Below, one piece after another: positions 1 to 55,181 of a DNA stretch of 55,181 nt. Each line of letters begins with the position of its first letter. Positions within the stretch are counted from its first letter, which is position 1. The notes below the pieces were generated by a model, which saw nothing but the letters and a program-made list of their open reading frames with translations, had not been told where the DNA came from and searched no databases. Made by a program: the position numbers and the translations under genes. The stretch covers positions 1 to 55,181 of the forward strand of contig CAIYSL010000106.1 in assembly GCA_903928915.1 (NCBI GenBank), given 5' to 3'. This stretch comes from an uncultured Syntrophobacterales bacterium. GTDB taxonomy: Bacteria; Desulfobacterota; Syntrophia; Syntrophales; UBA5619.

Positions 1-138
1 CTCCTGACGACCGGGGGGCTCAAGCCCGATGAGGAGATCCTCAAGGCCGTCGACGAGTACGGCATGGCCATGGTACGGCCCTACCTGATCGGCGCGGATG
101 GGCAGCAGAAGGCCTGGAGGGTCTTCCGCCACCTCTAA
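1..138 (+). CDS. 3' end of an unidentified gene (partial)
   Basis: The first base starts an open frame that runs to a TAA at 136-138 and encodes 45 residues rich in charged and glycine residues, ending ...AWRVFRHL. The segment GGLKPDEEILKAVDEYGMAM and the terminal FRH recall the C-termini of AICAR transformylase/IMP cyclohydrolase proteins, but the similarity is too short to trust. The upstream part lies outside the window. The stop codon directly abuts a palindromic repeat, which may act as its terminator. I do not assign a function. Confidence 0.6.
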   Translation, partial: LLTTGGLKPDEEILKAVDEYGMAMVRPYLIGADGQQKAWRVFRHL

Positions 139-262
139 CAGGCTGCTGAAAACCGCTCATCTGCTGCGTTGCGCTGCAAACCTCATCGCTCGACGTATTG
201 CACGATACGCCTCGCTCTTCGGTTTTTGCGCGCCTTGCATCGAAACAGTTTTGAACAGCCTG
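139..262. repeat. Palindromic MITE-like repeat between convergent genes
   Basis: A 124-bp imperfect palindrome. The outer arms are CAGGCTGcTgAAAAC (139-153) and its inverted partner GTTTTgaACAGCCTG ending at 262. The inner arms are also paired, for example GTAT/ATAC around a TGCACG centre. It begins one base after the stop of the upstream partial gene and ends eight bases before the stop of the convergent minus-strand gene, so it may serve as a two-way terminator. From memory it resembles short palindromic repeats scattered in deltaproteobacterial genomes; I cannot confirm copy number. No second copy was seen in this window. Confidence 0.75.
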
Positions 263-269
263 CAAATCG

Positions 270-1100
270 TTATTGGCGGCGGACAAGCTCGATCTCGAAC
301 AGCCGCGGCCACAGCTTTCCCGTGACGAACAGCCGGTCCTTCCGTCCGCTGTCGGCGATCCCGTTGAGCACATCGACGTCGGCGGCCCTCTCCTGCGGGG
401 AGAGCAGGCCGCCGAGGTCGATCCAGCCGACCACGCGGCCCGTGACGGGGGATATCCGCGCGATCCTGTCCGTCCGGTAGATGTTGGCGAAGATCTCCCC
501 CCGGACGTACTCCAGTTCGTTGAGTTCCGCCACCGGGAGGGTGCCGTCCATCACGGTCAGGCGCCCCGTCTCGCGAAAACCCCGGGGGTCGAGGAACCGC
601 AGGATCGCCGTCCCGTCGCTCATGATCAGCCGGCGGCCGTCGTTGGCCAACCCCCACCCTTCCCCCGGGTACCGGAACGTCCCCCGCACCTTCAGCCCCG
701 ACCGGTCGTAGATGAACCCCACCCCCGACCGCCAGGTCAATTGGAAAACAGCATCCTCCCAGGCGGTGATCCCCTCGCCGAAATACTGCGACTCCAGGGA
801 GTGGCGGGCGAGCACCCTGCCGGTCTCCAGTTGGACCCGCCGCAGGCTGGAGGCGCCATGGAGGCCGGTGCCCTCGTACAGGAACCCGTCACAGTAGATC
901 AGCCCCTGCGTATAGGCCCGCCGGTCGTGGGGATATGCCGTGATGACGCGATACCCGTAGACGGCCGTGGCCTTCGCCGGCGGCTGCGCCGCGCGGGGCG
1001 AAACGACCGCGGGAGGGAAGGCGAGCGGCAGCAGACCGAGCAGCGCCGCTACCGTGAACGCGACGATCGGTCGGGTGGGCATGCGGGGGCGTTCATTCAT
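270..1100 (-). CDS. Glutaminyl-peptide cyclotransferase (glutamine cyclotransferase)
   Basis: A 276-residue protein of the plant/bacterial glutamine cyclotransferase family (five-bladed beta-propeller), which converts N-terminal glutamine of peptides to pyroglutamate. An N-terminal hydrophobic stretch (about residues 10-36, following MPTRPIVAF) looks like a signal peptide or anchor, so it is probably periplasmic. Family-like blocks are YPHDRRAYTQGLIYCDGFLYEGTG near residue 55, YFGEGITAW, GEGWGLANDG, LNELEYVRGEIFANIY, and the closing VLNGIA...LFVTGKLWP. It lies 3' of the YitT gene on the same strand with a very short gap (stop at 1110, start at 1100), so the two are probably co-transcribed. 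The start could be seven codons further in (1082). Confidence 0.87.
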   Translation of the reverse strand: MNERPRMPTRPIVAFTVAALLGLLPLAFPPAVVSPRAAQPPAKATAVYGYRVITAYPHDRRAYTQGLIYCDGFLYEGTGLHGASSLRRVQLETGRVLARHSLESQYFGEGITAWEDAVFQLTWRSGVGFIYDRSGLKVRGTFRYPGEGWGLANDGRRLIMSDGTAILRFLDPRGFRETGRLTVMDGTLPVAELNELEYVRGEIFANIYRTDRIARISPVTGRVVGWIDLGGLLSPQERAADVDVLNGIADSGRKDRLFVTGKLWPRLFEIELVRRQ

Positions 1101-1109
1101 GCAGGGGTG

Positions 1110-1985
1110 TCACCAGTGAGGTTGGTTCCCGATGCGATGTCCCATCACCTCGGTCGTATCGGAGACCACCACGAAGGCGTCCGGGTCCTCGCTGCGGACG
1201 ATCCGCTTGAGGGGCGCCACCTCCCGAAAGCTGACCACCGTGTAGAGGATCCGCTGCTCCCGCTCCGAATAGCCCCCCTGACCGTGGAGGATCGTCACGC
1301 CGCGGCGGAGCTCGCCGAGGATCCGGGGGGAGATCGCCTCCCACTGCGGGGAGATGATGAACACCGACTTCCGCTGGCTTAGGCCCGTCACGACCACGTC
1401 GACGATCGCCGTGGAGACGTACAGGAAGATCAGGGTGTACAGCGCATCCTCCAGGGTGAACAGCGCCGCCGCGCTCGACAGGACGACCACGTTGAAGGCG
1501 AGGACCGTCGTCCCCAGCCGGATGGAAAACCGCTGCAGGAGGATCACCGACAGGATGTCGGTCCCGCCGGCCGAACCCATCGACCGCAGGATGATGCCGG
1601 AGCCCGTGCCCTGGATCAGCCCGGCCAGGAGTGCGGCCAGAAGCCTGTCTTGGATCGGAACGTCCACGTCCACCCAGGCGACGGCGGCCGTGAACAGCAC
1701 CATCCCGACGATACTGTACAGGAAGAACCGGCGGCTGATGAAAAACCAGCCGGCAAGGAACAGCGGGACGTTGGCGGCGAGATAGAGCGCGGCTACGGGA
1801 AGGGACGGCAGGAGGTAGTGGATGACGAGCGCCACCCCCGTGACGCCGCCGCTGACAAACCGATGGGGAATGAGAATCCCGTTGATGGCGACGCCGCACA
1901 GGAGGCTGCCCAGAACGAGCAGCGCCAGGTTCCCGCCGACGTTTTTCAGCACCGGTCCGCCGCTGAACCGGGAAAGGTCCGGCAT
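1110..1985 (-). CDS. YitT family membrane protein (DUF161 plus DUF2179)
   Basis: A 291-residue integral membrane protein. The N-terminal two-thirds has about five or six hydrophobic segments and the family-type blocks FVSGGVTGVALVIHY and GTGSGIILRSMGSAGGTDILSVILLQ. The C-terminal 80 or so residues form the soluble DUF2179 domain (RRGVTILHGQGGYSEREQRILYTVVSFREVAPLKRIV). The family is widespread, but its substrate is not established. I chose the ATG at 1985 because GGGAGG lies eight bases upstream; the frame stays open to a GTG at 1994. It heads a likely two-gene unit with the glutamine cyclotransferase. Confidence 0.88.
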   Translation of the reverse strand: MPDLSRFSGGPVLKNVGGNLALLVLGSLLCGVAINGILIPHRFVSGGVTGVALVIHYLLPSLPVAALYLAANVPLFLAGWFFISRRFFLYSIVGMVLFTAAVAWVDVDVPIQDRLLAALLAGLIQGTGSGIILRSMGSAGGTDILSVILLQRFSIRLGTTVLAFNVVVLSSAAALFTLEDALYTLIFLYVSTAIVDVVVTGLSQRKSVFIISPQWEAISPRILGELRRGVTILHGQGGYSEREQRILYTVVSFREVAPLKRIVRSEDPDAFVVVSDTTEVMGHRIGNQPHW

Positions 1986-2239
1986 CGCTCTCACCTCCCG
2001 ACCTCGACGCTCGTCGACAGCTCTCTGGTAAGCTCGAACCGTTGCATCTCGATCACCTCGCCCTGTCCCTGATGTGCGCTGTCGATGCGCGGACTATACC
2101 AGAGGCATGTTCGCCCGTCAACCGCGCCGCCTCCCATTTCCTCTTGACAAGGCCACGGTTTCGCGAAATGGTTCCGGTGAAAACAGGGGCCGGCCCCGGG
2201 GTGAGGCGGCGCCCCGTTTTCACCGACAACGGGGATACC

Positions 2240-3118
2240 ATGCTCATCTACCTCAAGCTCTTTCTGGCGGCGCTCTTCTGGGGCGGCACCTTTGTCTCGG
2301 CACGGATCGTGGCGCAGCACGTGGGCCCCTACTCCGCCTCCTTCCTCAGGTTTTGCACGGCCGCGGTTTTCCTGATCGCGCTGCTGATCGCGAAGGAAGG
2401 ACGGATCCCGCCGCTGGCGCGGCGCCAGGTCATCCCCGTGGTGCTGCTGGGGATGACGGGGGTGTTCGCCTACAACGTCTTCTTCTTCCTCGGGATGCAG
2501 ACGATCTCTGCCGGCCGGGCCTCGCTCATCGTGGCCACCAATCCCGTCTTCATCGCGCTCCTGTCCGTCCTTCTCTTCCGGGAACGGCTCAGCGCCGCGA
2601 AGGCGGCGGGTATCCTGCTGTGCCTTACCGGGGCGGCGATCGTCATTTCCCGCGGAGACCCGCGGACGCTGTTCAGCGGCGGCGCGGGCTGGGGCGAGGT
2701 CTACCTCTTCGGCTGCGTCGCAAGCTGGGTCGCCTACTCGCTCGTCGGTACGGTGACCATGCGGGACCTCTCGCCGCTGGCCGCGGTCACCTACTCCTGC
2801 CTGATCGGCGGCGCCGCCCTGTCCGTCCCCGCCTTCGGGGAGGGTCTCGTCGGCCTGATCGGCGGTATCTGCGCGGTCGACTGGCTCAATATCGTCTACC
2901 TCGGGTTCTTCGGCGCCGTGCTCGGCTTTTATTGGTACTACCAGGGCATCGAACGGATCGGTCCCTCCCGGGCCGCGGTCTTCATCAACTTCGTTCCGGT
3001 GAGCGGCGTCTTCTTCGGCTGGCTGATCCTCGCCGAGGCGGTCAACCTCTCCCTCCTGATCGGCGCGGCCCTGGTCGTGGCCGGCGTCATGCTGACGAAC
3101 CGCCCCGGGGATAGGTAA
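2240..3118 (+). CDS. EamA/DMT-family transporter
   Basis: A 292-residue protein with about ten transmembrane helices in two EamA repeats. The first repeat starts LKLFLAALFWGGTFVSARIVA; the second starts near GWGEVYLFGCVASWVAYSLVGT and includes the typical end FFGAVLGFYWYYQGIERIGPSRAAVFINFVPVSGVFFGWLILAE. Such proteins export small metabolites or amino-acid-like compounds; the substrate cannot be read from the sequence. The frame is open back to 2042, but the ATG at 2240 begins directly with the first membrane helix. A TTGACA lies near 2144. The divergent gene upstream is yitT. Confidence 0.88.
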   Translation: MLIYLKLFLAALFWGGTFVSARIVAQHVGPYSASFLRFCTAAVFLIALLIAKEGRIPPLARRQVIPVVLLGMTGVFAYNVFFFLGMQTISAGRASLIVATNPVFIALLSVLLFRERLSAAKAAGILLCLTGAAIVISRGDPRTLFSGGAGWGEVYLFGCVASWVAYSLVGTVTMRDLSPLAAVTYSCLIGGAALSVPAFGEGLVGLIGGICAVDWLNIVYLGFFGAVLGFYWYYQGIERIGPSRAAVFINFVPVSGVFFGWLILAEAVNLSLLIGAALVVAGVMLTNRPGDR

Positions 3119-3278
3119 CGGCGGTGACTCCGTCTGGCGGTGGTGGCGAAGGTCTTTCTCAGCGCAGTGAGGCTGATCCTCGCGGGCAGCCTGAGTCTCC
3201 GCCCGGGGCAATGTTTGCCTTGTCCGCCCCGCGTCGGCTGTGGTATAAAAAAACCGGCGCGCAGGAGGAACGACACCC

Positions 3279-4064
3279 GTGGGAACATTCAGGATAGCCA
3301 CCTACAACGTGAATTCCGTCCGGAGCCGGCTGCACATCATCATCCCCTGGCTCGGGGAACACCGGCCCGACGTGCTCTGCCTGCAGGAAACGAAGGTAGC
3401 GGACGGGCAGTTTCCCCAGGCAGAGTTCCAGACGGCGGGCTACCAGGCGATCTTCCGCGGGAGCGGCCGGTACAACGGCGTGGCGATCCTCTCCCGCGAG
3501 CGGGCCGAGTCGGTCCACACCGGGCTTCCCGACGACGGGCCGGCCGACGAGGACCGGCTGATCGCCGGCGTGTTCGCGGGGATTCCCGTGGTGAACACCT
3601 ACGTCCCCCAGGGCAGGGAGCGGGAGTCTGCCCACTTTGCCTACAAGCTCGCCTGGTTCAGCCGGCTGCGGGATTTCTTTACCGACCGGTACCGGCCCGA
3701 CGCCCCGCTCATCTGGTGCGGCGACCTCAACGTGGCCCCCGAGCCGATCGACGTCCACAATCCCAAGCGGCTTCTCGGCCATGTCTGCTTCACCCCCGAG
3801 GTGTGGGAGGCCTTCGCCGCCGTCCGGTCGCAGGGGTTCACCGACATCTTCCGGAAGCACCATCCCGCGGAGGCCGGGCAGTACACCTTCTTCGATTACC
3901 GTGTGCCCAAGGCGGTCGAGCGGGGCCTCGGCTGGCGGGTCGACCATATCCTCGCCACGGCGCCGCTCGCGGCGCAATCGCTCGGCTGCGACATCGACAT
4001 GAACCCGCGGCTCGCCGAGCGGCCCTCCGACCATACGATCCTCGTCGCCGATTTCCTGACCTGA
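3279..4064 (+). CDS. xthA: Exodeoxyribonuclease III
   Basis: A 261-residue Exo III/AP endonuclease of the endonuclease-exonuclease-phosphatase fold, acting in base-excision repair. Visible family motifs are [14 protein letters not shown] at the N-terminus, [10 protein letters not shown] (metal-binding Glu), [21 protein letters not shown] (catalytic Asp-Asn), [27 protein letters not shown] and the closing [12 protein letters not shown] with the catalytic Asp-His. The length is normal. The start is GTG at 3279, preceded by AGGAGG ten bases upstream. A small GAF-like gene follows 12 bases downstream, probably in the same transcript. Confidence 0.95.
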
Positions 4065-4076
4065 AAGGTTCCTGCG

Positions 4077-4598
4077 ATGGCAAAACCGGATGTCCCGACG
4101 GTCAACGACGAGCTGGCGCGGAAATTCCACCGGGTAGAGGCAGGGCTGGACGGCTCCGGGTCCGCGGCGGAGTTGTTCGAACGGCTCTTCACGGGGATCG
4201 AGACCCAGTTTGCCGTCCCCTATGCCTGGCTTTCGCTCATCCGCCGCCCGGAGACGGTGCCGCTGCGCGCCAGCCTGGAGACCTCCCCCCTCCTCGCCGA
4301 CCGCCTGAACTCCATCGCCGAGGCGCCCTTCCGGGAGGTCGTCCCCGGGTGCGCGGCCCCGCTGCTGGCCAGCGGCGACCTGAGGCGCTATTTCCGCCTG
4401 CTGCCCCCGAGCAGGAAGTATTTCATCCGGTCGCTGGCCGTCTCCCCCCTCACCCTCGGCGGCACGACGATCGGCAGCATCAACCTGGGTGACGCCTCCC
4501 CGGCGCGGTACGAACCCGGCATGGACACCGCCCTGCTGACGCACCTCGCCCGGTCCGTCTCCGCACACCTCTTCCGCCTCAGTCTCCCCAGGGGATGA
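4077..4598 (+). CDS. GAF-like (DUF484-type) domain protein
   Basis: A 173-residue soluble protein. Residues 20-165 have the pattern of a GAF/DUF484 domain: an amphipathic N-terminal helix (ELARKFHRVEAGL...LFERLFTGIETQF), a core AWLSLIRRPE, and near the end SLAVSPLTLGGTTIGSINLGDASPARYEPGMDTALLTHLARSVS, a typical GAF closing segment. No output domain is attached. It follows xthA by 12 bp and ends just before a strong terminator, so the pair forms a short operon. The ligand is unknown. Confidence 0.7.
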   Translation: MAKPDVPTVNDELARKFHRVEAGLDGSGSAAELFERLFTGIETQFAVPYAWLSLIRRPETVPLRASLETSPLLADRLNSIAEAPFREVVPGCAAPLLASGDLRRYFRLLPPSRKYFIRSLAVSPLTLGGTTIGSINLGDASPARYEPGMDTALLTHLARSVSAHLFRLSLPRG

Positions 4599-4644
4599 GA
4601 TCGCCCGGTCCCCCCGGGGCGATTTCCGGGATTGGGTGCGACGC

Positions 4645-4668
4645 GGGGACACCACAGTCCCCTTTTTT
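4645..4668 (+). terminator. Rho-independent terminator after xthA-GAF operon
   Basis: The stem GGGGAC (4645-4650) pairs with GTCCCC (4657-4662) across a six-base loop and is followed by six T. It closes the xthA transcript. A TTGACA at 4672-4677, immediately downstream, probably belongs to the promoter of the following helicase gene. Confidence 0.82.
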
Positions 4669-4708
4669 GACTTGACAGCGTCTCCGGGCGGGTGCTAGCA
4701 GACACAGG

Positions 4709-6808
4709 ATGACACGCAAACGATTCCCCCGGCGGCGGGCCGGGACTGGCGGGCGGGCGGGGCGGCCGGCGGGCGGCCCCGGCCCTGCGCAGCGGGAGCG
4801 GCGGTCACGGCCCCATGAACGGATGAACCCGGAGGCCGATCCGCTCCTGAAGGCGGTCTTCGCGAAGATCGGCAAACCCGTCGCCGCGGAATTCCGGCCC
4901 GACCCCTTTCAACTGGAGGCGCTCGACGCGATCCGGTCGGATGACTGCCTGGTCATGGCCCCGACCGGCTCGGGCAAGACCTGGATCGCCGAAGAGGCGA
5001 TCCGGTCGGTCTTCCAGAAGGGCGGGCGCTGCTGGTACGCCTCCCCGCTGAAGGCCCTGACGAACGCCAAATGGGTCGAATTCGGCTACCTCTTCGGTCC
5101 CGTCAACGTGGGGATCGTCACGGGCGACACCAAGGAAAACACCGACGCCCCGATCATCACCGGGACTACCGAGATCCTCCGGAACCAGCTGTACGACGCG
5201 ATGCATACCGGGGAGAGCCTGGACTGCGACCTGGTGATCCTCGACGAAGCGCACTTCCTAGGCGATCGGGACCGCGGCGTCGTCTGGGAGGAGATCATGA
5301 TCTACCTCCCCGTCCGGATCAACCTCCTGCTCCTGTCGGCGACCATCGGCAACGGCGATCAGATCGCCCAGTGGCTCTCCTCGATCCGGGGGAGACCCTG
5401 CCGGGTCATCCGCGAAGAGAAACGCCCGGTCCCCCTCACCCCCCTGTTCCTCCACCCCTCGGGACGCCTGATGCCGCTGGTCGAGGGGAACAGGCTGTAC
5501 GGGAAGATCGGCGAATTCGTCGACCGGCAGCGCCACGGCCGCCCCGAGCGGGGGCTCCCCCCCTTCGGCGAGATGCTCGACGTCCTGGCGCGGTTCCGGC
5601 TCCTGCCGGCCATCTTCTTCCTCAAGTCCCGCTCCGAGTGCGACGCCGCCCTCCGGATGTGCCGCGAAGCGGAGGAGCGGGAGGACGAGGAGACCTTCAC
5701 CCATCAGCTGGGGGAGCTCCTCGCCCGCTTTCCCTACCTGGGGACCCACCGGCAGCTTGCCGAACTGCGGATGGCGCGCGTGGCCGCCCACCACGGCGGA
5801 CAGCTCCCGGCCTGGAAGTTCCTCGTGGAGCAGATGATGAAGGAGGGGCATCTGCGGGCGATCTTCGCCACCTCTACCGTTGCCGCGGGGGTCAATTTCC
5901 CCGCCCGGACGATCGTCCTTTTGAACTCGGACCTGTTCAACGGCCACGACTTCGCCCCCCTGACCGGCACCGAATTCCACCAGATGACCGGGCGGGCGGG
6001 AAGGCGGGGGCAGGACCGGGTCGGATTCATGCTCGCCGTCCCCGGGCGGTTCATGGACCTCGTCCACGTCCGGAAGCTCCTGCTGAAGAAACCGGAGGCG
6101 ATCGCAAGCCGGATCCGGAGCGACTTTTCGATGGTCCTCAACCTCCTGCTCTCGCAGACCCCGGACGACATCCGCCAGATTTTCGCCAAATCCCTGGCGA
6201 CCTACCAGCGGCAGGGGGTCGCGGCCGGGACCGGAGGGGGCGATCTCTGGGGAGATTTCCTCCGGCACCTCCGCTTTCTGAAGGAGGAGGGGTTCGTGGA
6301 TGCGGCGAACCGCCTGACGGAAAACGGCGCCTGGGCCTCGCAGCTCCGCCTGGATCAGCCGCTGCTGATCGCCGAGTGCCTCCGGAGAAAGGCCTTTCCC
6401 CAGAATGACGAAAAGCTCCTGGCCGCGCTCATCGCCCCGTTTGTCTACGACGGGGACCAGGACTTCCCGGTGCTCCGCAGGGAACTCCCCCGGCGGCTGA
6501 CCCGCGGCTACGACCGGATGACCGCCACCCTGGCCGAGCTGATGGAGCGGCTGAAGGCGGGAGGCTTCCCGCTCGCCCCCCTGTACCTCTGGCCGGCCGC
6601 GGCGATCTACGAATGGGCCGCGGGCGGCGACTGGGAGCGGGTCATCGGGAAGGCGGGGATCGCCGACGGGGACATGGCGATGCTGATCCTGCGGACCGCC
6701 GACAACCTCAGGCAGATCATGTCGCTCAAGGAGACTCACCCCGAGACGGCGGCTCTGGCCGCCCGGGCGCGGGAGGCGATCCTCCGCGAGCCCGTGGTGT
6801 TCGAATGA
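4709..6808 (+). CDS. DEAD/DEAH-box helicase, Ski2-like superfamily 2
   Basis: A 699-residue superfamily 2 helicase. Walker A is MAPTGSGKTWIAEEA, motif II is LDEAH, motif III is LLSATIGN and motif VI is MTGRAGRRGQDRVGF, with a preceding TSTVAAGVNFPARTIVLLN block typical of Ski2/Mtr4/Hel308-like enzymes. The rest, to about residue 699, is helical and lacks a recognisable RNase or zinc domain. It probably unwinds RNA or DNA in an ATP-dependent way. Residues 1-38 are very rich in Arg, Gly and Pro and may be untranslated: an in-frame ATG at 4823 (MNPEADPLLKAVF) is an alternative start. It is monocistronic between the xthA terminator and tRNA-Glu. Confidence 0.88.
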   Translation: MTRKRFPRRRAGTGGRAGRPAGGPGPAQRERRSRPHERMNPEADPLLKAVFAKIGKPVAAEFRPDPFQLEALDAIRSDDCLVMAPTGSGKTWIAEEAIRSVFQKGGRCWYASPLKALTNAKWVEFGYLFGPVNVGIVTGDTKENTDAPIITGTTEILRNQLYDAMHTGESLDCDLVILDEAHFLGDRDRGVVWEEIMIYLPVRINLLLLSATIGNGDQIAQWLSSIRGRPCRVIREEKRPVPLTPLFLHPSGRLMPLVEGNRLYGKIGEFVDRQRHGRPERGLPPFGEMLDVLARFRLLPAIFFLKSRSECDAALRMCREAEEREDEETFTHQLGELLARFPYLGTHRQLAELRMARVAAHHGGQLPAWKFLVEQMMKEGHLRAIFATSTVAAGVNFPARTIVLLNSDLFNGHDFAPLTGTEFHQMTGRAGRRGQDRVGFMLAVPGRFMDLVHVRKLLLKKPEAIASRIRSDFSMVLNLLLSQTPDDIRQIFAKSLATYQRQGVAAGTGGGDLWGDFLRHLRFLKEEGFVDAANRLTENGAWASQLRLDQPLLIAECLRRKAFPQNDEKLLAALIAPFVYDGDQDFPVLRRELPRRLTRGYDRMTATLAELMERLKAGGFPLAPLYLWPAAAIYEWAAGGDWERVIGKAGIADGDMAMLILRTADNLRQIMSLKETHPETAALAARAREAILREPVVFE

Positions 6809-6856
6809 CCATCCACGGGGCGGGATACTACTGGTGTCGGTTCCCCTATTTGGTGC

Positions 6857-6886
6857 TTGACATCTCCGGGATCGCCATTGTATAAA
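6857..6886 (+). promoter_or_regulatory. Sigma-70-type promoter for tRNA-Glu
   Basis: TTGACA at 6857-6862 and TATAAA at 6881-6886 are separated by 18 bp, ending 29 bp before the mature tRNA 5' end. It is one of the best promoter matches in the window. Confidence 0.78.
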
Positions 6887-6915
6887 GTCCGCTTCGCACG
6901 GCAGCACACACGGAC

Positions 6916-6991
6916 GTCCCCATCGTCTAGTGGCCTAGGACACTGGCCTTTCACGCCTGTAACCGGGGTTCGACTCCCCGTGGGGACGCCA
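6916..6991 (+). tRNA. tRNA-Glu (TTC anticodon)
   Basis: A 76-nt cloverleaf with encoded CCA (6989-6991). The seven-base-pair acceptor stem is GTCCCCA/TGGGGAC, the anticodon loop CTTTCAC reads TTC, and the T arm is CGGGG TTCGACT CCCCG. It closely matches the E. coli tRNA-Glu sequence pattern. The anticodon stem CTGGC/GCCTG has one T-T mismatch at its second pair. No terminator follows directly. Confidence 0.96.
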
Positions 6992-7147
6992 ATCATGCAG
7001 CGGGATCACCAATCGCGGTTCGATGGATTCTGTTATGTGGCGTTACCCGGCCTTCTTCTCCCGCAGCAATTCCGCAGTCGCACAACCGCATCCCCCCCCG
7101 GTGAATCCCGGTCCCCGAGGCTGTGGTCCCGCCAGGAACGAGGGTGT

Positions 7148-7567
7148 CTATGGCTGTTGCGCGGCACGCGTGCGCAGCAGATGCTCGCCGTATTTCAGGT
7201 CCAGATTGGTCGTGTGCGAAAAGATCCAGTGATGCAGATACGAGACGATTTCGTGGGAAAGGTTCTGCTGATCCTCTTTGTAGCTGTTTAAGAAATGCAG
7301 CATCTTATCGATAAATTGGGTGTGCTGCGCGCTTTGTTGCGCATACCCGGGGTAATGAGATTCTATCATCACCACATTTTCGGCCCGGATATGCGTACAC
7401 AAATAGTCCACGAGGGCTTGGAGTGATGCGTACAGCTCGTCGGAGCCGCTTTCGGAGAGAGCCAAGATATCGTTCGTGATGTTGAAAAGCCTCTGGTGCT
7501 GGGCGTCAAGTTCCTCAACATGAACGGTATATCGGGGTTCCCATACCAGTTGTCTCAGCTGCTCCAT
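7148..7567 (-). CDS. Bacteriohemerythrin
   Basis: A 139-residue oxygen-binding diiron protein of the hemerythrin family. The ligand pattern is visible: H24 (DAQHQRL), H59 and E63 (CTHIRAE), H82 (AQHTQF), H118 and D123 (HWIFSHTTNLD). The His expected four residues before H82 is Gln (Q78), so one iron ligand seems to be missing. I chose the ATG at 7567 because GGGGGAG precedes it; the frame is open 73 codons further, but that part lacks hemerythrin character. It is likely cytoplasmic and used for oxygen delivery or sensing. It is divergent from a ferritin-like gene. Confidence 0.9.
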   Translation of the reverse strand: MEQLRQLVWEPRYTVHVEELDAQHQRLFNITNDILALSESGSDELYASLQALVDYLCTHIRAENVVMIESHYPGYAQQSAQHTQFIDKMLHFLNSYKEDQQNLSHEIVSYLHHWIFSHTTNLDLKYGEHLLRTRAAQQP

Positions 7568-7601
7568 ACAAAGCTCCCCCCCGGGCCAACGTTCTGGCGC
7601 A

Positions 7602-7630
7602 AGTATGGGGGAATCAAGCCCCTTTGTCAA
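7602..7630 (-). promoter_or_regulatory. Promoter of the hemerythrin gene
   Basis: On the minus strand, TTGACA (7630-7625) and CATACT (7607-7602) are separated by 17 bp, about 35 bp upstream of the chosen ATG. This supports the short start of the hemerythrin gene. Confidence 0.62.
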
Positions 7631-7813
7631 TGGCAAATCCTCGCGGAGCTTGGCGTACTGACGCTCTCGCATCAACTGTGGATAAAAAATGCAGCCTGTG
7701 ATAAGGAGCCACCAGGAATACAGGCATGCGCAAAGAGCTCTACGGTTCGCCCCTGTCGACCGGTCCGCGTAACTTTGCTGGTTCATTCATGACGGCGCAC
7801 GAGGAGGAGGGAC

Positions 7814-8281
7814 ATGCCAGAAGAACAGAATAGCCTCGAACTGTTGATACTCCATGAACTCGCGATCAGGCAGCTCTACGCACTGTTCGCCGAGATGCTG
7901 CCGGAACAGCGAGAGTTCTGGGGGCAGATGCGGGATGCAGAGCAGAAGCATGCCGATTGCCTTCAAGAACTGTCGTCCAAGGAATCCCTGCAGACATGGA
8001 CCATGACCGACGACAAATTCAAGCGTCTCGCGATAAAGGGTTCGCTCGACTATTTGGAGCGGCAGACGGAGAGGGCAAGAACGACCCCCATCGACCCGCT
8101 GGAAGCCCTTTCCATCGCCGGTGATATCGAAGAAGCCCTGATCGAAAAGCAGCTTATCAGCTTGAATATTTCCGGGCCCGCTGAGATCAGGAACGCCATG
8201 AGGGTACTCGTTGCGGATACACAGCGACACCGAAAGATGATCGGCGAAAGACTGAGCGCCCAAAAACGCGCAACCCGTTAA
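7814..8281 (+). CDS. Ferritin-like / rubrerythrin-type diiron protein
   Basis: A 155-residue, almost entirely helical protein. It has a ferritin-like layout: a Glu in the first helix (LELLILHELAIRQLY), then an E-x-x-H motif (MRDAEQKHADCL), a second helix pair with DIEEALIEKQL, and a final DTQRHRKM where Asp stands in place of the usual Glu of E-x-x-H. It lacks the C-terminal rubredoxin domain of classical rubrerythrins. It probably acts in peroxide or oxygen handling, or is a sensor. GAGGAGGAGGGAC precedes the ATG. It is divergent from the hemerythrin gene and convergent with the diiron metallo-beta-lactamase gene. Confidence 0.72.
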   Translation: MPEEQNSLELLILHELAIRQLYALFAEMLPEQREFWGQMRDAEQKHADCLQELSSKESLQTWTMTDDKFKRLAIKGSLDYLERQTERARTTPIDPLEALSIAGDIEEALIEKQLISLNISGPAEIRNAMRVLVADTQRHRKMIGERLSAQKRATR

Positions 8282-8373
8282 CGGACGCTTACCGATCGCC
8301 AGCCGCCTCCTTCCGACAGGGGTGAAGGCAATGATGTATCAGCCATCGGAACGGAGCAGACAGGGGACGGGGC

Positions 8374-9192
8374 TCATATCCCGTCAATCCCGACTCCCTT
8401 CAGGCTTCCCAGGCGCTTAATGAGAAAATCGATATCCCTCCTTTCCGTGAATACGCTCCCATGCTGCGGGGCAATGACCTTGACATCGAGTCTGCCGATG
8501 ACATCCGCGGCATACTTCAAGGCCATCTCGGAAGGCATCACCTTCTTATGAAATTCCAGGATATCCTTCAATGGACAGAAGCCCCGCTCGTCGATGCAGC
8601 GGCGGTGATCACCGCATGCGGGACAATCTTCCGGCAGGCGAAGGAAGAGATCCCACTGTCTTGACTCGCTGCCGAAGAGGTCGCTGGTGAACAGGGTCTT
8701 CGTCTTTTCGTCATAGGTTACGAAACTGCCGGCAGCGTGGGCATAGGGAGTCTTGATGAAATGCAATACCCTGCCGTTGAAGCTGAATGTGAAGTCATGC
8801 TCGTCTATTGATTTCAGAATGCCGCGTTTTTCCCGCTCTATGTAGTAGCTTAAGAAAATGTTGTTATGGGATTCCGACAGTATCTTCAGCGCCGGATTCG
8901 CACAAATGTCGACCATATTGGACATGGAACCGCAGAGGTCGGGGTCCGGGTGGTGATAGATCAGGGCGAGAATCTGCTCGGGAGCAATGCCCGTCTGCAG
9001 TATCTTCATCATCACCGTGGCGAAGTCAGGGCGGCTTCCCGCGTCGATCAACACCGCCTGATTGCCCTCGATCACCAGGTATGGATTGCAGTGGATATTC
9101 GACGCCTTTTCATCAAATCCCACCCAGTAGATATGATCCGCGATTTCGACTGGGTGGTCATACGCTTTCTGGCGGTTCATCGGACTCATCAT
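8374..9192 (-). CDS. Metallo-beta-lactamase-fold diiron protein (FprA/ODP-like)
   Basis: A 272-residue protein matching the lactamase part of flavodiiron proteins but without a flavodoxin domain. Likely metal ligands are H81, D83 and D85 (YHHPDPDLCG), H152 (TPYAHAAGS), D171 (LFTSDLFG) and H244 (APQHGSVF). The second His of the classical HxExDH motif is Leu86, as in stand-alone oxygen-binding diiron proteins (ODP). A Cys-rich insert, C190-P-A-C193 with C199 and C206, may bind another metal. Its start overlaps the stop of the upstream cyclase gene by four bases (9189-9192), so the two are translationally coupled. It probably reports O2 or NO to the cyclase. Confidence 0.82.
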   Translation of the reverse strand: MMSPMNRQKAYDHPVEIADHIYWVGFDEKASNIHCNPYLVIEGNQAVLIDAGSRPDFATVMMKILQTGIAPEQILALIYHHPDPDLCGSMSNMVDICANPALKILSESHNNIFLSYYIEREKRGILKSIDEHDFTFSFNGRVLHFIKTPYAHAAGSFVTYDEKTKTLFTSDLFGSESRQWDLFLRLPEDCPACGDHRRCIDERGFCPLKDILEFHKKVMPSEMALKYAADVIGRLDVKVIAPQHGSVFTERRDIDFLIKRLGSLKGVGIDGI

Positions 9193-9974
9193 CGTTCTTT
9201 CGCGACAAAATAGGCCTTCATACTTGCCTTATTCTTCAGCGCGATCTCCCCTCGTTCCACGAATTCAAAATAGTCGCGGGTTCTGACGTAGGTCTCGTTC
9301 GATACGTTGACCTTACCTGTTTCTCCGGAAGACTCGAATCGGGAAGCGATGTTCACGTTATCCCCGAAGATGTCAAACTGCATACGCTCCTTCCCGACGA
9401 CGCCGGCCGTCACCGCCCCCGAATGAATACCCACGCGGATCTGCAGATGCTGATCGTTCTGCCTGTTTAGGGAATCGACCAGCGTGAGAAATGCCATCCC
9501 GGTTCTTACGGCCATCCGCGCATGATCCTGATACGCGAGCGGCGCCCCGAAAACGGCCATATAAGCGTCGCCGATCGTTTTGATCTTCGTCCCTCCGAAG
9601 CGTATGACCAGATCATCCATTCCCTGGAAAAGGTTGTCGAGAAGCTCGACCAACACCGCGCCGGAGATCCGTTCCGCCAGCTGCGTAAACGCAACGATAT
9701 CGGAAAACAGAATCGTACAGTCGAACGGACGGGGGGCGAAGCTCCCGGCATGCTTGATCTCGTTGGCGACCGTCTCCGGAAGGGTGTTCTTCAAGAGGCC
9801 TTCCACCTTCCTTTCAAGGATAACGTATTCCCGGATCAACTCTGCCAGCAGCCGCTTCTGGATGGCGGCATCCTGGATCACCGCTACCGAAGAGAGGTAG
9901 TCCAACAGAACCTGATCGTTCAGCTTGTGCTGAGGATCATTCTGGAATAACGCGACGATTGACGAAAGCGTCAT
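9189..9974 (-). CDS. Class III adenylate/guanylate cyclase
   Basis: A 261-residue cytoplasmic protein from the chosen ATG. The N-terminal 75 or so residues form a helical segment, followed by a class III cyclase catalytic domain. FSDIVAFT and the later GGTKIKTIGDAYMAVFGAP supply the two metal-binding Asp residues and a substrate-binding Lys; RVGIHSGAVTAGVVG and FGDNVNIASRFE close the active site. There is no membrane segment. Upstream in-frame starts exist at 9992 (ATG) and 10019 (GTG); I prefer 9974 because GAAGG lies seven bases before it. It overlaps the diiron lactamase-fold gene by ATGA, which suggests a cyclic-nucleotide response to oxygen. Confidence 0.88.
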   Translation of the reverse strand: MTLSSIVALFQNDPQHKLNDQVLLDYLSSVAVIQDAAIQKRLLAELIREYVILERKVEGLLKNTLPETVANEIKHAGSFAPRPFDCTILFSDIVAFTQLAERISGAVLVELLDNLFQGMDDLVIRFGGTKIKTIGDAYMAVFGAPLAYQDHARMAVRTGMAFLTLVDSLNRQNDQHLQIRVGIHSGAVTAGVVGKERMQFDIFGDNVNIASRFESSGETGKVNVSNETYVRTRDYFEFVERGEIALKNKASMKAYFVAKER

Positions 9975-10404
9975 AGCACGGCCTTCACCCATTGAGTGTT
10001 TTACCGCGGCACCCCGCACGCACGATCATACTCCCGGTGCGACTCTGGCGGTGATAGGATTATATAGAACGGTTTCTTCCGCCTGTCAAACAGATCGATC
10101 GCTACTGTAGTTACCGATCGTTACGCTCCGCCGCGTGTGGGCGTCACAGTGGGAAGGTGATCGCACGCGATCAACGGCCGCACATCTCCCGTCCCTCCTT
10201 GCTCTCCACCGCGGCGTACCAGTGCTCCCGGATATCTGTATCATTTTTCTTGACAGCCCATCCGGAGTGAGATAGCAGGTATAGTATATCACATATTACA
10301 GTACCGTCTCTCCCGGGGACCGTTGAACCAATACTAGGTCTAGCACGGCAAGAACGCGGACGACCGCTGACCGAAACCCGAAGAAAAACGATGAGGAGGA
10401 GACC
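9975..10404. other. Divergent intergenic region, cyclase / tctC
   Basis: No gene is seen. It holds the minus-strand promoter at 10061-10089 and, toward tctC, TTGACA at 10250-10255 followed by an AT-rich stretch (10273-10300) with TATAGT at 10280-10285. The spacing of that pair is poor, so the tctC promoter is uncertain. Confidence 0.6.
10061..10089 (-). promoter_or_regulatory. Promoter of the cyclase-diiron protein operon
   Basis: On the minus strand, TTGACA (10089-10084) and TATATA (10066-10061) are separated by exactly 17 bp. The implied start site lies a few bases before the GTG at 10019 and about 80 bp before the ATG at 9974. Confidence 0.75.
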
Positions 10405-11388
10405 ATGAAGAGAACGAGCATCGCGTGTTTGGTTCTGGGGCTCATTTTGGCAGGAGGGCTGTTCCTGACGCAGGCCCTGGCCGCCGACAAACCCAAAGAC
10501 TATCCCACCAAACCCGTCACGATCCAGATCGGGTTCGGCGCCGGCGGGAGCAGTGACGTGGGGGTGCGGGTACTGGCGGAATCCCTCAAGAAGATCATCG
10601 GCCAGCCGGTCCTGGCGGAGAACAAGCCGGGCGCGGGCAGCCAGGTGATGCTGACCGACTTCAAGAACAACGCCAAACCCGACGGGTACACGATGGCGCT
10701 GATCAACGTCCCCCAGATCCAGACGATCGTCTTCGACGCCTCCAGCAAGCCCCTGTTCAGCATGAAGGATTTTCAGCCCGTCGCGAACCACGTTCAGGAC
10801 CCGGGGGCCATCCTTGTCCGGAAGGAAAGCAAGTACAACACGCTCGAAGACCTGATCAACGACGCCAAGGCGCGGCCCGGACAGGTGACCGCCTCCACCA
10901 CGGGAATCGGAAGCGACGACCACCTGGCGGTGCTGGATGTGGAGCGCCGGGCAAAGGTGAAGTTCAACATCGTCCACCTGAAAGACACCCCGACGGCCCT
11001 CACGCGGGCGCTGGGCGGTCATACCGACGCCAACTTCGACAACATCGGCGGTTTTTTGCCCTCGGTCAATTCCGGACTGGCGAGAATCCTGGCGGTGATG
11101 ATGGAGCAGCGCTATTCCGACCTGCCGAACGTCCCGACCTTCAAGGAACGGGGGTACGACCTCGTCTCCTCCTCCACCCGCGGGTACGTGTTCCCGGCCG
11201 GGACCCCGATGCCGATCGTCAAGTACATGGAGCAGTCGATCAAGAAGGCGATGGATGATCCGGAGCACATCGACCGGATGAAGAAGGCCGGGCTCACCCT
11301 GAAGTTCATGGGCATCGAAGAGTTCGGCAAGTTCCTCGAAGGGCAGAACGAGCGGGCCAAACAACTGATCGAACTGTACCGGAAATGA
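10405..11388 (+). CDS. tctC: TctC-type periplasmic solute-binding protein of a TTT transporter
   Basis: A 327-residue Bug/TctC protein. A signal peptide (residues 1-28, cleavage after LTQALA) is followed by DYPTKPVTIQIGFGAGGSSDVGVRVLAE, the characteristic ligand-loop block, then NKPGAGSQVMLTDFKNNAKPDGYTM and a C-terminal lobe with GYDLVSSSTRGYVFPAGTPMPIVKYMEQSIKKAM. It captures a carboxylate in the periplasm for the TctAB membrane pair. GAGGAGGAGACC precedes the ATG. Its stop overlaps the start of tctB by four bases (11385-11388). The substrate is unknown; the next genes suggest a hydroxy-acid or sulfo-hydroxy-acid. Confidence 0.92.
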   Translation: MKRTSIACLVLGLILAGGLFLTQALAADKPKDYPTKPVTIQIGFGAGGSSDVGVRVLAESLKKIIGQPVLAENKPGAGSQVMLTDFKNNAKPDGYTMALINVPQIQTIVFDASSKPLFSMKDFQPVANHVQDPGAILVRKESKYNTLEDLINDAKARPGQVTASTTGIGSDDHLAVLDVERRAKVKFNIVHLKDTPTALTRALGGHTDANFDNIGGFLPSVNSGLARILAVMMEQRYSDLPNVPTFKERGYDLVSSSTRGYVFPAGTPMPIVKYMEQSIKKAMDDPEHIDRMKKAGLTLKFMGIEEFGKFLEGQNERAKQLIELYRK

Positions 11389-11846
11389 GACGGCTCAACG
11401 CCATCGTCTGGGGGGCGATGCTGGCCTTCGGGGCTTTCGTCATCCTCCAGTCGCTGAAGCACAACTACTACGGCAGCGACTTCGGGCCGGGACCGGGGTT
11501 CTTCTCCTTCTGGCTCGGGGTCCTGCTGATGGCGTTGTCCCTTGCCCAGATGGTCATGACGTACCGCCGGCCGGCAGAGCCCCTGCCGGCCGGGTTCATC
11601 CCCGGCCGGGAAGGCGTTACCCGGATGGTCTGCATCATCGGCGCGCTGGCGGCGGCGCTGCTCATGATGACCACGCTGGGTTACAGCCTGACCATGCTGG
11701 GGTTCTGCATCTTCCTCCTGCACAGGCTGGGACGGCAGCCCTGGTGGCTCACGCTGGTGCTGGCCGCCGTCGCCAGCTTCGGCACCGCCTACCTGTTCGG
11801 ATTACTGCAGGTGATGCTGCCCAAGGGCGTACTGGGGTTGATGTAA
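11385..11846 (+). CDS. tctB: TctB-type small membrane subunit of a TTT transporter
   Basis: A 153-residue protein with four predicted membrane helices: AIVWGAMLAFGAFVILQSL, FFSFWLGVLLMALSLAQMVM, MVCIIGALAAALLMMTTLGYSLTMLGFCIFLL and WWLTLVLAAVASFGTAYLFGLL. The YGSDFGPGPGFF block in the first loop is common in TctB proteins. It starts inside the tctC stop codon region and is followed 18 bp later by tctA. It forms the small permease subunit of a secondary, cation-driven transporter. Confidence 0.88.
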   Translation: MRRLNAIVWGAMLAFGAFVILQSLKHNYYGSDFGPGPGFFSFWLGVLLMALSLAQMVMTYRRPAEPLPAGFIPGREGVTRMVCIIGALAAALLMMTTLGYSLTMLGFCIFLLHRLGRQPWWLTLVLAAVASFGTAYLFGLLQVMLPKGVLGLM

Positions 11847-11864
11847 TTCCGAGGAGACCCACAC

Positions 11865-13376
11865 GTGGAGGCATTTCAGCACCTGATGACGGGATTCGCG
11901 GCTGCTCTCTCCCCGCTGAATCTCCTGTTCGCCACCATCGGCTGCGTCCTGGGGACGCTGATCGGCGTCCTGCCGGGGCTGGGACCCGCGGCCGGGACGG
12001 CGCTCCTGATCCCCATCACGTTCAAGCTCGAACCCACATCCGCCATCATCATGCTGGCGGCGATCTACTACGGGGCCATGTACGGGGGAACGATCACCTC
12101 GGTCCTGATCAACGTCCCGGGCGAGGCGGCCAGCGTCGTGACCTGTCTCGACGGCTACGAGATGGCAAAACAGGGGCGGGCCGGGGCGGCGCTGGGCATT
12201 GCGGCGATCGGATCGTTCTTCGGGGGAACGGTGGCCACCTTCGGCCTCGTCCTGGTGGCGCTTCCGCTGACCCGCTTCGCCCTGAAGTTCGGCTCGCCCG
12301 AGTATTTCTCCCTCCTGCTGGTCGGCCTCTCCCTCGTCATGGGCTTGGCGGGGAAGTCGCTGGCCAAGGCCCTGGTGATGGGGGCCCTCGGCCTGATCTT
12401 CTCGTTCGTCGGCGTGGACCCCGTCGAGGGGGCGCCGCGGTTCACCTTCGACATCGCGCCCTTGATGGACGGAATCCGCTTCGTCCCGGTGGTGATGGGA
12501 TTCTTCGGCATCGGGGAGATCCTGATCAACGCGGAGCGGTCCCTCGCCGGGGTGATAGCGGAAGGGGGCAAGGTCTCTTCGTTCTTGCCGAGACGGGATG
12601 AAGTCCGGATCTCGATCCTGTCGATCCTCCGCGGCACGGGGCTGGGGTTCTTTCTCGGTCTGATCCCGGGGACGAACTCCGCCGTCGCCTCGTTCATGTC
12701 CTACTCCATCGAACGGAAGTTCTCAAGGCATCCGGACGCCTTCGGCACCGGGATCATCGAGGGGGTTGCCGCGCCGGAAACGGCCAACAACGCCTACGCA
12801 AACGCCGCGCTGATCCCGCTGTTCACCCTGGGGCTCCCGGGATCGCCCACGATCGCCATCCTGATGGGCGCCCTGATCATGAACGGCCTCACCCCGGGCC
12901 CCCTGCTGTTTTCGCAGCACGCCGGCTTCGTCTGGGCGGTCATCGCCAGTCTGTACATCGGCAACCTGATCCTCTTGATCCTCAACCTCCCCCTCGTGGG
13001 CTGGTGGGCAAAACTGCTGAAGATCCCCTACAACATCCTGATGGTGTTCATCCTGGTGTTCTGCATCATCGGGGCCTACAGTCTCAACAACAGCATGTTC
13101 GACGTGGGGATGATGCTCGTCTGTGGCCTGCTGGGATACCTCTTTAAGAAGCTCGACTTCCCGCTGGCCCCGGCGGTCCTCACGCTGATCCTCGGCCCCC
13201 TGATGGAACAGAGCCTGCGTGAATCGCTCTCCGTCTCCCAGGGGAGCTTCGCCATCTTCTTCACCCGCCCGATCTCGCTGTTCTTCCTGATCGTGGCCGC
13301 CCTGATCATGGTGACATCCGCCTGGCAGGCCTGGCCGTCCACCATCCGGGAGGAGAGCAAGGAGGCGCAGGTTTAG
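11865..13376 (+). CDS. tctA: TctA-type large membrane subunit of a TTT transporter
   Basis: A 503-residue permease with 11-12 membrane helices. The family hallmark blocks are present: GTLIGVLPGLGPAAGTALLIPITF near residue 30, YYGAMYGGTITSVLINVPGEAASVVTCLDGYEMAKQGRAGAALGIAAIGSFFGG, then GLIPGTNSAVASFMSYSIERK and the second-repeat signature GVAAPETANNAYANAALIPLFTLGLPGSPTIAILMGALI. The start is GTG at 11865 with GAGGAG upstream. It is the main transport subunit, acting with TctB and TctC. A GC-rich hairpin without a T tract lies downstream (about 13413-13435). Confidence 0.93.
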   Translation: MEAFQHLMTGFAAALSPLNLLFATIGCVLGTLIGVLPGLGPAAGTALLIPITFKLEPTSAIIMLAAIYYGAMYGGTITSVLINVPGEAASVVTCLDGYEMAKQGRAGAALGIAAIGSFFGGTVATFGLVLVALPLTRFALKFGSPEYFSLLLVGLSLVMGLAGKSLAKALVMGALGLIFSFVGVDPVEGAPRFTFDIAPLMDGIRFVPVVMGFFGIGEILINAERSLAGVIAEGGKVSSFLPRRDEVRISILSILRGTGLGFFLGLIPGTNSAVASFMSYSIERKFSRHPDAFGTGIIEGVAAPETANNAYANAALIPLFTLGLPGSPTIAILMGALIMNGLTPGPLLFSQHAGFVWAVIASLYIGNLILLILNLPLVGWWAKLLKIPYNILMVFILVFCIIGAYSLNNSMFDVGMMLVCGLLGYLFKKLDFPLAPAVLTLILGPLMEQSLRESLSVSQGSFAIFFTRPISLFFLIVAALIMVTSAWQAWPSTIREESKEAQV

Positions 13377-13542
13377 CAGGCCCCCCGCTTCCCCGCGCCG
13401 CGCCCGAGCCGCCCGTCCCCCCGCGCCCGGGACGGCGGCGCCGCACCGATCGCGGGAGGGAGCTCCGGAAAAGGCCTTGACAAGGGGTGGGGGCTCGGAT
13501 ACGTATCCCGGCGACAATGGCACAACGGAGGAATCGGAGGGT

Positions 13543-13830
13543 ATGGCCAAGGCGCTGAAAATCGACAGCCGCGACAACTGCGCAGTGGTACTGGACGATG
13601 TGCGGCAGGGGGACCGGGTTGAGGTGCGTACCGAGGCGGGGATCGTCTCCCTAAACGCCGGAAGCGCGATCGCCTTCGGTCACAAGATCGCCCTTGCGGC
13701 CCTGGCGGCCGATCAGCCGATCATCAAGTACGGCGCAGAGATCGGCAGGGCCTCTGCGGCGATTCCCGCGGGCGCATGGATCCACCTGCACAACGTCACC
13801 TGCCGGCGCGGCCGGGAAGGACGGGGGTAG
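13543..13830 (+). CDS. UxaA-family hydrolase, small (SAF-domain) subunit
   Basis: A 95-residue protein made of one SAF domain (DNCAVVLDDVRQGDRVEVRTEAGIVSLNAGSAIAFGHKIALAALAADQPIIKYGAEIGRASAAIPAGAWIHLHNVT). This is the N-terminal part of altronate/galactarate dehydratases and the separate small subunit of (2R)-sulfolactate sulfo-lyase (SuyA). The ATG at 13543 is preceded by GGAGG; a TTGACA at 13477 may be its -35 element. The partner large subunit follows after two bases. Which acid it dehydrates or desulfonates is not decidable from the sequence. Confidence 0.83.
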   Translation: MAKALKIDSRDNCAVVLDDVRQGDRVEVRTEAGIVSLNAGSAIAFGHKIALAALAADQPIIKYGAEIGRASAAIPAGAWIHLHNVTCRRGREGRG

Positions 13831-13832
13831 CC

Positions 13833-15002
13833 ATGGCGGCCGGGGAAATCTTTCAGGGATACCGCCGGGAACGGGGACTGCCTGGCGTCAGGAACGTCGT
13901 GGCGATCATCCCGTCGGTTTTTTGCGCCAACACGGTCGCCCGCCGGATCGCCGACCAGGTCGCCGGCACGATCGCCTTCTGCCACCCCGTGGGTTGCAGC
14001 CAGGTCGGCCTCGACCTGGAGCTCACCGCCCGCGGCCTGAAGGGGCTCGGGGCGAACCCCAATCTGTACGGGACCGTCGTGGTGGGGCTGGGGTGCGAAC
14101 GCCTCCGCCCCCGCGAGCTCGCCGAAGGGATCGCCGCTGCGGGAAAGCCGGTGGAGATGGTGGTAATCCAGGAGGAGGGCGACACCCTCCGGGCGATCGA
14201 GAAAGGGGTGGCCCTGGCCGGCCGCATGGCCGAAGAGGCCGGCCGCCAGCAGCGGGAGCCCTTTCCGCTGTCCGAACTCGCACTCGGACTCAAGTGCGGC
14301 GGCACGGATGCCACCTCGGGGATCGCCGCCAACCCGGCGCTCGGCTGGGTATCCGACCGGCTTGTCGCCGCGGGCGGTACGGCGATCTTCACCGAGGTGA
14401 CCGAACTGATCGGGGCGGAGCAGATCCTCGCCGGGCGGGGAACCAGCCCGCAGGTGTCCGGGGAGATCCTGACAACGATCGGCGCGATGGAACAGCGGCT
14501 CGCCGCAGCCACGGCCGGCGCGGAATTCAAGCACCGTTCTGCCCTGATCTCGCCGGGAAACGAAGACGGCGGGGTCACGACGGTGGCCGAGAAGGCCCTC
14601 GGCGGGATCACCAAGGCGGGCACCGGCCCGATCAGCGGCGTCCTGGGGTACGGCCAATATCCGGCCGGAAGCGGCCTGTACCTCCTGGACTGCGTCGGCC
14701 ATGACGGCGAGGCGGTCACGGGGCTGGTCGCCTCGGGCTGTCAGCTGGTCGTGTTCACCACCGGCCGCGGGACCCCCACGGGGTTCCCCGGCGTGCCGGT
14801 GATCAAGATCACGGGAAACAGCGCCACCTTCACGCGGATGCGGTTCAACCTCGACTTCGACGCCGGTCCGATCGTCGCCGGGGCCTCGATTGCCGAAATG
14901 GGCGCAGTTCTCTTCGCGAAGGTCCTCAGCGTCGCCTCGGGCGAGCCCGCACGGGCGGAGCTGCTCGGCCACGACGAGTTGTTCTGCATCACCCGGATAT
15001 GA
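13833..15002 (+). CDS. UxaA-family hydrolase, large subunit (altronate dehydratase / sulfolactate lyase type)
   Basis: A 389-residue protein matching the catalytic part of UxaA/GarD/SuyB enzymes. The family blocks are RNVVAIIPSVFCANTVARRIAD, AFCHPVGCSQVGLD, NLYGTVVVGLGCER, SELALGLKCGGTDATSGIAANPALGWVSD and the closing VFTTGRGTPTGFPGVPVIKITGNS. Conserved Cys and His residues in these blocks probably hold the metal. It works with the SAF-domain subunit two bases upstream. With the TTT transporter ahead, the set forms an uptake and lyase/dehydratase pathway for a hydroxy-acid. Strong terminator at 15036-15071. Confidence 0.86.
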   Translation: MAAGEIFQGYRRERGLPGVRNVVAIIPSVFCANTVARRIADQVAGTIAFCHPVGCSQVGLDLELTARGLKGLGANPNLYGTVVVGLGCERLRPRELAEGIAAAGKPVEMVVIQEEGDTLRAIEKGVALAGRMAEEAGRQQREPFPLSELALGLKCGGTDATSGIAANPALGWVSDRLVAAGGTAIFTEVTELIGAEQILAGRGTSPQVSGEILTTIGAMEQRLAAATAGAEFKHRSALISPGNEDGGVTTVAEKALGGITKAGTGPISGVLGYGQYPAGSGLYLLDCVGHDGEAVTGLVASGCQLVVFTTGRGTPTGFPGVPVIKITGNSATFTRMRFNLDFDAGPIVAGASIAEMGAVLFAKVLSVASGEPARAELLGHDELFCITRI

Positions 15003-15035
15003 TGGATCGGTAGGGGCCCAATCCCTGACTGATTG

Positions 15036-15071
15036 ACGGCCTGCGCAGGCCACCCTGCGGAGGCCGTTTTT
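15036..15071 (+). terminator. Rho-independent terminator after the UxaA-type genes
   Basis: A 14-base-pair stem (15036-15049 with 15054-15067, one mismatch) with a four-base loop, followed by a T run to 15071. It separates the lyase unit from the NrpR-like gene. Confidence 0.88.
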
Positions 15072-15203
15072 GTTCACCTCCCCTCCTCCGTTTCTCCCGT
15101 CATGCCCCCGCGGCGCCCCCGTGCGCGCCTCCGCGCCACTGCCCCCTTTTTCCTGTTGACAGCGGAAAAACTCCATGATAGAGGCATCGGCAAAGGATTA
15201 CCG

Positions 15204-16223
15204 ATGCCGATGAAACAGATCTTCAACGTCGAGGATATCGAGAAGAAAATCCTCCTGATCCTGCGGATTCTCCGCGAATCGCCCGATCCGGTGGGGGCCC
15301 GCCTGATCTCGCGGCGCATGCTGGAATACGGCGTGGCGCTCAGCGAGCGGGGGGTCCGCTACCACCTGAAGCTGATGGACGACCGGGGGCTCACCCGGCT
15401 GATCGGCCAGCACGACGGCCGGACCATCACCGAGCTGGGGGTCGAGGAGATCGGCAACGCCCGGGTCCACGACAAGATCGGGTTCGCCATTTCCCGGATC
15501 GAAATCCTTGCCTTTCGCACCTCCCTCGACCTGGAAAAGCGGCAGGGGTTCACCCCGGTCAACGTCTCGTTCATCCCGCGCAAGTCCTTCAAGAAGGCGC
15601 TGGAGCTGATGAAGCCCGCCTTCGAGCGGGGCCTCCACGTGAGCGAGCTGATCGGCTGCGCCGAGGAGGGGGAGCGGATCGGCGAGCTGACGGTCCCGGA
15701 GGGCTGTACGGGGTTCGCGACGGTCTGCAGCATCATCGTCAACGGCGTCCTCCTGAAGAGCGGCATCCCGATGGATTCCCGGTTCGGCGGCATCCTGCAG
15801 GTCAAGGACGCCAAACCGCTCCGGTTCGTCGAGTTGATCAACTACTCGGGCTCCTCCCTCGACCCCTCGGAGGTGTTCATCCGCGGCCGGATGACCTCGG
15901 TCCGGCAGGCGGCCCGGCAGGGGGAGGGAAAGATCCTGGCCAACTTCCGGGAGGTCCCGGTGCCGGCGCTCAAGCTCGCCGAGACGCTGATCAAGAACCT
16001 TCGCCGGGCGGGAATCGGGGGGGTGCTCGCGATCGGCGAGATCGGGGAGCCGATCTGCCAGATCCCGGTCGACATGAACCGGGTGGGGATGATCCTGTAC
16101 GGAGGGCTCAACCCCGTCGCCTGCGCCCACGAGGGCGGCGTCGAGGTGGAGAACCGCGCCATGTCGACCCTGATGGATTACGAGGAACTGCAGAATTTCT
16201 GGGAACTCTGCAAGAATAGGTGA
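15204..16223 (+). CDS. NrpR-like transcription regulator (winged helix plus DUF128)
   Basis: A 339-residue protein. Residues 1-80 form a winged-helix domain (DIEKKILLILRILRESPDPVGARLISRRMLEYGVALSERGVRYHLKLMDDRGLTRLIGQ), and the rest is the NrpR regulatory domain (DUF128): VNVSFIPRKSFKKALELMKPAFERGLHVSELIG ... GFATVCSIIVNGVLLKSGIPMDSRFGGILQV ... GGVLAIGEIGEPICQIPVDMNRVGMILYGGLNPVACAHE. In methanogens NrpR represses nitrogen genes in response to 2-oxoglutarate. Here it lies directly upstream of glutamate dehydrogenase (56 bp), fitting a nitrogen-control role. The start at 15204 is chosen over an upstream open frame; TTGACA at 15156 lies suitably ahead. Confidence 0.88.
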   Translation: MPMKQIFNVEDIEKKILLILRILRESPDPVGARLISRRMLEYGVALSERGVRYHLKLMDDRGLTRLIGQHDGRTITELGVEEIGNARVHDKIGFAISRIEILAFRTSLDLEKRQGFTPVNVSFIPRKSFKKALELMKPAFERGLHVSELIGCAEEGERIGELTVPEGCTGFATVCSIIVNGVLLKSGIPMDSRFGGILQVKDAKPLRFVELINYSGSSLDPSEVFIRGRMTSVRQAARQGEGKILANFREVPVPALKLAETLIKNLRRAGIGGVLAIGEIGEPICQIPVDMNRVGMILYGGLNPVACAHEGGVEVENRAMSTLMDYEELQNFWELCKNR

Positions 16224-16279
16224 ACAGCAGCCTGAAGCGATCCGTTAACACTCATTGAAGAAAGAGGAGGTACAGTTCT

Positions 16280-17527
16280 ATGGCTAAGGTCAATCCGTTT
16301 GCGGTAGCACAGAAACAGCTCGATCAGTGCGCGAAGATCCTCCACCTGGATCCCGGCATCCAGGCGGCGCTCAGGGTCCCCTCGCGGGAACTCCACGTCT
16401 CGATCCCGGTCCGGATGGACGACGGTTCGGTCAGGGTGTTCCAGGGGTTCCGCGTCCAGTACAACGACGCCAAGGGGCCCTGCAAGGGGGGGATCCGGTT
16501 CCATCCCGACGAGACCATCGACACGGTCCGCGCCCTGGCCGCATGGATGACCTGGAAGTGTTCGCTTCTGGATCTCCCGCTGGGCGGCGGGAAGGGGGGC
16601 GTCATCTGCAACCCCAAGGAGATGTCCCAGGGTGAGCTGGAGCGGCTCTGCCGGGGATACATCGACCAGGTCGGGCGGATCATCGGCCCCGAGAAGGACG
16701 TGCCCGCCCCCGACGTCTACACCAACCCCCAGATGATGGCCTGGATGATGGACGAGTTCTCGAAGATCTCCGGGAAGAACCAGTTCGGCACGATCACCGG
16801 GAAACCCCTCTCCGTCGGCGGCTCCGCAGGCCGCGGCGACGCCACGGCGCGGGGCGGGCTGTACACGGTCCGCGAGGCGGCCAAGGAGCTGGGGATCGAC
16901 CTGTCCAAGGCCACGATCGCGGTCCAGGGGTACGGCAACGCCGGGTACTACGCGGCCTGTCTGGCCAAGACGATGTTCGGCTCGAAGGTCATCGCCGTGA
17001 GCGATTCGAAGGGGTGCATCCTCTGCGACGAGGGGCTCGACGGCGAGGCGGTGGGCAAGCACAAGGCGAAGACCTCCTCGGTGTGCAACTTCAAGGGCGC
17101 CAGCGCGATCGGCGACAAGGAACTCCTCGAACTCGACGTAGACATCCTCTTCCCGTCGGCCCTGGAGAATGTGATCACCGAGGAGAACGCCCCGCGGATC
17201 AGGGCGAAGATCGTAGCGGAGCTCGCCAACGGGCCCACGACCCCCGAGGCCGATGAGATCCTCCACAAGAACGGCGTCCACGTGATCCCAGACTTCCTCT
17301 GCAACGCCGGCGGCGTTACCGTTTCCTACTTCGAGATGGTCCAGAACTTCTACATGTACTACTGGGAGGCGGAAGAGGTGTACAAGCGGCTCGACCGCAA
17401 GATGACCACGGCCTACCACGCCGTGCTCAGCACCTCGAAGAAGTACAACATCAACATGCGGCAGGCCGCCTACGTCGTGGCGGTGGAACGCGTCGTCGAG
17501 GCGATGAAGGTCCGCGGCTGGGCATAA
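16280..17527 (+). CDS. gdhA: Glu/Leu/Phe/Val-type glutamate dehydrogenase
   Basis: A 415-residue NAD(P)-dependent dehydrogenase that interconverts glutamate with 2-oxoglutarate and ammonia. The active-site Lys region is [52 protein letters not shown], followed by [20 protein letters not shown], the Rossmann dinucleotide loop [15 protein letters not shown], and [20 protein letters not shown]. Length and motifs are normal for the bacterial/archaeal short form. AGAGGAGG precedes the ATG. An NrpR-like gene lies upstream and a strong terminator downstream. Confidence 0.95.
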
Positions 17528-17546
17528 CCAGCCGTGATGTTTGCGG

Positions 17547-17577
17547 AAAAGGGGGACCCCGGCGTCCCCCTTTTTTT
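17547..17577 (+). terminator. Rho-independent terminator of gdhA
   Basis: GGGGGAC (17551-17557) pairs with GTCCCCC (17564-17570) across a six-base loop, extended by AAAA/TTTT and followed by a run of seven T. Confidence 0.93.
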
Positions 17578-17806
17578 ATAGCGCCTGCTCCCGGCGCGGG
17601 CCCCCTCCCGGGCGCGTCCCGGCGCAGAAGCACCTTCACGCTGAGACGACCGGCTTGCGAAGTCCCGCCGGCCTCCTGCAAAGGCCCGCGCCCCGCCGCC
17701 ACGCCGCGGCAGAGCCTGCCCGAACCATCACCGCCAACGCCCCGCGGGAAGATACTCCGGGTATCAGTGCATCACCCCGCTCCGGCACGGGAAGGCGGAG
17801 CAGCAT

Positions 17807-17835
17807 TTGACTTTAACCGGCATTCTCGCTATAAA
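17807..17835 (+). promoter_or_regulatory. Promoter of the M16C peptidase gene
   Basis: TTGACT at 17807-17812 and TATAAA at 17830-17835 are separated by 17 bp, about 35 bp upstream of the chosen ATG at 17870. The -35 hexamer lies at the very first codon of the longest open frame, so that longer start can be excluded. Confidence 0.82.
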
Positions 17836-17869
17836 TTTACTGTCGATTGCTGCGCAGAGAGGGGAAAGA

Positions 17870-20830
17870 ATGGACGCCACGCATGGTTGCCCGCCCCCGG
17901 CCTTTTCCGCGGGGGAGAGGCGGCAGGGGTTTCATATCCGGCGGGTCGAGCAGATCCCGGAGATCCGGGTTACCGCCTACGAGATCGAGCATGAACCGAC
18001 CGGGGCCGGGATCCTCCATCTCCACTGCGACGACCGGGAAAACCTCTTCGCCATCGGGTTTCGCACCCCGCCGCAGGACTCGACGGGGGTTCCCCACATC
18101 CTCGAGCACTCCGTCCTGGCGGGATCGGAGCGCTACCCGCTCAAGGACGTCTTCAACGAACTCCTCCGGGGCACGCTCCAGACCTTCCTCAACGCCTTCA
18201 CTTACCCCGACAAGACGATCTACCCCGTGGCCAGCCAGGAGCGCCGCGACTTCTTCAACCTGGCCCGGGTGTACACCGACCTGGTCCTCCGGCCGCGGCT
18301 CTTGAAGGAGACCTTCCTCCAGGAGGGGCACCACCGCGAATTCACGGCAGAGGGCGAGCTGGCCGTCTCGGGGATCGTGTACAACGAGATGAAGGGGGCC
18401 TACTCCTCGCCGGACAACCTGATGTACAAGGCCCTCCAGGAAAACCTGTATCCCGACACCCCCTACGCCTGCGATTCGGGGGGGAACCCGGAGGAGATCC
18501 CCGGCCTGACCTACGAGCAGTTCACCGCGTTCCACCGCTCCTTCTACGCGCCAACGAACGCCCGGATCTTCCTGTACGGAGACATCCCCACCGCGGAGCA
18601 CCTCGCCTTCCTCGCCGAGATGCTCGCCGGGTTCGGGCGGATCAGGGTCGACTCCGCGATACCGCTCCAGGAGCGCTGGTCACGACCGCGCAGCGTGCAC
18701 GGTTTCTATCCCGTCGATCCCGAGGAGAAGACCGCAGGCAAGACCACGGTCAACCTGGCCTGGATGACGGCGGAGAACACCGATCCCGAGGCGGCGATGC
18801 TCGTCACGATCGCGGCGGACCTGCTCGTCGGCAGCGCCGCCGCACCCCTGCGGAAGGCCCTGATCGATTCCGGCCTCGGGGAGGACCTCTCGCCGGTGAC
18901 CGGGCTGGAGCGGGACCTCCGGCAGATCGCCTTCAGCGTGGGGCTCCGGGGAACCGATCCGGACAAGGCCGCCCAGGTCGAGGCCCTGGCCCTCGACACG
19001 CTGCGCGGGCTGGCGGAAGTCGGGTTCGACCGGGAACTGATCGAGGGGACCCTGCATCAGGTCGAATTCCACGGCCGGGAGATGGTGCGCGGCTCCCACC
19101 CCTACGGGATCGTCCTGATGGGGCGCGCCTATCACGCCTGGCTGTACGACGGGGACCCCTTGACCGACCTGAACTTCCCCCGCACCATCGAGGGAATCCG
19201 CCGGAAGTGGGACGCCGACGCGGCCCTGTTCCCGGGGATCGTCCGCAGGTGGTTCGTCGACAACCCCCACCGGCTCCTGTCGGTGATGGAACCCAGCCGC
19301 ACCCTGCAGCAGGAACGGGAGCGGGAACAGCGGGAGCGGATGGCCCGGCTTAGGGAGTCGCTCTCCGCCGAGGCCCGGGAGGAGATCCGCCGGGAGCAGG
19401 CCCTGCTGAAACGGTTCCAGACCGAACCGGACCGGCCCGAGGCGGTCGCGACCCTGCCCCGACTGGCGATCGGCGACATCTCCCGCGAGGTGGACACCAT
19501 CCCCACCGAACGGACGATCATCGGCGGCGTGCCGGCGCTCGTCCATGACCTGTTCACCAACGGGATCGCCTATCTCAACCTGGCCTTCGACGTGTCCGAC
19601 ATCCCCGACGAGCTCCAGCCCTTTCTGCCGCTGCTGGGCAAGCTCACCTGCCAGATGGGGGCGGCGGGCCTTTCCTACGAGGCGATGGCCAAACGGATCA
19701 GCCTCCGCACCGGAGGGCTCGGGGCCGCCCTCGCCACGGGCCTGACCGCAGACGGAAGCGGCACCTGGCAGCAGATGATCTTTTCGGTCAAGGCCCTGTA
19801 CCGGAACGTGGACGAGGCGATCGGGATCGTCGAGGACATCCTGAAGGCGGGCGACCTGACCGACACCGCCCGGATGCGGGACCTGATCCGGGAAAAGAAG
19901 AACGGCCTCCACGCCGCGGTCGTTCCGTCGGGGCACCTGTTCGCCCAGATGGCGGCTGCGGCCCCGCTCTCGCTTTCCGCCTGGCGGACCGAGCAGTGGC
20001 ACGGCCGCACCCAGCTTAAGTTCATCACCGCCGCGGCCGAACCCTTGGCCGATCAGGGCCGGGAGCTCCGCGAGAAACTGGCCTGCCTGCGGGAGAAGGT
20101 GTTCGTGAAGGACCGCCTGCGGTTGAACCTGACGGCCGACGAAGCGGGCCTCAGGCGGCTGACCGCTGCGGCCGGCAGGATCGGCGCTCTGCCGTCGGGA
20201 AGCCAGGCGGGGCGCTCCACAGACGCCCTGCCGCGGCCGGTGCATGTGGGGATCGCCATCCCCGCCCAGGTGAGCTACGTAGCCAAGGTCCTCGCGGCTC
20301 CCCCGTACCGCGATCCCCTCTCCGCGGCCCTGTTCGTCCTGGCAAAGCAGCTCTCCAACGGCTATCTGTACCGCCACATCCGGGTCCAGGGCGGGGCCTA
20401 CGGCGGCTCCTGCCGGTACGAACCGCTCAGCGGCCTGTTCGCCTTCCTCTCCTACCGGGACCCCCGCCTCGCCGAGACCCTGTCGGTCTACCGCGACGCC
20501 GTGGAAGAGGTGTCCCGCACCCCCATCCCGCCGGAGGAACTGGAGAAGGCGGTCATCGGCGCCGCCGGTTCGCTCGACCGGCCGATGGACCCCGCCGGCA
20601 GGGGATACACCGCGCTGATCCGCGAGTTTACCGGCCTGGAGGACTCGGACCGGCGCCGCTTCCGGGCGGAGGTGCTCGGGATGACGGCCGACCGGCTCGG
20701 GGAAACCGCCCGGCGCTACTTCCCTGCCTCGGCGGACGCCGCGGTCGTCGCAGTCCTTGCAGCAGAGGAACGGCTGCGGCAGGCGAATGAGACGCTCCCG
20801 GAGAAGCTGACGCTGGAGAAACTCACCTGA
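17870..20830 (+). CDS. M16C-family zinc metallopeptidase (presequence-protease type)
   Basis: A 986-residue peptidase related to PreP/Cym1 and bacterial insulinase-like M16C enzymes, which degrade short unstructured peptides inside a two-halved chamber. The inverted zinc motif is H76-I-L-E79-H80 (PHILEHSVLAGSERYPLKDVF), with the third ligand probably E173 (GIVYNEMKGAYSS). The M16C_associated middle region (about 460-710) contains a helical EREREQRERMARLRES stretch. The C-terminal half has GGAYGGSCRYEPLSGLFAFLSYRDPR. No signal peptide is seen, so it is likely cytoplasmic. Start at 17870 with AGAGGGG upstream and a strong promoter. A lipoprotein gene follows 80 bp later. Confidence 0.92.
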   Translation: MDATHGCPPPAFSAGERRQGFHIRRVEQIPEIRVTAYEIEHEPTGAGILHLHCDDRENLFAIGFRTPPQDSTGVPHILEHSVLAGSERYPLKDVFNELLRGTLQTFLNAFTYPDKTIYPVASQERRDFFNLARVYTDLVLRPRLLKETFLQEGHHREFTAEGELAVSGIVYNEMKGAYSSPDNLMYKALQENLYPDTPYACDSGGNPEEIPGLTYEQFTAFHRSFYAPTNARIFLYGDIPTAEHLAFLAEMLAGFGRIRVDSAIPLQERWSRPRSVHGFYPVDPEEKTAGKTTVNLAWMTAENTDPEAAMLVTIAADLLVGSAAAPLRKALIDSGLGEDLSPVTGLERDLRQIAFSVGLRGTDPDKAAQVEALALDTLRGLAEVGFDRELIEGTLHQVEFHGREMVRGSHPYGIVLMGRAYHAWLYDGDPLTDLNFPRTIEGIRRKWDADAALFPGIVRRWFVDNPHRLLSVMEPSRTLQQEREREQRERMARLRESLSAEAREEIRREQALLKRFQTEPDRPEAVATLPRLAIGDISREVDTIPTERTIIGGVPALVHDLFTNGIAYLNLAFDVSDIPDELQPFLPLLGKLTCQMGAAGLSYEAMAKRISLRTGGLGAALATGLTADGSGTWQQMIFSVKALYRNVDEAIGIVEDILKAGDLTDTARMRDLIREKKNGLHAAVVPSGHLFAQMAAAAPLSLSAWRTEQWHGRTQLKFITAAAEPLADQGRELREKLACLREKVFVKDRLRLNLTADEAGLRRLTAAAGRIGALPSGSQAGRSTDALPRPVHVGIAIPAQVSYVAKVLAAPPYRDPLSAALFVLAKQLSNGYLYRHIRVQGGAYGGSCRYEPLSGLFAFLSYRDPRLAETLSVYRDAVEEVSRTPIPPEELEKAVIGAAGSLDRPMDPAGRGYTALIREFTGLEDSDRRRFRAEVLGMTADRLGETARRYFPASADAAVVAVLAAEERLRQANETLPEKLTLEKLT

Positions 20831-20910
20831 GCCGGGGCACGGCGGGACCGGCGTCCGATCCGCCCATCGCCGCAAGAACGACGCGCAGAATCGTGCGCAC
20901 GGAGGAAGCA

Positions 20911-21408
20911 ATGGAAACGAGAAGATGCATTCGAGGTTGTCTGCCGCTGGCGCTGGCGCTGACCGTCCTGGCCTGTACCGGCATGTTCGCGAACTACGGC
21001 CGGTTCAGCCCCAGCGACGAGGTGTATCGGGCCTTCACCACCTCCCAGATGAACAAGGATTTCCGGTACTACGTCACGGGCGCGGACCTCCACCCCAACG
21101 CCCTGCTGGGGCTGCACAGATCAGTCCGGCTCGACCCGGAGACCCTCTGGCGCGAGGTGCAGATGACGCCGGAGCGGATGAAGGAGATCGTGCGGGGCAT
21201 GGACGCCAGGGCAGCGCAGAACCGGGAATACCACAAGGGGTTCGAGCTGATCGACAGCACCGGCCGGCCGATCGGTGTCTGGTACTCGCTGCTGAGGGCG
21301 CAGACCTTCGTGCGCACCCAGCCGGACGGCAGCGTGCGGATCGATACCCCCGCTCTGGAAACCTACGAGCGCAGGGCCGGCTCGCTGCTGATGGACAACG
21401 ACCGCTGA
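20911..21408 (+). CDS. Putative lipoprotein, function unknown
   Basis: A 165-residue protein. An N-terminal signal (METRRCIRGCLPLALALTVLAC) ends in a lipobox VLAC, so a membrane-anchored lipoprotein is expected. The mature part has no domain I recognise; it contains SPSDEVYRAFTTSQMNKDFRYYVTGADLHPNALLGL and GFELIDSTGRPIGVWYSLLRAQTFVRTQPDGSVRIDTP. GGAGG stands ahead of the ATG at 20911; a GTG at 20893 in frame is less likely. It sits between the M16C peptidase and a flavodoxin, probably with its own or read-through transcription. Confidence 0.75.
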   Translation: METRRCIRGCLPLALALTVLACTGMFANYGRFSPSDEVYRAFTTSQMNKDFRYYVTGADLHPNALLGLHRSVRLDPETLWREVQMTPERMKEIVRGMDARAAQNREYHKGFELIDSTGRPIGVWYSLLRAQTFVRTQPDGSVRIDTPALETYERRAGSLLMDNDR

Positions 21409-21507
21409 GGTCGTAGAGTTTGCCGCCGCGGGAAGACCCTTGCGGCTTGCAAATCTCTCCGTTATGGGCTAAGAGTTGCGCAATCTCTTTCAGGAGGCAC
21501 GGACGCT

Positions 21508-22002
21508 ATGAAGGCTTTGGTCACCTACCACTCCCAGACCGGCAACACCGAAAAGATAGCACGCGCCATCTACGAGTCGATCCATTTCGAAAAGGAGATC
21601 CTCCCGATACGGGAGGTAAAGGAGATCCAGGGCTACGACATCGTGTTTGCGGGATTCCCCGTTCAGGCCCACAGCGTGCCGGCCGCGGTCGTGCCCTTCT
21701 TCAAGAAGCTTCCCCCGGGCCAGAAGATCGCCCTGTTCTGCTCCCACGGGTCGCTGCGGGGCGGCCAGCTTCCCAAACAGGCCGTTGAACAGGCGATCGG
21801 GCTTGCCGCGCAGATGAAGGTTCTCGGCACCTTCTGCGCGCGGGGGCAGGTGGAGCCCCGGGTGATCGACGCCCTGGAGAAGTCCGTACAGCATCAGGCT
21901 TGGGCCGAAGAGGCGGCGGGGGCCTGCGGCCACCCCGACGCGGCGGACCTGGCCGACGCGCGGGAGTTCACCCGGAGCATCCTCGCCAAGCTGGGGCACT
22001 AG
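21508..22002 (+). CDS. Flavodoxin family protein
   Basis: A 164-residue FMN-binding electron carrier. The phosphate-binding loop is at the start (MKALVTYHSQTGNTEKIARAIYES), followed by YDIVFAGFPVQAHSVPAAVVPFFKKLPPGQKIALFCSHGSLRGG, as in short-chain flavodoxin-like proteins. AGGAGG precedes the ATG. It is the last gene of the plus-strand stretch and ends head-on toward an acetyltransferase gene. It could serve low-potential electron transfer in an anaerobe; no partner gene is adjacent. Confidence 0.88.
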   Translation: MKALVTYHSQTGNTEKIARAIYESIHFEKEILPIREVKEIQGYDIVFAGFPVQAHSVPAAVVPFFKKLPPGQKIALFCSHGSLRGGQLPKQAVEQAIGLAAQMKVLGTFCARGQVEPRVIDALEKSVQHQAWAEEAAGACGHPDAADLADAREFTRSILAKLGH

Positions 22003-22084
22003 GAGTCACGTTCTCATCAGGTGAGCGGCAGCGCAGGTTGTTCAAGAGGCTGCGGTGCCGGCGCGCGATCGCATAACGCCGGGG

Positions 22085-22633
22085 TCAGGCGCGCCGGAGA
22101 GCATCGCCCGCAACCTCCTGCCGGCCATCCGCTTTGAATCCGTCGTGGAACGCGACGGCGCCCCGCGGTGTCTTCCCGTCGAACGACAGCGCGAAGAAGA
22201 ACTCCGCTGGCACTCCTGCGAGCACAAGCCCCGGCATGTTCTCGAACCCGAATTTCCGGTAGTACCCCGGATGCCCCACGAGACAGCATCCCTGCGCGTT
22301 CAGCCCGTTCAGCCGCGCCAGCCCCTCCCGGATCAGGGCCTTGCCGACGCCTTGCCGCTGGTATGCCGGCAGCACCGAAACAGGTCCCAGGCCGTACCAA
22401 TCCGGAGTGCCGTCCGAAATGGTGACCGGCGAAAAGGCAATATGCCCGATCGGACGGCCGTCCGCTTCCGCAACGAGCGATACGGTGAGGGCCCCGGCGG
22501 TGCGCAGCGCCGCGACGATGAACTGCTCCGTGTGATTGCTGATTGCCAGGGTCTTGAATGCGGCGACGGTCAGATGGGCAATCGCGTTCGCATCGGCATC
22601 GGTTTCGTTCCTGATGAGGATCGGCGGATTCAT
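22085..22633 (-). CDS. GNAT-family N-acetyltransferase
   Basis: A 182-residue acetyltransferase resembling the YhbS type. The acetyl-CoA loop is visible in GLGPVSVLPAYQRQGVGKALIREGLARL, followed by GCCLVGHPGYYRKFGFENMPGLVL, a common ending in this group. The ATG at 22633 overlaps the stop codon of the upstream membrane protein gene by four bases (22630-22633), which fixes this start and suggests translational coupling. The substrate is unknown. Local base composition looks less GC-rich than that of neighbouring blocks. Confidence 0.85.
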   Translation of the reverse strand: MNPPILIRNETDADANAIAHLTVAAFKTLAISNHTEQFIVAALRTAGALTVSLVAEADGRPIGHIAFSPVTISDGTPDWYGLGPVSVLPAYQRQGVGKALIREGLARLNGLNAQGCCLVGHPGYYRKFGFENMPGLVLAGVPAEFFFALSFDGKTPRGAVAFHDGFKADGRQEVAGDALRRA

Positions 22634-23055
22634 GGCGTTGTCGTTTCCTTGCGAATAATGCCCCGGGTCTTGGCCGCGAGCCACGGTGAGACGACTGTGG
22701 CGACCAGCACTACGGGCCAGATGTTTCCTCCCCGGAATGAGTACGCGTCAAACAACTCGGCCCAGGTCTTGTGCTGCACCAACCGCCCAAAGCTGAATTC
22801 AAACGCCACCGTAAGCAGGAGCCAGAACAGGCCGATCAATACCCATTGTCGGAGAGCCAACGGACCGTACCAGGGAGCGGCGGCCAACGCCACCAGAAGA
22901 ATGCACAGCGAGAGAATGGCGCCGCTGGCGATAAGGGCTGCGAAACCGCCCAAGGCCGGGATGAGCATGTTCTCCCGCAGTATGCCGTTCAGTATGGCCA
23001 GCACGAGGATGGCCATCCAAAGCGCCGCGGCCTTTAACCAGACGGTCGTTGCCAT
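22630..23055 (-). CDS. Small integral membrane protein, function unknown
   Basis: A 141-residue protein with about four hydrophobic helices: WLKAAALWMAILVLAILNGIL, GFAALIASGAILSLCILLVALAAA, WVLIGLFWLLLTVAFEFSFG and IWPVVLVATVVSPWLAA. A conserved-looking block, RENMLIPALGG, lies between the first two. I chose the ATG at 23055 because it directly precedes the first helix; the frame stays open to 23148. It is coupled by ATGA overlap to the GNAT gene, so the two are probably a transferred or mobile pair. No function is assigned. Confidence 0.72.
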   Translation of the reverse strand: MATTVWLKAAALWMAILVLAILNGILRENMLIPALGGFAALIASGAILSLCILLVALAAAPWYGPLALRQWVLIGLFWLLLTVAFEFSFGRLVQHKTWAELFDAYSFRGGNIWPVVLVATVVSPWLAAKTRGIIRKETTTP

Positions 23056-23170
23056 GTTCCGTATTCCGTTCTCGGACACTCGACGGAGCCGCGGCTCAGC
23101 GGTGGACGGGAACGCCGGAACCTGCTTGCCAACGCTCCGAAACTGCACTGTGCGGACTGTCCATTCACCT

Positions 23171-23586
23171 TCACCAGGTTTGAGTAGCTGAATCGATGGT
23201 AACGGCCAACGTAGCTCGCAGCCAACTGAAGTGTGCTTTCATGAAATCAAAATCAGGTCCGGAGGCTATGAAGGTCGCCTTCCCTTTGATTAAGAAACCG
23301 GCACCCGCTCCGTGCAAGCCCTCAACCTTGCTGCTTCCCAGTGTAATCAGCACATTGGGGTTGTGGGCAATGTTGGCCTCTGTCTTATGCATGTAACCTG
23401 CCAGAATGAACAATCGTCCGTCTGGTGATATTCTGACATAGCTATTCCAGGTGTTGACCAGATGCGGTCCTTCGGTCCAGCAAAGCCGCCAGCGGTGGAC
23501 GGGAACACGAGCGAGCTCGCGGAACCGGCCGACCGCTGCATCCGCTGGTTGGTGGCATCCCGCAGCTGATCGGGTAGCTTCGGTTT
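23171..23586 (-). pseudogene. Broken FMN-binding pyridoxamine 5'-phosphate oxidase-like gene
   Basis: The C-terminal part is intact in one minus-strand frame: LVNTWNSYVRISPDGRLFILAGYMHKTEANIAHNPNVLITLGSSKVEGLHGAGAGFLIKGKATFI and so on to a stop at 23171. It resembles pyridoxamine 5'-phosphate oxidase-related flavin proteins. The N-terminal block PKLPDQLRDATNQ lies in a different frame (23583 downward), and the two frames meet near 23540. The codon where the initiator Met would be expected reads AAA. A frameshift and a lost start together mark it as a pseudogene. Confidence 0.72.
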
Positions 23587-23736
23587 CGGGTGGGGTTGTT
23601 GTGCGGAACGAAGAACCCGTTCGGTCTTCCCGAAGGGAATGGCGGTCCGCGGTGGAATAGGGGTTTGGAACGGCTCGCCCGATACGGTCATTTCCATGCC
23701 CCATGGTCATTGTCTTGGACAGCGGCACCCGTGCGC

Positions 23737-26373
23737 TCAAAGGAGCTCGGGGAGCTTCTCCAGGGCCGCTTCCAATTGCTCCGGTTTCTGGCCGCCGGCC
23801 TGGGCCATGTCGGGCCGGCCGCCGCCGCTGCCGCCCACGAGCGGGGCAATGGCCTTGATGATGTTCCCCGCATGGTAGCGGTCGGTCAGGTCCTTCGACA
23901 CCAGGCACAGGAGCATCGCCTTGCCGTCGGCCCGGCTGCCCAGGAGAATGACCCCCGAGCTGAGCCGGTCCCGAAGCTTGTCGCCGAAGTCGCGCAGCGT
24001 CTTGACGTCGCCGGCCTCGACCACGGTCGCCAGCACAGCGACCCCGTTGATCGTGCGGACGCGGTCCAGCAGGTCGCCCGAATCCTTCGTCGCCAGCTTT
24101 CCCTTGAGGTTCTCGATCTCCCGCTCCAGCTCCCGTTCGCGCTTCAGGAGCTTCTCGGTCCGGTCGGCCGTCTCCAGCGGCCCGATCTTCAGCAGACCGG
24201 CGCACGTGCGGAGTTCCTCCTCCAGCCGCCGCACGTGCTCCACCGCCGCGGCGCCGGTCAGAGCCTCGATCCGGCGGACCCCCGCGGCCACGGCCGATTC
24301 GTGGAGGACCTTCAGAAACCCGATGTCGCCGGTCCGCGTCACGTGCGTGCCGCCGCAGAGTTCCCGGCTGTACTCGCCCATCCCGACGACGCGCACCGTC
24401 TCGCCGTACCGCTCGTCGAACACCGCCGTGGCCCCGCTCTTGACCGCCTCGGCAAGGGGGAGTTCTTCGGTCCTGACGGCGACGTTCGCCCGGATGATCC
24501 GGTTGGCCTCCCGCTCCACCGCCACCAGTTCCTCCTCGTCGATCCGGGAGAAGTGGGTGAAGTCGAACCGCAGGTGCTGGGCGTCGACGAGCGAGCCCGA
24601 CTGCTTGACGTGGCTGCCGAGGACCGTCTTCAGCGCTGCCTGGAGGACGTGGGTGCCCGAGTGGTTCGCCTCGGTGGCCCGGCGGGTCTCGTCGACCACC
24701 CGCAGGGTGACCGCATCACCCTTCCGGAGGCCACCCTTCGTCATCCTGCCCGCGTGGACAATCAGGTTCCCCAGCGGCCGCTTCGTGTCGGTGACCGTGA
24801 ACAGGCCCCCTTCCACCGTCGCGATCGTGCCGGTGTCGCCCACCTGGCCGCCGGTCTCGCCGTAGAAGGGGGTGCGCTCGACGATCACCTCAGCCTCCGT
24901 GCCCTCGGCGAGTGACTCGACAGGTTCTCCCTTCCGCAGGAGGGCCGTCACCTGCGACTGCCCCTGCGTGACCCCTTCGTACCCGACAAATTCCGTGGCG
25001 ATCCCCGCGACGGACAGGCGGTGGTACACGGCGGAGACTGCCTCCTCGCCGCTTCCCTTCCAGGACTCCCGCGCCTTCTCCCGCTGTGCCGCCATTGCCG
25101 TCTCGAACCCTTCCATGTCCAGGGTCAGCCCGTCCCTGCGCACGATGTCCGCGGTCAGGTCCGTGGGGAACCCGAAGGTGTCGTACAACCGAAACACCAC
25201 CTCGCCCGGGATGACCTTTGCCCCGGCCGCCGCGAGTTTGGCCACCTCCTCCTGGAGGATCCTGAGCCCGGCGTCGAGGGTGGCGATGAAGCGCTCCTCC
25301 TCGCTCTCCACGACCTTCCGGATGTAGGCGCTGTGTTCCGCCAGGTCGGGGTAGGCCCCCTTCATCTCGTCGATCACCACGCCGGCAACCTCGTGGAGGA
25401 AGGGGCGGTCGATCCCCAGGAGCTTGCCATGGCGGGCCGCCCGCCTGAGGATCCGCCGCAGGACGTAGCCGCGGCCCTCGTTCGAGGGAAGGACGCCGTC
25501 GCCGATCAGGAAGGTCACGGCGCGGCCGTGGTCGGCGATGACCCGGATGGAGACGTCGTTCTCGGGGTTCTGGCCGTACTTCCTACCGCTGATCCGCTCG
25601 ACGAACCGGATGATCCCGGTGAACAGGTCCGTGTCGTAGTTGCTCGTCACCCCCTGGAGCACGGCGGCCAGGCGTTCCAGCCCCATGCCCGTGTCGATGT
25701 TCGGCTTCGGCAGCGGGGTCAGCGTCCCCGCTGCGTCCCGGTCGAACTGGGTAAAGACCAGGTTCCAGATCTCCAGGTGGCGGTCGCATTCGCAGTGCAC
25801 GGAGCAGCCGGGCTGGCCGCAGCCGGTCCCGGGCCCCTGATCGTACAGGATCTCGGAGCAGGGGCCGCAGGGGCCCGTATCGCCCATCATCCAGAAGTTG
25901 CTCTTCTCCCCCATCCGGGCGATCCGCTCCGCCGCGACCCCCATCGAGCGCCAGATCTCGAAGGCCTCGTCGTCGTCCTGAAAGATCGTGATCCAGAGCC
26001 GGTCTGTGGGAAGCTCGAGAACTGAAGTCAGGTATTCCCAGGCCCAGGCGATCGTCTCCTTCTTGAAGTAATCCCCGAAGGAGAAGTTCCCCAGCATCTC
26101 GAAGAAGGTGTGGTGGCGCGCCGTGACGCCCACGTTCTCCAGGTCGTTGTGCTTGCCGCCGGCCCGGACGCACTTCTGGGAGGTGACCGCCCGCTTGTAC
26201 CCCCGGTCTTCCAGGCCGAGGAAGGAGTTCTTGAACTGCACCATCCCGGCGTTGGTGAACAGGAGCGTCGGGTCGTCCTTCGGGACCAGGGAGGAGCTCG
26301 CCACCCGTGTATGCGCCTTGCCCTCAAAAAACTGCAAATAACTCTCCCTGATCTCACTCCCCCGCATCGCCAT
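23737..26373 (-). CDS. alaS: Alanine--tRNA ligase
   Basis: An 878-residue class II synthetase charging tRNA-Ala. Catalytic domain: RESYLQFFEGKAHTRVASSSLVPKDDPTLLFTNAGMVQFKNSFLG at the N-terminus, then TGPCGPCSEILYDQGPG and FTQFDRD. Editing domain: NHSGTHVLQAAL and ELCGGTHVTRTGDIG, which supply the zinc-binding His and Cys residues. The C-terminal DHHA1-like region ends GGSGGGRPDMAQAGG. I chose the ATG at 26373 because AGGAGG lies nine bases upstream; another ATG at 26382 touches that site. It overlaps the 3' end of recX by 20 bases and is last in a six-gene minus-strand cluster. Confidence 0.96.
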   Translation of the reverse strand: MAMRGSEIRESYLQFFEGKAHTRVASSSLVPKDDPTLLFTNAGMVQFKNSFLGLEDRGYKRAVTSQKCVRAGGKHNDLENVGVTARHHTFFEMLGNFSFGDYFKKETIAWAWEYLTSVLELPTDRLWITIFQDDDEAFEIWRSMGVAAERIARMGEKSNFWMMGDTGPCGPCSEILYDQGPGTGCGQPGCSVHCECDRHLEIWNLVFTQFDRDAAGTLTPLPKPNIDTGMGLERLAAVLQGVTSNYDTDLFTGIIRFVERISGRKYGQNPENDVSIRVIADHGRAVTFLIGDGVLPSNEGRGYVLRRILRRAARHGKLLGIDRPFLHEVAGVVIDEMKGAYPDLAEHSAYIRKVVESEEERFIATLDAGLRILQEEVAKLAAAGAKVIPGEVVFRLYDTFGFPTDLTADIVRRDGLTLDMEGFETAMAAQREKARESWKGSGEEAVSAVYHRLSVAGIATEFVGYEGVTQGQSQVTALLRKGEPVESLAEGTEAEVIVERTPFYGETGGQVGDTGTIATVEGGLFTVTDTKRPLGNLIVHAGRMTKGGLRKGDAVTLRVVDETRRATEANHSGTHVLQAALKTVLGSHVKQSGSLVDAQHLRFDFTHFSRIDEEELVAVEREANRIIRANVAVRTEELPLAEAVKSGATAVFDERYGETVRVVGMGEYSRELCGGTHVTRTGDIGFLKVLHESAVAAGVRRIEALTGAAAVEHVRRLEEELRTCAGLLKIGPLETADRTEKLLKRERELEREIENLKGKLATKDSGDLLDRVRTINGVAVLATVVEAGDVKTLRDFGDKLRDRLSSGVILLGSRADGKAMLLCLVSKDLTDRYHAGNIIKAIAPLVGGSGGGRPDMAQAGGQKPEQLEAALEKLPELL

Positions 26374-26851
26374 GAACCTCATCCTCCTTGCCTTTCCATA
26401 CTGTTCTGTAGATAAGCGACCGGGGAAACCCCTTCCCCAGCAGGCCCCGGGCCAGGTGCAGCCGCTGCTTGTCGTCCAGCGGCGGGCAGGCCCGAGCGCG
26501 CTCCTTCCGGTGCAAGAGCGTCTCCACCGCCGCCGCCTCGGTCAGCTCGGCCCGCGCCTCGGCGATCGCCTGCCGGCTGAGCTCCTCCGGTATCCCCCGA
26601 TCGCGCAGGTCGCGGCCGATCCGGCTATCCCCGAACAGCCGGTTGACGGCCAGCTCCCGCGCCCGGCTGCGGGCGTACTGGGCGTCGTCGAGATAGCCGA
26701 GCCGGCGGCACTTCTCCAGCACGGCGGCGACGATCTCTTCGCCGAACCCGCGCTCGCCGAGCTTCGTCCGCAGCTCCTGCTCGCTGTGCGGCCTGAGCGT
26801 GAGGATGCGGAAGGCTGTTTTTTCGGCCTTCTGCCGAGACGGATCCTCCAT
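26354..26851 (-). CDS. recX: Regulatory protein RecX
   Basis: A 165-residue helical protein that inhibits RecA filament function. It has the family's three-helix repeats: AFRILTLRPHSEQELRTKLGERGFGEEIVAAVLEKCRRLGYLDDAQYARSRARELA, then RIGRDLRDRGIPEELSRQAI and LLGKGFPRSLIYRTV. It follows recA by nine bases and overlaps the alaS start, so the order recA-recX-alaS is preserved as one transcript. Its length is normal. Confidence 0.93.
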   Translation of the reverse strand: MEDPSRQKAEKTAFRILTLRPHSEQELRTKLGERGFGEEIVAAVLEKCRRLGYLDDAQYARSRARELAVNRLFGDSRIGRDLRDRGIPEELSRQAIAEARAELTEAAAVETLLHRKERARACPPLDDKQRLHLARGLLGKGFPRSLIYRTVWKGKEDEVHGDAGE

Positions 26852-26860
26852 CTGCTCCGT

Positions 26861-27886
26861 CTACGCCTCCTTCGGCGCGGCAGCCTTCGGCTTCAGCCCG
26901 AGCTTCTCGCGGACGTCGGCCTCGACCTTGGCCAGGACCTCGGGATTGTCCTTCAGGTAGATCCGCGTGTTGTCCCTGCCCTGACCGAGGCGCTCCCCCT
27001 TGTAGGAGTACCAGGCGCCGCTCTTCTCGATGATCCCGCGGTCGGCCGCCAGGTCCAGGACGTCGCCCTCTTTCGAGATCCCCTCGCCGAAGATGATGTC
27101 GAACTCCGTCTCGCGGAAGGGGGGGGCGACCTTGTTCTTGACGACCTTGACCTTGGTCCGAAACCCGATCACGTCCTGCCCCAGCTTGATCGCGCTGACC
27201 TTCCGGATGTCGAGGCGCATCGTGGCGTAGAACTTCAGCGCGTTGCCGCCGGTGGTCGTCTCGGGGTTCCCGAAGAAGACGCCGATCTTCATCCGGAGCT
27301 GGTTGATGAAGATCACGGTGGTCTTCGACTTGCTGATGCTCCCGGTGAGTTTCCGGAGGGCCTGGGACATCAGCCGCGCCTGGAGCCCCATCTGGGCGTC
27401 CCCCATCTCCCCCTCGATCTCCGCCTTCGGGACCAGCGCGGCCACCGAGTCGACGACCAGGACGTCCAGCGCCCCGCTCCGGACCAGGGTCTCGGCGATC
27501 TCGAGCGCCTGCTCGCCCGTGTCGGGCTGGGAGATGAGCAGGTCGTCGGTGTTGACGCCGATCTTCCGGGCGTAGGCCACGTCCAGGGCGTGCTCCGCGT
27601 CGAGGAAGGCCGCCAGCCCCCCCTGCTTCTGCGCCTCGGCCACGATGTGCAGGGCGAGCGTCGTCTTCCCGCCCGACTCGGGGCCGAAGATCTCGATAAT
27701 CCTTCCCCGGGGCACCCCGCCGGTACCGAGGGCCATGTCGAGGCTGATCGCGCCGGTGGAGATCGCGGCGATGTCGGGAACCGCCTCGGAACTCCCCAAC
27801 CGCATGATCGCCCCTTTGCCAAACTGCCGTTCGATCTGGGTGATCGCCAGTTCAACCGCCTTCCCCCGCTCCGTATCCGTTCCCAT
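26861..27886 (-). CDS. recA: Recombinase RecA
   Basis: A 341-residue recombinase. The N-terminus is [26 protein letters not shown]; Walker A is [13 protein letters not shown], Walker [12 protein letters not shown], the L2 region [28 protein letters not shown], and the C-terminal domain runs to [10 protein letters not shown]. It drives homologous recombination and LexA autocleavage. The ATG at 27886 has GGGGAGG ahead; an in-frame ATG at 27934 would add 16 residues unlike other RecA proteins. It lies in the middle of the pgpA-cinA-thpR-recA-recX-alaS cluster. No LexA-like box was seen in the 63 bp upstream. Confidence 0.97.
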
Positions 27887-27949
27887 ATGAGCCTCCCCTG
27901 AGCCTGTCCGTGGTTTTGTCTGTGCCGATGCCATCTGTCGCCTTGCGGC

Positions 27950-28543
27950 CTACCTCCCCTCCATCCCCGTACAGGGGAACCAGTTGAGTTTCGTGTATAC
28001 CGCGCCCCGGGGCGTAAGCTCGCTCCTGATCAGGCCGACCCCCGAAGCGGTAAACGCGCCCGCCGTCTGTTCCTCCCCCTTCTCCAGCGCACGCTCCAGC
28101 CCGGTCAGCCCCCGGGAGGACTTGATCCGCGCCAGGGTGAGGTGGGGGCTGAAGGGCCGCTCCTCTACCGGGAACCCGATCCGGCCGAGCGCGCCGTCGA
28201 GCCGCCGCTGGAAGTCGACCAGCCGCGCCACATCGCCCTCCATCCCCAGCCAGAGGATCCGCGGCCGGCGCCGGTCGGGGAATACCCCCGCCGCCCCCAC
28301 CGTAAAGGAGAAGGGCGCCTCCGCCGCTGCGGCCGGCCCGACCACCGCCGCGATCTGCCCGACGGCGCTCGCGGAGATGTCGCCGAAGAACTTCAGCGTC
28401 AGGTGGATCGCCTCGGGCCGGACCCACTTCAGCTCGCCCCGGATGAGCCGCTGCAGCCGGCCCTGGATCCTCCCGATCACCGCGCGGACCTCCGCCGGCG
28501 GTTCAATCGCCAGGAAGGCCCGGATCGTTCGCTCATCCGCCAT
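27950..28543 (-). CDS. thpR: RNA 2',3'-cyclic phosphodiesterase (2H family)
   Basis: A 197-residue 2H phosphoesterase that opens 2',3'-cyclic phosphates on RNA ends (formerly 2'-5' RNA ligase). The two catalytic HxT motifs are AIHLTLKFFGDI (about residue 46) and PHLTLARIK (about residue 135). The N-terminus RTIRAFLAIEPP is typical. Its start overlaps the cinA stop by 11 bases, and recA follows 63 bases downstream. ThpR between cinA and recA is a common order in related bacteria. Confidence 0.92.
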   Translation of the reverse strand: MADERTIRAFLAIEPPAEVRAVIGRIQGRLQRLIRGELKWVRPEAIHLTLKFFGDISASAVGQIAAVVGPAAAAEAPFSFTVGAAGVFPDRRRPRILWLGMEGDVARLVDFQRRLDGALGRIGFPVEERPFSPHLTLARIKSSRGLTGLERALEKGEEQTAGAFTASGVGLIRSELTPRGAVYTKLNWFPCTGMEGR

Positions 28544-29792
28544 CTGTTGCCTCGCCCCGAAGATAGCCGAGCAGGAGCATCAGGGCGCACTGGGAGGCCA
28601 TGACCTTGTTCCGGCGGCGGTCCCACCGGAAGGCGAAGTGCCTGGCGATGGTCGTCGCGGCGTCGGCCAGCGCGATGTGCACCGTCCCCACCGGCTTCGC
28701 CTCGGTCCCGCCGGCGGGGCCGGCGATCCCGGTGACCGCCAGCCCCAGGTCTGTCCCGGCGAGCCTGCGGACCCCTTCGGCCATCAGGCGCGCCGTCTCG
28801 GCGCTCACCGCGCCGTGCGCTTCGATCACCGCCGCGGGTACGCCCAGGAGCCCCTGCTTGGCGGCGTTGCTGTAGGTGACCACCCCCCGTTCGAGAAAGG
28901 CCGAGCTGCCGGGGACATCGGTCAGGCGGTCGCTGATCAGACCGCCCGTGCAGGATTCGGCGACGCCGAGGGTGAGCCGCCGCTCCGTCAAGAGCGCCGC
29001 GCAGATCGCCGCGAGCGTCTCGTCGCCCCGGGCGAAGATGTGCTTCCCGAGCCGCGCCTCGACGCGCCTCATCCCCTCCCGCATCTTCGGGGCGGCCTCG
29101 GCCGCCGAGGCCGTCCGCACCGTCAGGACGAGGTGGTTCTCCGGAAAGTTGGGGTAGAACCCCACCGCCACACCCAGGCCGGCCAGGTCCGCATCGGCCA
29201 GCGCCGCGTCCACCGCGGCCTCGGGGATCCCGAAGAGCTTGAAGGTCGCGGTTTCCACGTAGAGCGCCGCGTCCGGGAAGGCGCGCCGGAAGAGCGGGAT
29301 CACCCCCTCGCCGAGCATCCGGCGGGCCTCCGCCGGGACTCCCGGGATGACCGCGACGATCCTTCCCTGCCGCCGCAGGGCAAACCCCGCCGCGGTCCCG
29401 GTGGGGTTGGCGATCACCTCCGCCCCTTCCGGAAAATCCGCCTGTTTGGCGTTGTTCTCCGTCCAGGCCAGGCGGCGCGCTGCGAACAGCCCGCGGACGT
29501 GGGCCAACACGGCCTCGTCCCGCACCAGCGGCAGGCCGAAGGCCCGGGCCACGGACGCGGTCGTGATGTCGTCGGCAGTGGGGCCGAGACCGCCGGTCGC
29601 GCAGATTGCCTCGCTGCGGGCCAGGAGAAATGCGAGGCCGTCGCGGATGGCGGCCTCGTCGTCGCCCACCGAGAGCATCGCCGCCACGGACCACCCTTCG
29701 GCCCGCACCAGCCGGGCGATCAGGGCGGAATTCGTATCCGATATCCGCCCGCTCGTCAACTCGTTTCCGATCGTCAGTATGCCGATATCCAC
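28533..29792 (-). CDS. cinA: CinA: nicotinamide-nucleotide amidase / competence-damage inducible protein
   Basis: A 419-residue two-domain protein. The N-terminal molybdopterin-binding-like domain (VDIGILTIGNELTSGRISDTNSALIARLVRAEGW ... GGLGPTADDITT) has COG1058-type ADP-ribose pyrophosphatase character. The C-terminal CinA/PncC domain (TLGVAESCTGGLISDRLTDVPGSSAFLERGVVTYSNAAKQGLLGV ... GLAVTGIAGPAGGTEAKPVGTVHIA) is a nicotinamide mononucleotide deamidase. The start is GTG at 29792. It is coupled to thpR by overlap and preceded by pgpA 26 bases upstream. Confidence 0.94.
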   Translation of the reverse strand: MDIGILTIGNELTSGRISDTNSALIARLVRAEGWSVAAMLSVGDDEAAIRDGLAFLLARSEAICATGGLGPTADDITTASVARAFGLPLVRDEAVLAHVRGLFAARRLAWTENNAKQADFPEGAEVIANPTGTAAGFALRRQGRIVAVIPGVPAEARRMLGEGVIPLFRRAFPDAALYVETATFKLFGIPEAAVDAALADADLAGLGVAVGFYPNFPENHLVLTVRTASAAEAAPKMREGMRRVEARLGKHIFARGDETLAAICAALLTERRLTLGVAESCTGGLISDRLTDVPGSSAFLERGVVTYSNAAKQGLLGVPAAVIEAHGAVSAETARLMAEGVRRLAGTDLGLAVTGIAGPAGGTEAKPVGTVHIALADAATTIARHFAFRWDRRRNKVMASQCALMLLLGYLRGEATDGG

Positions 29793-29818
29793 CGCACTCC
29801 CCCAAACTCCGGACCTGC

Positions 29819-30277
29819 TCACACCACCCCGAACCGCACCAGCACCCGCAGGAGCGCCGCGGCGTACAGAGCCGCGGCCAGGTCGTCCGCGACCACCCCG
29901 TACCCGCCCGGGAGCCGTTCCTGAAACCGCCGCGCCGGGAAGGGCTTCACCACGTCGAACAGGCGAAACAGCACAAACCCCGCCGCTATGCGCAGCAGCG
30001 TCGGCTCGACCAGGAACAGGGTCCACTGGAGCCCGGCGATCTCGTCGATCACGATGCACTGCGCATCCTTCCTGCCGAACAGCCGCTCCGCCCCGTCGGC
30101 GAGATACCAGGCCAGGCAGGTGAAGGCCGCAAGCGTCAGCAGCCAGAGCGGCCCGGGAAAGGCCGAGAATGCCAGGTACAGCGGGATGCCGACGAGCGAT
30201 CCCGCCGTCCCCGGCGCCAGGGGGGCGTACCCGCTGCCGAGACCCGCGGCCGCCAGTTTGATCAGTTTTTCGTTCAG
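29819..30277 (-). CDS. pgpA: Phosphatidylglycerophosphatase A
   Basis: A protein of about 152 residues that dephosphorylates phosphatidylglycerol phosphate at the membrane. Family blocks are GLGSGYAPLAPGTAGSLVGIPLYL at the start, KDAQCIVIDEIAGLQWTLFL (acidic active site), and FRLFDVVKPFPARRFQERLPGGYGVVADDLAAALYA near the end. Three or four hydrophobic segments are seen. The expected start shows no ATG, GTG or TTG: a CTG at 30277 follows a GGGGGG stretch at a sensible distance and is the best candidate. It is first in the recA cluster. Confidence 0.86.
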   Translation of the reverse strand: MNEKLIKLAAAGLGSGYAPLAPGTAGSLVGIPLYLAFSAFPGPLWLLTLAAFTCLAWYLADGAERLFGRKDAQCIVIDEIAGLQWTLFLVEPTLLRIAAGFVLFRLFDVVKPFPARRFQERLPGGYGVVADDLAAALYAAALLRVLVRFGVV

Positions 30278-30683
30278 AGGATGCCCCCCCTTCGCGTCGG
30301 ATCCGGGACGGAGAATTCTCCATACCGGCCGCTCAATTAACCCTTTTTCGCCCCTCCTGTCAATCAGGACTTGCCGCTCCGCCGTCCGCATCCCGGCCGG
30401 CGGAATCCGGGGCGCTCCCCTTCCCGCAGCCGTGCTGCAGAGGCCTTCACAAATCCCTTGACAGTAGAACGATTGTTCTATTACACTGGAATCGGGAGAA
30501 AGGCAAGCGGTTTTTTGCGGTGAGCGCGTTGAGTATCCTGTTCCGGAGACGCGCATTGGAGATTTTTTCGGGGTACCCTGCCCCCCGCAGCGGAGCGAGG
30601 AGGTGCAGGGTCGGGAAAAGATCCGCGCGCGGAGGGAGAGGGTACTCATCGCGCCCTGCCCCGGAGGACCATAAGGAACCACC
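30278..30683. other. Divergent intergenic region, pgpA / dinB
   Basis: It contains the promoter and LexA-type palindrome at 30458-30486. Between 30487 and 30683 lies a GC-rich leader of about 200 bp. A GTG-started frame (30520-30687, 55 codons) crosses it and overlaps the dinB start by four bases. Its composition and lack of recognisable motifs argue against a real gene, but a leader peptide cannot be excluded. Confidence 0.6.
30458..30486 (+). promoter_or_regulatory. Promoter of dinB with LexA-type operator
   Basis: TTGACA (30458-30463) is followed by a perfect 16-bp palindrome, TAGAAC-GATT-GTTCTA (30465-30480), and a weak -10 around 30479-30486. GAAC-N4-GTTC is the LexA operator core of Gram-positive bacteria. 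Its position between -35 and -10 is where a repressor would block polymerase. It lies 188 bp from the divergent pgpA start. Confidence 0.82.
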
Positions 30684-32048
30684 ATGAGCGACATGCTATT
30701 CACCACCCACGACTGGCCGCGGGCGATCATCCACGTGGACGCGGACGCCTTTTTCACCTCCTGCGAGGAGGCGATCAACCCGGCCCTGCGGGGGAAGGCG
30801 ATCATCACCGGCGGCGAGCGGGGGATCGTGGCCTGCGCGAGCTACGCGGCCAAGGCCCTGGGGGTCACGCGCGGCGTCGCCCTCCACGAGGCCAAGCGGA
30901 TCTGCCCGGAGCTCGTCGTCCTCCCCTCCGACTACGAAACCTACAGCCTCTTCTCCCGGCGGATGTTCAACGTCATGCGCCGCTTCACCCCCCAGGTCGA
31001 GGAGTACTCCATCGACGAGGCCTTCGCCGACCTGACCGGGATGCGCCGACCGCTCCGGGCATCCTACGAAGCCATCAGCCTGAAGATCCAGGCGGAGATC
31101 AGCCGGGAGCTGGGGATCACCGTCTCGGTGGGGCTCAGCGTCACCAAGGTCCTGGCCAAGATCGCCTCCAAACGCCGGAAGCCCTCCGGGTTCACGGCCA
31201 TCCCCGGCCGGGCCATTGCCTCCGTCCTGGACGGGCTCCCCGTGGCGAAGGTCTGGGGGATCGGCCCCGCCACGACGGAGTACCTCGAAAAGATGGGGAT
31301 CCGCACCGCCCTCGAGTTCGTCCGGCTCCCCGCGGAGACGGTCCGCAAGCGGTTCACGAAGCCCGGGGTCGAAACCTGGCAGGAGCTCCGGGGGGAGTCG
31401 GTCTACCCCGTCCTCCCCGAGGAGAAAAGCGTCTATGCCTCGATCAGCAAGACCAAGACCTTCGCCCCGCCCACGGCCGACCGGGACTATCTGTTCGCCC
31501 ACCTGCTCAGGAACCTGGAGTCGGCCTGCATCAAGGCCAGGCGCCACGACCTTGCGGCCCGGCGGGTCGCCGCCTTCCTGAAGAAGCAGGACTTCGACAC
31601 CCGGGGGTGCGACGCGAAGCTCAACCGCCCCTCCGCCCATCCGCTGGAGCTGGCAAGCCTCCTGCGCGGCCTGTTCGACGAGCTCTACCGCCGCCACGAC
31701 ATCTACCGCGCCACCGGCGTGGTCCTGCTCGACCTGGTTCCGGACGCCCCGACCCAGTACTCCCTGTTCGAGGACCCCCTGAAGACGGAGAAGATCCGGG
31801 GGCTGTACGAGGCCGTCGACGCCCTCTCCGGCAGGTACGGGAAGCACACCCTCCACCTGGGCGGCTCGCACGTCATCGAGGTCAAGGGCAAGGGCCGCCG
31901 GGGCGCCCCCACCGTCCGCGAGCAGACCCGGCTTTTCGGCGAGACCCGGCGCCGGCACATCGGGCTCCCCCTCTTCCAGGGTGAGGCAACAGAAAACGGA
32001 AGACAGCAGTCGGCAAGAATTCTTGCTATACGGGGTGATGAGAGGTAG
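30684..32048 (+). CDS. dinB: Y-family DNA polymerase (DNA polymerase IV, DinB)
   Basis: A 454-residue translesion polymerase. Catalytic acids are visible: D19/D21 (IIHVDADAFFTSCEEA) and D111-E112 (EEYSIDEAFADLTG). The helix-hairpin-helix is KVWGIGPATTEYLEKMGI, and the little-finger domain follows (SVYASISKTKTFAPPTADRDYL). Q358-Y-S-L-F362 fits the beta-clamp binding motif QxxLF. Residues 370-454 form a basic, less typical tail, longer than in E. coli Pol IV (351 residues). A start at M4 is also possible. A LexA-type operator lies in its promoter, so it is probably DNA-damage induced. Confidence 0.93.
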   Translation: MSDMLFTTHDWPRAIIHVDADAFFTSCEEAINPALRGKAIITGGERGIVACASYAAKALGVTRGVALHEAKRICPELVVLPSDYETYSLFSRRMFNVMRRFTPQVEEYSIDEAFADLTGMRRPLRASYEAISLKIQAEISRELGITVSVGLSVTKVLAKIASKRRKPSGFTAIPGRAIASVLDGLPVAKVWGIGPATTEYLEKMGIRTALEFVRLPAETVRKRFTKPGVETWQELRGESVYPVLPEEKSVYASISKTKTFAPPTADRDYLFAHLLRNLESACIKARRHDLAARRVAAFLKKQDFDTRGCDAKLNRPSAHPLELASLLRGLFDELYRRHDIYRATGVVLLDLVPDAPTQYSLFEDPLKTEKIRGLYEAVDALSGRYGKHTLHLGGSHVIEVKGKGRRGAPTVREQTRLFGETRRRHIGLPLFQGEATENGRQQSARILAIRGDER

Positions 32049-32154
32049 GTACTATGGCCGGGCATGCGCTTACCTCATACCACGACAGGAAAGCAGAACC
32101 CTTGCACCCCCTGGACAGGCGGGGAGAAGGCGACCGCGGTCGGATTTACATCGA

Positions 32155-34650
32155 TCAGCCCGCCCCGGCGGGCGCGCCGAGGATCTCCCGGACCTTGGCC
32201 GTCAGGGCCTGGACGGTGAATGGTTTCTGGAGGAAGGAAAGCCCTTCGTCCAGGACGCCGTGGTGGGCAATGACGTTTGCGGTGTACCCGGACATGAACA
32301 ACACCCGGAGCCCCGGGCGGATTTCAGAGACCTGTGCGAACAGCTCCTTCCCGTTCATGTCCGGCATGACCACGTCGGTCAGTAGCAGATCGACAGGGTC
32401 CGCGTGTTCCGCCAGCGTCCGCAGGGCCTCGGCGCCGCTGGCGGCGACCAGGACCTGATACCCTTGTCTCGCCAGGATGGTTCGCGCCAGGGACCGCACC
32501 ATCGCGTCGTCCTCCACGACGAGGATTGTTTCGGTCCCCCTGAGCAGGTCGCCCGTTTGCGCGGGGGGCGGCGGCCGGACCGCCCCCTCCGCCGCGGCAG
32601 GGAGGTACGTCTTGAACGTCGTCCCTCTCCCCTTCTCGCTGTAGACCCAGATGTTCCCGCCATGCTGCTTGACGATGCCGTACACCGTGGCGAGGCCGAG
32701 GCCCGTCCCGAGTTTCCCCTTGGTCGTGAAAAAGGGCTCGAACATGTGCGCCCGGATCTCCTCGTCCATTCCCTGGCCGGTGTCGGACACGGTCAACTGG
32801 ACATAGCGGCCCGGCGTTACGCCGGCATGGGTACGGCAGTACTCCTCGTCCAGCTCCGCGTCGGCAACCTCGATCGTCAGGCGCCCTCCGTCCGGCATGG
32901 CATCCTGGGCGTTCACCGCCAGGTTGATCAGGACCTGCTCGACCTGTCCCCGGTCGATCAGGGCGGTGCAAGGGCCCTTCCCAAACACCGTCTCAATCGT
33001 CACGTTCTCCCGGATCATCCGGCGAAGCAAGCCGTTCATCTCCTCCACGATCGACCGCAGGTCCGTCACCTTCAACTCCAGCATCTGTCTGCGCCCGAAG
33101 GCGAGGAGCTGACGGATCAGATCGCGCGACCGCTGCCCCGCCTTCACGATCTCCTTGACCTGTCCGCGTGCCTCGCCGGCGGGGTCGAGGTCGAGCAGGA
33201 GCAATTCGGCGTAGCCGAGGATGGGGGAAAGGAGATTGTTGAGGTCGTGGGCGACCCCGGCCGCCAGCTGTCCCACCGATTCGAGCCGCTGGCTCTGGCG
33301 GACCTGCTCTTCCATCTCGATCTCCCGGGAGACGTCCCGTTTCACGGCGACGAAATACTCGATCACCCCCTGCTCGTCCTTCACCGGCGAAATGGTGCAG
33401 TCCTCCGTGTACAGCCCCCCGTCCTTCCGCTTGTTGACGATGCGGCCGGACCAGGTGTTGCCGGCGGTGACGGTCTCCCAGAGCGTGCGGTAGAACGCCG
33501 CGTCCTGCACGCCGCTCTTCAGGATGCGGGGATTCTCGCCCGCCACTTCGTCGCGGCCGTACCCGCTGACCCGTTCGAAGGCGGGGTTGACGTACTCGAT
33601 CCGCGCGGCGGGGTCGACGATGCAGATCGCTTCCGCCGCCTGGTTGACGGCTTCCGCCAGGCGGCGCAGCGTTGCCGCGGCCTGATGCTGTTCCTCTTCC
33701 GCCGACCGGCGCTGCAGGGCAAGCGAGGTGAGCAGCGCGTAGGCCTCGATCAGTTCGGTATCCGCCTCCACGCCGGCCTTCAGGCCGATGACGGCGTTGC
33801 CGTACAGCCGCCCCTCGTGCACGAACCCGATGGTGTAAATCTCCCCCAGGCCGAACGCCGTCTCCGCAAGGACACACAGCGGACGGGGTATCCGGCCGAA
33901 CAGGAGGTCGTACAGCCCGCCGGGAATCAGCACCAGCCTCCCCTTCCGGATTTCCGCCCGGGCCGCGGCGGAAGTGATCGGGTAGGTCGCCCCGATCGGG
34001 CCCTGGCCCATCATCTCCAGGAATCTCCCGGCAACTTCCGGCAATCCGAAGAAGGAACGGGTGGTCAGGCTGTCGGTCCCTGCGTCGTACTCGTTCACCC
34101 CGACGAACAGTGCGCCGGTCAACCCTGCCAGCCGGTCGGCGAGAAACTGGTACAGCTCCTCCCGGGGGGAAAGGGCGAGCAGGTCGAAGGCCGTCTCCTT
34201 GAGCTGGGACAGGGTGCGCTCGGTCCGCGTGGAGCGGGCCTCGAGTCTCTTCCGCTCGGTGATGTCGCGCCCGACCGACAGAACCTCGCGGACCTGCCCA
34301 TCGACGCCTCGGATCGGCTGGTCGATCCACTCGTGCCAGCGGCCGTTTCCGTTCGCATCCCTGCTCTGATGCTCGCGCCGGTGCACGCCCGGTCCGTCCC
34401 GGCAGCCCTGCACCGCCCGGGAAATGGCGGCCCGCTCCCCGGCGGGGATCAGATCGATGAACCGCGTCCCGATGATCGCCTCCCGGGTCTTGTCGAAATA
34501 CCGGCAGTAGGCGTCGTTCGCGAAGGTCAGGGTCGTATCGGGCTGCCAGCGGCAGATCATCTCCGTCTGATGATCGACGATGAACCGGAGCTCCTCTTCG
34601 CGCCGAATGAGTTCGGCAAGCTGCTTCCCGGTGATATCCTCGGCGCGCAT
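32155..34650 (-). CDS. Hybrid sensor histidine kinase (PAS-GAF-PAS-HisKA-HATPase-REC)
   Basis: An 831-residue soluble kinase. An N-terminal PAS (about 15-145, LRFIVDHQTEMICRWQPDTTLTFANDAYCRYF) with a PAC-like end is followed by a GAF-like region (about 165-310), a second PAS (about 325-450, ICIVDPAARIEYVNPAFERVSGYGRDEV), a HisKA domain with H468 (AAGVAHDLNNLLSPILGYAELLL), an HATPase with NAQDAMPDGG and GTGLGLATVYGIVKQHGG, and a receiver with D759 (LLLTDVVMPDMNG) and K809. There is no membrane segment, so it senses a cytoplasmic signal. No separate response regulator is adjacent. It converges on dinB. Confidence 0.92.
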   Translation of the reverse strand: MRAEDITGKQLAELIRREEELRFIVDHQTEMICRWQPDTTLTFANDAYCRYFDKTREAIIGTRFIDLIPAGERAAISRAVQGCRDGPGVHRREHQSRDANGNGRWHEWIDQPIRGVDGQVREVLSVGRDITERKRLEARSTRTERTLSQLKETAFDLLALSPREELYQFLADRLAGLTGALFVGVNEYDAGTDSLTTRSFFGLPEVAGRFLEMMGQGPIGATYPITSAAARAEIRKGRLVLIPGGLYDLLFGRIPRPLCVLAETAFGLGEIYTIGFVHEGRLYGNAVIGLKAGVEADTELIEAYALLTSLALQRRSAEEEQHQAAATLRRLAEAVNQAAEAICIVDPAARIEYVNPAFERVSGYGRDEVAGENPRILKSGVQDAAFYRTLWETVTAGNTWSGRIVNKRKDGGLYTEDCTISPVKDEQGVIEYFVAVKRDVSREIEMEEQVRQSQRLESVGQLAAGVAHDLNNLLSPILGYAELLLLDLDPAGEARGQVKEIVKAGQRSRDLIRQLLAFGRRQMLELKVTDLRSIVEEMNGLLRRMIRENVTIETVFGKGPCTALIDRGQVEQVLINLAVNAQDAMPDGGRLTIEVADAELDEEYCRTHAGVTPGRYVQLTVSDTGQGMDEEIRAHMFEPFFTTKGKLGTGLGLATVYGIVKQHGGNIWVYSEKGRGTTFKTYLPAAAEGAVRPPPPAQTGDLLRGTETILVVEDDAMVRSLARTILARQGYQVLVAASGAEALRTLAEHADPVDLLLTDVVMPDMNGKELFAQVSEIRPGLRVLFMSGYTANVIAHHGVLDEGLSFLQKPFTVQALTAKVREILGAPAGAG

Positions 34651-34926
34651 CAGTCCCCCCGCCCGCCGGGTTTTCCCGCACCGCGTCGGTCATGCCGCAC
34701 CGAAAGGCTTGCGTACATAGGTGACACCATCTCTGTCCGGCCGCCAGAGGGCCCGCACCGCGGCGGCTCGGCTGTCGGGTCGAATTCGGTTGATAGGTAT
34801 ACAGAAAATCCCCCCGCAGCACCAGCGATACTTGCGCCCCGGAAGCGCCCGATGCTCCCTCCCCGCTCCGGGAGGAACGGCGGGGGCGGCCCCTCCGTTT
34901 CCCGACGGGAAACGACCAGAAACTTG

Positions 34927-34955
34927 TTGACATCATCCGCCGATCTTCGTATTCT
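34927..34955 (+). promoter_or_regulatory. Promoter of cytochrome/FeS/NrfD module 1
   Basis: TTGACA (34927-34932) and TATTCT (34950-34955) are separated by 17 bp. The implied start site falls inside the inverted repeat that follows. Confidence 0.75.
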
Positions 34956-34956
34956 C

Positions 34957-34993
34957 CCCCGGTGCAGCGGGTATGCTCTCCGCTGCACCGGGG
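34957..34993 (+). promoter_or_regulatory. Perfect inverted repeat at the transcription start of module 1
   Basis: The 14-base arm at 34957-34970 (CCCCGGTGCAGCGG) is perfectly inverted at 34980-34993, with a nine-base spacer GTATGCTCT. No T run follows, so it is not a terminator. It may be an operator at +1 or a 5' mRNA hairpin. Confidence 0.8.
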
Positions 34994-35101
34994 TTGCCGA
35001 ACGCCATACGCACCACGGGCAGGCTGTTACCGCCGCCCGCGGGAACCGCTTCCCCGATGCGCGGATACTGTCGAGCGACCAAACCCGGGCAGGCGTTACC
35101 C

Positions 35102-35602
35102 ATGAAAGCGATGCCGTTCATCATCTGCTGCATGACCATCGGCCTTGTCCTGCCCGTCTTAGCGGCGCAACACAACGAGTACCCCGTCTCCCCTCCCCCC
35201 TTCAGCGAAGGGATCTTCCCCTGCAGCACCTGCCATGCGGGGCTTGCCGTCAATACCCGGAAGCGCCAACTGAAGGATGAACACACCGCCATCACCCTCC
35301 GCCACGCGGAAAAGGAACGGTGGTGTCTCGACTGTCATAGTGCCGGCAACCGCGATAAGCTGCGGCTTGCCGACGGGGAAACGATCGATTTTACCGAATC
35401 CTACCGGCTGTGCGGTCAATGCCACGGCAACATCTACCGCGACTGGAAGGCCGGAATCCACGGCAAGCGGACCGGCTCATTCACCGGCGGGAAACGGACC
35501 TACCTGCTCTGCGTGGGCTGTCACAATCCGCACGACCCAAAATTCAAACCCCTCAAACCGGAACCGCCGCCGGTCCGGCCGAAAGCACAGTATGGGAAAT
35601 AG
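35102..35602 (+). CDS. Periplasmic multihaem cytochrome c (four CxxCH)
   Basis: A 166-residue protein with a signal peptide (MKAMPFIICCMTIGLVLPVLAA) and four haem-binding motifs: CSTCH, CLDCH, CGQCH and CVGCH, the last in CVGCHNPHDPKF. It should be exported by Sec and act as the periplasmic electron entry or exit of the module. It resembles the position of DsrJ in DsrJOP, though DsrJ has three haems. The frame is open further upstream, but the ATG at 35102 begins the signal peptide. Its last 11 bases overlap the FeS protein gene. Confidence 0.9.
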   Translation: MKAMPFIICCMTIGLVLPVLAAQHNEYPVSPPPFSEGIFPCSTCHAGLAVNTRKRQLKDEHTAITLRHAEKERWCLDCHSAGNRDKLRLADGETIDFTESYRLCGQCHGNIYRDWKAGIHGKRTGSFTGGKRTYLLCVGCHNPHDPKFKPLKPEPPPVRPKAQYGK

Positions 35603-36491
35603 GCATACCCGACGGGATTTCATGAAGATGCTGTCGCTGGGGGCGCTGGCCGGACTCTCCCTGGGGAACCTATCGTGCACCCGGAGGGCCCGGGAAGAAT
35701 TCCTCCAGAAGCACTTCCGGGAGATGACCGAGGCGGACAAAGCGGCGGTCATCGGGCGTCTCGAAGCACAGTATCAGCAGCAGTACGGGAAAGCGGTCCG
35801 GGTCGGCACGGAGCCGGCCGTCCCCGGCACCCTCTGGGGATACGGTCTCGACCTGTCACGCTGCATCGGCTGCCGGCGGTGCGTGTACGCCTGCGTGCAG
35901 GAGAACAACCAGTCCCGCGGAAACCCCCAGCTGCAGTGGATACGGGTGATCAGACTGAAGAAGGGCAGCCTGATCAACCTGGAAAACTCGGAGCACTACT
36001 ACGACCCCGCCACCGTTCCCGAACCGGGGTTCATGTACATGCCCGTTCAATGCCAGCAGTGCGAGAATCCCCCCTGCGTCCGGGTCTGTCCGGTAAAGGC
36101 GACCTGGAAGGAGCCGGACGGCCTGGTCGTGGTGGATTACAACTGGTGCATCGGCTGCCGATACTGCATCGCCGCCTGCCCCTACAAGGGGAGGGTGTTC
36201 AACTGGGCCGAACCGACCCTTCCCCCGCAGGAGATCAATCCGGAGGTGCACTACCTGGGAAACAGGCCCCGGATGAAGAATGTGGTGGAGAAGTGCACCT
36301 TCTGCGTTCAGCGGGTGCGGAAGGGCAGGTACCCAGCCTGCGTGGAGGCATGCCCGACGGGCACACGGAAGTTCGGCAACCTGCTGGACCCGGCCAGTGA
36401 AATACGGTACCTGATCGAACACAAACGGGTGTTCCGCATGAAAGAAGACCTCAACACAGAACCCAAGTTCTACTATTTCTTTTCTGCATAA
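35592..36491 (+). CDS. Tat-exported four-cluster ferredoxin subunit (DsrO/NrfC/HmcB-like)
   Basis: A 299-residue iron-sulfur protein. A twin-arginine signal (TRRDFMKMLSLGALAGLSLG) is followed by Cys clusters: CIGCRRCVYAC, CQQCENPPCVRVCP, CIGCRYCIAACP, and CTFCVQRVRKGRYPACVEACP. This pattern holds four [4Fe-4S] clusters, as in NrfC, DsrO and related subunits. It links the periplasmic cytochrome to the NrfD-type membrane protein. The ATG at 35592 lies within the end of the cytochrome gene (11-bp overlap), and the NrfD gene starts 16 bp after its stop, so the three are co-translated. Confidence 0.93.
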   Translation: MGNRHTRRDFMKMLSLGALAGLSLGNLSCTRRAREEFLQKHFREMTEADKAAVIGRLEAQYQQQYGKAVRVGTEPAVPGTLWGYGLDLSRCIGCRRCVYACVQENNQSRGNPQLQWIRVIRLKKGSLINLENSEHYYDPATVPEPGFMYMPVQCQQCENPPCVRVCPVKATWKEPDGLVVVDYNWCIGCRYCIAACPYKGRVFNWAEPTLPPQEINPEVHYLGNRPRMKNVVEKCTFCVQRVRKGRYPACVEACPTGTRKFGNLLDPASEIRYLIEHKRVFRMKEDLNTEPKFYYFFSA

Positions 36492-36507
36492 CAGCTACGA
36501 GGGCGCC

Positions 36508-37758
36508 ATGAAGGCCTGGAGGTTTTTTCGGGAAACGGTGCAGATGGTTTTCGTAGGAACGAGGGCCTACACCCTGTGGTGCGCCTTTCTGCTTGCCGTG
36601 ATCGGTGTCGGCATCGCCTTCTACCTGAAGCAGCTCGACCAGGGGCTGATCGTCACCAGCATGCGGGATCAGGTCTCCTGGGGGCTGTACATCGGCAACT
36701 TCACCTATCTCGTCGGCGTGGCCGCGGCGGCGGTTCTGCTCGTCATCCCGGCGTACATCTACCACTTCGATCCCATCAAGGAGATCGTCGTGCTGGGTGA
36801 GCTCCTCGCCGCTTCGGCGATCATCACGGCCTTGCTGTTCGTCCTGGCCGACCTGGGCAGGCCCGACCGGTTCTGGCACATGATCCCCGTGATCGGCATC
36901 CTGTCGTTTCCCGATTCGCTGCTCGCCTGGGACGTGGTCGTCCTCAACGGCTATCTCGTCCTGAACACCGTCGTCCCGATCACCATCCTGGTGAAGACCT
37001 ATTTCGGCAAGGAACCGAGCAGACGGCTGGTCATCCCGCTGGTCCTGCTGTCCATCCCCTGGGCCGTGGGCATCCACACCGTCACCGCTTTCCTGTACAA
37101 CGGACTGGCAGCCCGCCCCTTCTGGAACGCCTCGATCCTTGCCCCCCGCTTCCTTGCCAGCGCCTTCTGTTCCGGTCCGGCGATGGCGATCCTCATCTTC
37201 CAGATCCTCCGCAAAACCGCCGGGATGAAGATCAAGAACGAGGCGCTGTTCAAGATCTCCGAGTTGATGGCCTATTCGATGTTCATCAATCTGTTTCTCC
37301 TGGGCGCGGAGCTGTTCAAGGAGTACTACTCCGCCACCATCCACCTCGCCCCGATGGAGTACCTCTACCAGGGTCTGCACGGCCACAACGCCCTGGTCCC
37401 CTGGATCTGGACGGCAACGGCCATGAACATCACCGCATTCATCCTCTTTCTGATCCCCAGGACCCGGGAAAACCTCGTGACGCTCAACATCGGCTCGCTG
37501 TTGATCATCGCGGGGGTGTGGGTGGAAAAGGGGCTGGGGCTGATCGTCCCCGGGTTCATTCCCGACCCGCTCGGCGAGATCTACGAATACCTGCCCAACA
37601 GCACGGAAATAGCGATCTCCCTGGGGATATGGGCATGCGGGTTGTTGATCTTCACCCTCTTCATGCGGATAGCGATCCCGATCCAGCGGGGAGATTTTGT
37701 TCACGCAAGACACGAGAAGCCGGCCCTTCCGCCGCAGTATGAACGGATAAAGCCGTAG
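36508..37758 (+). CDS. NrfD/PsrC-type membrane subunit (ten-helix, DsrP/HmcC-like)
   Basis: A 416-residue protein with about ten membrane helices, e.g. YTLWCAFLLAVIGVGIAFYL, GLYIGNFTYLVGVAAAAVLLVIPAYIYHF, ELLAASAIITALLFVLADLGRPDRFWHM and IWTATAMNITAFILFLIP. VLADLGRPDRFW is typical of the long NrfD family (DsrP, HmcC). It should exchange electrons with the menaquinone pool. It completes module 1; no molybdopterin or other catalytic subunit follows. The next gene, 121 bp downstream, is an amino-acid-binding protein. Confidence 0.93.
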   Translation: MKAWRFFRETVQMVFVGTRAYTLWCAFLLAVIGVGIAFYLKQLDQGLIVTSMRDQVSWGLYIGNFTYLVGVAAAAVLLVIPAYIYHFDPIKEIVVLGELLAASAIITALLFVLADLGRPDRFWHMIPVIGILSFPDSLLAWDVVVLNGYLVLNTVVPITILVKTYFGKEPSRRLVIPLVLLSIPWAVGIHTVTAFLYNGLAARPFWNASILAPRFLASAFCSGPAMAILIFQILRKTAGMKIKNEALFKISELMAYSMFINLFLLGAELFKEYYSATIHLAPMEYLYQGLHGHNALVPWIWTATAMNITAFILFLIPRTRENLVTLNIGSLLIIAGVWVEKGLGLIVPGFIPDPLGEIYEYLPNSTEIAISLGIWACGLLIFTLFMRIAIPIQRGDFVHARHEKPALPPQYERIKP

Positions 37759-37879
37759 CCCCGGCGGAGGGTCGCCCTGAGGCGCCGTCCGGAGACGACG
37801 GTTCTCCCCCGGCGCGATCGGCAAGCAGCAGAACGATTCTTTGTGCGGCAGCACACCAACCGGAGAAGGAGGAGGACAG

Positions 37880-38896
37880 ATGAAGCTACTGAAGGTATGC
37901 GCAGTTCTTGGTATCCTGGTGGCATTGTCGGGGACGGCCTACGCGGGCCAAACCTTCGACAACGTCAAGGCGAAAGGGTTTGTCCAGGTCGGGGTGAACG
38001 GCGACCTGTTCGGGTTCGGGAAACCCGATGAAAAAGGGGTGTGGCGCGGCCTCGACGTGGATACGGGGCGCGCCATCGCGGCGGCCGTGTTCGGCGATGC
38101 CAACAAGATCAAATTCATCCCGCTGACGGCGGTGCAGCGTTTCACCGCGCTGCAGTCCGGGGAGATCGACGTCCTGTGCCGCAACGCAACCTTGACCCTC
38201 GGCCGCGAAACGGAACTCGGCCTCGACTTCGCCCAGGTGAACTACTATGACGGTCAGGGCTTTCTGGTTTCCAAAAAGCTGAAGGTCAAGAACGCCAAAG
38301 AGCTGGACGGCGCCACGGTGTGCGTTCTTCCGGGCACGACGACGGAGCTCAACGTAGCCGACTACTTCCGGATGAACAAAATGAAGATGAAACCGGTCGT
38401 CATCGAAAATGCCGCGGAACTGTACAAGGCCTTCTTCGCCGGCCGGTGTGACGTCCTGACCTCCGATGCCTCTCAGCTCGCCGGGGCGCGCGCGGTGGCG
38501 CCGAAACCCGACGACTACATGATCCTTCCGGACATCATCTCCAAAGAGCCCCTCGCGCCGGCAGTGCGCCACGGGGACAACCAGTGGAAGGACATCGTCA
38601 ACTTCTCGGTTCTGGCCATGATCGAGGCGGAAGACCTGGGGATCAGCTCGCGGAACGTCGACGAGATGCTCAAGAGCACCAACCCCGCCGTGCAGCGCTT
38701 CCTGGGGGTGACCCCGGGCAACGGGAAGGCCCTGGGGCTGGACGAGAAGTGGGCGTACCGGATCGTCAAGCACGTGGGAAACTACGGTGAGATATTCGAA
38801 CGCAGCGTCGGGAGAAACACCCCCCTCAAGCTGGAGCGCGGGCTGAACGCCCTCTGGAAGAACGGCGGCCTGATGTACTCGCCGCCCTTCCGCTGA
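37880..38896 (+). CDS. aapJ: General L-amino-acid ABC transporter, periplasmic binding protein
   Basis: A 338-residue binding protein. A signal peptide (MKLLKVCAVLGILVALSGTAYA) is followed by QTFDNVKAKGFVQVGVNGDLFGFGKPDEKGVWRGLDVDTGRAIAAAVFGDANKIKFIPLTAVQRFTALQSGEIDVLCRNATLTLGRETELGLDFA, the AapJ/BztA form of family 3 solute-binding proteins, with the ligand-contacting Arg in CRNAT. The AapJ family binds many L-amino acids, glutamate and aspartate among them. GGAGGAGG precedes the ATG at 37880. A strong hairpin lies between this gene and the permeases. Confidence 0.93.
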   Translation: MKLLKVCAVLGILVALSGTAYAGQTFDNVKAKGFVQVGVNGDLFGFGKPDEKGVWRGLDVDTGRAIAAAVFGDANKIKFIPLTAVQRFTALQSGEIDVLCRNATLTLGRETELGLDFAQVNYYDGQGFLVSKKLKVKNAKELDGATVCVLPGTTTELNVADYFRMNKMKMKPVVIENAAELYKAFFAGRCDVLTSDASQLAGARAVAPKPDDYMILPDIISKEPLAPAVRHGDNQWKDIVNFSVLAMIEAEDLGISSRNVDEMLKSTNPAVQRFLGVTPGNGKALGLDEKWAYRIVKHVGNYGEIFERSVGRNTPLKLERGLNALWKNGGLMYSPPFR

Positions 38897-38931
38897 GAGG
38901 GGCCGCCGCATCCCCGACCTTCTTCCGGAAA

Positions 38932-38972
38932 AACCGGCGGCACCGGCCCCGCGAGGCATGCTGCCGCCGGTT
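38932..38972 (+). promoter_or_regulatory. Intercistronic hairpin between aapJ and the permease genes
   Basis: AACCGGCGGCA (38932-38942) is perfectly inverted at 38962-38972, with a 19-base loop and no T run. Such hairpins after binding-protein genes often protect the upstream message and lower downstream expression; that role here is inferred. Confidence 0.68.
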
Positions 38973-39041
38973 GATTTCCCAACCGGCTGCCACCCGTACG
39001 AAGGTCGCGGGGAGTAACGGGCAGCCACCGGTGAGAGCGCA

Positions 39042-40238
39042 ATGGACGAACGACATTCCCCGGCAACAGCGGTTCAAACCCGTCGCCAGGCCGCTTTTCT
39101 GAGCGACCCCAAGGTGCGGGCGATCGTCTACCAGGTCGCGGCGCTCGGCCTGGTCGGGCTTTTGGGGTATTACCTGTTCACCAACACCGTGGCGAACCTG
39201 CACAAGCAATCGATCGCCACGGGGTTCGGCTTCCTGACCAAGGAAGCCTCGTTCGAAATCGGCGAGACCCTGATCGACTATTCCGCCGCCGACACCTACC
39301 TCAAGGCGCTCGCGGTCGGGGTGTTGAACACCCTCAAGGTCGCGTTCATCGGGATCATCCTGACGGTCATCCTGGGGACCTTTCTCGGGATCGCCCGGCT
39401 GTCGACGAACTGGCTCGTCGCGAAGCTCGCGGCCGTGTACATCGAGGTGATGCAGGACATCCCGATCCTGTTGCAGCTGTTCTTCTGGTACTCCTTCTTC
39501 TACGATATCCTCCCCGCACCGCGGGAGGCGATCGAACCGATGACGGGCCTTTTCCTGAGCAACCGCGGGGTCGTCTTCCCCGTGCCGGAGTGGCATCCCG
39601 CCTACGGGTACGCAGCTGCGGCCTTCGGTATCGGCTGCCTCGCCGTCTCCGCCGTCCGCCGCTGGGCGCGACAGCGCCAGGAGCGGACGGGACGGATCTT
39701 CCCCGTCTTCTCCGTCTCGCTCGGGCTCCTGATCGGCCTTCCCCTCGTGACCTGGCTTCTCGCCGGAGCGCCGCACCGGATGAGCGTGCCCGAGCTCAGG
39801 GGGTTCAATTTTCAGGGCGGGATGAGCGTGTCTCCGGAGTTCGGGGCGCTCCTCTTGGGGCTGGTCATCTACACCGCCGCGTTCGTCGCGGAGATCGTGC
39901 GGGCCGGGATCCAGGCGATCAGCAAGGGGCAGACCGAGGCGGCGATGGCGATCGGGCTGAAACCGGGCCAGATCCTCAACCTCGTCATCCTACCCCAGGC
40001 GCTGAGGGTCATCATCCCCCCCCTCACCAGCCAGATGCTGAACCTGACGAAGAACAGTTCGCTTGCCGTCGCCATCGGGTTCCCCGACTTCGTTTCCGTC
40101 GCCTCGACGACGATGAATCAGACCGGGCAGGCCATCGAAGGGATCTCGCTGATCATGGTCGTGTATCTCTGCTTCAGCCTGCTGACGTCGCTGTTCATGA
40201 ACTGGTACAATAAAAAAATGGCCCTCGTGGAGAGATGA
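39042..40238 (+). CDS. aapQ: General L-amino-acid ABC transporter, permease AapQ
   Basis: A 398-residue permease of the His/Glu/Gln/Arg family. It has the long AapQ form with extra N-terminal helices (VYQVAALGLVGLLGYYLFTNTVANLH) and a large inserted region (residues about 165-260) between the helices of the transport core. IEVMQDIPILLQLFFWYS and the EAA loop GIQAISKGQTEAAMAIGLKPGQILNLVILPQALRVIIPPL are characteristic. It forms a heterodimer with the next gene product. The ribosome-binding site is weak (GTGAGAG), consistent with lower expression than aapJ. Confidence 0.92.
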   Translation: MDERHSPATAVQTRRQAAFLSDPKVRAIVYQVAALGLVGLLGYYLFTNTVANLHKQSIATGFGFLTKEASFEIGETLIDYSAADTYLKALAVGVLNTLKVAFIGIILTVILGTFLGIARLSTNWLVAKLAAVYIEVMQDIPILLQLFFWYSFFYDILPAPREAIEPMTGLFLSNRGVVFPVPEWHPAYGYAAAAFGIGCLAVSAVRRWARQRQERTGRIFPVFSVSLGLLIGLPLVTWLLAGAPHRMSVPELRGFNFQGGMSVSPEFGALLLGLVIYTAAFVAEIVRAGIQAISKGQTEAAMAIGLKPGQILNLVILPQALRVIIPPLTSQMLNLTKNSSLAVAIGFPDFVSVASTTMNQTGQAIEGISLIMVVYLCFSLLTSLFMNWYNKKMALVER

Positions 40239-40245
40239 ATCCGCT

Positions 40246-41337
40246 ATGACCGCAGCGACTCAACCGACCGTTCGTCCCGCAGGATTGAAGGCCCCGGTCA
40301 TCAGGATCGGGGTGGTGCAATGGATGCGGAGGAACCTGTTCAACGGGGTCTTCAATTCCCTCCTCACCGTGGTGGTGCTCCTGCTGCTGTACAAGATCGT
40401 CCCTCCCTTCGTGCAGTGGGCGTTCATCGACAGCTTCTGGACATCCACCGCCGAGCAGTGCCGGGCCGGCGGCGGCGCCTGCTGGTCGATCATCCCCGCC
40501 AACCTGCGCTTCATCATCTTCGGGTTCTATCCCTACGAGCTGCACTGGCGGCCCTTCCTGGCGATGCTCCTCCTGGTCGGCCTGCTGCTGTACAGCAAGA
40601 ACCGGAACCATTGGCGGAGGTCCCTCCTCTGGATGTGGATCGTCGGCCTCGTCGTGATGGGCACGTTGATGAAGGGGGGGATCCTGGGCTTGACCGCCGT
40701 CGAGAGCGATCAATGGGGCGGTCTGCCGCTTACCCTGATGCTCTCCGTGTTCGGGATGGTCGGGGCGTACCCGCTCGGCATCCTCCTGGCGCTGGGGCGG
40801 AGGTCCAAGCTGCCGGCGATCAGGACGATCAGCATCCTGTACATCGAGCTGATCCGCGGAGTCCCGCTGATCAGCATGCTGTTCATGTCCGCGGTCCTGT
40901 TTCCGCTGTTCCTGCCGGAAGGGGTCACGTTCAACAAGATCCTCCGCGCCCAGGCGGCGATCATCCTGTTCACCGCGGCCTACATCGCCGAGGTGGTCCG
41001 GGGCGGACTGCAGGCCATCACCCGCGGGCAGTATGAAGCGGCGGAATCGCTGGGGCTGGATTACGCACAGAAGATGCGGCTCGTCATCCTGCCGCAGGCG
41101 CTCAAGATCGTCATCCCGCCCACCGTGGGCATCCTGATCTCCGCGTTCAAGGATACGTCGCTGGTGGTGATCATCGCCCTGTACGATGTCCTGAAGACGA
41201 CGAAATCCGCCCTCGCCAACCCCGTATGGATGGGGTTCAGCCCCGAAGCGTACATCTTCGTGGGATTGATCTATTTCGTCTGCTGTTATGCCATGTCGAA
41301 CTACAGCCGCCGGCTCGAAAAGGAGCTCCACAGCTGA
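40246..41337 (+). CDS. aapM: General L-amino-acid ABC transporter, permease AapM
   Basis: A 363-residue permease, partner of AapQ. The N-terminal region contains WMRRNLFNGVFNSLLTVVVLLLLYKIVPPFVQWAFI followed by a periplasmic stretch with two Cys (QCRAGGGACWSI), typical of AapM/BztC proteins. The core holds IELIRGVPLISMLFMSAVLFPLFLPEG and the EAA loop GLQAITRGQYEAAESLGLDYAQKMRLVILPQALKIVIPPTVG. It starts seven bases after the aapQ stop. The ATPase gene follows after 36 bases. Confidence 0.93.
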   Translation: MTAATQPTVRPAGLKAPVIRIGVVQWMRRNLFNGVFNSLLTVVVLLLLYKIVPPFVQWAFIDSFWTSTAEQCRAGGGACWSIIPANLRFIIFGFYPYELHWRPFLAMLLLVGLLLYSKNRNHWRRSLLWMWIVGLVVMGTLMKGGILGLTAVESDQWGGLPLTLMLSVFGMVGAYPLGILLALGRRSKLPAIRTISILYIELIRGVPLISMLFMSAVLFPLFLPEGVTFNKILRAQAAIILFTAAYIAEVVRGGLQAITRGQYEAAESLGLDYAQKMRLVILPQALKIVIPPTVGILISAFKDTSLVVIIALYDVLKTTKSALANPVWMGFSPEAYIFVGLIYFVCCYAMSNYSRRLEKELHS

Positions 41338-41373
41338 ACGGCGCGCTCTGACAACGAAGGATAGAGAGAATCT

Positions 41374-42150
41374 ATGGACCCACAAGCGATCACCACCTGT
41401 CCCCGCAGATCCGGGGAAGACAAAATCATCGAAATCACCGGCATGCACAAGTGGTTCGGCGACCTGCACGTCCTGAACGACGTCAACATGTCCGTCTTCA
41501 AAGGCGAGCGGATCGTCATCTGCGGCCCCTCGGGATCGGGTAAATCGACCCTCATCCGCTGCATCAACCGCCTGGAGGAGCATCAGCAGGGCACGATCTG
41601 CGTCGACGGGATCGAACTCACGGGCAACCTCAAGAATATCGAGAAGATCCGGGAAGAGGTGGGGATGGTGTTCCAGCATTTCAACCTCTTTCCGCACCTC
41701 ACCATCATCGAAAACCTGTCGCTCGGCCCCATCTGGGTCAGGAAGAAACCGAAAAAGGAGGCCGAGGAGATGGCGATGTACTACCTGGACAAGGTCCACA
41801 TCGCCGAGCAGGCGCACAAGTACCCGGGGCAGCTCTCCGGAGGCCAGCAGCAGCGCGTCGCCATCGCCCGCAGCCTCTGCATGAAACCGAAGGTGATGCT
41901 CTTCGACGAGCCGACCTCCGCCCTCGACCCCGAGATGGTGAAGGAGGTGCTGGACGTGATGATCAACCTGGCCGAAGAGGGGATGACCATGATCGTCGTC
42001 TCGCACGAGATGGGGTTCGCAAAAAGCGTCGCCCATCGGGTCATCTTCATGGATTTCGGCCAATTGGTCGAAGAGAACACCCCGCACGAATTTTTCACGA
42101 ACCCGCAGCACGAACGGACAAAGCTGTTCCTGAGCCAGATCCTGCACTGA
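41374..42150 (+). CDS. aapP: General L-amino-acid ABC transporter, ATPase AapP
   Basis: A 258-residue ATPase of the polar-amino-acid ABC group. Walker [14 protein letters not shown] loop [13 protein letters not shown], signature [15 protein letters not shown], Walker [17 protein letters not shown] and the switch [27 protein letters not shown] are all intact. It energises AapQM and closes the four-gene transporter, which stands between two cytochrome/FeS/NrfD modules on the same strand. Confidence 0.95.
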
Positions 42151-42223
42151 CCGACAGGAGGTCGATACATTCTTCCCGCGGCCGGGGCGGGTGAGCCGGA
42201 GTCTGCCGTATCGCCGCGGCCGT

Positions 42224-42252
42224 TTGACATCACCCTGTCACAGTCTTATCTT
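42224..42252 (+). promoter_or_regulatory. Upstream promoter P1 for module 2
   Basis: TTGACA (42224-42229) and TATCTT (42247-42252) are separated by 17 bp. It may give a longer leader transcript to module 2. Confidence 0.6.
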
Positions 42253-42412
42253 AACGCCATGGTGAGGCGACGGCCGCCGCAGTTTTCCAATCCGCGGCAT
42301 GTCGGGGCAAGGCGGTTCTCGCGTCAAGGCCCCGTGCCGGATCAGGATCAGACAGGGGAATGGGAGAGCGCGTTGCCGAGCGAAAGATTCTCTACAAATA
42401 CTATGAAAATGC

Positions 42413-42441
42413 TTGACAGGTAACCGCCATCCTCCTATACT
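42413..42441 (+). promoter_or_regulatory. Main promoter P2 for module 2
   Basis: TTGACA (42413-42418) and TATACT (42436-42441) are separated by exactly 17 bp, a near-consensus sigma-70-type promoter 160 bp upstream of the cytochrome gene. Confidence 0.85.
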
Positions 42442-42600
42442 CTTCTTCCAACAGCGCGTTACATCAGGCAATACGAGCGTAAACACCATCACCCATACGT
42501 CGACGCGACAGGGTGGGCCGACCGGTGATGTGCCGGGAGCCAGGGATCGAGCCCCCTGATCCCCGCGAAGGTACGGATCGATTGAAGTAGGAGGGATGGC

Positions 42601-43344
42601 ATGAAATTTCTTCAGAAACTTCCTGAACAGGCCCTGCGGATCCTCGTCGTATTCGTCATCTTGGCGACGGGGATGCTCCTTGTCCGGCAATTCGTCATCC
42701 CCGCCGACATGAAAGACATGACGCTGATCCAGACGGCGACCATGGAGCGGGAGGCGGACAAGGAAGCCAAATACGCCGGAGCGGCCGTCTGCGTGCAGTG
42801 CCATGAAAAGCAGCAGGAGATAAAAAGGGGTGGGTACCATCGCGACCTCTCCTGCGAGTCCTGCCACGACGCCGCACAAAAGCACGCCGACAGTCCGACG
42901 GAGGTCAAGCCGGTATCGCCCAGGAAGCGCGATTACTGCGTCTACTGCCATTCCTACAACGCCTCGCGGCCGACCGGGTTTCCCCAGATCAACCCCGATA
43001 CGCACAACCCGCGGAAACCCTGTATCACCTGCCACAACCCCCACAACCCCAAACCGACCCAGCCGCCGCGCTCCTGCGCAGCCTGCCATGCCCAGATCGA
43101 GCGGACCAAGGCGGCGTCGTACCATGCCCAGCTTGCCTGCACCGTCTGTCACACCACGCCGGAAAAGCACAAGACCGAGCCCCGGACCGTGACCCCGACC
43201 AAACCGGATAAGCGGGAATTCTGCGGGAAGTGCCACAGCGAAGGCAAGGGTGCCAAGGGGGTGCCCACCGTCGACATGGCCACCCATGGAGAAAAATATG
43301 TGTGCTGGCAGTGCCATTACCCCCACATGTTAGGAGGAATCTAA
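42601..43344 (+). CDS. Membrane-anchored octahaem cytochrome c
   Basis: A 247-residue protein with an N-terminal helix (LRILVVFVILATGMLLVRQFVI) that looks like an uncleaved anchor, and eight CxxCH motifs: CVQCH, CESCH, CVYCH, CITCH, CAACH, CTVCH, CGKCH and CWQCH. The motifs come in similar pairs, suggesting internal duplication of a tetrahaem unit. It probably shuttles electrons between the membrane FeS/NrfD pair and periplasmic or outer partners. AGGAGG precedes the ATG. Its stop shares one base with the start of the FeS gene. Confidence 0.92.
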   Translation: MKFLQKLPEQALRILVVFVILATGMLLVRQFVIPADMKDMTLIQTATMEREADKEAKYAGAAVCVQCHEKQQEIKRGGYHRDLSCESCHDAAQKHADSPTEVKPVSPRKRDYCVYCHSYNASRPTGFPQINPDTHNPRKPCITCHNPHNPKPTQPPRSCAACHAQIERTKAASYHAQLACTVCHTTPEKHKTEPRTVTPTKPDKREFCGKCHSEGKGAKGVPTVDMATHGEKYVCWQCHYPHMLGGI

Positions 43345-44090
43345 TGGATCGACGGGACTTTCTCAGACGGCTCTGTCTGCTCATCGCGTCCACGGGCATG
43401 ACGGGAGGGATGTCCGCGGCCGCCTGGGCGCGGATCATCCACAAGGATTACGATGCCTCCCGGCACTACTACGGCATGGGGATCGACGTGGATAAGTGCA
43501 TCGGCTGCGGCAGGTGCATGCAGGCCTGCAAGACGGAAAACGCAGTGCCCGCCCCCCCCTTCTACTTTCGCACCTGGGTGGAGCGGTACGTGATCAAGAC
43601 GGACCGGAGCGTGACGGTCAGCACCATCAGCACGGAGGGTGTGCAACCGACCGACGGCATCGTCGAGAAAGACATGGTGCGCAGTTTCTTCGTCCCGAAA
43701 CTCTGCAACCAGTGCGCCCACCCCCCCTGCGTCCAGGTCTGTCCGGTCGGCGCCACCTTCACCTCCGACGACGGGGTCGTGCTGGTGGACACGAAGCGGT
43801 GCATCGGCTGCCGGTACTGTATCCAGGCCTGTCCGTACGGGGTCCGCTACCTCCACCCGGTAACGCGGGTCGCCGACAAGTGCAATTTCTGCTACCACCG
43901 CCTGGTGCGCGGCCTGCTGCCCGCCTGCGTGGAGGTCTGCCCGACCCAGGCACGGCTGTTCGGCGACCTGAAGAGCGTGGCCAGTCCCTTGGGGCGGTTC
44001 GTCAGGATGAACAAAGTGCACGTCCTGAAGCCCTACCTGAACACGGACCCCAAGGTGTATTACGCGAATCTTGACGGCGAGGTGAACTGA
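43344..44090 (+). CDS. Tat-exported four-cluster ferredoxin subunit, module 2
   Basis: A 248-residue iron-sulfur protein. A twin-arginine signal (MDRRDFLRRLCLLIASTGMTGG) is followed by CIGCGRCMQAC, CNQCAHPPCVQVCP, CIGCRYCIQACP and CNFCYHRLVRGLLPACVEVCP, a pattern for four [4Fe-4S] clusters. It is shorter than the module 1 paralogue (299 residues), lacking its long linker after the signal. TAGGAGGAAT precedes the ATG, which overlaps the cytochrome stop by one base. The NrfD gene starts one base after its stop. Confidence 0.93.
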   Translation: MDRRDFLRRLCLLIASTGMTGGMSAAAWARIIHKDYDASRHYYGMGIDVDKCIGCGRCMQACKTENAVPAPPFYFRTWVERYVIKTDRSVTVSTISTEGVQPTDGIVEKDMVRSFFVPKLCNQCAHPPCVQVCPVGATFTSDDGVVLVDTKRCIGCRYCIQACPYGVRYLHPVTRVADKCNFCYHRLVRGLLPACVEVCPTQARLFGDLKSVASPLGRFVRMNKVHVLKPYLNTDPKVYYANLDGEVN

Positions 44091-44091
44091 A

Positions 44092-45291
44092 ATGGAAGCA
44101 GTCCAGCATTTTACCGAACTTGCCAAACAGGTGGTGGGGTTCATCTACCCCAACGAGATCGAAATCCACTGGTCGATCCTGATCGTGGTCTATCCCTACA
44201 TCACGGGACTCGTCGCCGGGGCCTTCATCCTTGCGTCACTCGTCAAGGTGTTCAACGTCAAGGAGCTCCAGCCCACCTACCGGCTGGCCCTGCTCACGGC
44301 GCTGGCCTTTCTGCTGATCGCCCCCCTGCCACTGCAGCTCCACCTCGGCCGGCCGGAGCGCTCCTTCGAGATGTTCCTGACCCCCCAGCTCAGCTCCGCC
44401 ATGGCCATGTTCGGGTTCGTCTACCTCTGGTACCTGATGGTCGTGCTGCTCCTGGAGATCTGGTTCGAGTACCGCCGGGATATGATCGTCTGGTCCGGCG
44501 AAGCGACGGGGGTAAAGAAATGGGCGCTCAAGATCCTCTCGCTGTTTTCCACCGACGTTAGCGAAAAGGCCGTCGCCTTCGATAAGAAGACGGTCAAGAT
44601 CATCACGGTCATCGGCATCCCCTCGGCCTTTCTGCTCCACGGGTACGTGGGGTTCATCTTCGGCTCGATCAAGGCCAACCCCTGGTGGAGCAGCGTCATG
44701 ATGCCCGTCGTCTTCCTGTTTTCGGCCATCGTCTCGGGGATCGCCATCGTCATGCTCCTGTACATGATCGTCGTGCCGCTCAGGGGCGGGAAGATCGACA
44801 TGCAATGCCTCGACAAGATGGCCTCCTTCCTGTTCTATGCCGTGATCGTCGACTTCTCCATCGAGGTGCTCGACTTCATCCACCGTCTGTACGAAAGCGA
44901 GGAGTCGATCAAGATCCTCTCCGCGCTCGTGGAGACGAAGCTGTTCATGAGCCTGGTCATCCTCCAGATCCTGCTGGGCATGCTGCTGCCGCTGGGGGTG
45001 ATGGTGGTCATCCGGGTGTTCAAGCTGCAGGAGGAGGTGCGGAAGCTGTTGTACTTCGTCTGCGGGCTTCTGATCCAGCTCGGGATCTTCAGCACCCGGT
45101 GGAACGTGGTGATCGGCGGCCAGCTGTTCTCGAAGAGCTTTCGCGGATTGACGACCTACAAGATGGAGCTGATGGGGATCGAGGGGCTCCTCGTCGCCGT
45201 GGCGCTGTTGATCATCCCCTTCGTGATCCTCGCGGTGCTGCTCAACCTCCTTCCCCCCTGGAAGAAGGAAGAACTCGCCCGCACCACCTAG
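44092..45291 (+). CDS. NrfD/PsrC-type membrane subunit, module 2
   Basis: A 399-residue protein with nine or ten membrane helices, e.g. HWSILIVVYPYITGLVAGAFILASLV, LALLTALAFLLIAPLPLQLHLGRPERSFEMF, FGFVYLWYLMVVLLLEIWFEY and GVMVVIRVF. The LGRPER motif after helix two is the NrfD-family counterpart of LGRPDR in module 1. It should face the quinone pool. It differs clearly from its module 1 paralogue in sequence and helix spacing, so the modules are not a recent duplication. It ends the plus-strand block, facing the glutamine amidotransferase gene. Confidence 0.92.
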   Translation: MEAVQHFTELAKQVVGFIYPNEIEIHWSILIVVYPYITGLVAGAFILASLVKVFNVKELQPTYRLALLTALAFLLIAPLPLQLHLGRPERSFEMFLTPQLSSAMAMFGFVYLWYLMVVLLLEIWFEYRRDMIVWSGEATGVKKWALKILSLFSTDVSEKAVAFDKKTVKIITVIGIPSAFLLHGYVGFIFGSIKANPWWSSVMMPVVFLFSAIVSGIAIVMLLYMIVVPLRGGKIDMQCLDKMASFLFYAVIVDFSIEVLDFIHRLYESEESIKILSALVETKLFMSLVILQILLGMLLPLGVMVVIRVFKLQEEVRKLLYFVCGLLIQLGIFSTRWNVVIGGQLFSKSFRGLTTYKMELMGIEGLLVAVALLIIPFVILAVLLNLLPPWKKEELARTT

Positions 45292-45306
45292 CCGGTGGGC
45301 AGCGCC

Positions 45307-46026
45307 TCACCCCGGCGGCGCCGTGAGGAACGACAGCAGCTCGGCCATCAGGCGGTTGTTCTCCCCGTAGCGCTCGGGCGGGGCGGCCAGGATCTCCGCC
45401 GCGGGCTGGACCCACCGCGCGGGGACCAACTCGTCACGGCCGGCGTCCACAATCGCGGCCGCCGCCTGCGGCGTCATCTCCAGGTGGAACTGCAGCCCCA
45501 CCACCCTCCGCCCGTACTGGAAGGCCTGGTTTCGGCAGGCAGCGCTCCGCGCCAGGTGCAGGGCCCCCGCAGGCAGCGCGAAGGTCTCCCCGTGCCAGTG
45601 GAAGACGAGCGACTCCCCGGGAAACCGGAAGATAGGGGTCGCTTGTGGCGGCAAGGGATCCGGGGGAGACAGGGAAGCGACGGGAAACCAGCCGATCTCC
45701 TTCTCCCCGTTGGGAGTGACGCGGCCGCCGAGCGCGGCGGCGATCAGCTGCGCCCCCAGACAGACCCCCAGGACCGCCTTCCCCCTGCCGATCACCTCCG
45801 CGACAAACCGCTTCTCGGCAGCGAGCCAGGGATAGCGCCCCTCGTCGTTGACGCTCATCGGTCCGCCCATCAGGATCAAGAGGTCGATCCCGTCTGGATC
45901 GGGCAGGGCGGGATCGGCAAAAAACCGGGTGGCCGTGACGACGGCGCCCTGCCCGGCGAGCCAGGTTTCGATGCTGCCGAGCCCCTCGAAGGGGACGTGC
46001 TGGAAGAGATGGGCGTGCAGGGGCAT
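45307..46026 (-). CDS. Class I glutamine amidotransferase-like protein (GuaA N-domain type)
   Basis: A 239-residue protein with the triad-bearing amidotransferase fold. The nucleophile elbow is AVLGVCLGAQLIAAALGG (Cys about residue 95), and the His-Glu part is VVGLQFHLEMTP. LLILMGGPMSVNDEGRYPWL is typical of stand-alone GMP-synthase-like amidotransferases. It is probably a hydrolase of gamma-glutamyl or glutamine substrates, but the acceptor is unknown. It follows hypB by three bases, so it is likely part of the hypAB transcript. Confidence 0.85.
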   Translation of the reverse strand: MPLHAHLFQHVPFEGLGSIETWLAGQGAVVTATRFFADPALPDPDGIDLLILMGGPMSVNDEGRYPWLAAEKRFVAEVIGRGKAVLGVCLGAQLIAAALGGRVTPNGEKEIGWFPVASLSPPDPLPPQATPIFRFPGESLVFHWHGETFALPAGALHLARSAACRNQAFQYGRRVVGLQFHLEMTPQAAAAIVDAGRDELVPARWVQPAAEILAAPPERYGENNRLMAELLSFLTAPPG

Positions 46027-46029
46027 GGG

Positions 46030-46707
46030 TTATCCTTTCCGCTTCCGGAACGCATCGATCTCCGCGCCAAGCCAGCCAAGCCACCGGTCGATCCCCTCCC
46101 CCGTCCGGCACGACAGCGGGAGGATCTGCATCCCCGGGTTGAGGCGGTGCGCCCGCTGGCCGAGGACCTCCAGGTCGAAATCGGAACCTGCCAGATAATC
46201 GATCTTGCTGACCACAAGCAGGTCGCTGACGGAGAAGATCAGCGGGTACTTGAGGGGCTTGTCGTCCCCCTCGGGCACGCTCAGGATGACCACCTTCCGG
46301 CTGGCGCCGGTGTCGAACTCGGCGGGACAGACGAGGTTCCCCACGTTCTCGACGAAGATCACGTCCAGCGCCGCGAGGTCCAGCTCCCCCAGGGCCGCGG
46401 CAATCATCGGCGCGTCGAGATGGCAGGCGCCGCCGGTCCGGATCTGCACCGCCGGGATCCCCTCCCGGGCCACCTTCTCCGCGTCGACGGTGGCATCGAT
46501 ATCCCCCTCGATCACGGCGATCCGGTACGCGTCTTTCAACGCCCGGACGGTCTTCAGGATCAGGCTGGTCTTGCCCGAACCGGGCGAGGACATCAGGTTC
46601 ACCATGAAGACGCGGTGCCGCTCCAGCCGGGCACGGATGTCACCGGCCTCCTGCCGGTTTTCGGCCAACACTTCCTGGCGGACCTCGATTAACCGCACCT
46701 CAGCCAT
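46030..46707 (-). CDS. hypB: Hydrogenase nickel incorporation GTPase HypB
   Basis: A 225-residue GTPase that loads nickel into [NiFe]-hydrogenase precursors. The P loop is LMSSPGSGKTSLI, followed by EGDIDATVDAEKV, the metal-site block GGACHLDAPMI, ENVGNLVCPAEFD, and the guanine-specificity motif SKIDYL. It lacks the His-rich N-terminal stretch seen in some HypB proteins. I chose the ATG at 46707, which overlaps the hypA stop by one base. No hydrogenase structural genes lie in the window. Confidence 0.94.
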   Translation of the reverse strand: MAEVRLIEVRQEVLAENRQEAGDIRARLERHRVFMVNLMSSPGSGKTSLILKTVRALKDAYRIAVIEGDIDATVDAEKVAREGIPAVQIRTGGACHLDAPMIAAALGELDLAALDVIFVENVGNLVCPAEFDTGASRKVVILSVPEGDDKPLKYPLIFSVSDLLVVSKIDYLAGSDFDLEVLGQRAHRLNPGMQILPLSCRTGEGIDRWLGWLGAEIDAFRKRKG

Positions 46708-47057
46708 CAGACCACCTCGATCCCTTCGACGAAGCACTCCCGTCCGGTGGCCAGCGTCATCGCTTCCGAGGCACAGCGGGGACAGCGGATCGTCTCCCGC
46801 GAACGGGGATCAGCCGGGAAATGGTCGCCGCAGGCGTCACACCGGAAGGTAACCGGGATGCGCTCGATGCGGATACGGGCACCTTCGGCGATCGTCCCCC
46901 GGCTGAGATAGTCGAAGTAGCGCTGCATCCACTCATTCACCAGATCGCTCAGGGCGCCGATCCGCACACTGACGCTGACGACCCGCACGGCCCCGCCGGC
47001 GCCGGCGTGGCGGAGGACGACCTGGAGGAGACTCTCGGTTACGGAAAGTTCGTGCAT
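46707..47057 (-). CDS. hypA: Hydrogenase maturation nickel chaperone HypA
   Basis: A 116-residue nickel chaperone. It begins MHELSVTESLLQ, with the nickel-binding His2, and carries the zinc site CDAC...CPRC (residues about 73-97). The ATG at 47057 is fixed by the required MHE start. It is coupled to hypB by a one-base overlap and lies 25 bases downstream of the receiver-HPt gene on the same strand. Confidence 0.94.
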   Translation of the reverse strand: MHELSVTESLLQVVLRHAGAGGAVRVVSVSVRIGALSDLVNEWMQRYFDYLSRGTIAEGARIRIERIPVTFRCDACGDHFPADPRSRETIRCPRCASEAMTLATGRECFVEGIEVV

Positions 47058-47082
47058 AGCGCCGGACAGGAGTGCGGAACCG

Positions 47083-47937
47083 TTAGCGGAGTTTGTCCAG
47101 GGCCGCGCGGACGCGCGCATACTCCGCCTCGAGCGCGGCCCGACGGCACGCCGCCCCATCCAGCTGGCCGGCGCGTCCCAGCATCTCCATCTCCTTGCAC
47201 ATCCCGGAAAAGGTCAGGGCGCCGAGGTACGCACTCGACGACTTGAGTGTGTGAGCCGCCCGGGTGAATGCTTCCGCGTTCTTGCCCGCGAGGGCCTCCC
47301 CGAGCCCCTGCATCAGCGGCAGGGAGCTGTCGAGATACAGCGAGACGACATTTTTCAGGATATCCTCCCCCCCGGGAGGCTGGAGCGCGACGATCGCCGC
47401 GATCGCTTTGGGGTCGATCGGGGAGGGCTCCCCCCGCCCGGGTGCGCCGCCCGCCGGAGACGCCGGCGTCTCTTGGCGCGGGCCTCCCGTCGCCGGCCCC
47501 GTTCCCGGCGCTCCCGCCTGCCGGAGGGGGAGCCACCGCTCGAGGAGCAACCGGACCCCCTGGATGCTGAAGGGCTTGCCCAGGAAATCGTCCATGCCCG
47601 CCCGCAGGCACCGCTCCCGGTCCTCATCGGTGGCCAGGCCGGTCAGGGCGACAATCGGGATGGGGACGGCAGGGACGCCGCTCTCCCGGCCGCGGGCTTC
47701 CCCCTGACGGATCAGGGCCGTCGTTTCGTACCCGTCCATCCCGGGCATCCGGCAATCCATGAAGATCATGTCGTACCGCTGCCGGGAAAGGGCATCGATC
47801 GCCTCGTGCCCGTTTCCGGCCACGTCCACCCGACATTCGAAATGGGCCAGCATCGCCTTCTCGACCTTCTGGGTCATCGGGTCGTCGTCTACCAAGAGGA
47901 TGGAGGCCATCGCCCACCTGTCCGCGTCATTCGCCAT
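47083..47937 (-). CDS. Receiver-HPt phosphotransfer protein
   Basis: A 284-residue two-domain signalling protein. The receiver domain (10-140) has LLVDDDP, D61 (MIFMDCRMPGMDG), VALTGLAT and the Lys in FLGKPF. A Pro/Gly-rich linker (140-170) leads to an HPt domain (175-284) with H229 in AAHTLKSSSAYLGA. It can accept phosphate and pass it on; there is no DNA-binding domain. It lies directly downstream of the interrupted hybrid kinase and is its likely phosphorelay partner. A start at M10 (47910) is possible. Confidence 0.9.
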   Translation of the reverse strand: MANDADRWAMASILLVDDDPMTQKVEKAMLAHFECRVDVAGNGHEAIDALSRQRYDMIFMDCRMPGMDGYETTALIRQGEARGRESGVPAVPIPIVALTGLATDEDRERCLRAGMDDFLGKPFSIQGVRLLLERWLPLRQAGAPGTGPATGGPRQETPASPAGGAPGRGEPSPIDPKAIAAIVALQPPGGEDILKNVVSLYLDSSLPLMQGLGEALAGKNAEAFTRAAHTLKSSSAYLGALTFSGMCKEMEMLGRAGQLDGAACRRAALEAEYARVRAALDKLR

Positions 47938-47958
47938 ACCCGCACCCTCGACCGTTCC

Positions 47959-48739
47959 TTAGTTTCCCGCCACCGCCCCCCGGCGGGAATGCCTCCCCGC
48001 ACCGGCACGGCTGAAACCGCGAGCACTTTTACCATGGGGGACGGCCCGGGTCAAGGAACAGAATGACCCGCAGAGAGGCCCTCTGGCCCACCGGACGCTG
48101 GCTGCGCCCCGGGGGGGCAGCCAGCGGAAAAGGATGGCGTGCAGGTCTTCCGGCTTGAAGGGCTTGCTCAGGTAGTCGTCCATCCCGGCCGCGATGCACT
48201 GGCGACGGTCCCCGTCCATGGCATGGGCCGTGAGCGCCACGATCGGTGTGCGGGAATCCCCGGGAGCGCCGCCGCGGGAGGCCTCGCGGTCTCTGATCGC
48301 CCGGGTCGCCGCGTACCCGTCCATCTCGGGCATCTGGCAGTCCATCAGGATCAGGTCGTACCGGGCCACATCGAGCGCGGTGAGGGCCTGGCGGCCGTTT
48401 TCCACCACATCGGTGCGACAGCCGAAATAGTCGAGCATCGCCTTGCTGACGGCCTGGTTCACGGGATTGTCCTCCACCAGGAGGATGCGGGTCGCGGAGA
48501 AGCATCCTTCCGGGGCGGCTGCGCCGCCGGGTCGTGATTCTTCGGGATTATCGGGAGCGGGTCGATTCACCAGCGACGCGAAGACGTTGTACAGCTGGGA
48601 TTGCCGGAGCGGTTTCTTGAGGAACGCCCGGATTGCGAGCCCGGTCATCTCTTCGTCCGCTTCCGTACCGGAAATCAGCATCACGATCACCGGGGAGTCG
48701 ATCCCGTCGTCGTTCCTGATCGCTCGGGCAAGCCCGCTG
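47959..48739 (-). pseudogene. Separated 3' part of the hybrid kinase gene (end of receiver 1 and receiver 2)
   Basis: This frame encodes the end of a first receiver (SGLARAIRNDDGIDSPVIVMLISG ... AIRAFLKKPLRQSQLYNVFASLV) and a complete second receiver (RILLVEDNPVNQAVSKAML, LILMDCQMPEMDGYAATRAIRD, VALTAHAM, DDYLSKPFKPEDL). It has no start of its own. It would continue the upstream kinase if one base were restored in each of two poly-G runs (plus-strand C runs at 48852-48858 and 48740-48747). The tail after FRWLP looks unlike a receiver and may be shifted too, at the 48111-48117 run. Confidence 0.8.
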
Positions 48740-48763
48740 CCCCCCCCGGCAATACCGCGTCGA

Positions 48764-50824
48764 TCACGACCGCAGTGAACGGATCGCCGGCTGCACCGGC
48801 TGCGCGGAGCTTCCGCAGGGCCTCCGGGAGGTCGCCCGCGCAGCCGTGGCGCCCCCCCACCCCTCCAGATGCCGGCAGAGGACCGCCTTGCCGGCGGTTT
48901 CCGGGGATGCCACCAGGACCCGCAGCGCCGCGAAAGAGAGCGAAAACGGCGCCGCTGCGGGGGATGGCGCAGCTTGTTTTTCCAGCCGCGCCGTGAACCG
49001 GAACGCGGAGCCCTCGCCCGGGGTGCTCTCGGCGGAGATCTCTCCCCCCATCATCTGCACGAGCTCACGCGCAATGGCGAGCCCCAGCCCGGTGCCGCCG
49101 TACCTGCGCGTCGTCGAGCCGTCCCCCTGGGAAAAGGCATGAAAGATCCTGGGGAGGGCCTCCGGCGGGATCCCCACCCCCGTATCGCGCACCTCGAACC
49201 GCAGCAGTACCGTGCCCGCCTCCTCGGCCTCCCGCAGGACGTGCAGCGTCACCTCCCCCCGGTCGGTGAACTTCAGCGCGTTTCCCAGCAGATTGACCAG
49301 CACTTGGCGAAGCCGTACCGGGTCGCCCCGCAGCGCCACCGGGACCCCGGCATCAATCGAGCTGGCCAGTTCGATCCCCTTGGCGGCTGCCTGGGCGCCG
49401 AAGAATTCGACAATCTCTTCGACGAGCCGCTGGAGGTCCAGTTCGGTCTCCGCCATCATCAGCTTGCCCGCCTCGATCTTCGAGAAATCGAGGATGTCGT
49501 TGATCAACTGCAGCAGGGTCTCCCCCGAGGTGAGCGCCATCTCCACGTAGGATCGTTGCCGTTCGGTCAGCTGCTCGCCCCGGAGCAGCTCGAGAAACCC
49601 CAGCACCCCGTTCATCGGCGTCCGGATCTCGTGGCTCATGTTCGCGACGAACTGCGATTTCGCCCGGCTCGCCGCCACCGCCGCCTCCTTGGCGGCAACC
49701 AGTTGGGCGGTCCGCTCCTGCACGCGTTGATCGAGCTCCTCGTGGGCCCTGCTCAACAGCCGGTTGGTCTTCGTGCGCGCGGCAATCTGCTGCCGGACCA
49801 CGGCGACCATGCGGTCGAAGGCCCGGACCAGGGCCTCGACCTCGTTCCCCGTTTCCGTCACTGCCCCCGCGGATGAGTACTCCTGGATGATCGCTTCGGA
49901 CTTCCCCCGCAGGGCGCGCAGCGGGCGGGTCAACCGGAGGGCGCCGAAGGAGCCGATGACCGCAACGAACAGGAGGATTGCCAGCGACGCCCAGAGGAGC
50001 CGGGTTTGCCCCTCCTCCAGCAGGAGGTACATCCGGGAGACGTCGTTTTCCACCACCAGGCAGATGTGCGTCTCCACGACGGCCACCGGCGCGTACAGGC
50101 GGATCAGCCGCTGCTGGCGGTCGAACAGGATGTTCGTCTTCTTGTCGAGGAAACTGCTCTTCACCAGTTCCTCGTCGAGCCCGCGGCCCGCCGCGAGCGG
50201 GGTGGAGCCGACGATCGTCCCCGCTGCGGAGCCGAAAAACACCTGACTCCCCGTCTCGGCGGCCAGTTTCCTCGCAAACCCCTGGTCGAGCCGGATCCCC
50301 ACGACGGCCGTTCCGAGCAGCCGGTTCCCCTGGTACAGGGGTTCGATCACGCTGATCATCAAACCCTGCCGGCCGGCGTCGGCGCCCACGATCTCTGCGC
50401 CGTCCAGGGCCTCCTCCATCCCCCAAATCTCGCGGAGATCGCGCCACGACTCGCGGTCCGGATAGGCCCGCAGGGTGATCCCCCGGGCATCCGTCACGGC
50501 GAAGAAATCCACAGCGAGTTCCCGGAAGAGTTCGTCCATGACCCCGCCGAGGCGGGCCGCGCCGTTCGACCCGGCGGCGCGGCCGATGCTCCCGATGAGG
50601 CGATCGTTTCTCCGCAGAAGGCGGGAGATCGCCAGAAGCTGGTCGACCTCGCGCGCGATGATGGCCTTCACGGTGGCATGGGTTCCGGACACCTTGTCCT
50701 GTTCCCGCACCTCAAGGGAATGGTGCAGGTTGGACAGGCTGAGCCAGTACCCGACGAAGAGCGTCGAAAGGGCGATGACCAACAGCAGCGTTATGATCGG
50801 CACGTGCAGACTCTTTCTCCACAT
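48764..50824 (-). CDS. Membrane-bound hybrid histidine kinase, frame ending in receiver 1
   Basis: A 686-residue frame. Helix 1 (8-29) and helix 2 (277-295) enclose a periplasmic sensor domain of about 250 residues with Cache-like text (FFAVTDARGITLRAYPDRESWRDL). A HAMP region (296-350), HisKA with H398 (FVANMSHEIRTPMNG), and an HATPase with VLVNLLGNALKFTDRG and GTGLGLAIARELVQMMGG follow. The first receiver starts (LRVLVASPETAGKAVLCRHLEGWGG) and then turns into an unrelated basic tail after a G run, ending at 48764. The kinase starts six bases after the PstS-like gene, so the binding protein may present its ligand to it. Confidence 0.88.
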   Translation of the reverse strand: MWRKSLHVPIITLLLVIALSTLFVGYWLSLSNLHHSLEVREQDKVSGTHATVKAIIAREVDQLLAISRLLRRNDRLIGSIGRAAGSNGAARLGGVMDELFRELAVDFFAVTDARGITLRAYPDRESWRDLREIWGMEEALDGAEIVGADAGRQGLMISVIEPLYQGNRLLGTAVVGIRLDQGFARKLAAETGSQVFFGSAAGTIVGSTPLAAGRGLDEELVKSSFLDKKTNILFDRQQRLIRLYAPVAVVETHICLVVENDVSRMYLLLEEGQTRLLWASLAILLFVAVIGSFGALRLTRPLRALRGKSEAIIQEYSSAGAVTETGNEVEALVRAFDRMVAVVRQQIAARTKTNRLLSRAHEELDQRVQERTAQLVAAKEAAVAASRAKSQFVANMSHEIRTPMNGVLGFLELLRGEQLTERQRSYVEMALTSGETLLQLINDILDFSKIEAGKLMMAETELDLQRLVEEIVEFFGAQAAAKGIELASSIDAGVPVALRGDPVRLRQVLVNLLGNALKFTDRGEVTLHVLREAEEAGTVLLRFEVRDTGVGIPPEALPRIFHAFSQGDGSTTRRYGGTGLGLAIARELVQMMGGEISAESTPGEGSAFRFTARLEKQAAPSPAAAPFSLSFAALRVLVASPETAGKAVLCRHLEGWGGATAARATSRRPCGSSAQPVQPAIRSLRS

Positions 50825-50830
50825 GGCAGG

Positions 50831-51667
50831 TCATCTCCGCTCGAGGGCGATCATCCCCCGCTGTTCGATGATTCCCCTGCCCGCCGGCGAATACACGAAG
50901 GCCAGGAACCTCTCGGCAAGGGGGCCGGGGGTTTCCCGGGTGACAAAGGCGTAGTGCTCCTCCAGGGGGTACCGGCCCGAGCGGAAGTTTTCCCGCGTCG
51001 GGGCGATGCCGTCGAGGGCGATCGGAGAGAGGCCGCCGCGGGACCACCGCAGCGAAGAGTGGGTGACGAATCCGATCGAATTCTTGTATTTGTCCAGGGT
51101 CTCCACGGTGATCCGATCGTACAGGAGCACCTTGGCCTGGGGAGAAAAGGAGAGCGTGCGGAAGGGCTCCAACCGGTCCTGAATGACGATCAGGCTCGAA
51201 TCTCCCGCCTCCCGGGTGACGACCCTGATCGGTCCCGGCGCGCCGCCGACCCCCTGCCAGTCGGTGATCTTCCCGGAAAAGATCGCCGCCAGTTGCGGGA
51301 CGCTCAGGCTGCGGACCTTCACCCCTTTGCCGACGACGAAGACCACGACGTCACGGGCAAAGGGCAACCGGACGAGTCCCTCGTGCTCCTCGGCGGCCTT
51401 GAGGGGGCGCGCCACCCGGGCAAGCGGGGTCTCGCCCTTGAGAACCGCGGCGATGCCGCCTCCCGACCCCGTGCTGGCCGGAACGGACACGCGATCGACG
51501 GGATTGGCCCGGTTGAACGCCTCTGCCAGCTCGGCGACGATCGGTTCACATGCCCCGGTTCCCGGAATGGTCAGCGTCTCCCCGTGCAGCGGCGTCCCCC
51601 CGAGCGCCGCAGCGGCAGCGACGGCCGAAAGCCAGAAGGCCCAGCCGGTCGTGAATCGAGATTGCAT
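50831..51667 (-). CDS. PstS-like periplasmic binding protein of a sensor operon
   Basis: A 278-residue protein of the phosphate-binding-like family. A signal peptide (RFTTGWAFWLSAVAAAAALGGTPLHG) precedes LTIPGTGACEPIVAELAEAFNR, ASTGSGGGIAAVLKGETPLARVARPLK, RDVVVFVVGKGVKVRSLSVPQLAAIFSGKITDWQGVGG and a C-terminal lobe. The typical PstS phosphate contacts are only partly recognisable, so the ligand may be another anion. I chose the ATG at 51667 because the signal peptide begins there. No pst permease genes are near; its partner is the hybrid kinase six bases downstream. Confidence 0.85.
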   Translation of the reverse strand: MQSRFTTGWAFWLSAVAAAAALGGTPLHGETLTIPGTGACEPIVAELAEAFNRANPVDRVSVPASTGSGGGIAAVLKGETPLARVARPLKAAEEHEGLVRLPFARDVVVFVVGKGVKVRSLSVPQLAAIFSGKITDWQGVGGAPGPIRVVTREAGDSSLIVIQDRLEPFRTLSFSPQAKVLLYDRITVETLDKYKNSIGFVTHSSLRWSRGGLSPIALDGIAPTRENFRSGRYPLEEHYAFVTRETPGPLAERFLAFVYSPAGRGIIEQRGMIALERR

Positions 51668-52246
51668 CGCTCCCCCCTCCTTTCCGGCCGTCGCCGATCG
51701 AAAGCCGCACCCCGATTCGTGCAAATTCAGGGCCGTGGCCGGGGATTCCTCCTGCCGCCAGCCGGGCGCATTCCCGCAGGGCCGGCGGGGCTTCGCGGCA
51801 GCGGGGGCGTGGCGCATCCCCCGGGCGCCTTGACGACGCCCCCGGTTCGCCGAGGCCGGCCTGACTGGGGTACGTCAAAAAACGGACAGCGCCTTTTCCC
51901 CGGCGGGCCAGGCGGCACTCCCCGCACCGTCCCGGGATGCCGGCACGGGAGATCCGCTCTGTTCGGGCGCAGCCGGCATCGCCGGCAGACCGCGTGCGGG
52001 GTCGCGCGGCGGCTGATCGGGCGCGCGAGGCCCTGCCTCACCGACGCTCATGAACCTTTTCCGAACGGCCGGGGCGTCACGGTCCGCGGCCGTTCGGGGG
52101 TTTGTGATTGACAGCCGGCCCCCCCTTCCCTATACTAGGCCTTCCTTCCGATCGGTATCCGGTATCCGACGGAAGACGGCCGATCGAAGCGGGAAGTGCC
52201 CACCGCCGACGGACTTTAGACAAGGAGAACGCAACAACCACTGCCT
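51668..52246. other. Divergent intergenic region, PstS-like gene / dedA
   Basis: A 579-bp GC-rich stretch. Several open frames cross it on both strands but none shows a ribosome-binding site or family signature. It contains the dedA promoter at 52108-52136; no clear promoter for the PstS-like gene was found. Confidence 0.6.
52108..52136 (+). promoter_or_regulatory. Promoter of the dedA gene
   Basis: TTGACA (52108-52113) and TATACT (52131-52136) are separated by exactly 17 bp, about 110 bp upstream of the dedA ATG. Confidence 0.85.
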
Positions 52247-52903
52247 ATGATGGATCTACTCGTAACCCTCGTCGATCTGTTCCTCCACCTCGATCGCTAC
52301 CTGGGAGACCTGCTTCAGTACTTCGGCGTCTGGACTTACGTGGTGCTGTTTCTGATCATCTTCTGCGAGACCGGGCTTGTGGTCACGCCGATCCTCCCGG
52401 GGGATTCGCTGCTCTTCGCACTCGGGGCCTTCGCCGCCAACCCCTTCCTCAAGGGGCCGCTCGAAGTGGAACTGCTGTTCATCACCCTGTCCATCGCGGC
52501 CATCGCCGGGGATACGGTGAACTACTCGCTCGGGCACTTCATCGGCCCGCGGGTGTTCCACGGCGGGAACTACCGGTTCCTGAAACGGGAGTACCTGGAG
52601 AGGACCCATCGGTTCTACGAAAAGCACGGCGGCAAGACGATCGTCATCGCGCGGTTCATCCCGATCATCCGCACCTTTGCCCCGTTCGTGGCAGGGATCG
52701 GGGCGATGACCTACTCCCGGTTCATCGTCTACAATATCGCCGGCGGCATCGCCTGGATCGGCATCTTCATCTTCGGGGGGTATTTCTTCGGCAACCTCCC
52801 GATGATCAGGAACAACTTCACCCTGGTCATCATCGCGATCGTCATCCTTTCGGTCCTGCCCGGGGTGATCGAGTATTTCCGCCAGTCCCGGGAGGCGGCG
52901 TGA
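52247..52903 (+). CDS. DedA family membrane protein
   Basis: A 218-residue protein of the DedA/SNARE-associated family, proposed to move undecaprenyl phosphate or other lipids across the membrane. Family blocks: YVVLFLIIFCETGLVVTPILPGDSLLFALGAFA near residue 27, GDTVNYSLGHFIGPRVF, and FYEKHGGKTIVIARFIPIIRTFAPFVAGIGAMTYSRFIVYNIAGGIAWI, which carries the conserved Arg and Pro residues. The final helix is NFTLVIIAIVILSVLPGVIEYF. AAGGAG lies rather far (about 18 bp) from the ATG. The next gene begins 68 bp after its stop. Confidence 0.92.
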   Translation: MMDLLVTLVDLFLHLDRYLGDLLQYFGVWTYVVLFLIIFCETGLVVTPILPGDSLLFALGAFAANPFLKGPLEVELLFITLSIAAIAGDTVNYSLGHFIGPRVFHGGNYRFLKREYLERTHRFYEKHGGKTIVIARFIPIIRTFAPFVAGIGAMTYSRFIVYNIAGGIAWIGIFIFGGYFFGNLPMIRNNFTLVIIAIVILSVLPGVIEYFRQSREAA

Positions 52904-52971
52904 GGGGCGGTGCGGGAGGAGCGATGGAGAACCGACGGACGGATGGCGCCTGGCATGGAAGCGGAGGAGAG

Positions 52972-53955
52972 ATGACCCGTACGAAGCTCGGTCTGATCGT
53001 TCTTGTTCTGGGGGGGCTGCTACTCGGCGCGGGGACGGTCCGGGCGTCGGAAGAGAAGAGCATCGTCAAGATCGGCAGCGACGTGACGATCGAAAGCGGC
53101 GCCACGGCCCGCAACGTGGTCACCATCGGCGGCCAGATTACCGTCGACGGGACCGTGGACAAGAATGTCGTCGCCGTGGGCGGCTCGGTGGTCCTGACGA
53201 AACAGGCCGTGGTGGGCGGGAATGTCCTCTCTCTGGGCGGGGTGATCGTGGCCGCGCGGGACGCTCAGGTGACCGGAAGCCTGACGGAGATCAACTCCTC
53301 CAATTTGTTCGAAACGCTGACTGCGGCCATGAGCGCCGACTGGGAAGGGTGGTCCTGGATCTTCGCCGTCATCCAGCTTGCCCTGTTTCTGGTCATCTTG
53401 GTCGTGGCGATCCTGATCGTCGCCCTCCTGCCGAAACCGGTCCGTACCGTGGCGGAGGCGATCGGGGAAAACACCTTCAAGGTGATCCTCTGCGGGCTGC
53501 TGGGGCTTATCCTGATCGTGCCGCTGGCGCTCCTGCTGACCATTTCGGTCGTCGGAATCGCCCTCATCCCGCTGGAGGTGATCATCGTCGCCTGTTCCGT
53601 CCTGCTGGGGATCATCGCCGTCAGCCAGTTGATCGGCGGGAAGGTGCTGCGGCTGTTCAGACGGCCGAATCCCGGGATGGTCCGCGAAACCCTCTGCGGG
53701 CTGATCGTCCTGCTGTTCGTCGGCTGGCTTCCGTACGTCGGCGTTATGGTCAAGGCCATGGCGATCGTCCTCGGCCTGGGGGCGGTCCTGCTCACCCGGT
53801 TCGGAACCTACCGGGGCTGGAAGGAGGCGCTTCCCCCCGCTGCGGCGGCTGCCGCACCGGCCCCTGTTCCCGCTCCTGCCGCTGCCGAGGTCTCCCCCGC
53901 CCCGCAGCCGGGCGCCCCGCCCGCCGATACCGACGGACCGTCGGGGGCCGCATAG
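52972..53955 (+). CDS. Membrane protein with bactofilin-like repeat domain
   Basis: A 327-residue protein. A signal peptide (MTRTKLGLIVLVLGGLLLGAGTVRA) precedes a repeat region (26-115) with short beta-helix-like turns, SIVKIGSDVTIESGATARNVVTIGGQITVDGTVDKNVVAVGGSVVLTKQAVVGGNVLSLGG, reminiscent of polymer-forming bactofilin domains. Four or five membrane helices follow (about 130-280) and an Ala/Pro-rich tail closes it. I prefer the ATG at 52972 (GGAGG just upstream, directly before the signal peptide) over 52924. Its 3' end overlaps the convergent P-type ATPase frame by 148 bp. The function is unknown. Confidence 0.8.
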   Translation: MTRTKLGLIVLVLGGLLLGAGTVRASEEKSIVKIGSDVTIESGATARNVVTIGGQITVDGTVDKNVVAVGGSVVLTKQAVVGGNVLSLGGVIVAARDAQVTGSLTEINSSNLFETLTAAMSADWEGWSWIFAVIQLALFLVILVVAILIVALLPKPVRTVAEAIGENTFKVILCGLLGLILIVPLALLLTISVVGIALIPLEVIIVACSVLLGIIAVSQLIGGKVLRLFRRPNPGMVRETLCGLIVLLFVGWLPYVGVMVKAMAIVLGLGAVLLTRFGTYRGWKEALPPAAAAAAPAPVPAPAAAEVSPAPQPGAPPADTDGPSGAA

Positions 53956-55181
53956 GCTTCGGCCCGGCGCCGCCGGGTTGCCCGCTCACCGGAGACCCGC
54001 TCCACCTTTCCTTTCCTGCCGATCCGGAGCGAGTTACCCGCCACGAACAGGGAGCTTGCGGCCATCGCTCCCGCGGCAACGACGGGATGAAGCAGGCCGG
54101 AAAAGGCGAGGGGCAACGCCACGGCGTTGTAGAAGAAGGCCCAGAATATGTTCTGCCTGATGACGGCAACGGTCTGCCGCGACAGCCGGATGCAGGCCGG
54201 GATGAGCGCCAGGTCGCTGCGCATCAGCACCGCGTCGGCGCTCTCCAGGGCGATGTCGCTCCCCCTGCCCATCGCCACCCCCGTCGTCGCCTGGACAAGC
54301 GCGGGGGCGTCGTTGATGCCGTCGCCGACCATCATCACCGGCATCCCGCCCGCCTGCATCTGCGCGATGAGCTCCTTCTTCGCGGCGGGGGATGCCCCCC
54401 AGACCGCCTCGTAGATCCCGGCGCTCCGGGCGACGGCGCGGGTAGTCAGCTCGTCGTCCCCGCTGACGATCGAGACGGCGCAGTGCAGCGCCTTGAGCTC
54501 TGCGACCACAGCGGCGGCCTCCTTCCGTATCCCGTCGGAGACCACCAGGATCGCCCGGAGCGCCCCCTCCCACCCCAGGTAGACGACCGTATTGCCCTCC
54601 TGCTTGCGGCTCCCGGCGGTCGCGGCGACGGCCCCGTCCCCGCTCACGGGAATTCCGTTCTCCCGCAGCCAGCCCGGATTGCCGATCACGACCCGCCGGC
54701 CCGCGACCGTCGCCGCGATGCCCCGCCCGGTCGCAGCCCGGAAGTCCGTAACCGCAGCAGGGGCAACGCGGCCCGGCAGCTCCCGTGCTGCCGCCGCGAG
54801 GGTCTGGCCGATGCTGTGCTCGGATTGCCCCTCTGCCGCTCCCGCCAGGGCAACGATCTCCTCCGGCGAGCACGAGCGGTCGAGGACCACCGTCTCGGCC
54901 AGCAGCGGCCTGCCCACGGTGATGGTGCCCGTCTTGTCGAACACGACCCGCCCGGTCTTGCCCGCCGCCTCCGCCGTCTCCCCATTTTTCACCAGGACCC
55001 CCATCGCCGAGGCCCGGGAGGCGAACATCATCAGGGCCAGCGGCGTCGCCAGGCCGAGGCTGTAGGGGCAGGCGATGACCAGGGTGGCGGCCTCTTGCAC
55101 GGGCTGCGCGCCAAAATCGGAGACCGGCCGGCCATCCAGGGCGGGGGGGGAGGGCCAGGCGACCTTGGACATGCCCTGCAC
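53808..55181 (-). CDS. P1B-type heavy-metal transporting ATPase (partial, 3' part)
   Basis: The gene enters the window from the right; about 457 residues are present. It has the CPx motif region (TLVIACPYSLGLATPLALMM), the phosphorylation site VFDKTGTITVGRP, an HP-like ATP-binding element (EHSIGQTLAAAA, with Ser-Ile after the His), VMMVGDGINDAPALVQATTGVAMGRGSDIALESADAVLM and the last two helices. The transport motif is Cys-Pro-Tyr instead of the usual Cys-Pro-Cys of copper pumps. After the last helix (VAGNSLRIGRKGK) comes a low-complexity tail of about 70 residues that overlaps the convergent gene. Metal specificity is uncertain. Confidence 0.86.
   Translation of the reverse strand: MQGMSKVAWPSPPALDGRPVSDFGAQPVQEAATLVIACPYSLGLATPLALMMFASRASAMGVLVKNGETAEAAGKTGRVVFDKTGTITVGRPLLAETVVLDRSCSPEEIVALAGAAEGQSEHSIGQTLAAAARELPGRVAPAAVTDFRAATGRGIAATVAGRRVVIGNPGWLRENGIPVSGDGAVAATAGSRKQEGNTVVYLGWEGALRAILVVSDGIRKEAAAVVAELKALHCAVSIVSGDDELTTRAVARSAGIYEAVWGASPAAKKELIAQMQAGGMPVMMVGDGINDAPALVQATTGVAMGRGSDIALESADAVLMRSDLALIPACIRLSRQTVAVIRQNIFWAFFYNAVALPLAFSGLLHPVVAAGAMAASSLFVAGNSLRIGRKGKVERVSGERATRRRRAEAYAAPDGPSVSAGGAPGCGAGETSAAAGAGTGAGAAAAAAGGSASFQPR

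Follow-up and report, generated by a model that had tools for sequence, protein, structure and literature searches.

A predicted LexA operator with a Gram-positive-type core in a dinB promoter of a Syntrophales-like genome

Here, we report a palindrome, TAGAAC-GATT-GTTCTA (TAGAACGATTGTTCTA), that lies at positions 30465-30480 of the window (the whole stretch of DNA analysed, 55,181 nucleotides) and is very probably the operator of the genome's own LexA protein, controlling dinB; a mechanism and a history of the locus are proposed below. The first-pass annotation had suggested that a GAAC-N4-GTTC LexA box controls dinB, and this finds support in the same box at the genome's own lexA, by specificity across the whole genome and by conservation across the order. 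The annotation had called the palindrome perfect: its 6-bp arms are, while the GATT centre is not self-complementary. As claimed, the box occupies the spacer between the -35 (TTGACA, from 30458) and the -10 (TACACT, from 30482) of the dinB promoter; a search of 26000-32500 found no other sigma-70-like promoter. It is located 203 bp from the dinB ATG (30684). It also lies upstream of the divergent pgpA, at 187 bp from the CTG start codon (30277) instead of the 188 bp given before. The features of the promoter and gene are as follows.

30458..30463, plus strand: -35 hexamer TTGACA of the dinB promoter, from a promoter search; kept in relatives
30465..30480, plus strand: predicted LexA operator TAGAAC-GATT-GTTCTA, whose arms recur unchanged in this genome at the promoters of lexA and the second dinB
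30482..30487, plus strand: -10 hexamer TACACT of the dinB promoter, the best -10, with an 18-nt spacer
30684..32048, plus strand: dinB, Y-family DNA polymerase of 454 aa, IMS and IMS_C models over cut-off

The best NCBIfam match of dinB is PRK02794, below the cut-off of that model. A Geobacter context, implied earlier, proved wrong: the nearest DinB relatives are from Syntrophaceae and the genome is a Syntrophales-like MAG.

Within the genome, the perfect box occurs at three sites, compared to none for a reversed control pattern. These precede lexA, the dinB of the window and a second dinB (C98:170278). Searching 4.34 Mb for a composite of promoter and box (TTGAC-N2-TAGAAC-N4-GTTCTA, up to three mismatches) retrieved exactly three places, the lexA promoter and both dinB promoters, each with 0 mismatches. 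Thus, the extended motif is far above the background frequency that the first-pass annotation had allowed for. The genome was scanned by patterns with mismatches, so that weaker, half-conserved sites may be missed. The bare GAAC-N4-GTTC core was dropped as evidence because it is too common (109 matches in the genome). Other instances of this core in the window (12711, 36021, 36459, and 52469, the third of which falls at the end of a coding frame) are not matched by the composite pattern. Two sites with one mismatch were rejected as operators: C39:30238 sits inside a coding frame, and C87:53496 has no TTGACA at the right distance. What the SOS-gene promoters contain is the GAAC-N4-GTTC core with its 4-bp spacer, which is the mark of a Gram-positive-type LexA operator.

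The first-pass annotation had proposed looking for lexA in the genome, and a LexA is indeed encoded at C79:22457-23014. It scores 121.4 bits with TIGR00498, the NCBIfam LexA model (cut-off 110.95), and the S24 peptidase model PF00717 agrees. The Pfam LexA DNA-binding model PF01726 finds no match at E<=0.001 across the whole genome and, run on this protein alone, gives 11.9 bits, under its cut-off of 23.7. A genome without LexA, as PF01726 by itself would suggest, is ruled out by the TIGR00498 and PF00717 matches. The low PF01726 score counts against reading the box as a LexA operator and indicates that the DNA-binding domain is divergent. The protein has 195 aa and is colinear with Escherichia coli LexA over residues 7 to 192 in a profile alignment. 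Its self-cleavage site (A80-G81) and catalytic dyad (S116/K153) are invariant in the aligned sequences of ten relatives and align with the corresponding E. coli residues. An AlphaFold model (two sequences) of the relative in L020 shows three helices and a two-strand wing at low confidence (pLDDT 61), and its nearest solved folds are LexA proteins; base contacts are not readable from so weak a model. The binding specificity of the C79 LexA is predicted purely from operator conservation. The promoter of lexA itself (L042) reads ttgacaaTAGAACGAATGTTCTAtatacggg, with the same box and layout as the dinB promoter.

Across 108 genomes of the order, we counted 199 perfect boxes, against 54 for the reversed control. 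The box is present in 87 of the 90 genomes with this LexA type and in 8 of the 18 without it (Fisher p 2.6e-7, uncorrected for kinship). These eight genomes argue against the LexA-operator reading; in at least two of them the box belongs to IS91 elements, and it is possible that MAG gaps explain the missing LexA. In the rest of the phylum sample, a perfect site was found in only 3 of 114 genomes. TTGAC ends 1-3 nt upstream on one strand at 62 of 73 examined sites, compared to 1.5% of random positions. Genes behind 68 promoter-oriented sites were assigned by tblastn, and lexA (42) and dinB (11: DinB1 7, DinB2 4) dominate, followed by IS91 transposase (3), with 12 unassigned. The box is conserved at dinB in relatives from other families, and 16 of the 17 relatives examined that have this LexA type carry it without mismatch at the lexA promoter. 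The exception (L028, G026) has the same LexA type and carries TGGTAC-N4-GTACTA, possibly a co-evolved operator, and no perfect consensus box was found in its genome. The promoters of two canonical-type lexA genes (L023, L024) lack the box. Elsewhere (L059, G031), a perfect promoter-embedded box precedes a gene that by eye is dCTP deaminase-like, in a genome with a canonical-type LexA. The specificity within the genome, the conservation across the order and the dominance of lexA and dinB together indicate that the box is very probably a LexA operator and that the SOS regulon it belongs to is very small, with strong sites at lexA and two dinBs in this genome.

The first-pass annotation had further suggested that one box controls recA too. 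The genes and promoter on that side are listed here.

30358..30363, minus strand: -35 TTGACA of the recA-cluster promoter P2, invariant in six aligned loci
30335..30340, minus strand: -10 TTAATT of P2, with a 17-nt spacer
29819..30277, minus strand: pgpA, apparently with a CTG start, profile match
28533..29791, minus strand: cinA, start approximate, profile match
27950..28543, minus strand: thpR (RNA 2',3'-cyclic phosphodiesterase), TIGR02258 over cut-off
26861..27934, minus strand: recA, TIGR02012 557 bits
26354..26851, minus strand: recX, several RecX models, all below their own cut-offs

The alaS of the cluster was read as an ORF only. Many relatives likewise have CTG at the position of the apparent pgpA start (30275-30277), and others have GTG or TTG there. 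P2 (TTGACA-N17-TTAATT, 30363-30335) is conserved and faces pgpA-cinA-thpR-recA about 100 bp from the box, which at that distance would not cover it, and no box lies nearer to recA than the one at 30465-30480. Joint control of dinB and the recA cluster would instead depend on a promoter farther upstream (P1) with a -10 that runs into the box edge. The P1 of the window (TTGCCT-N15-TGTAAT) is degenerate: its -35 is poor, its spacer is short and its -10 carries a mutation. Close relatives have TTGCCT-N15-TATAAT in its place. The idea gains from the order at large, where the arrangement box-pgpA-cinA-thpR-recA is widespread, and it fits some relatives because there the box overlaps a promoter of the recA cluster. 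For example, in the g29 genomes (L113, L115, L159, L182) the box covers the TATAGA -10 of a TTGACA promoter facing pgpA, and the same overlap is seen in genus g9 (L165-L167) and in G030 (L158). In the four g29 loci, the box is kept with a mobB-like gene on one side and the pgpA-recA cluster on the other, and neither lexA nor dinB is there. The lexA-side promoter has decayed beside the retained box in L113 and L115; since the box survives by pgpA, it probably serves the recA cluster in these two. We therefore find joint control unsupported and unlikely for the window itself, and box control of the recA cluster, judged from these promoters, to be plausible in relatives and rather unlikely in this genome.

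A different regulator could also bind the box. The genome encodes, for example, a second S24 protein (C98:64200) that is a cI-like repressor, and in Bacteroidetes control of the SOS response has passed to repressors of this kind (PMC8565304). Binding by another regulator seems very improbable, given that the genome's own lexA and most lexA genes of the order carry the box in their promoters, and that it tracks the presence of LexA. The second S24 protein (L017 868-1839, contig C98 of this genome) is cI-like and probably a prophage-type repressor. That the palindrome arose by chance in an otherwise ordinary dinB promoter, for which the commonness of the short core might speak, has a negligible likelihood: in its extended form, embedded in a promoter, the motif occurs at SOS promoters alone, and it is kept at orthologous dinB promoters in other families.

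With the palindrome read as the LexA operator of dinB, the loci fetched around recA in the order suggest how it came to its place. The pgpA-cinA-thpR-recA genes are conserved in these loci, and lexA or dinB is commonly divergent from pgpA with the box in between. In a close relative, Syntrophus sp. GWC2_56_31 (L021), the arrangement is pgpA <- box -> lexA-dinB, and the leader of this lexA-dinB operon shares a segment with the window.

30499..30516, plus strand: leader AAAGGCAAGCGGTTTTTT, found also in front of dinB in relatives and of the lexA-dinB operon in L021
30540..30640 (approximate), plus strand: palindromic dispersed repeat inserted in the dinB leader, with copies elsewhere in the genome; predicted hairpin

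Because lexA-dinB of L021 has the same promoter and leader, the window dinB probably inherited a lexA promoter, from a lexA-dinB operon divergent from pgpA-cinA-thpR-recA; the order of events that we infer is loss of lexA from this locus, with dinB keeping the operon promoter. The repeat matches the genome at 22 other places, in full or in part, and has a strong predicted RNA hairpin (z -4.4).

Mobile elements carry the box as well. IS91-type transposase genes with a LexA box behind TTGACA were seen at L049, L058, L064, L100 and L200, in four genomes of the order and in one outside it (G178). G178 is one of the three genomes with a site in the rest of the phylum sample, and the site that was read there precedes such a transposase. 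The copy in the genome studied here (L049 1501-1516; C119:170298) has one mismatch and the others are perfect. Thus, an IS91-type transposon family appears to carry the SOS operator of the order, suggesting that rolling-circle transposons become coupled to the damage response of the local host. In another genome (L107, G083:C64), a TnpB-like gene is directly behind a perfect promoter-embedded LexA box.

The predicted mechanism is the standard LexA one. A LexA dimer seated on the box, in the spacer of the dinB promoter, would obstruct RNA polymerase there. After DNA damage, RecA would be loaded onto single-stranded DNA and trigger self-cleavage of LexA at Ala80-Gly81, which would release dinB along with lexA and the second dinB. 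The recA cluster would most likely be read mainly from its own promoter, beyond the reach of LexA. LexA binding, repression and induction at these promoters are what we infer from sequence. We also consider a broader scenario, on which our judgment is evenly balanced. It holds that the whole order, within Thermodesulfobacteriota, pairs a divergent LexA with an operator of Gram-positive-like type, that its regulon has shrunk to little more than lexA and Y-family polymerases, that recA was gained or lost by shifts of the divergent promoter under the shared box, and that IS91-type transposons captured the operator and spread it beyond the order, to one genome or more. These results provide a predicted SOS operator for an order whose members are anaerobic and largely syntrophic, and they point to a minimal damage regulon with error-prone polymerases at its core. 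The divergent promoters form a natural series for testing whether one shared box governs recA.

Open-access LexA literature on Syntrophus, Deltaproteobacteria, and Desulfobacterota yielded no description of this operator. The box is very probably a LexA operator whose core type is already known, and we found no earlier account of one from this lineage. The LexA of Geobacter sulfurreducens was reportedly the subject of a study by Jara in 2003. It belongs to the same former class (Deltaproteobacteria), its lexA is autoregulated, as is predicted here, and it is reported not to bind the recA promoter. The operator, however, is entirely different: LexA operators vary widely, and that of G. sulfurreducens is GGTT-N10-AACC (PMC8565304). 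The box at IS91-type genes resembles the LexA-regulated promoters of ISCR transposases, which are IS91 relatives. The ISCR promoters have an E. coli-type CTGT-N8-ACAG box supported by gel shift (PMC13393415), whereas the Syntrophales-type box is known at IS91 from sequence. The Syntrophales box is also close to the Bacillus subtilis LexA box, CGAAC-N4-GTTCG (as cited in PMC3091678), with which it shares the GAAC-N4-GTTC core, the rigid 4-bp spacer and a position in promoters of lexA and DNA-repair genes. In contrast to B. subtilis, the Syntrophales box is flanked by TA and TA rather than by C and G, the DNA-binding domain of LexA is divergent, and the strong sites are only those of lexA and the two dinBs.
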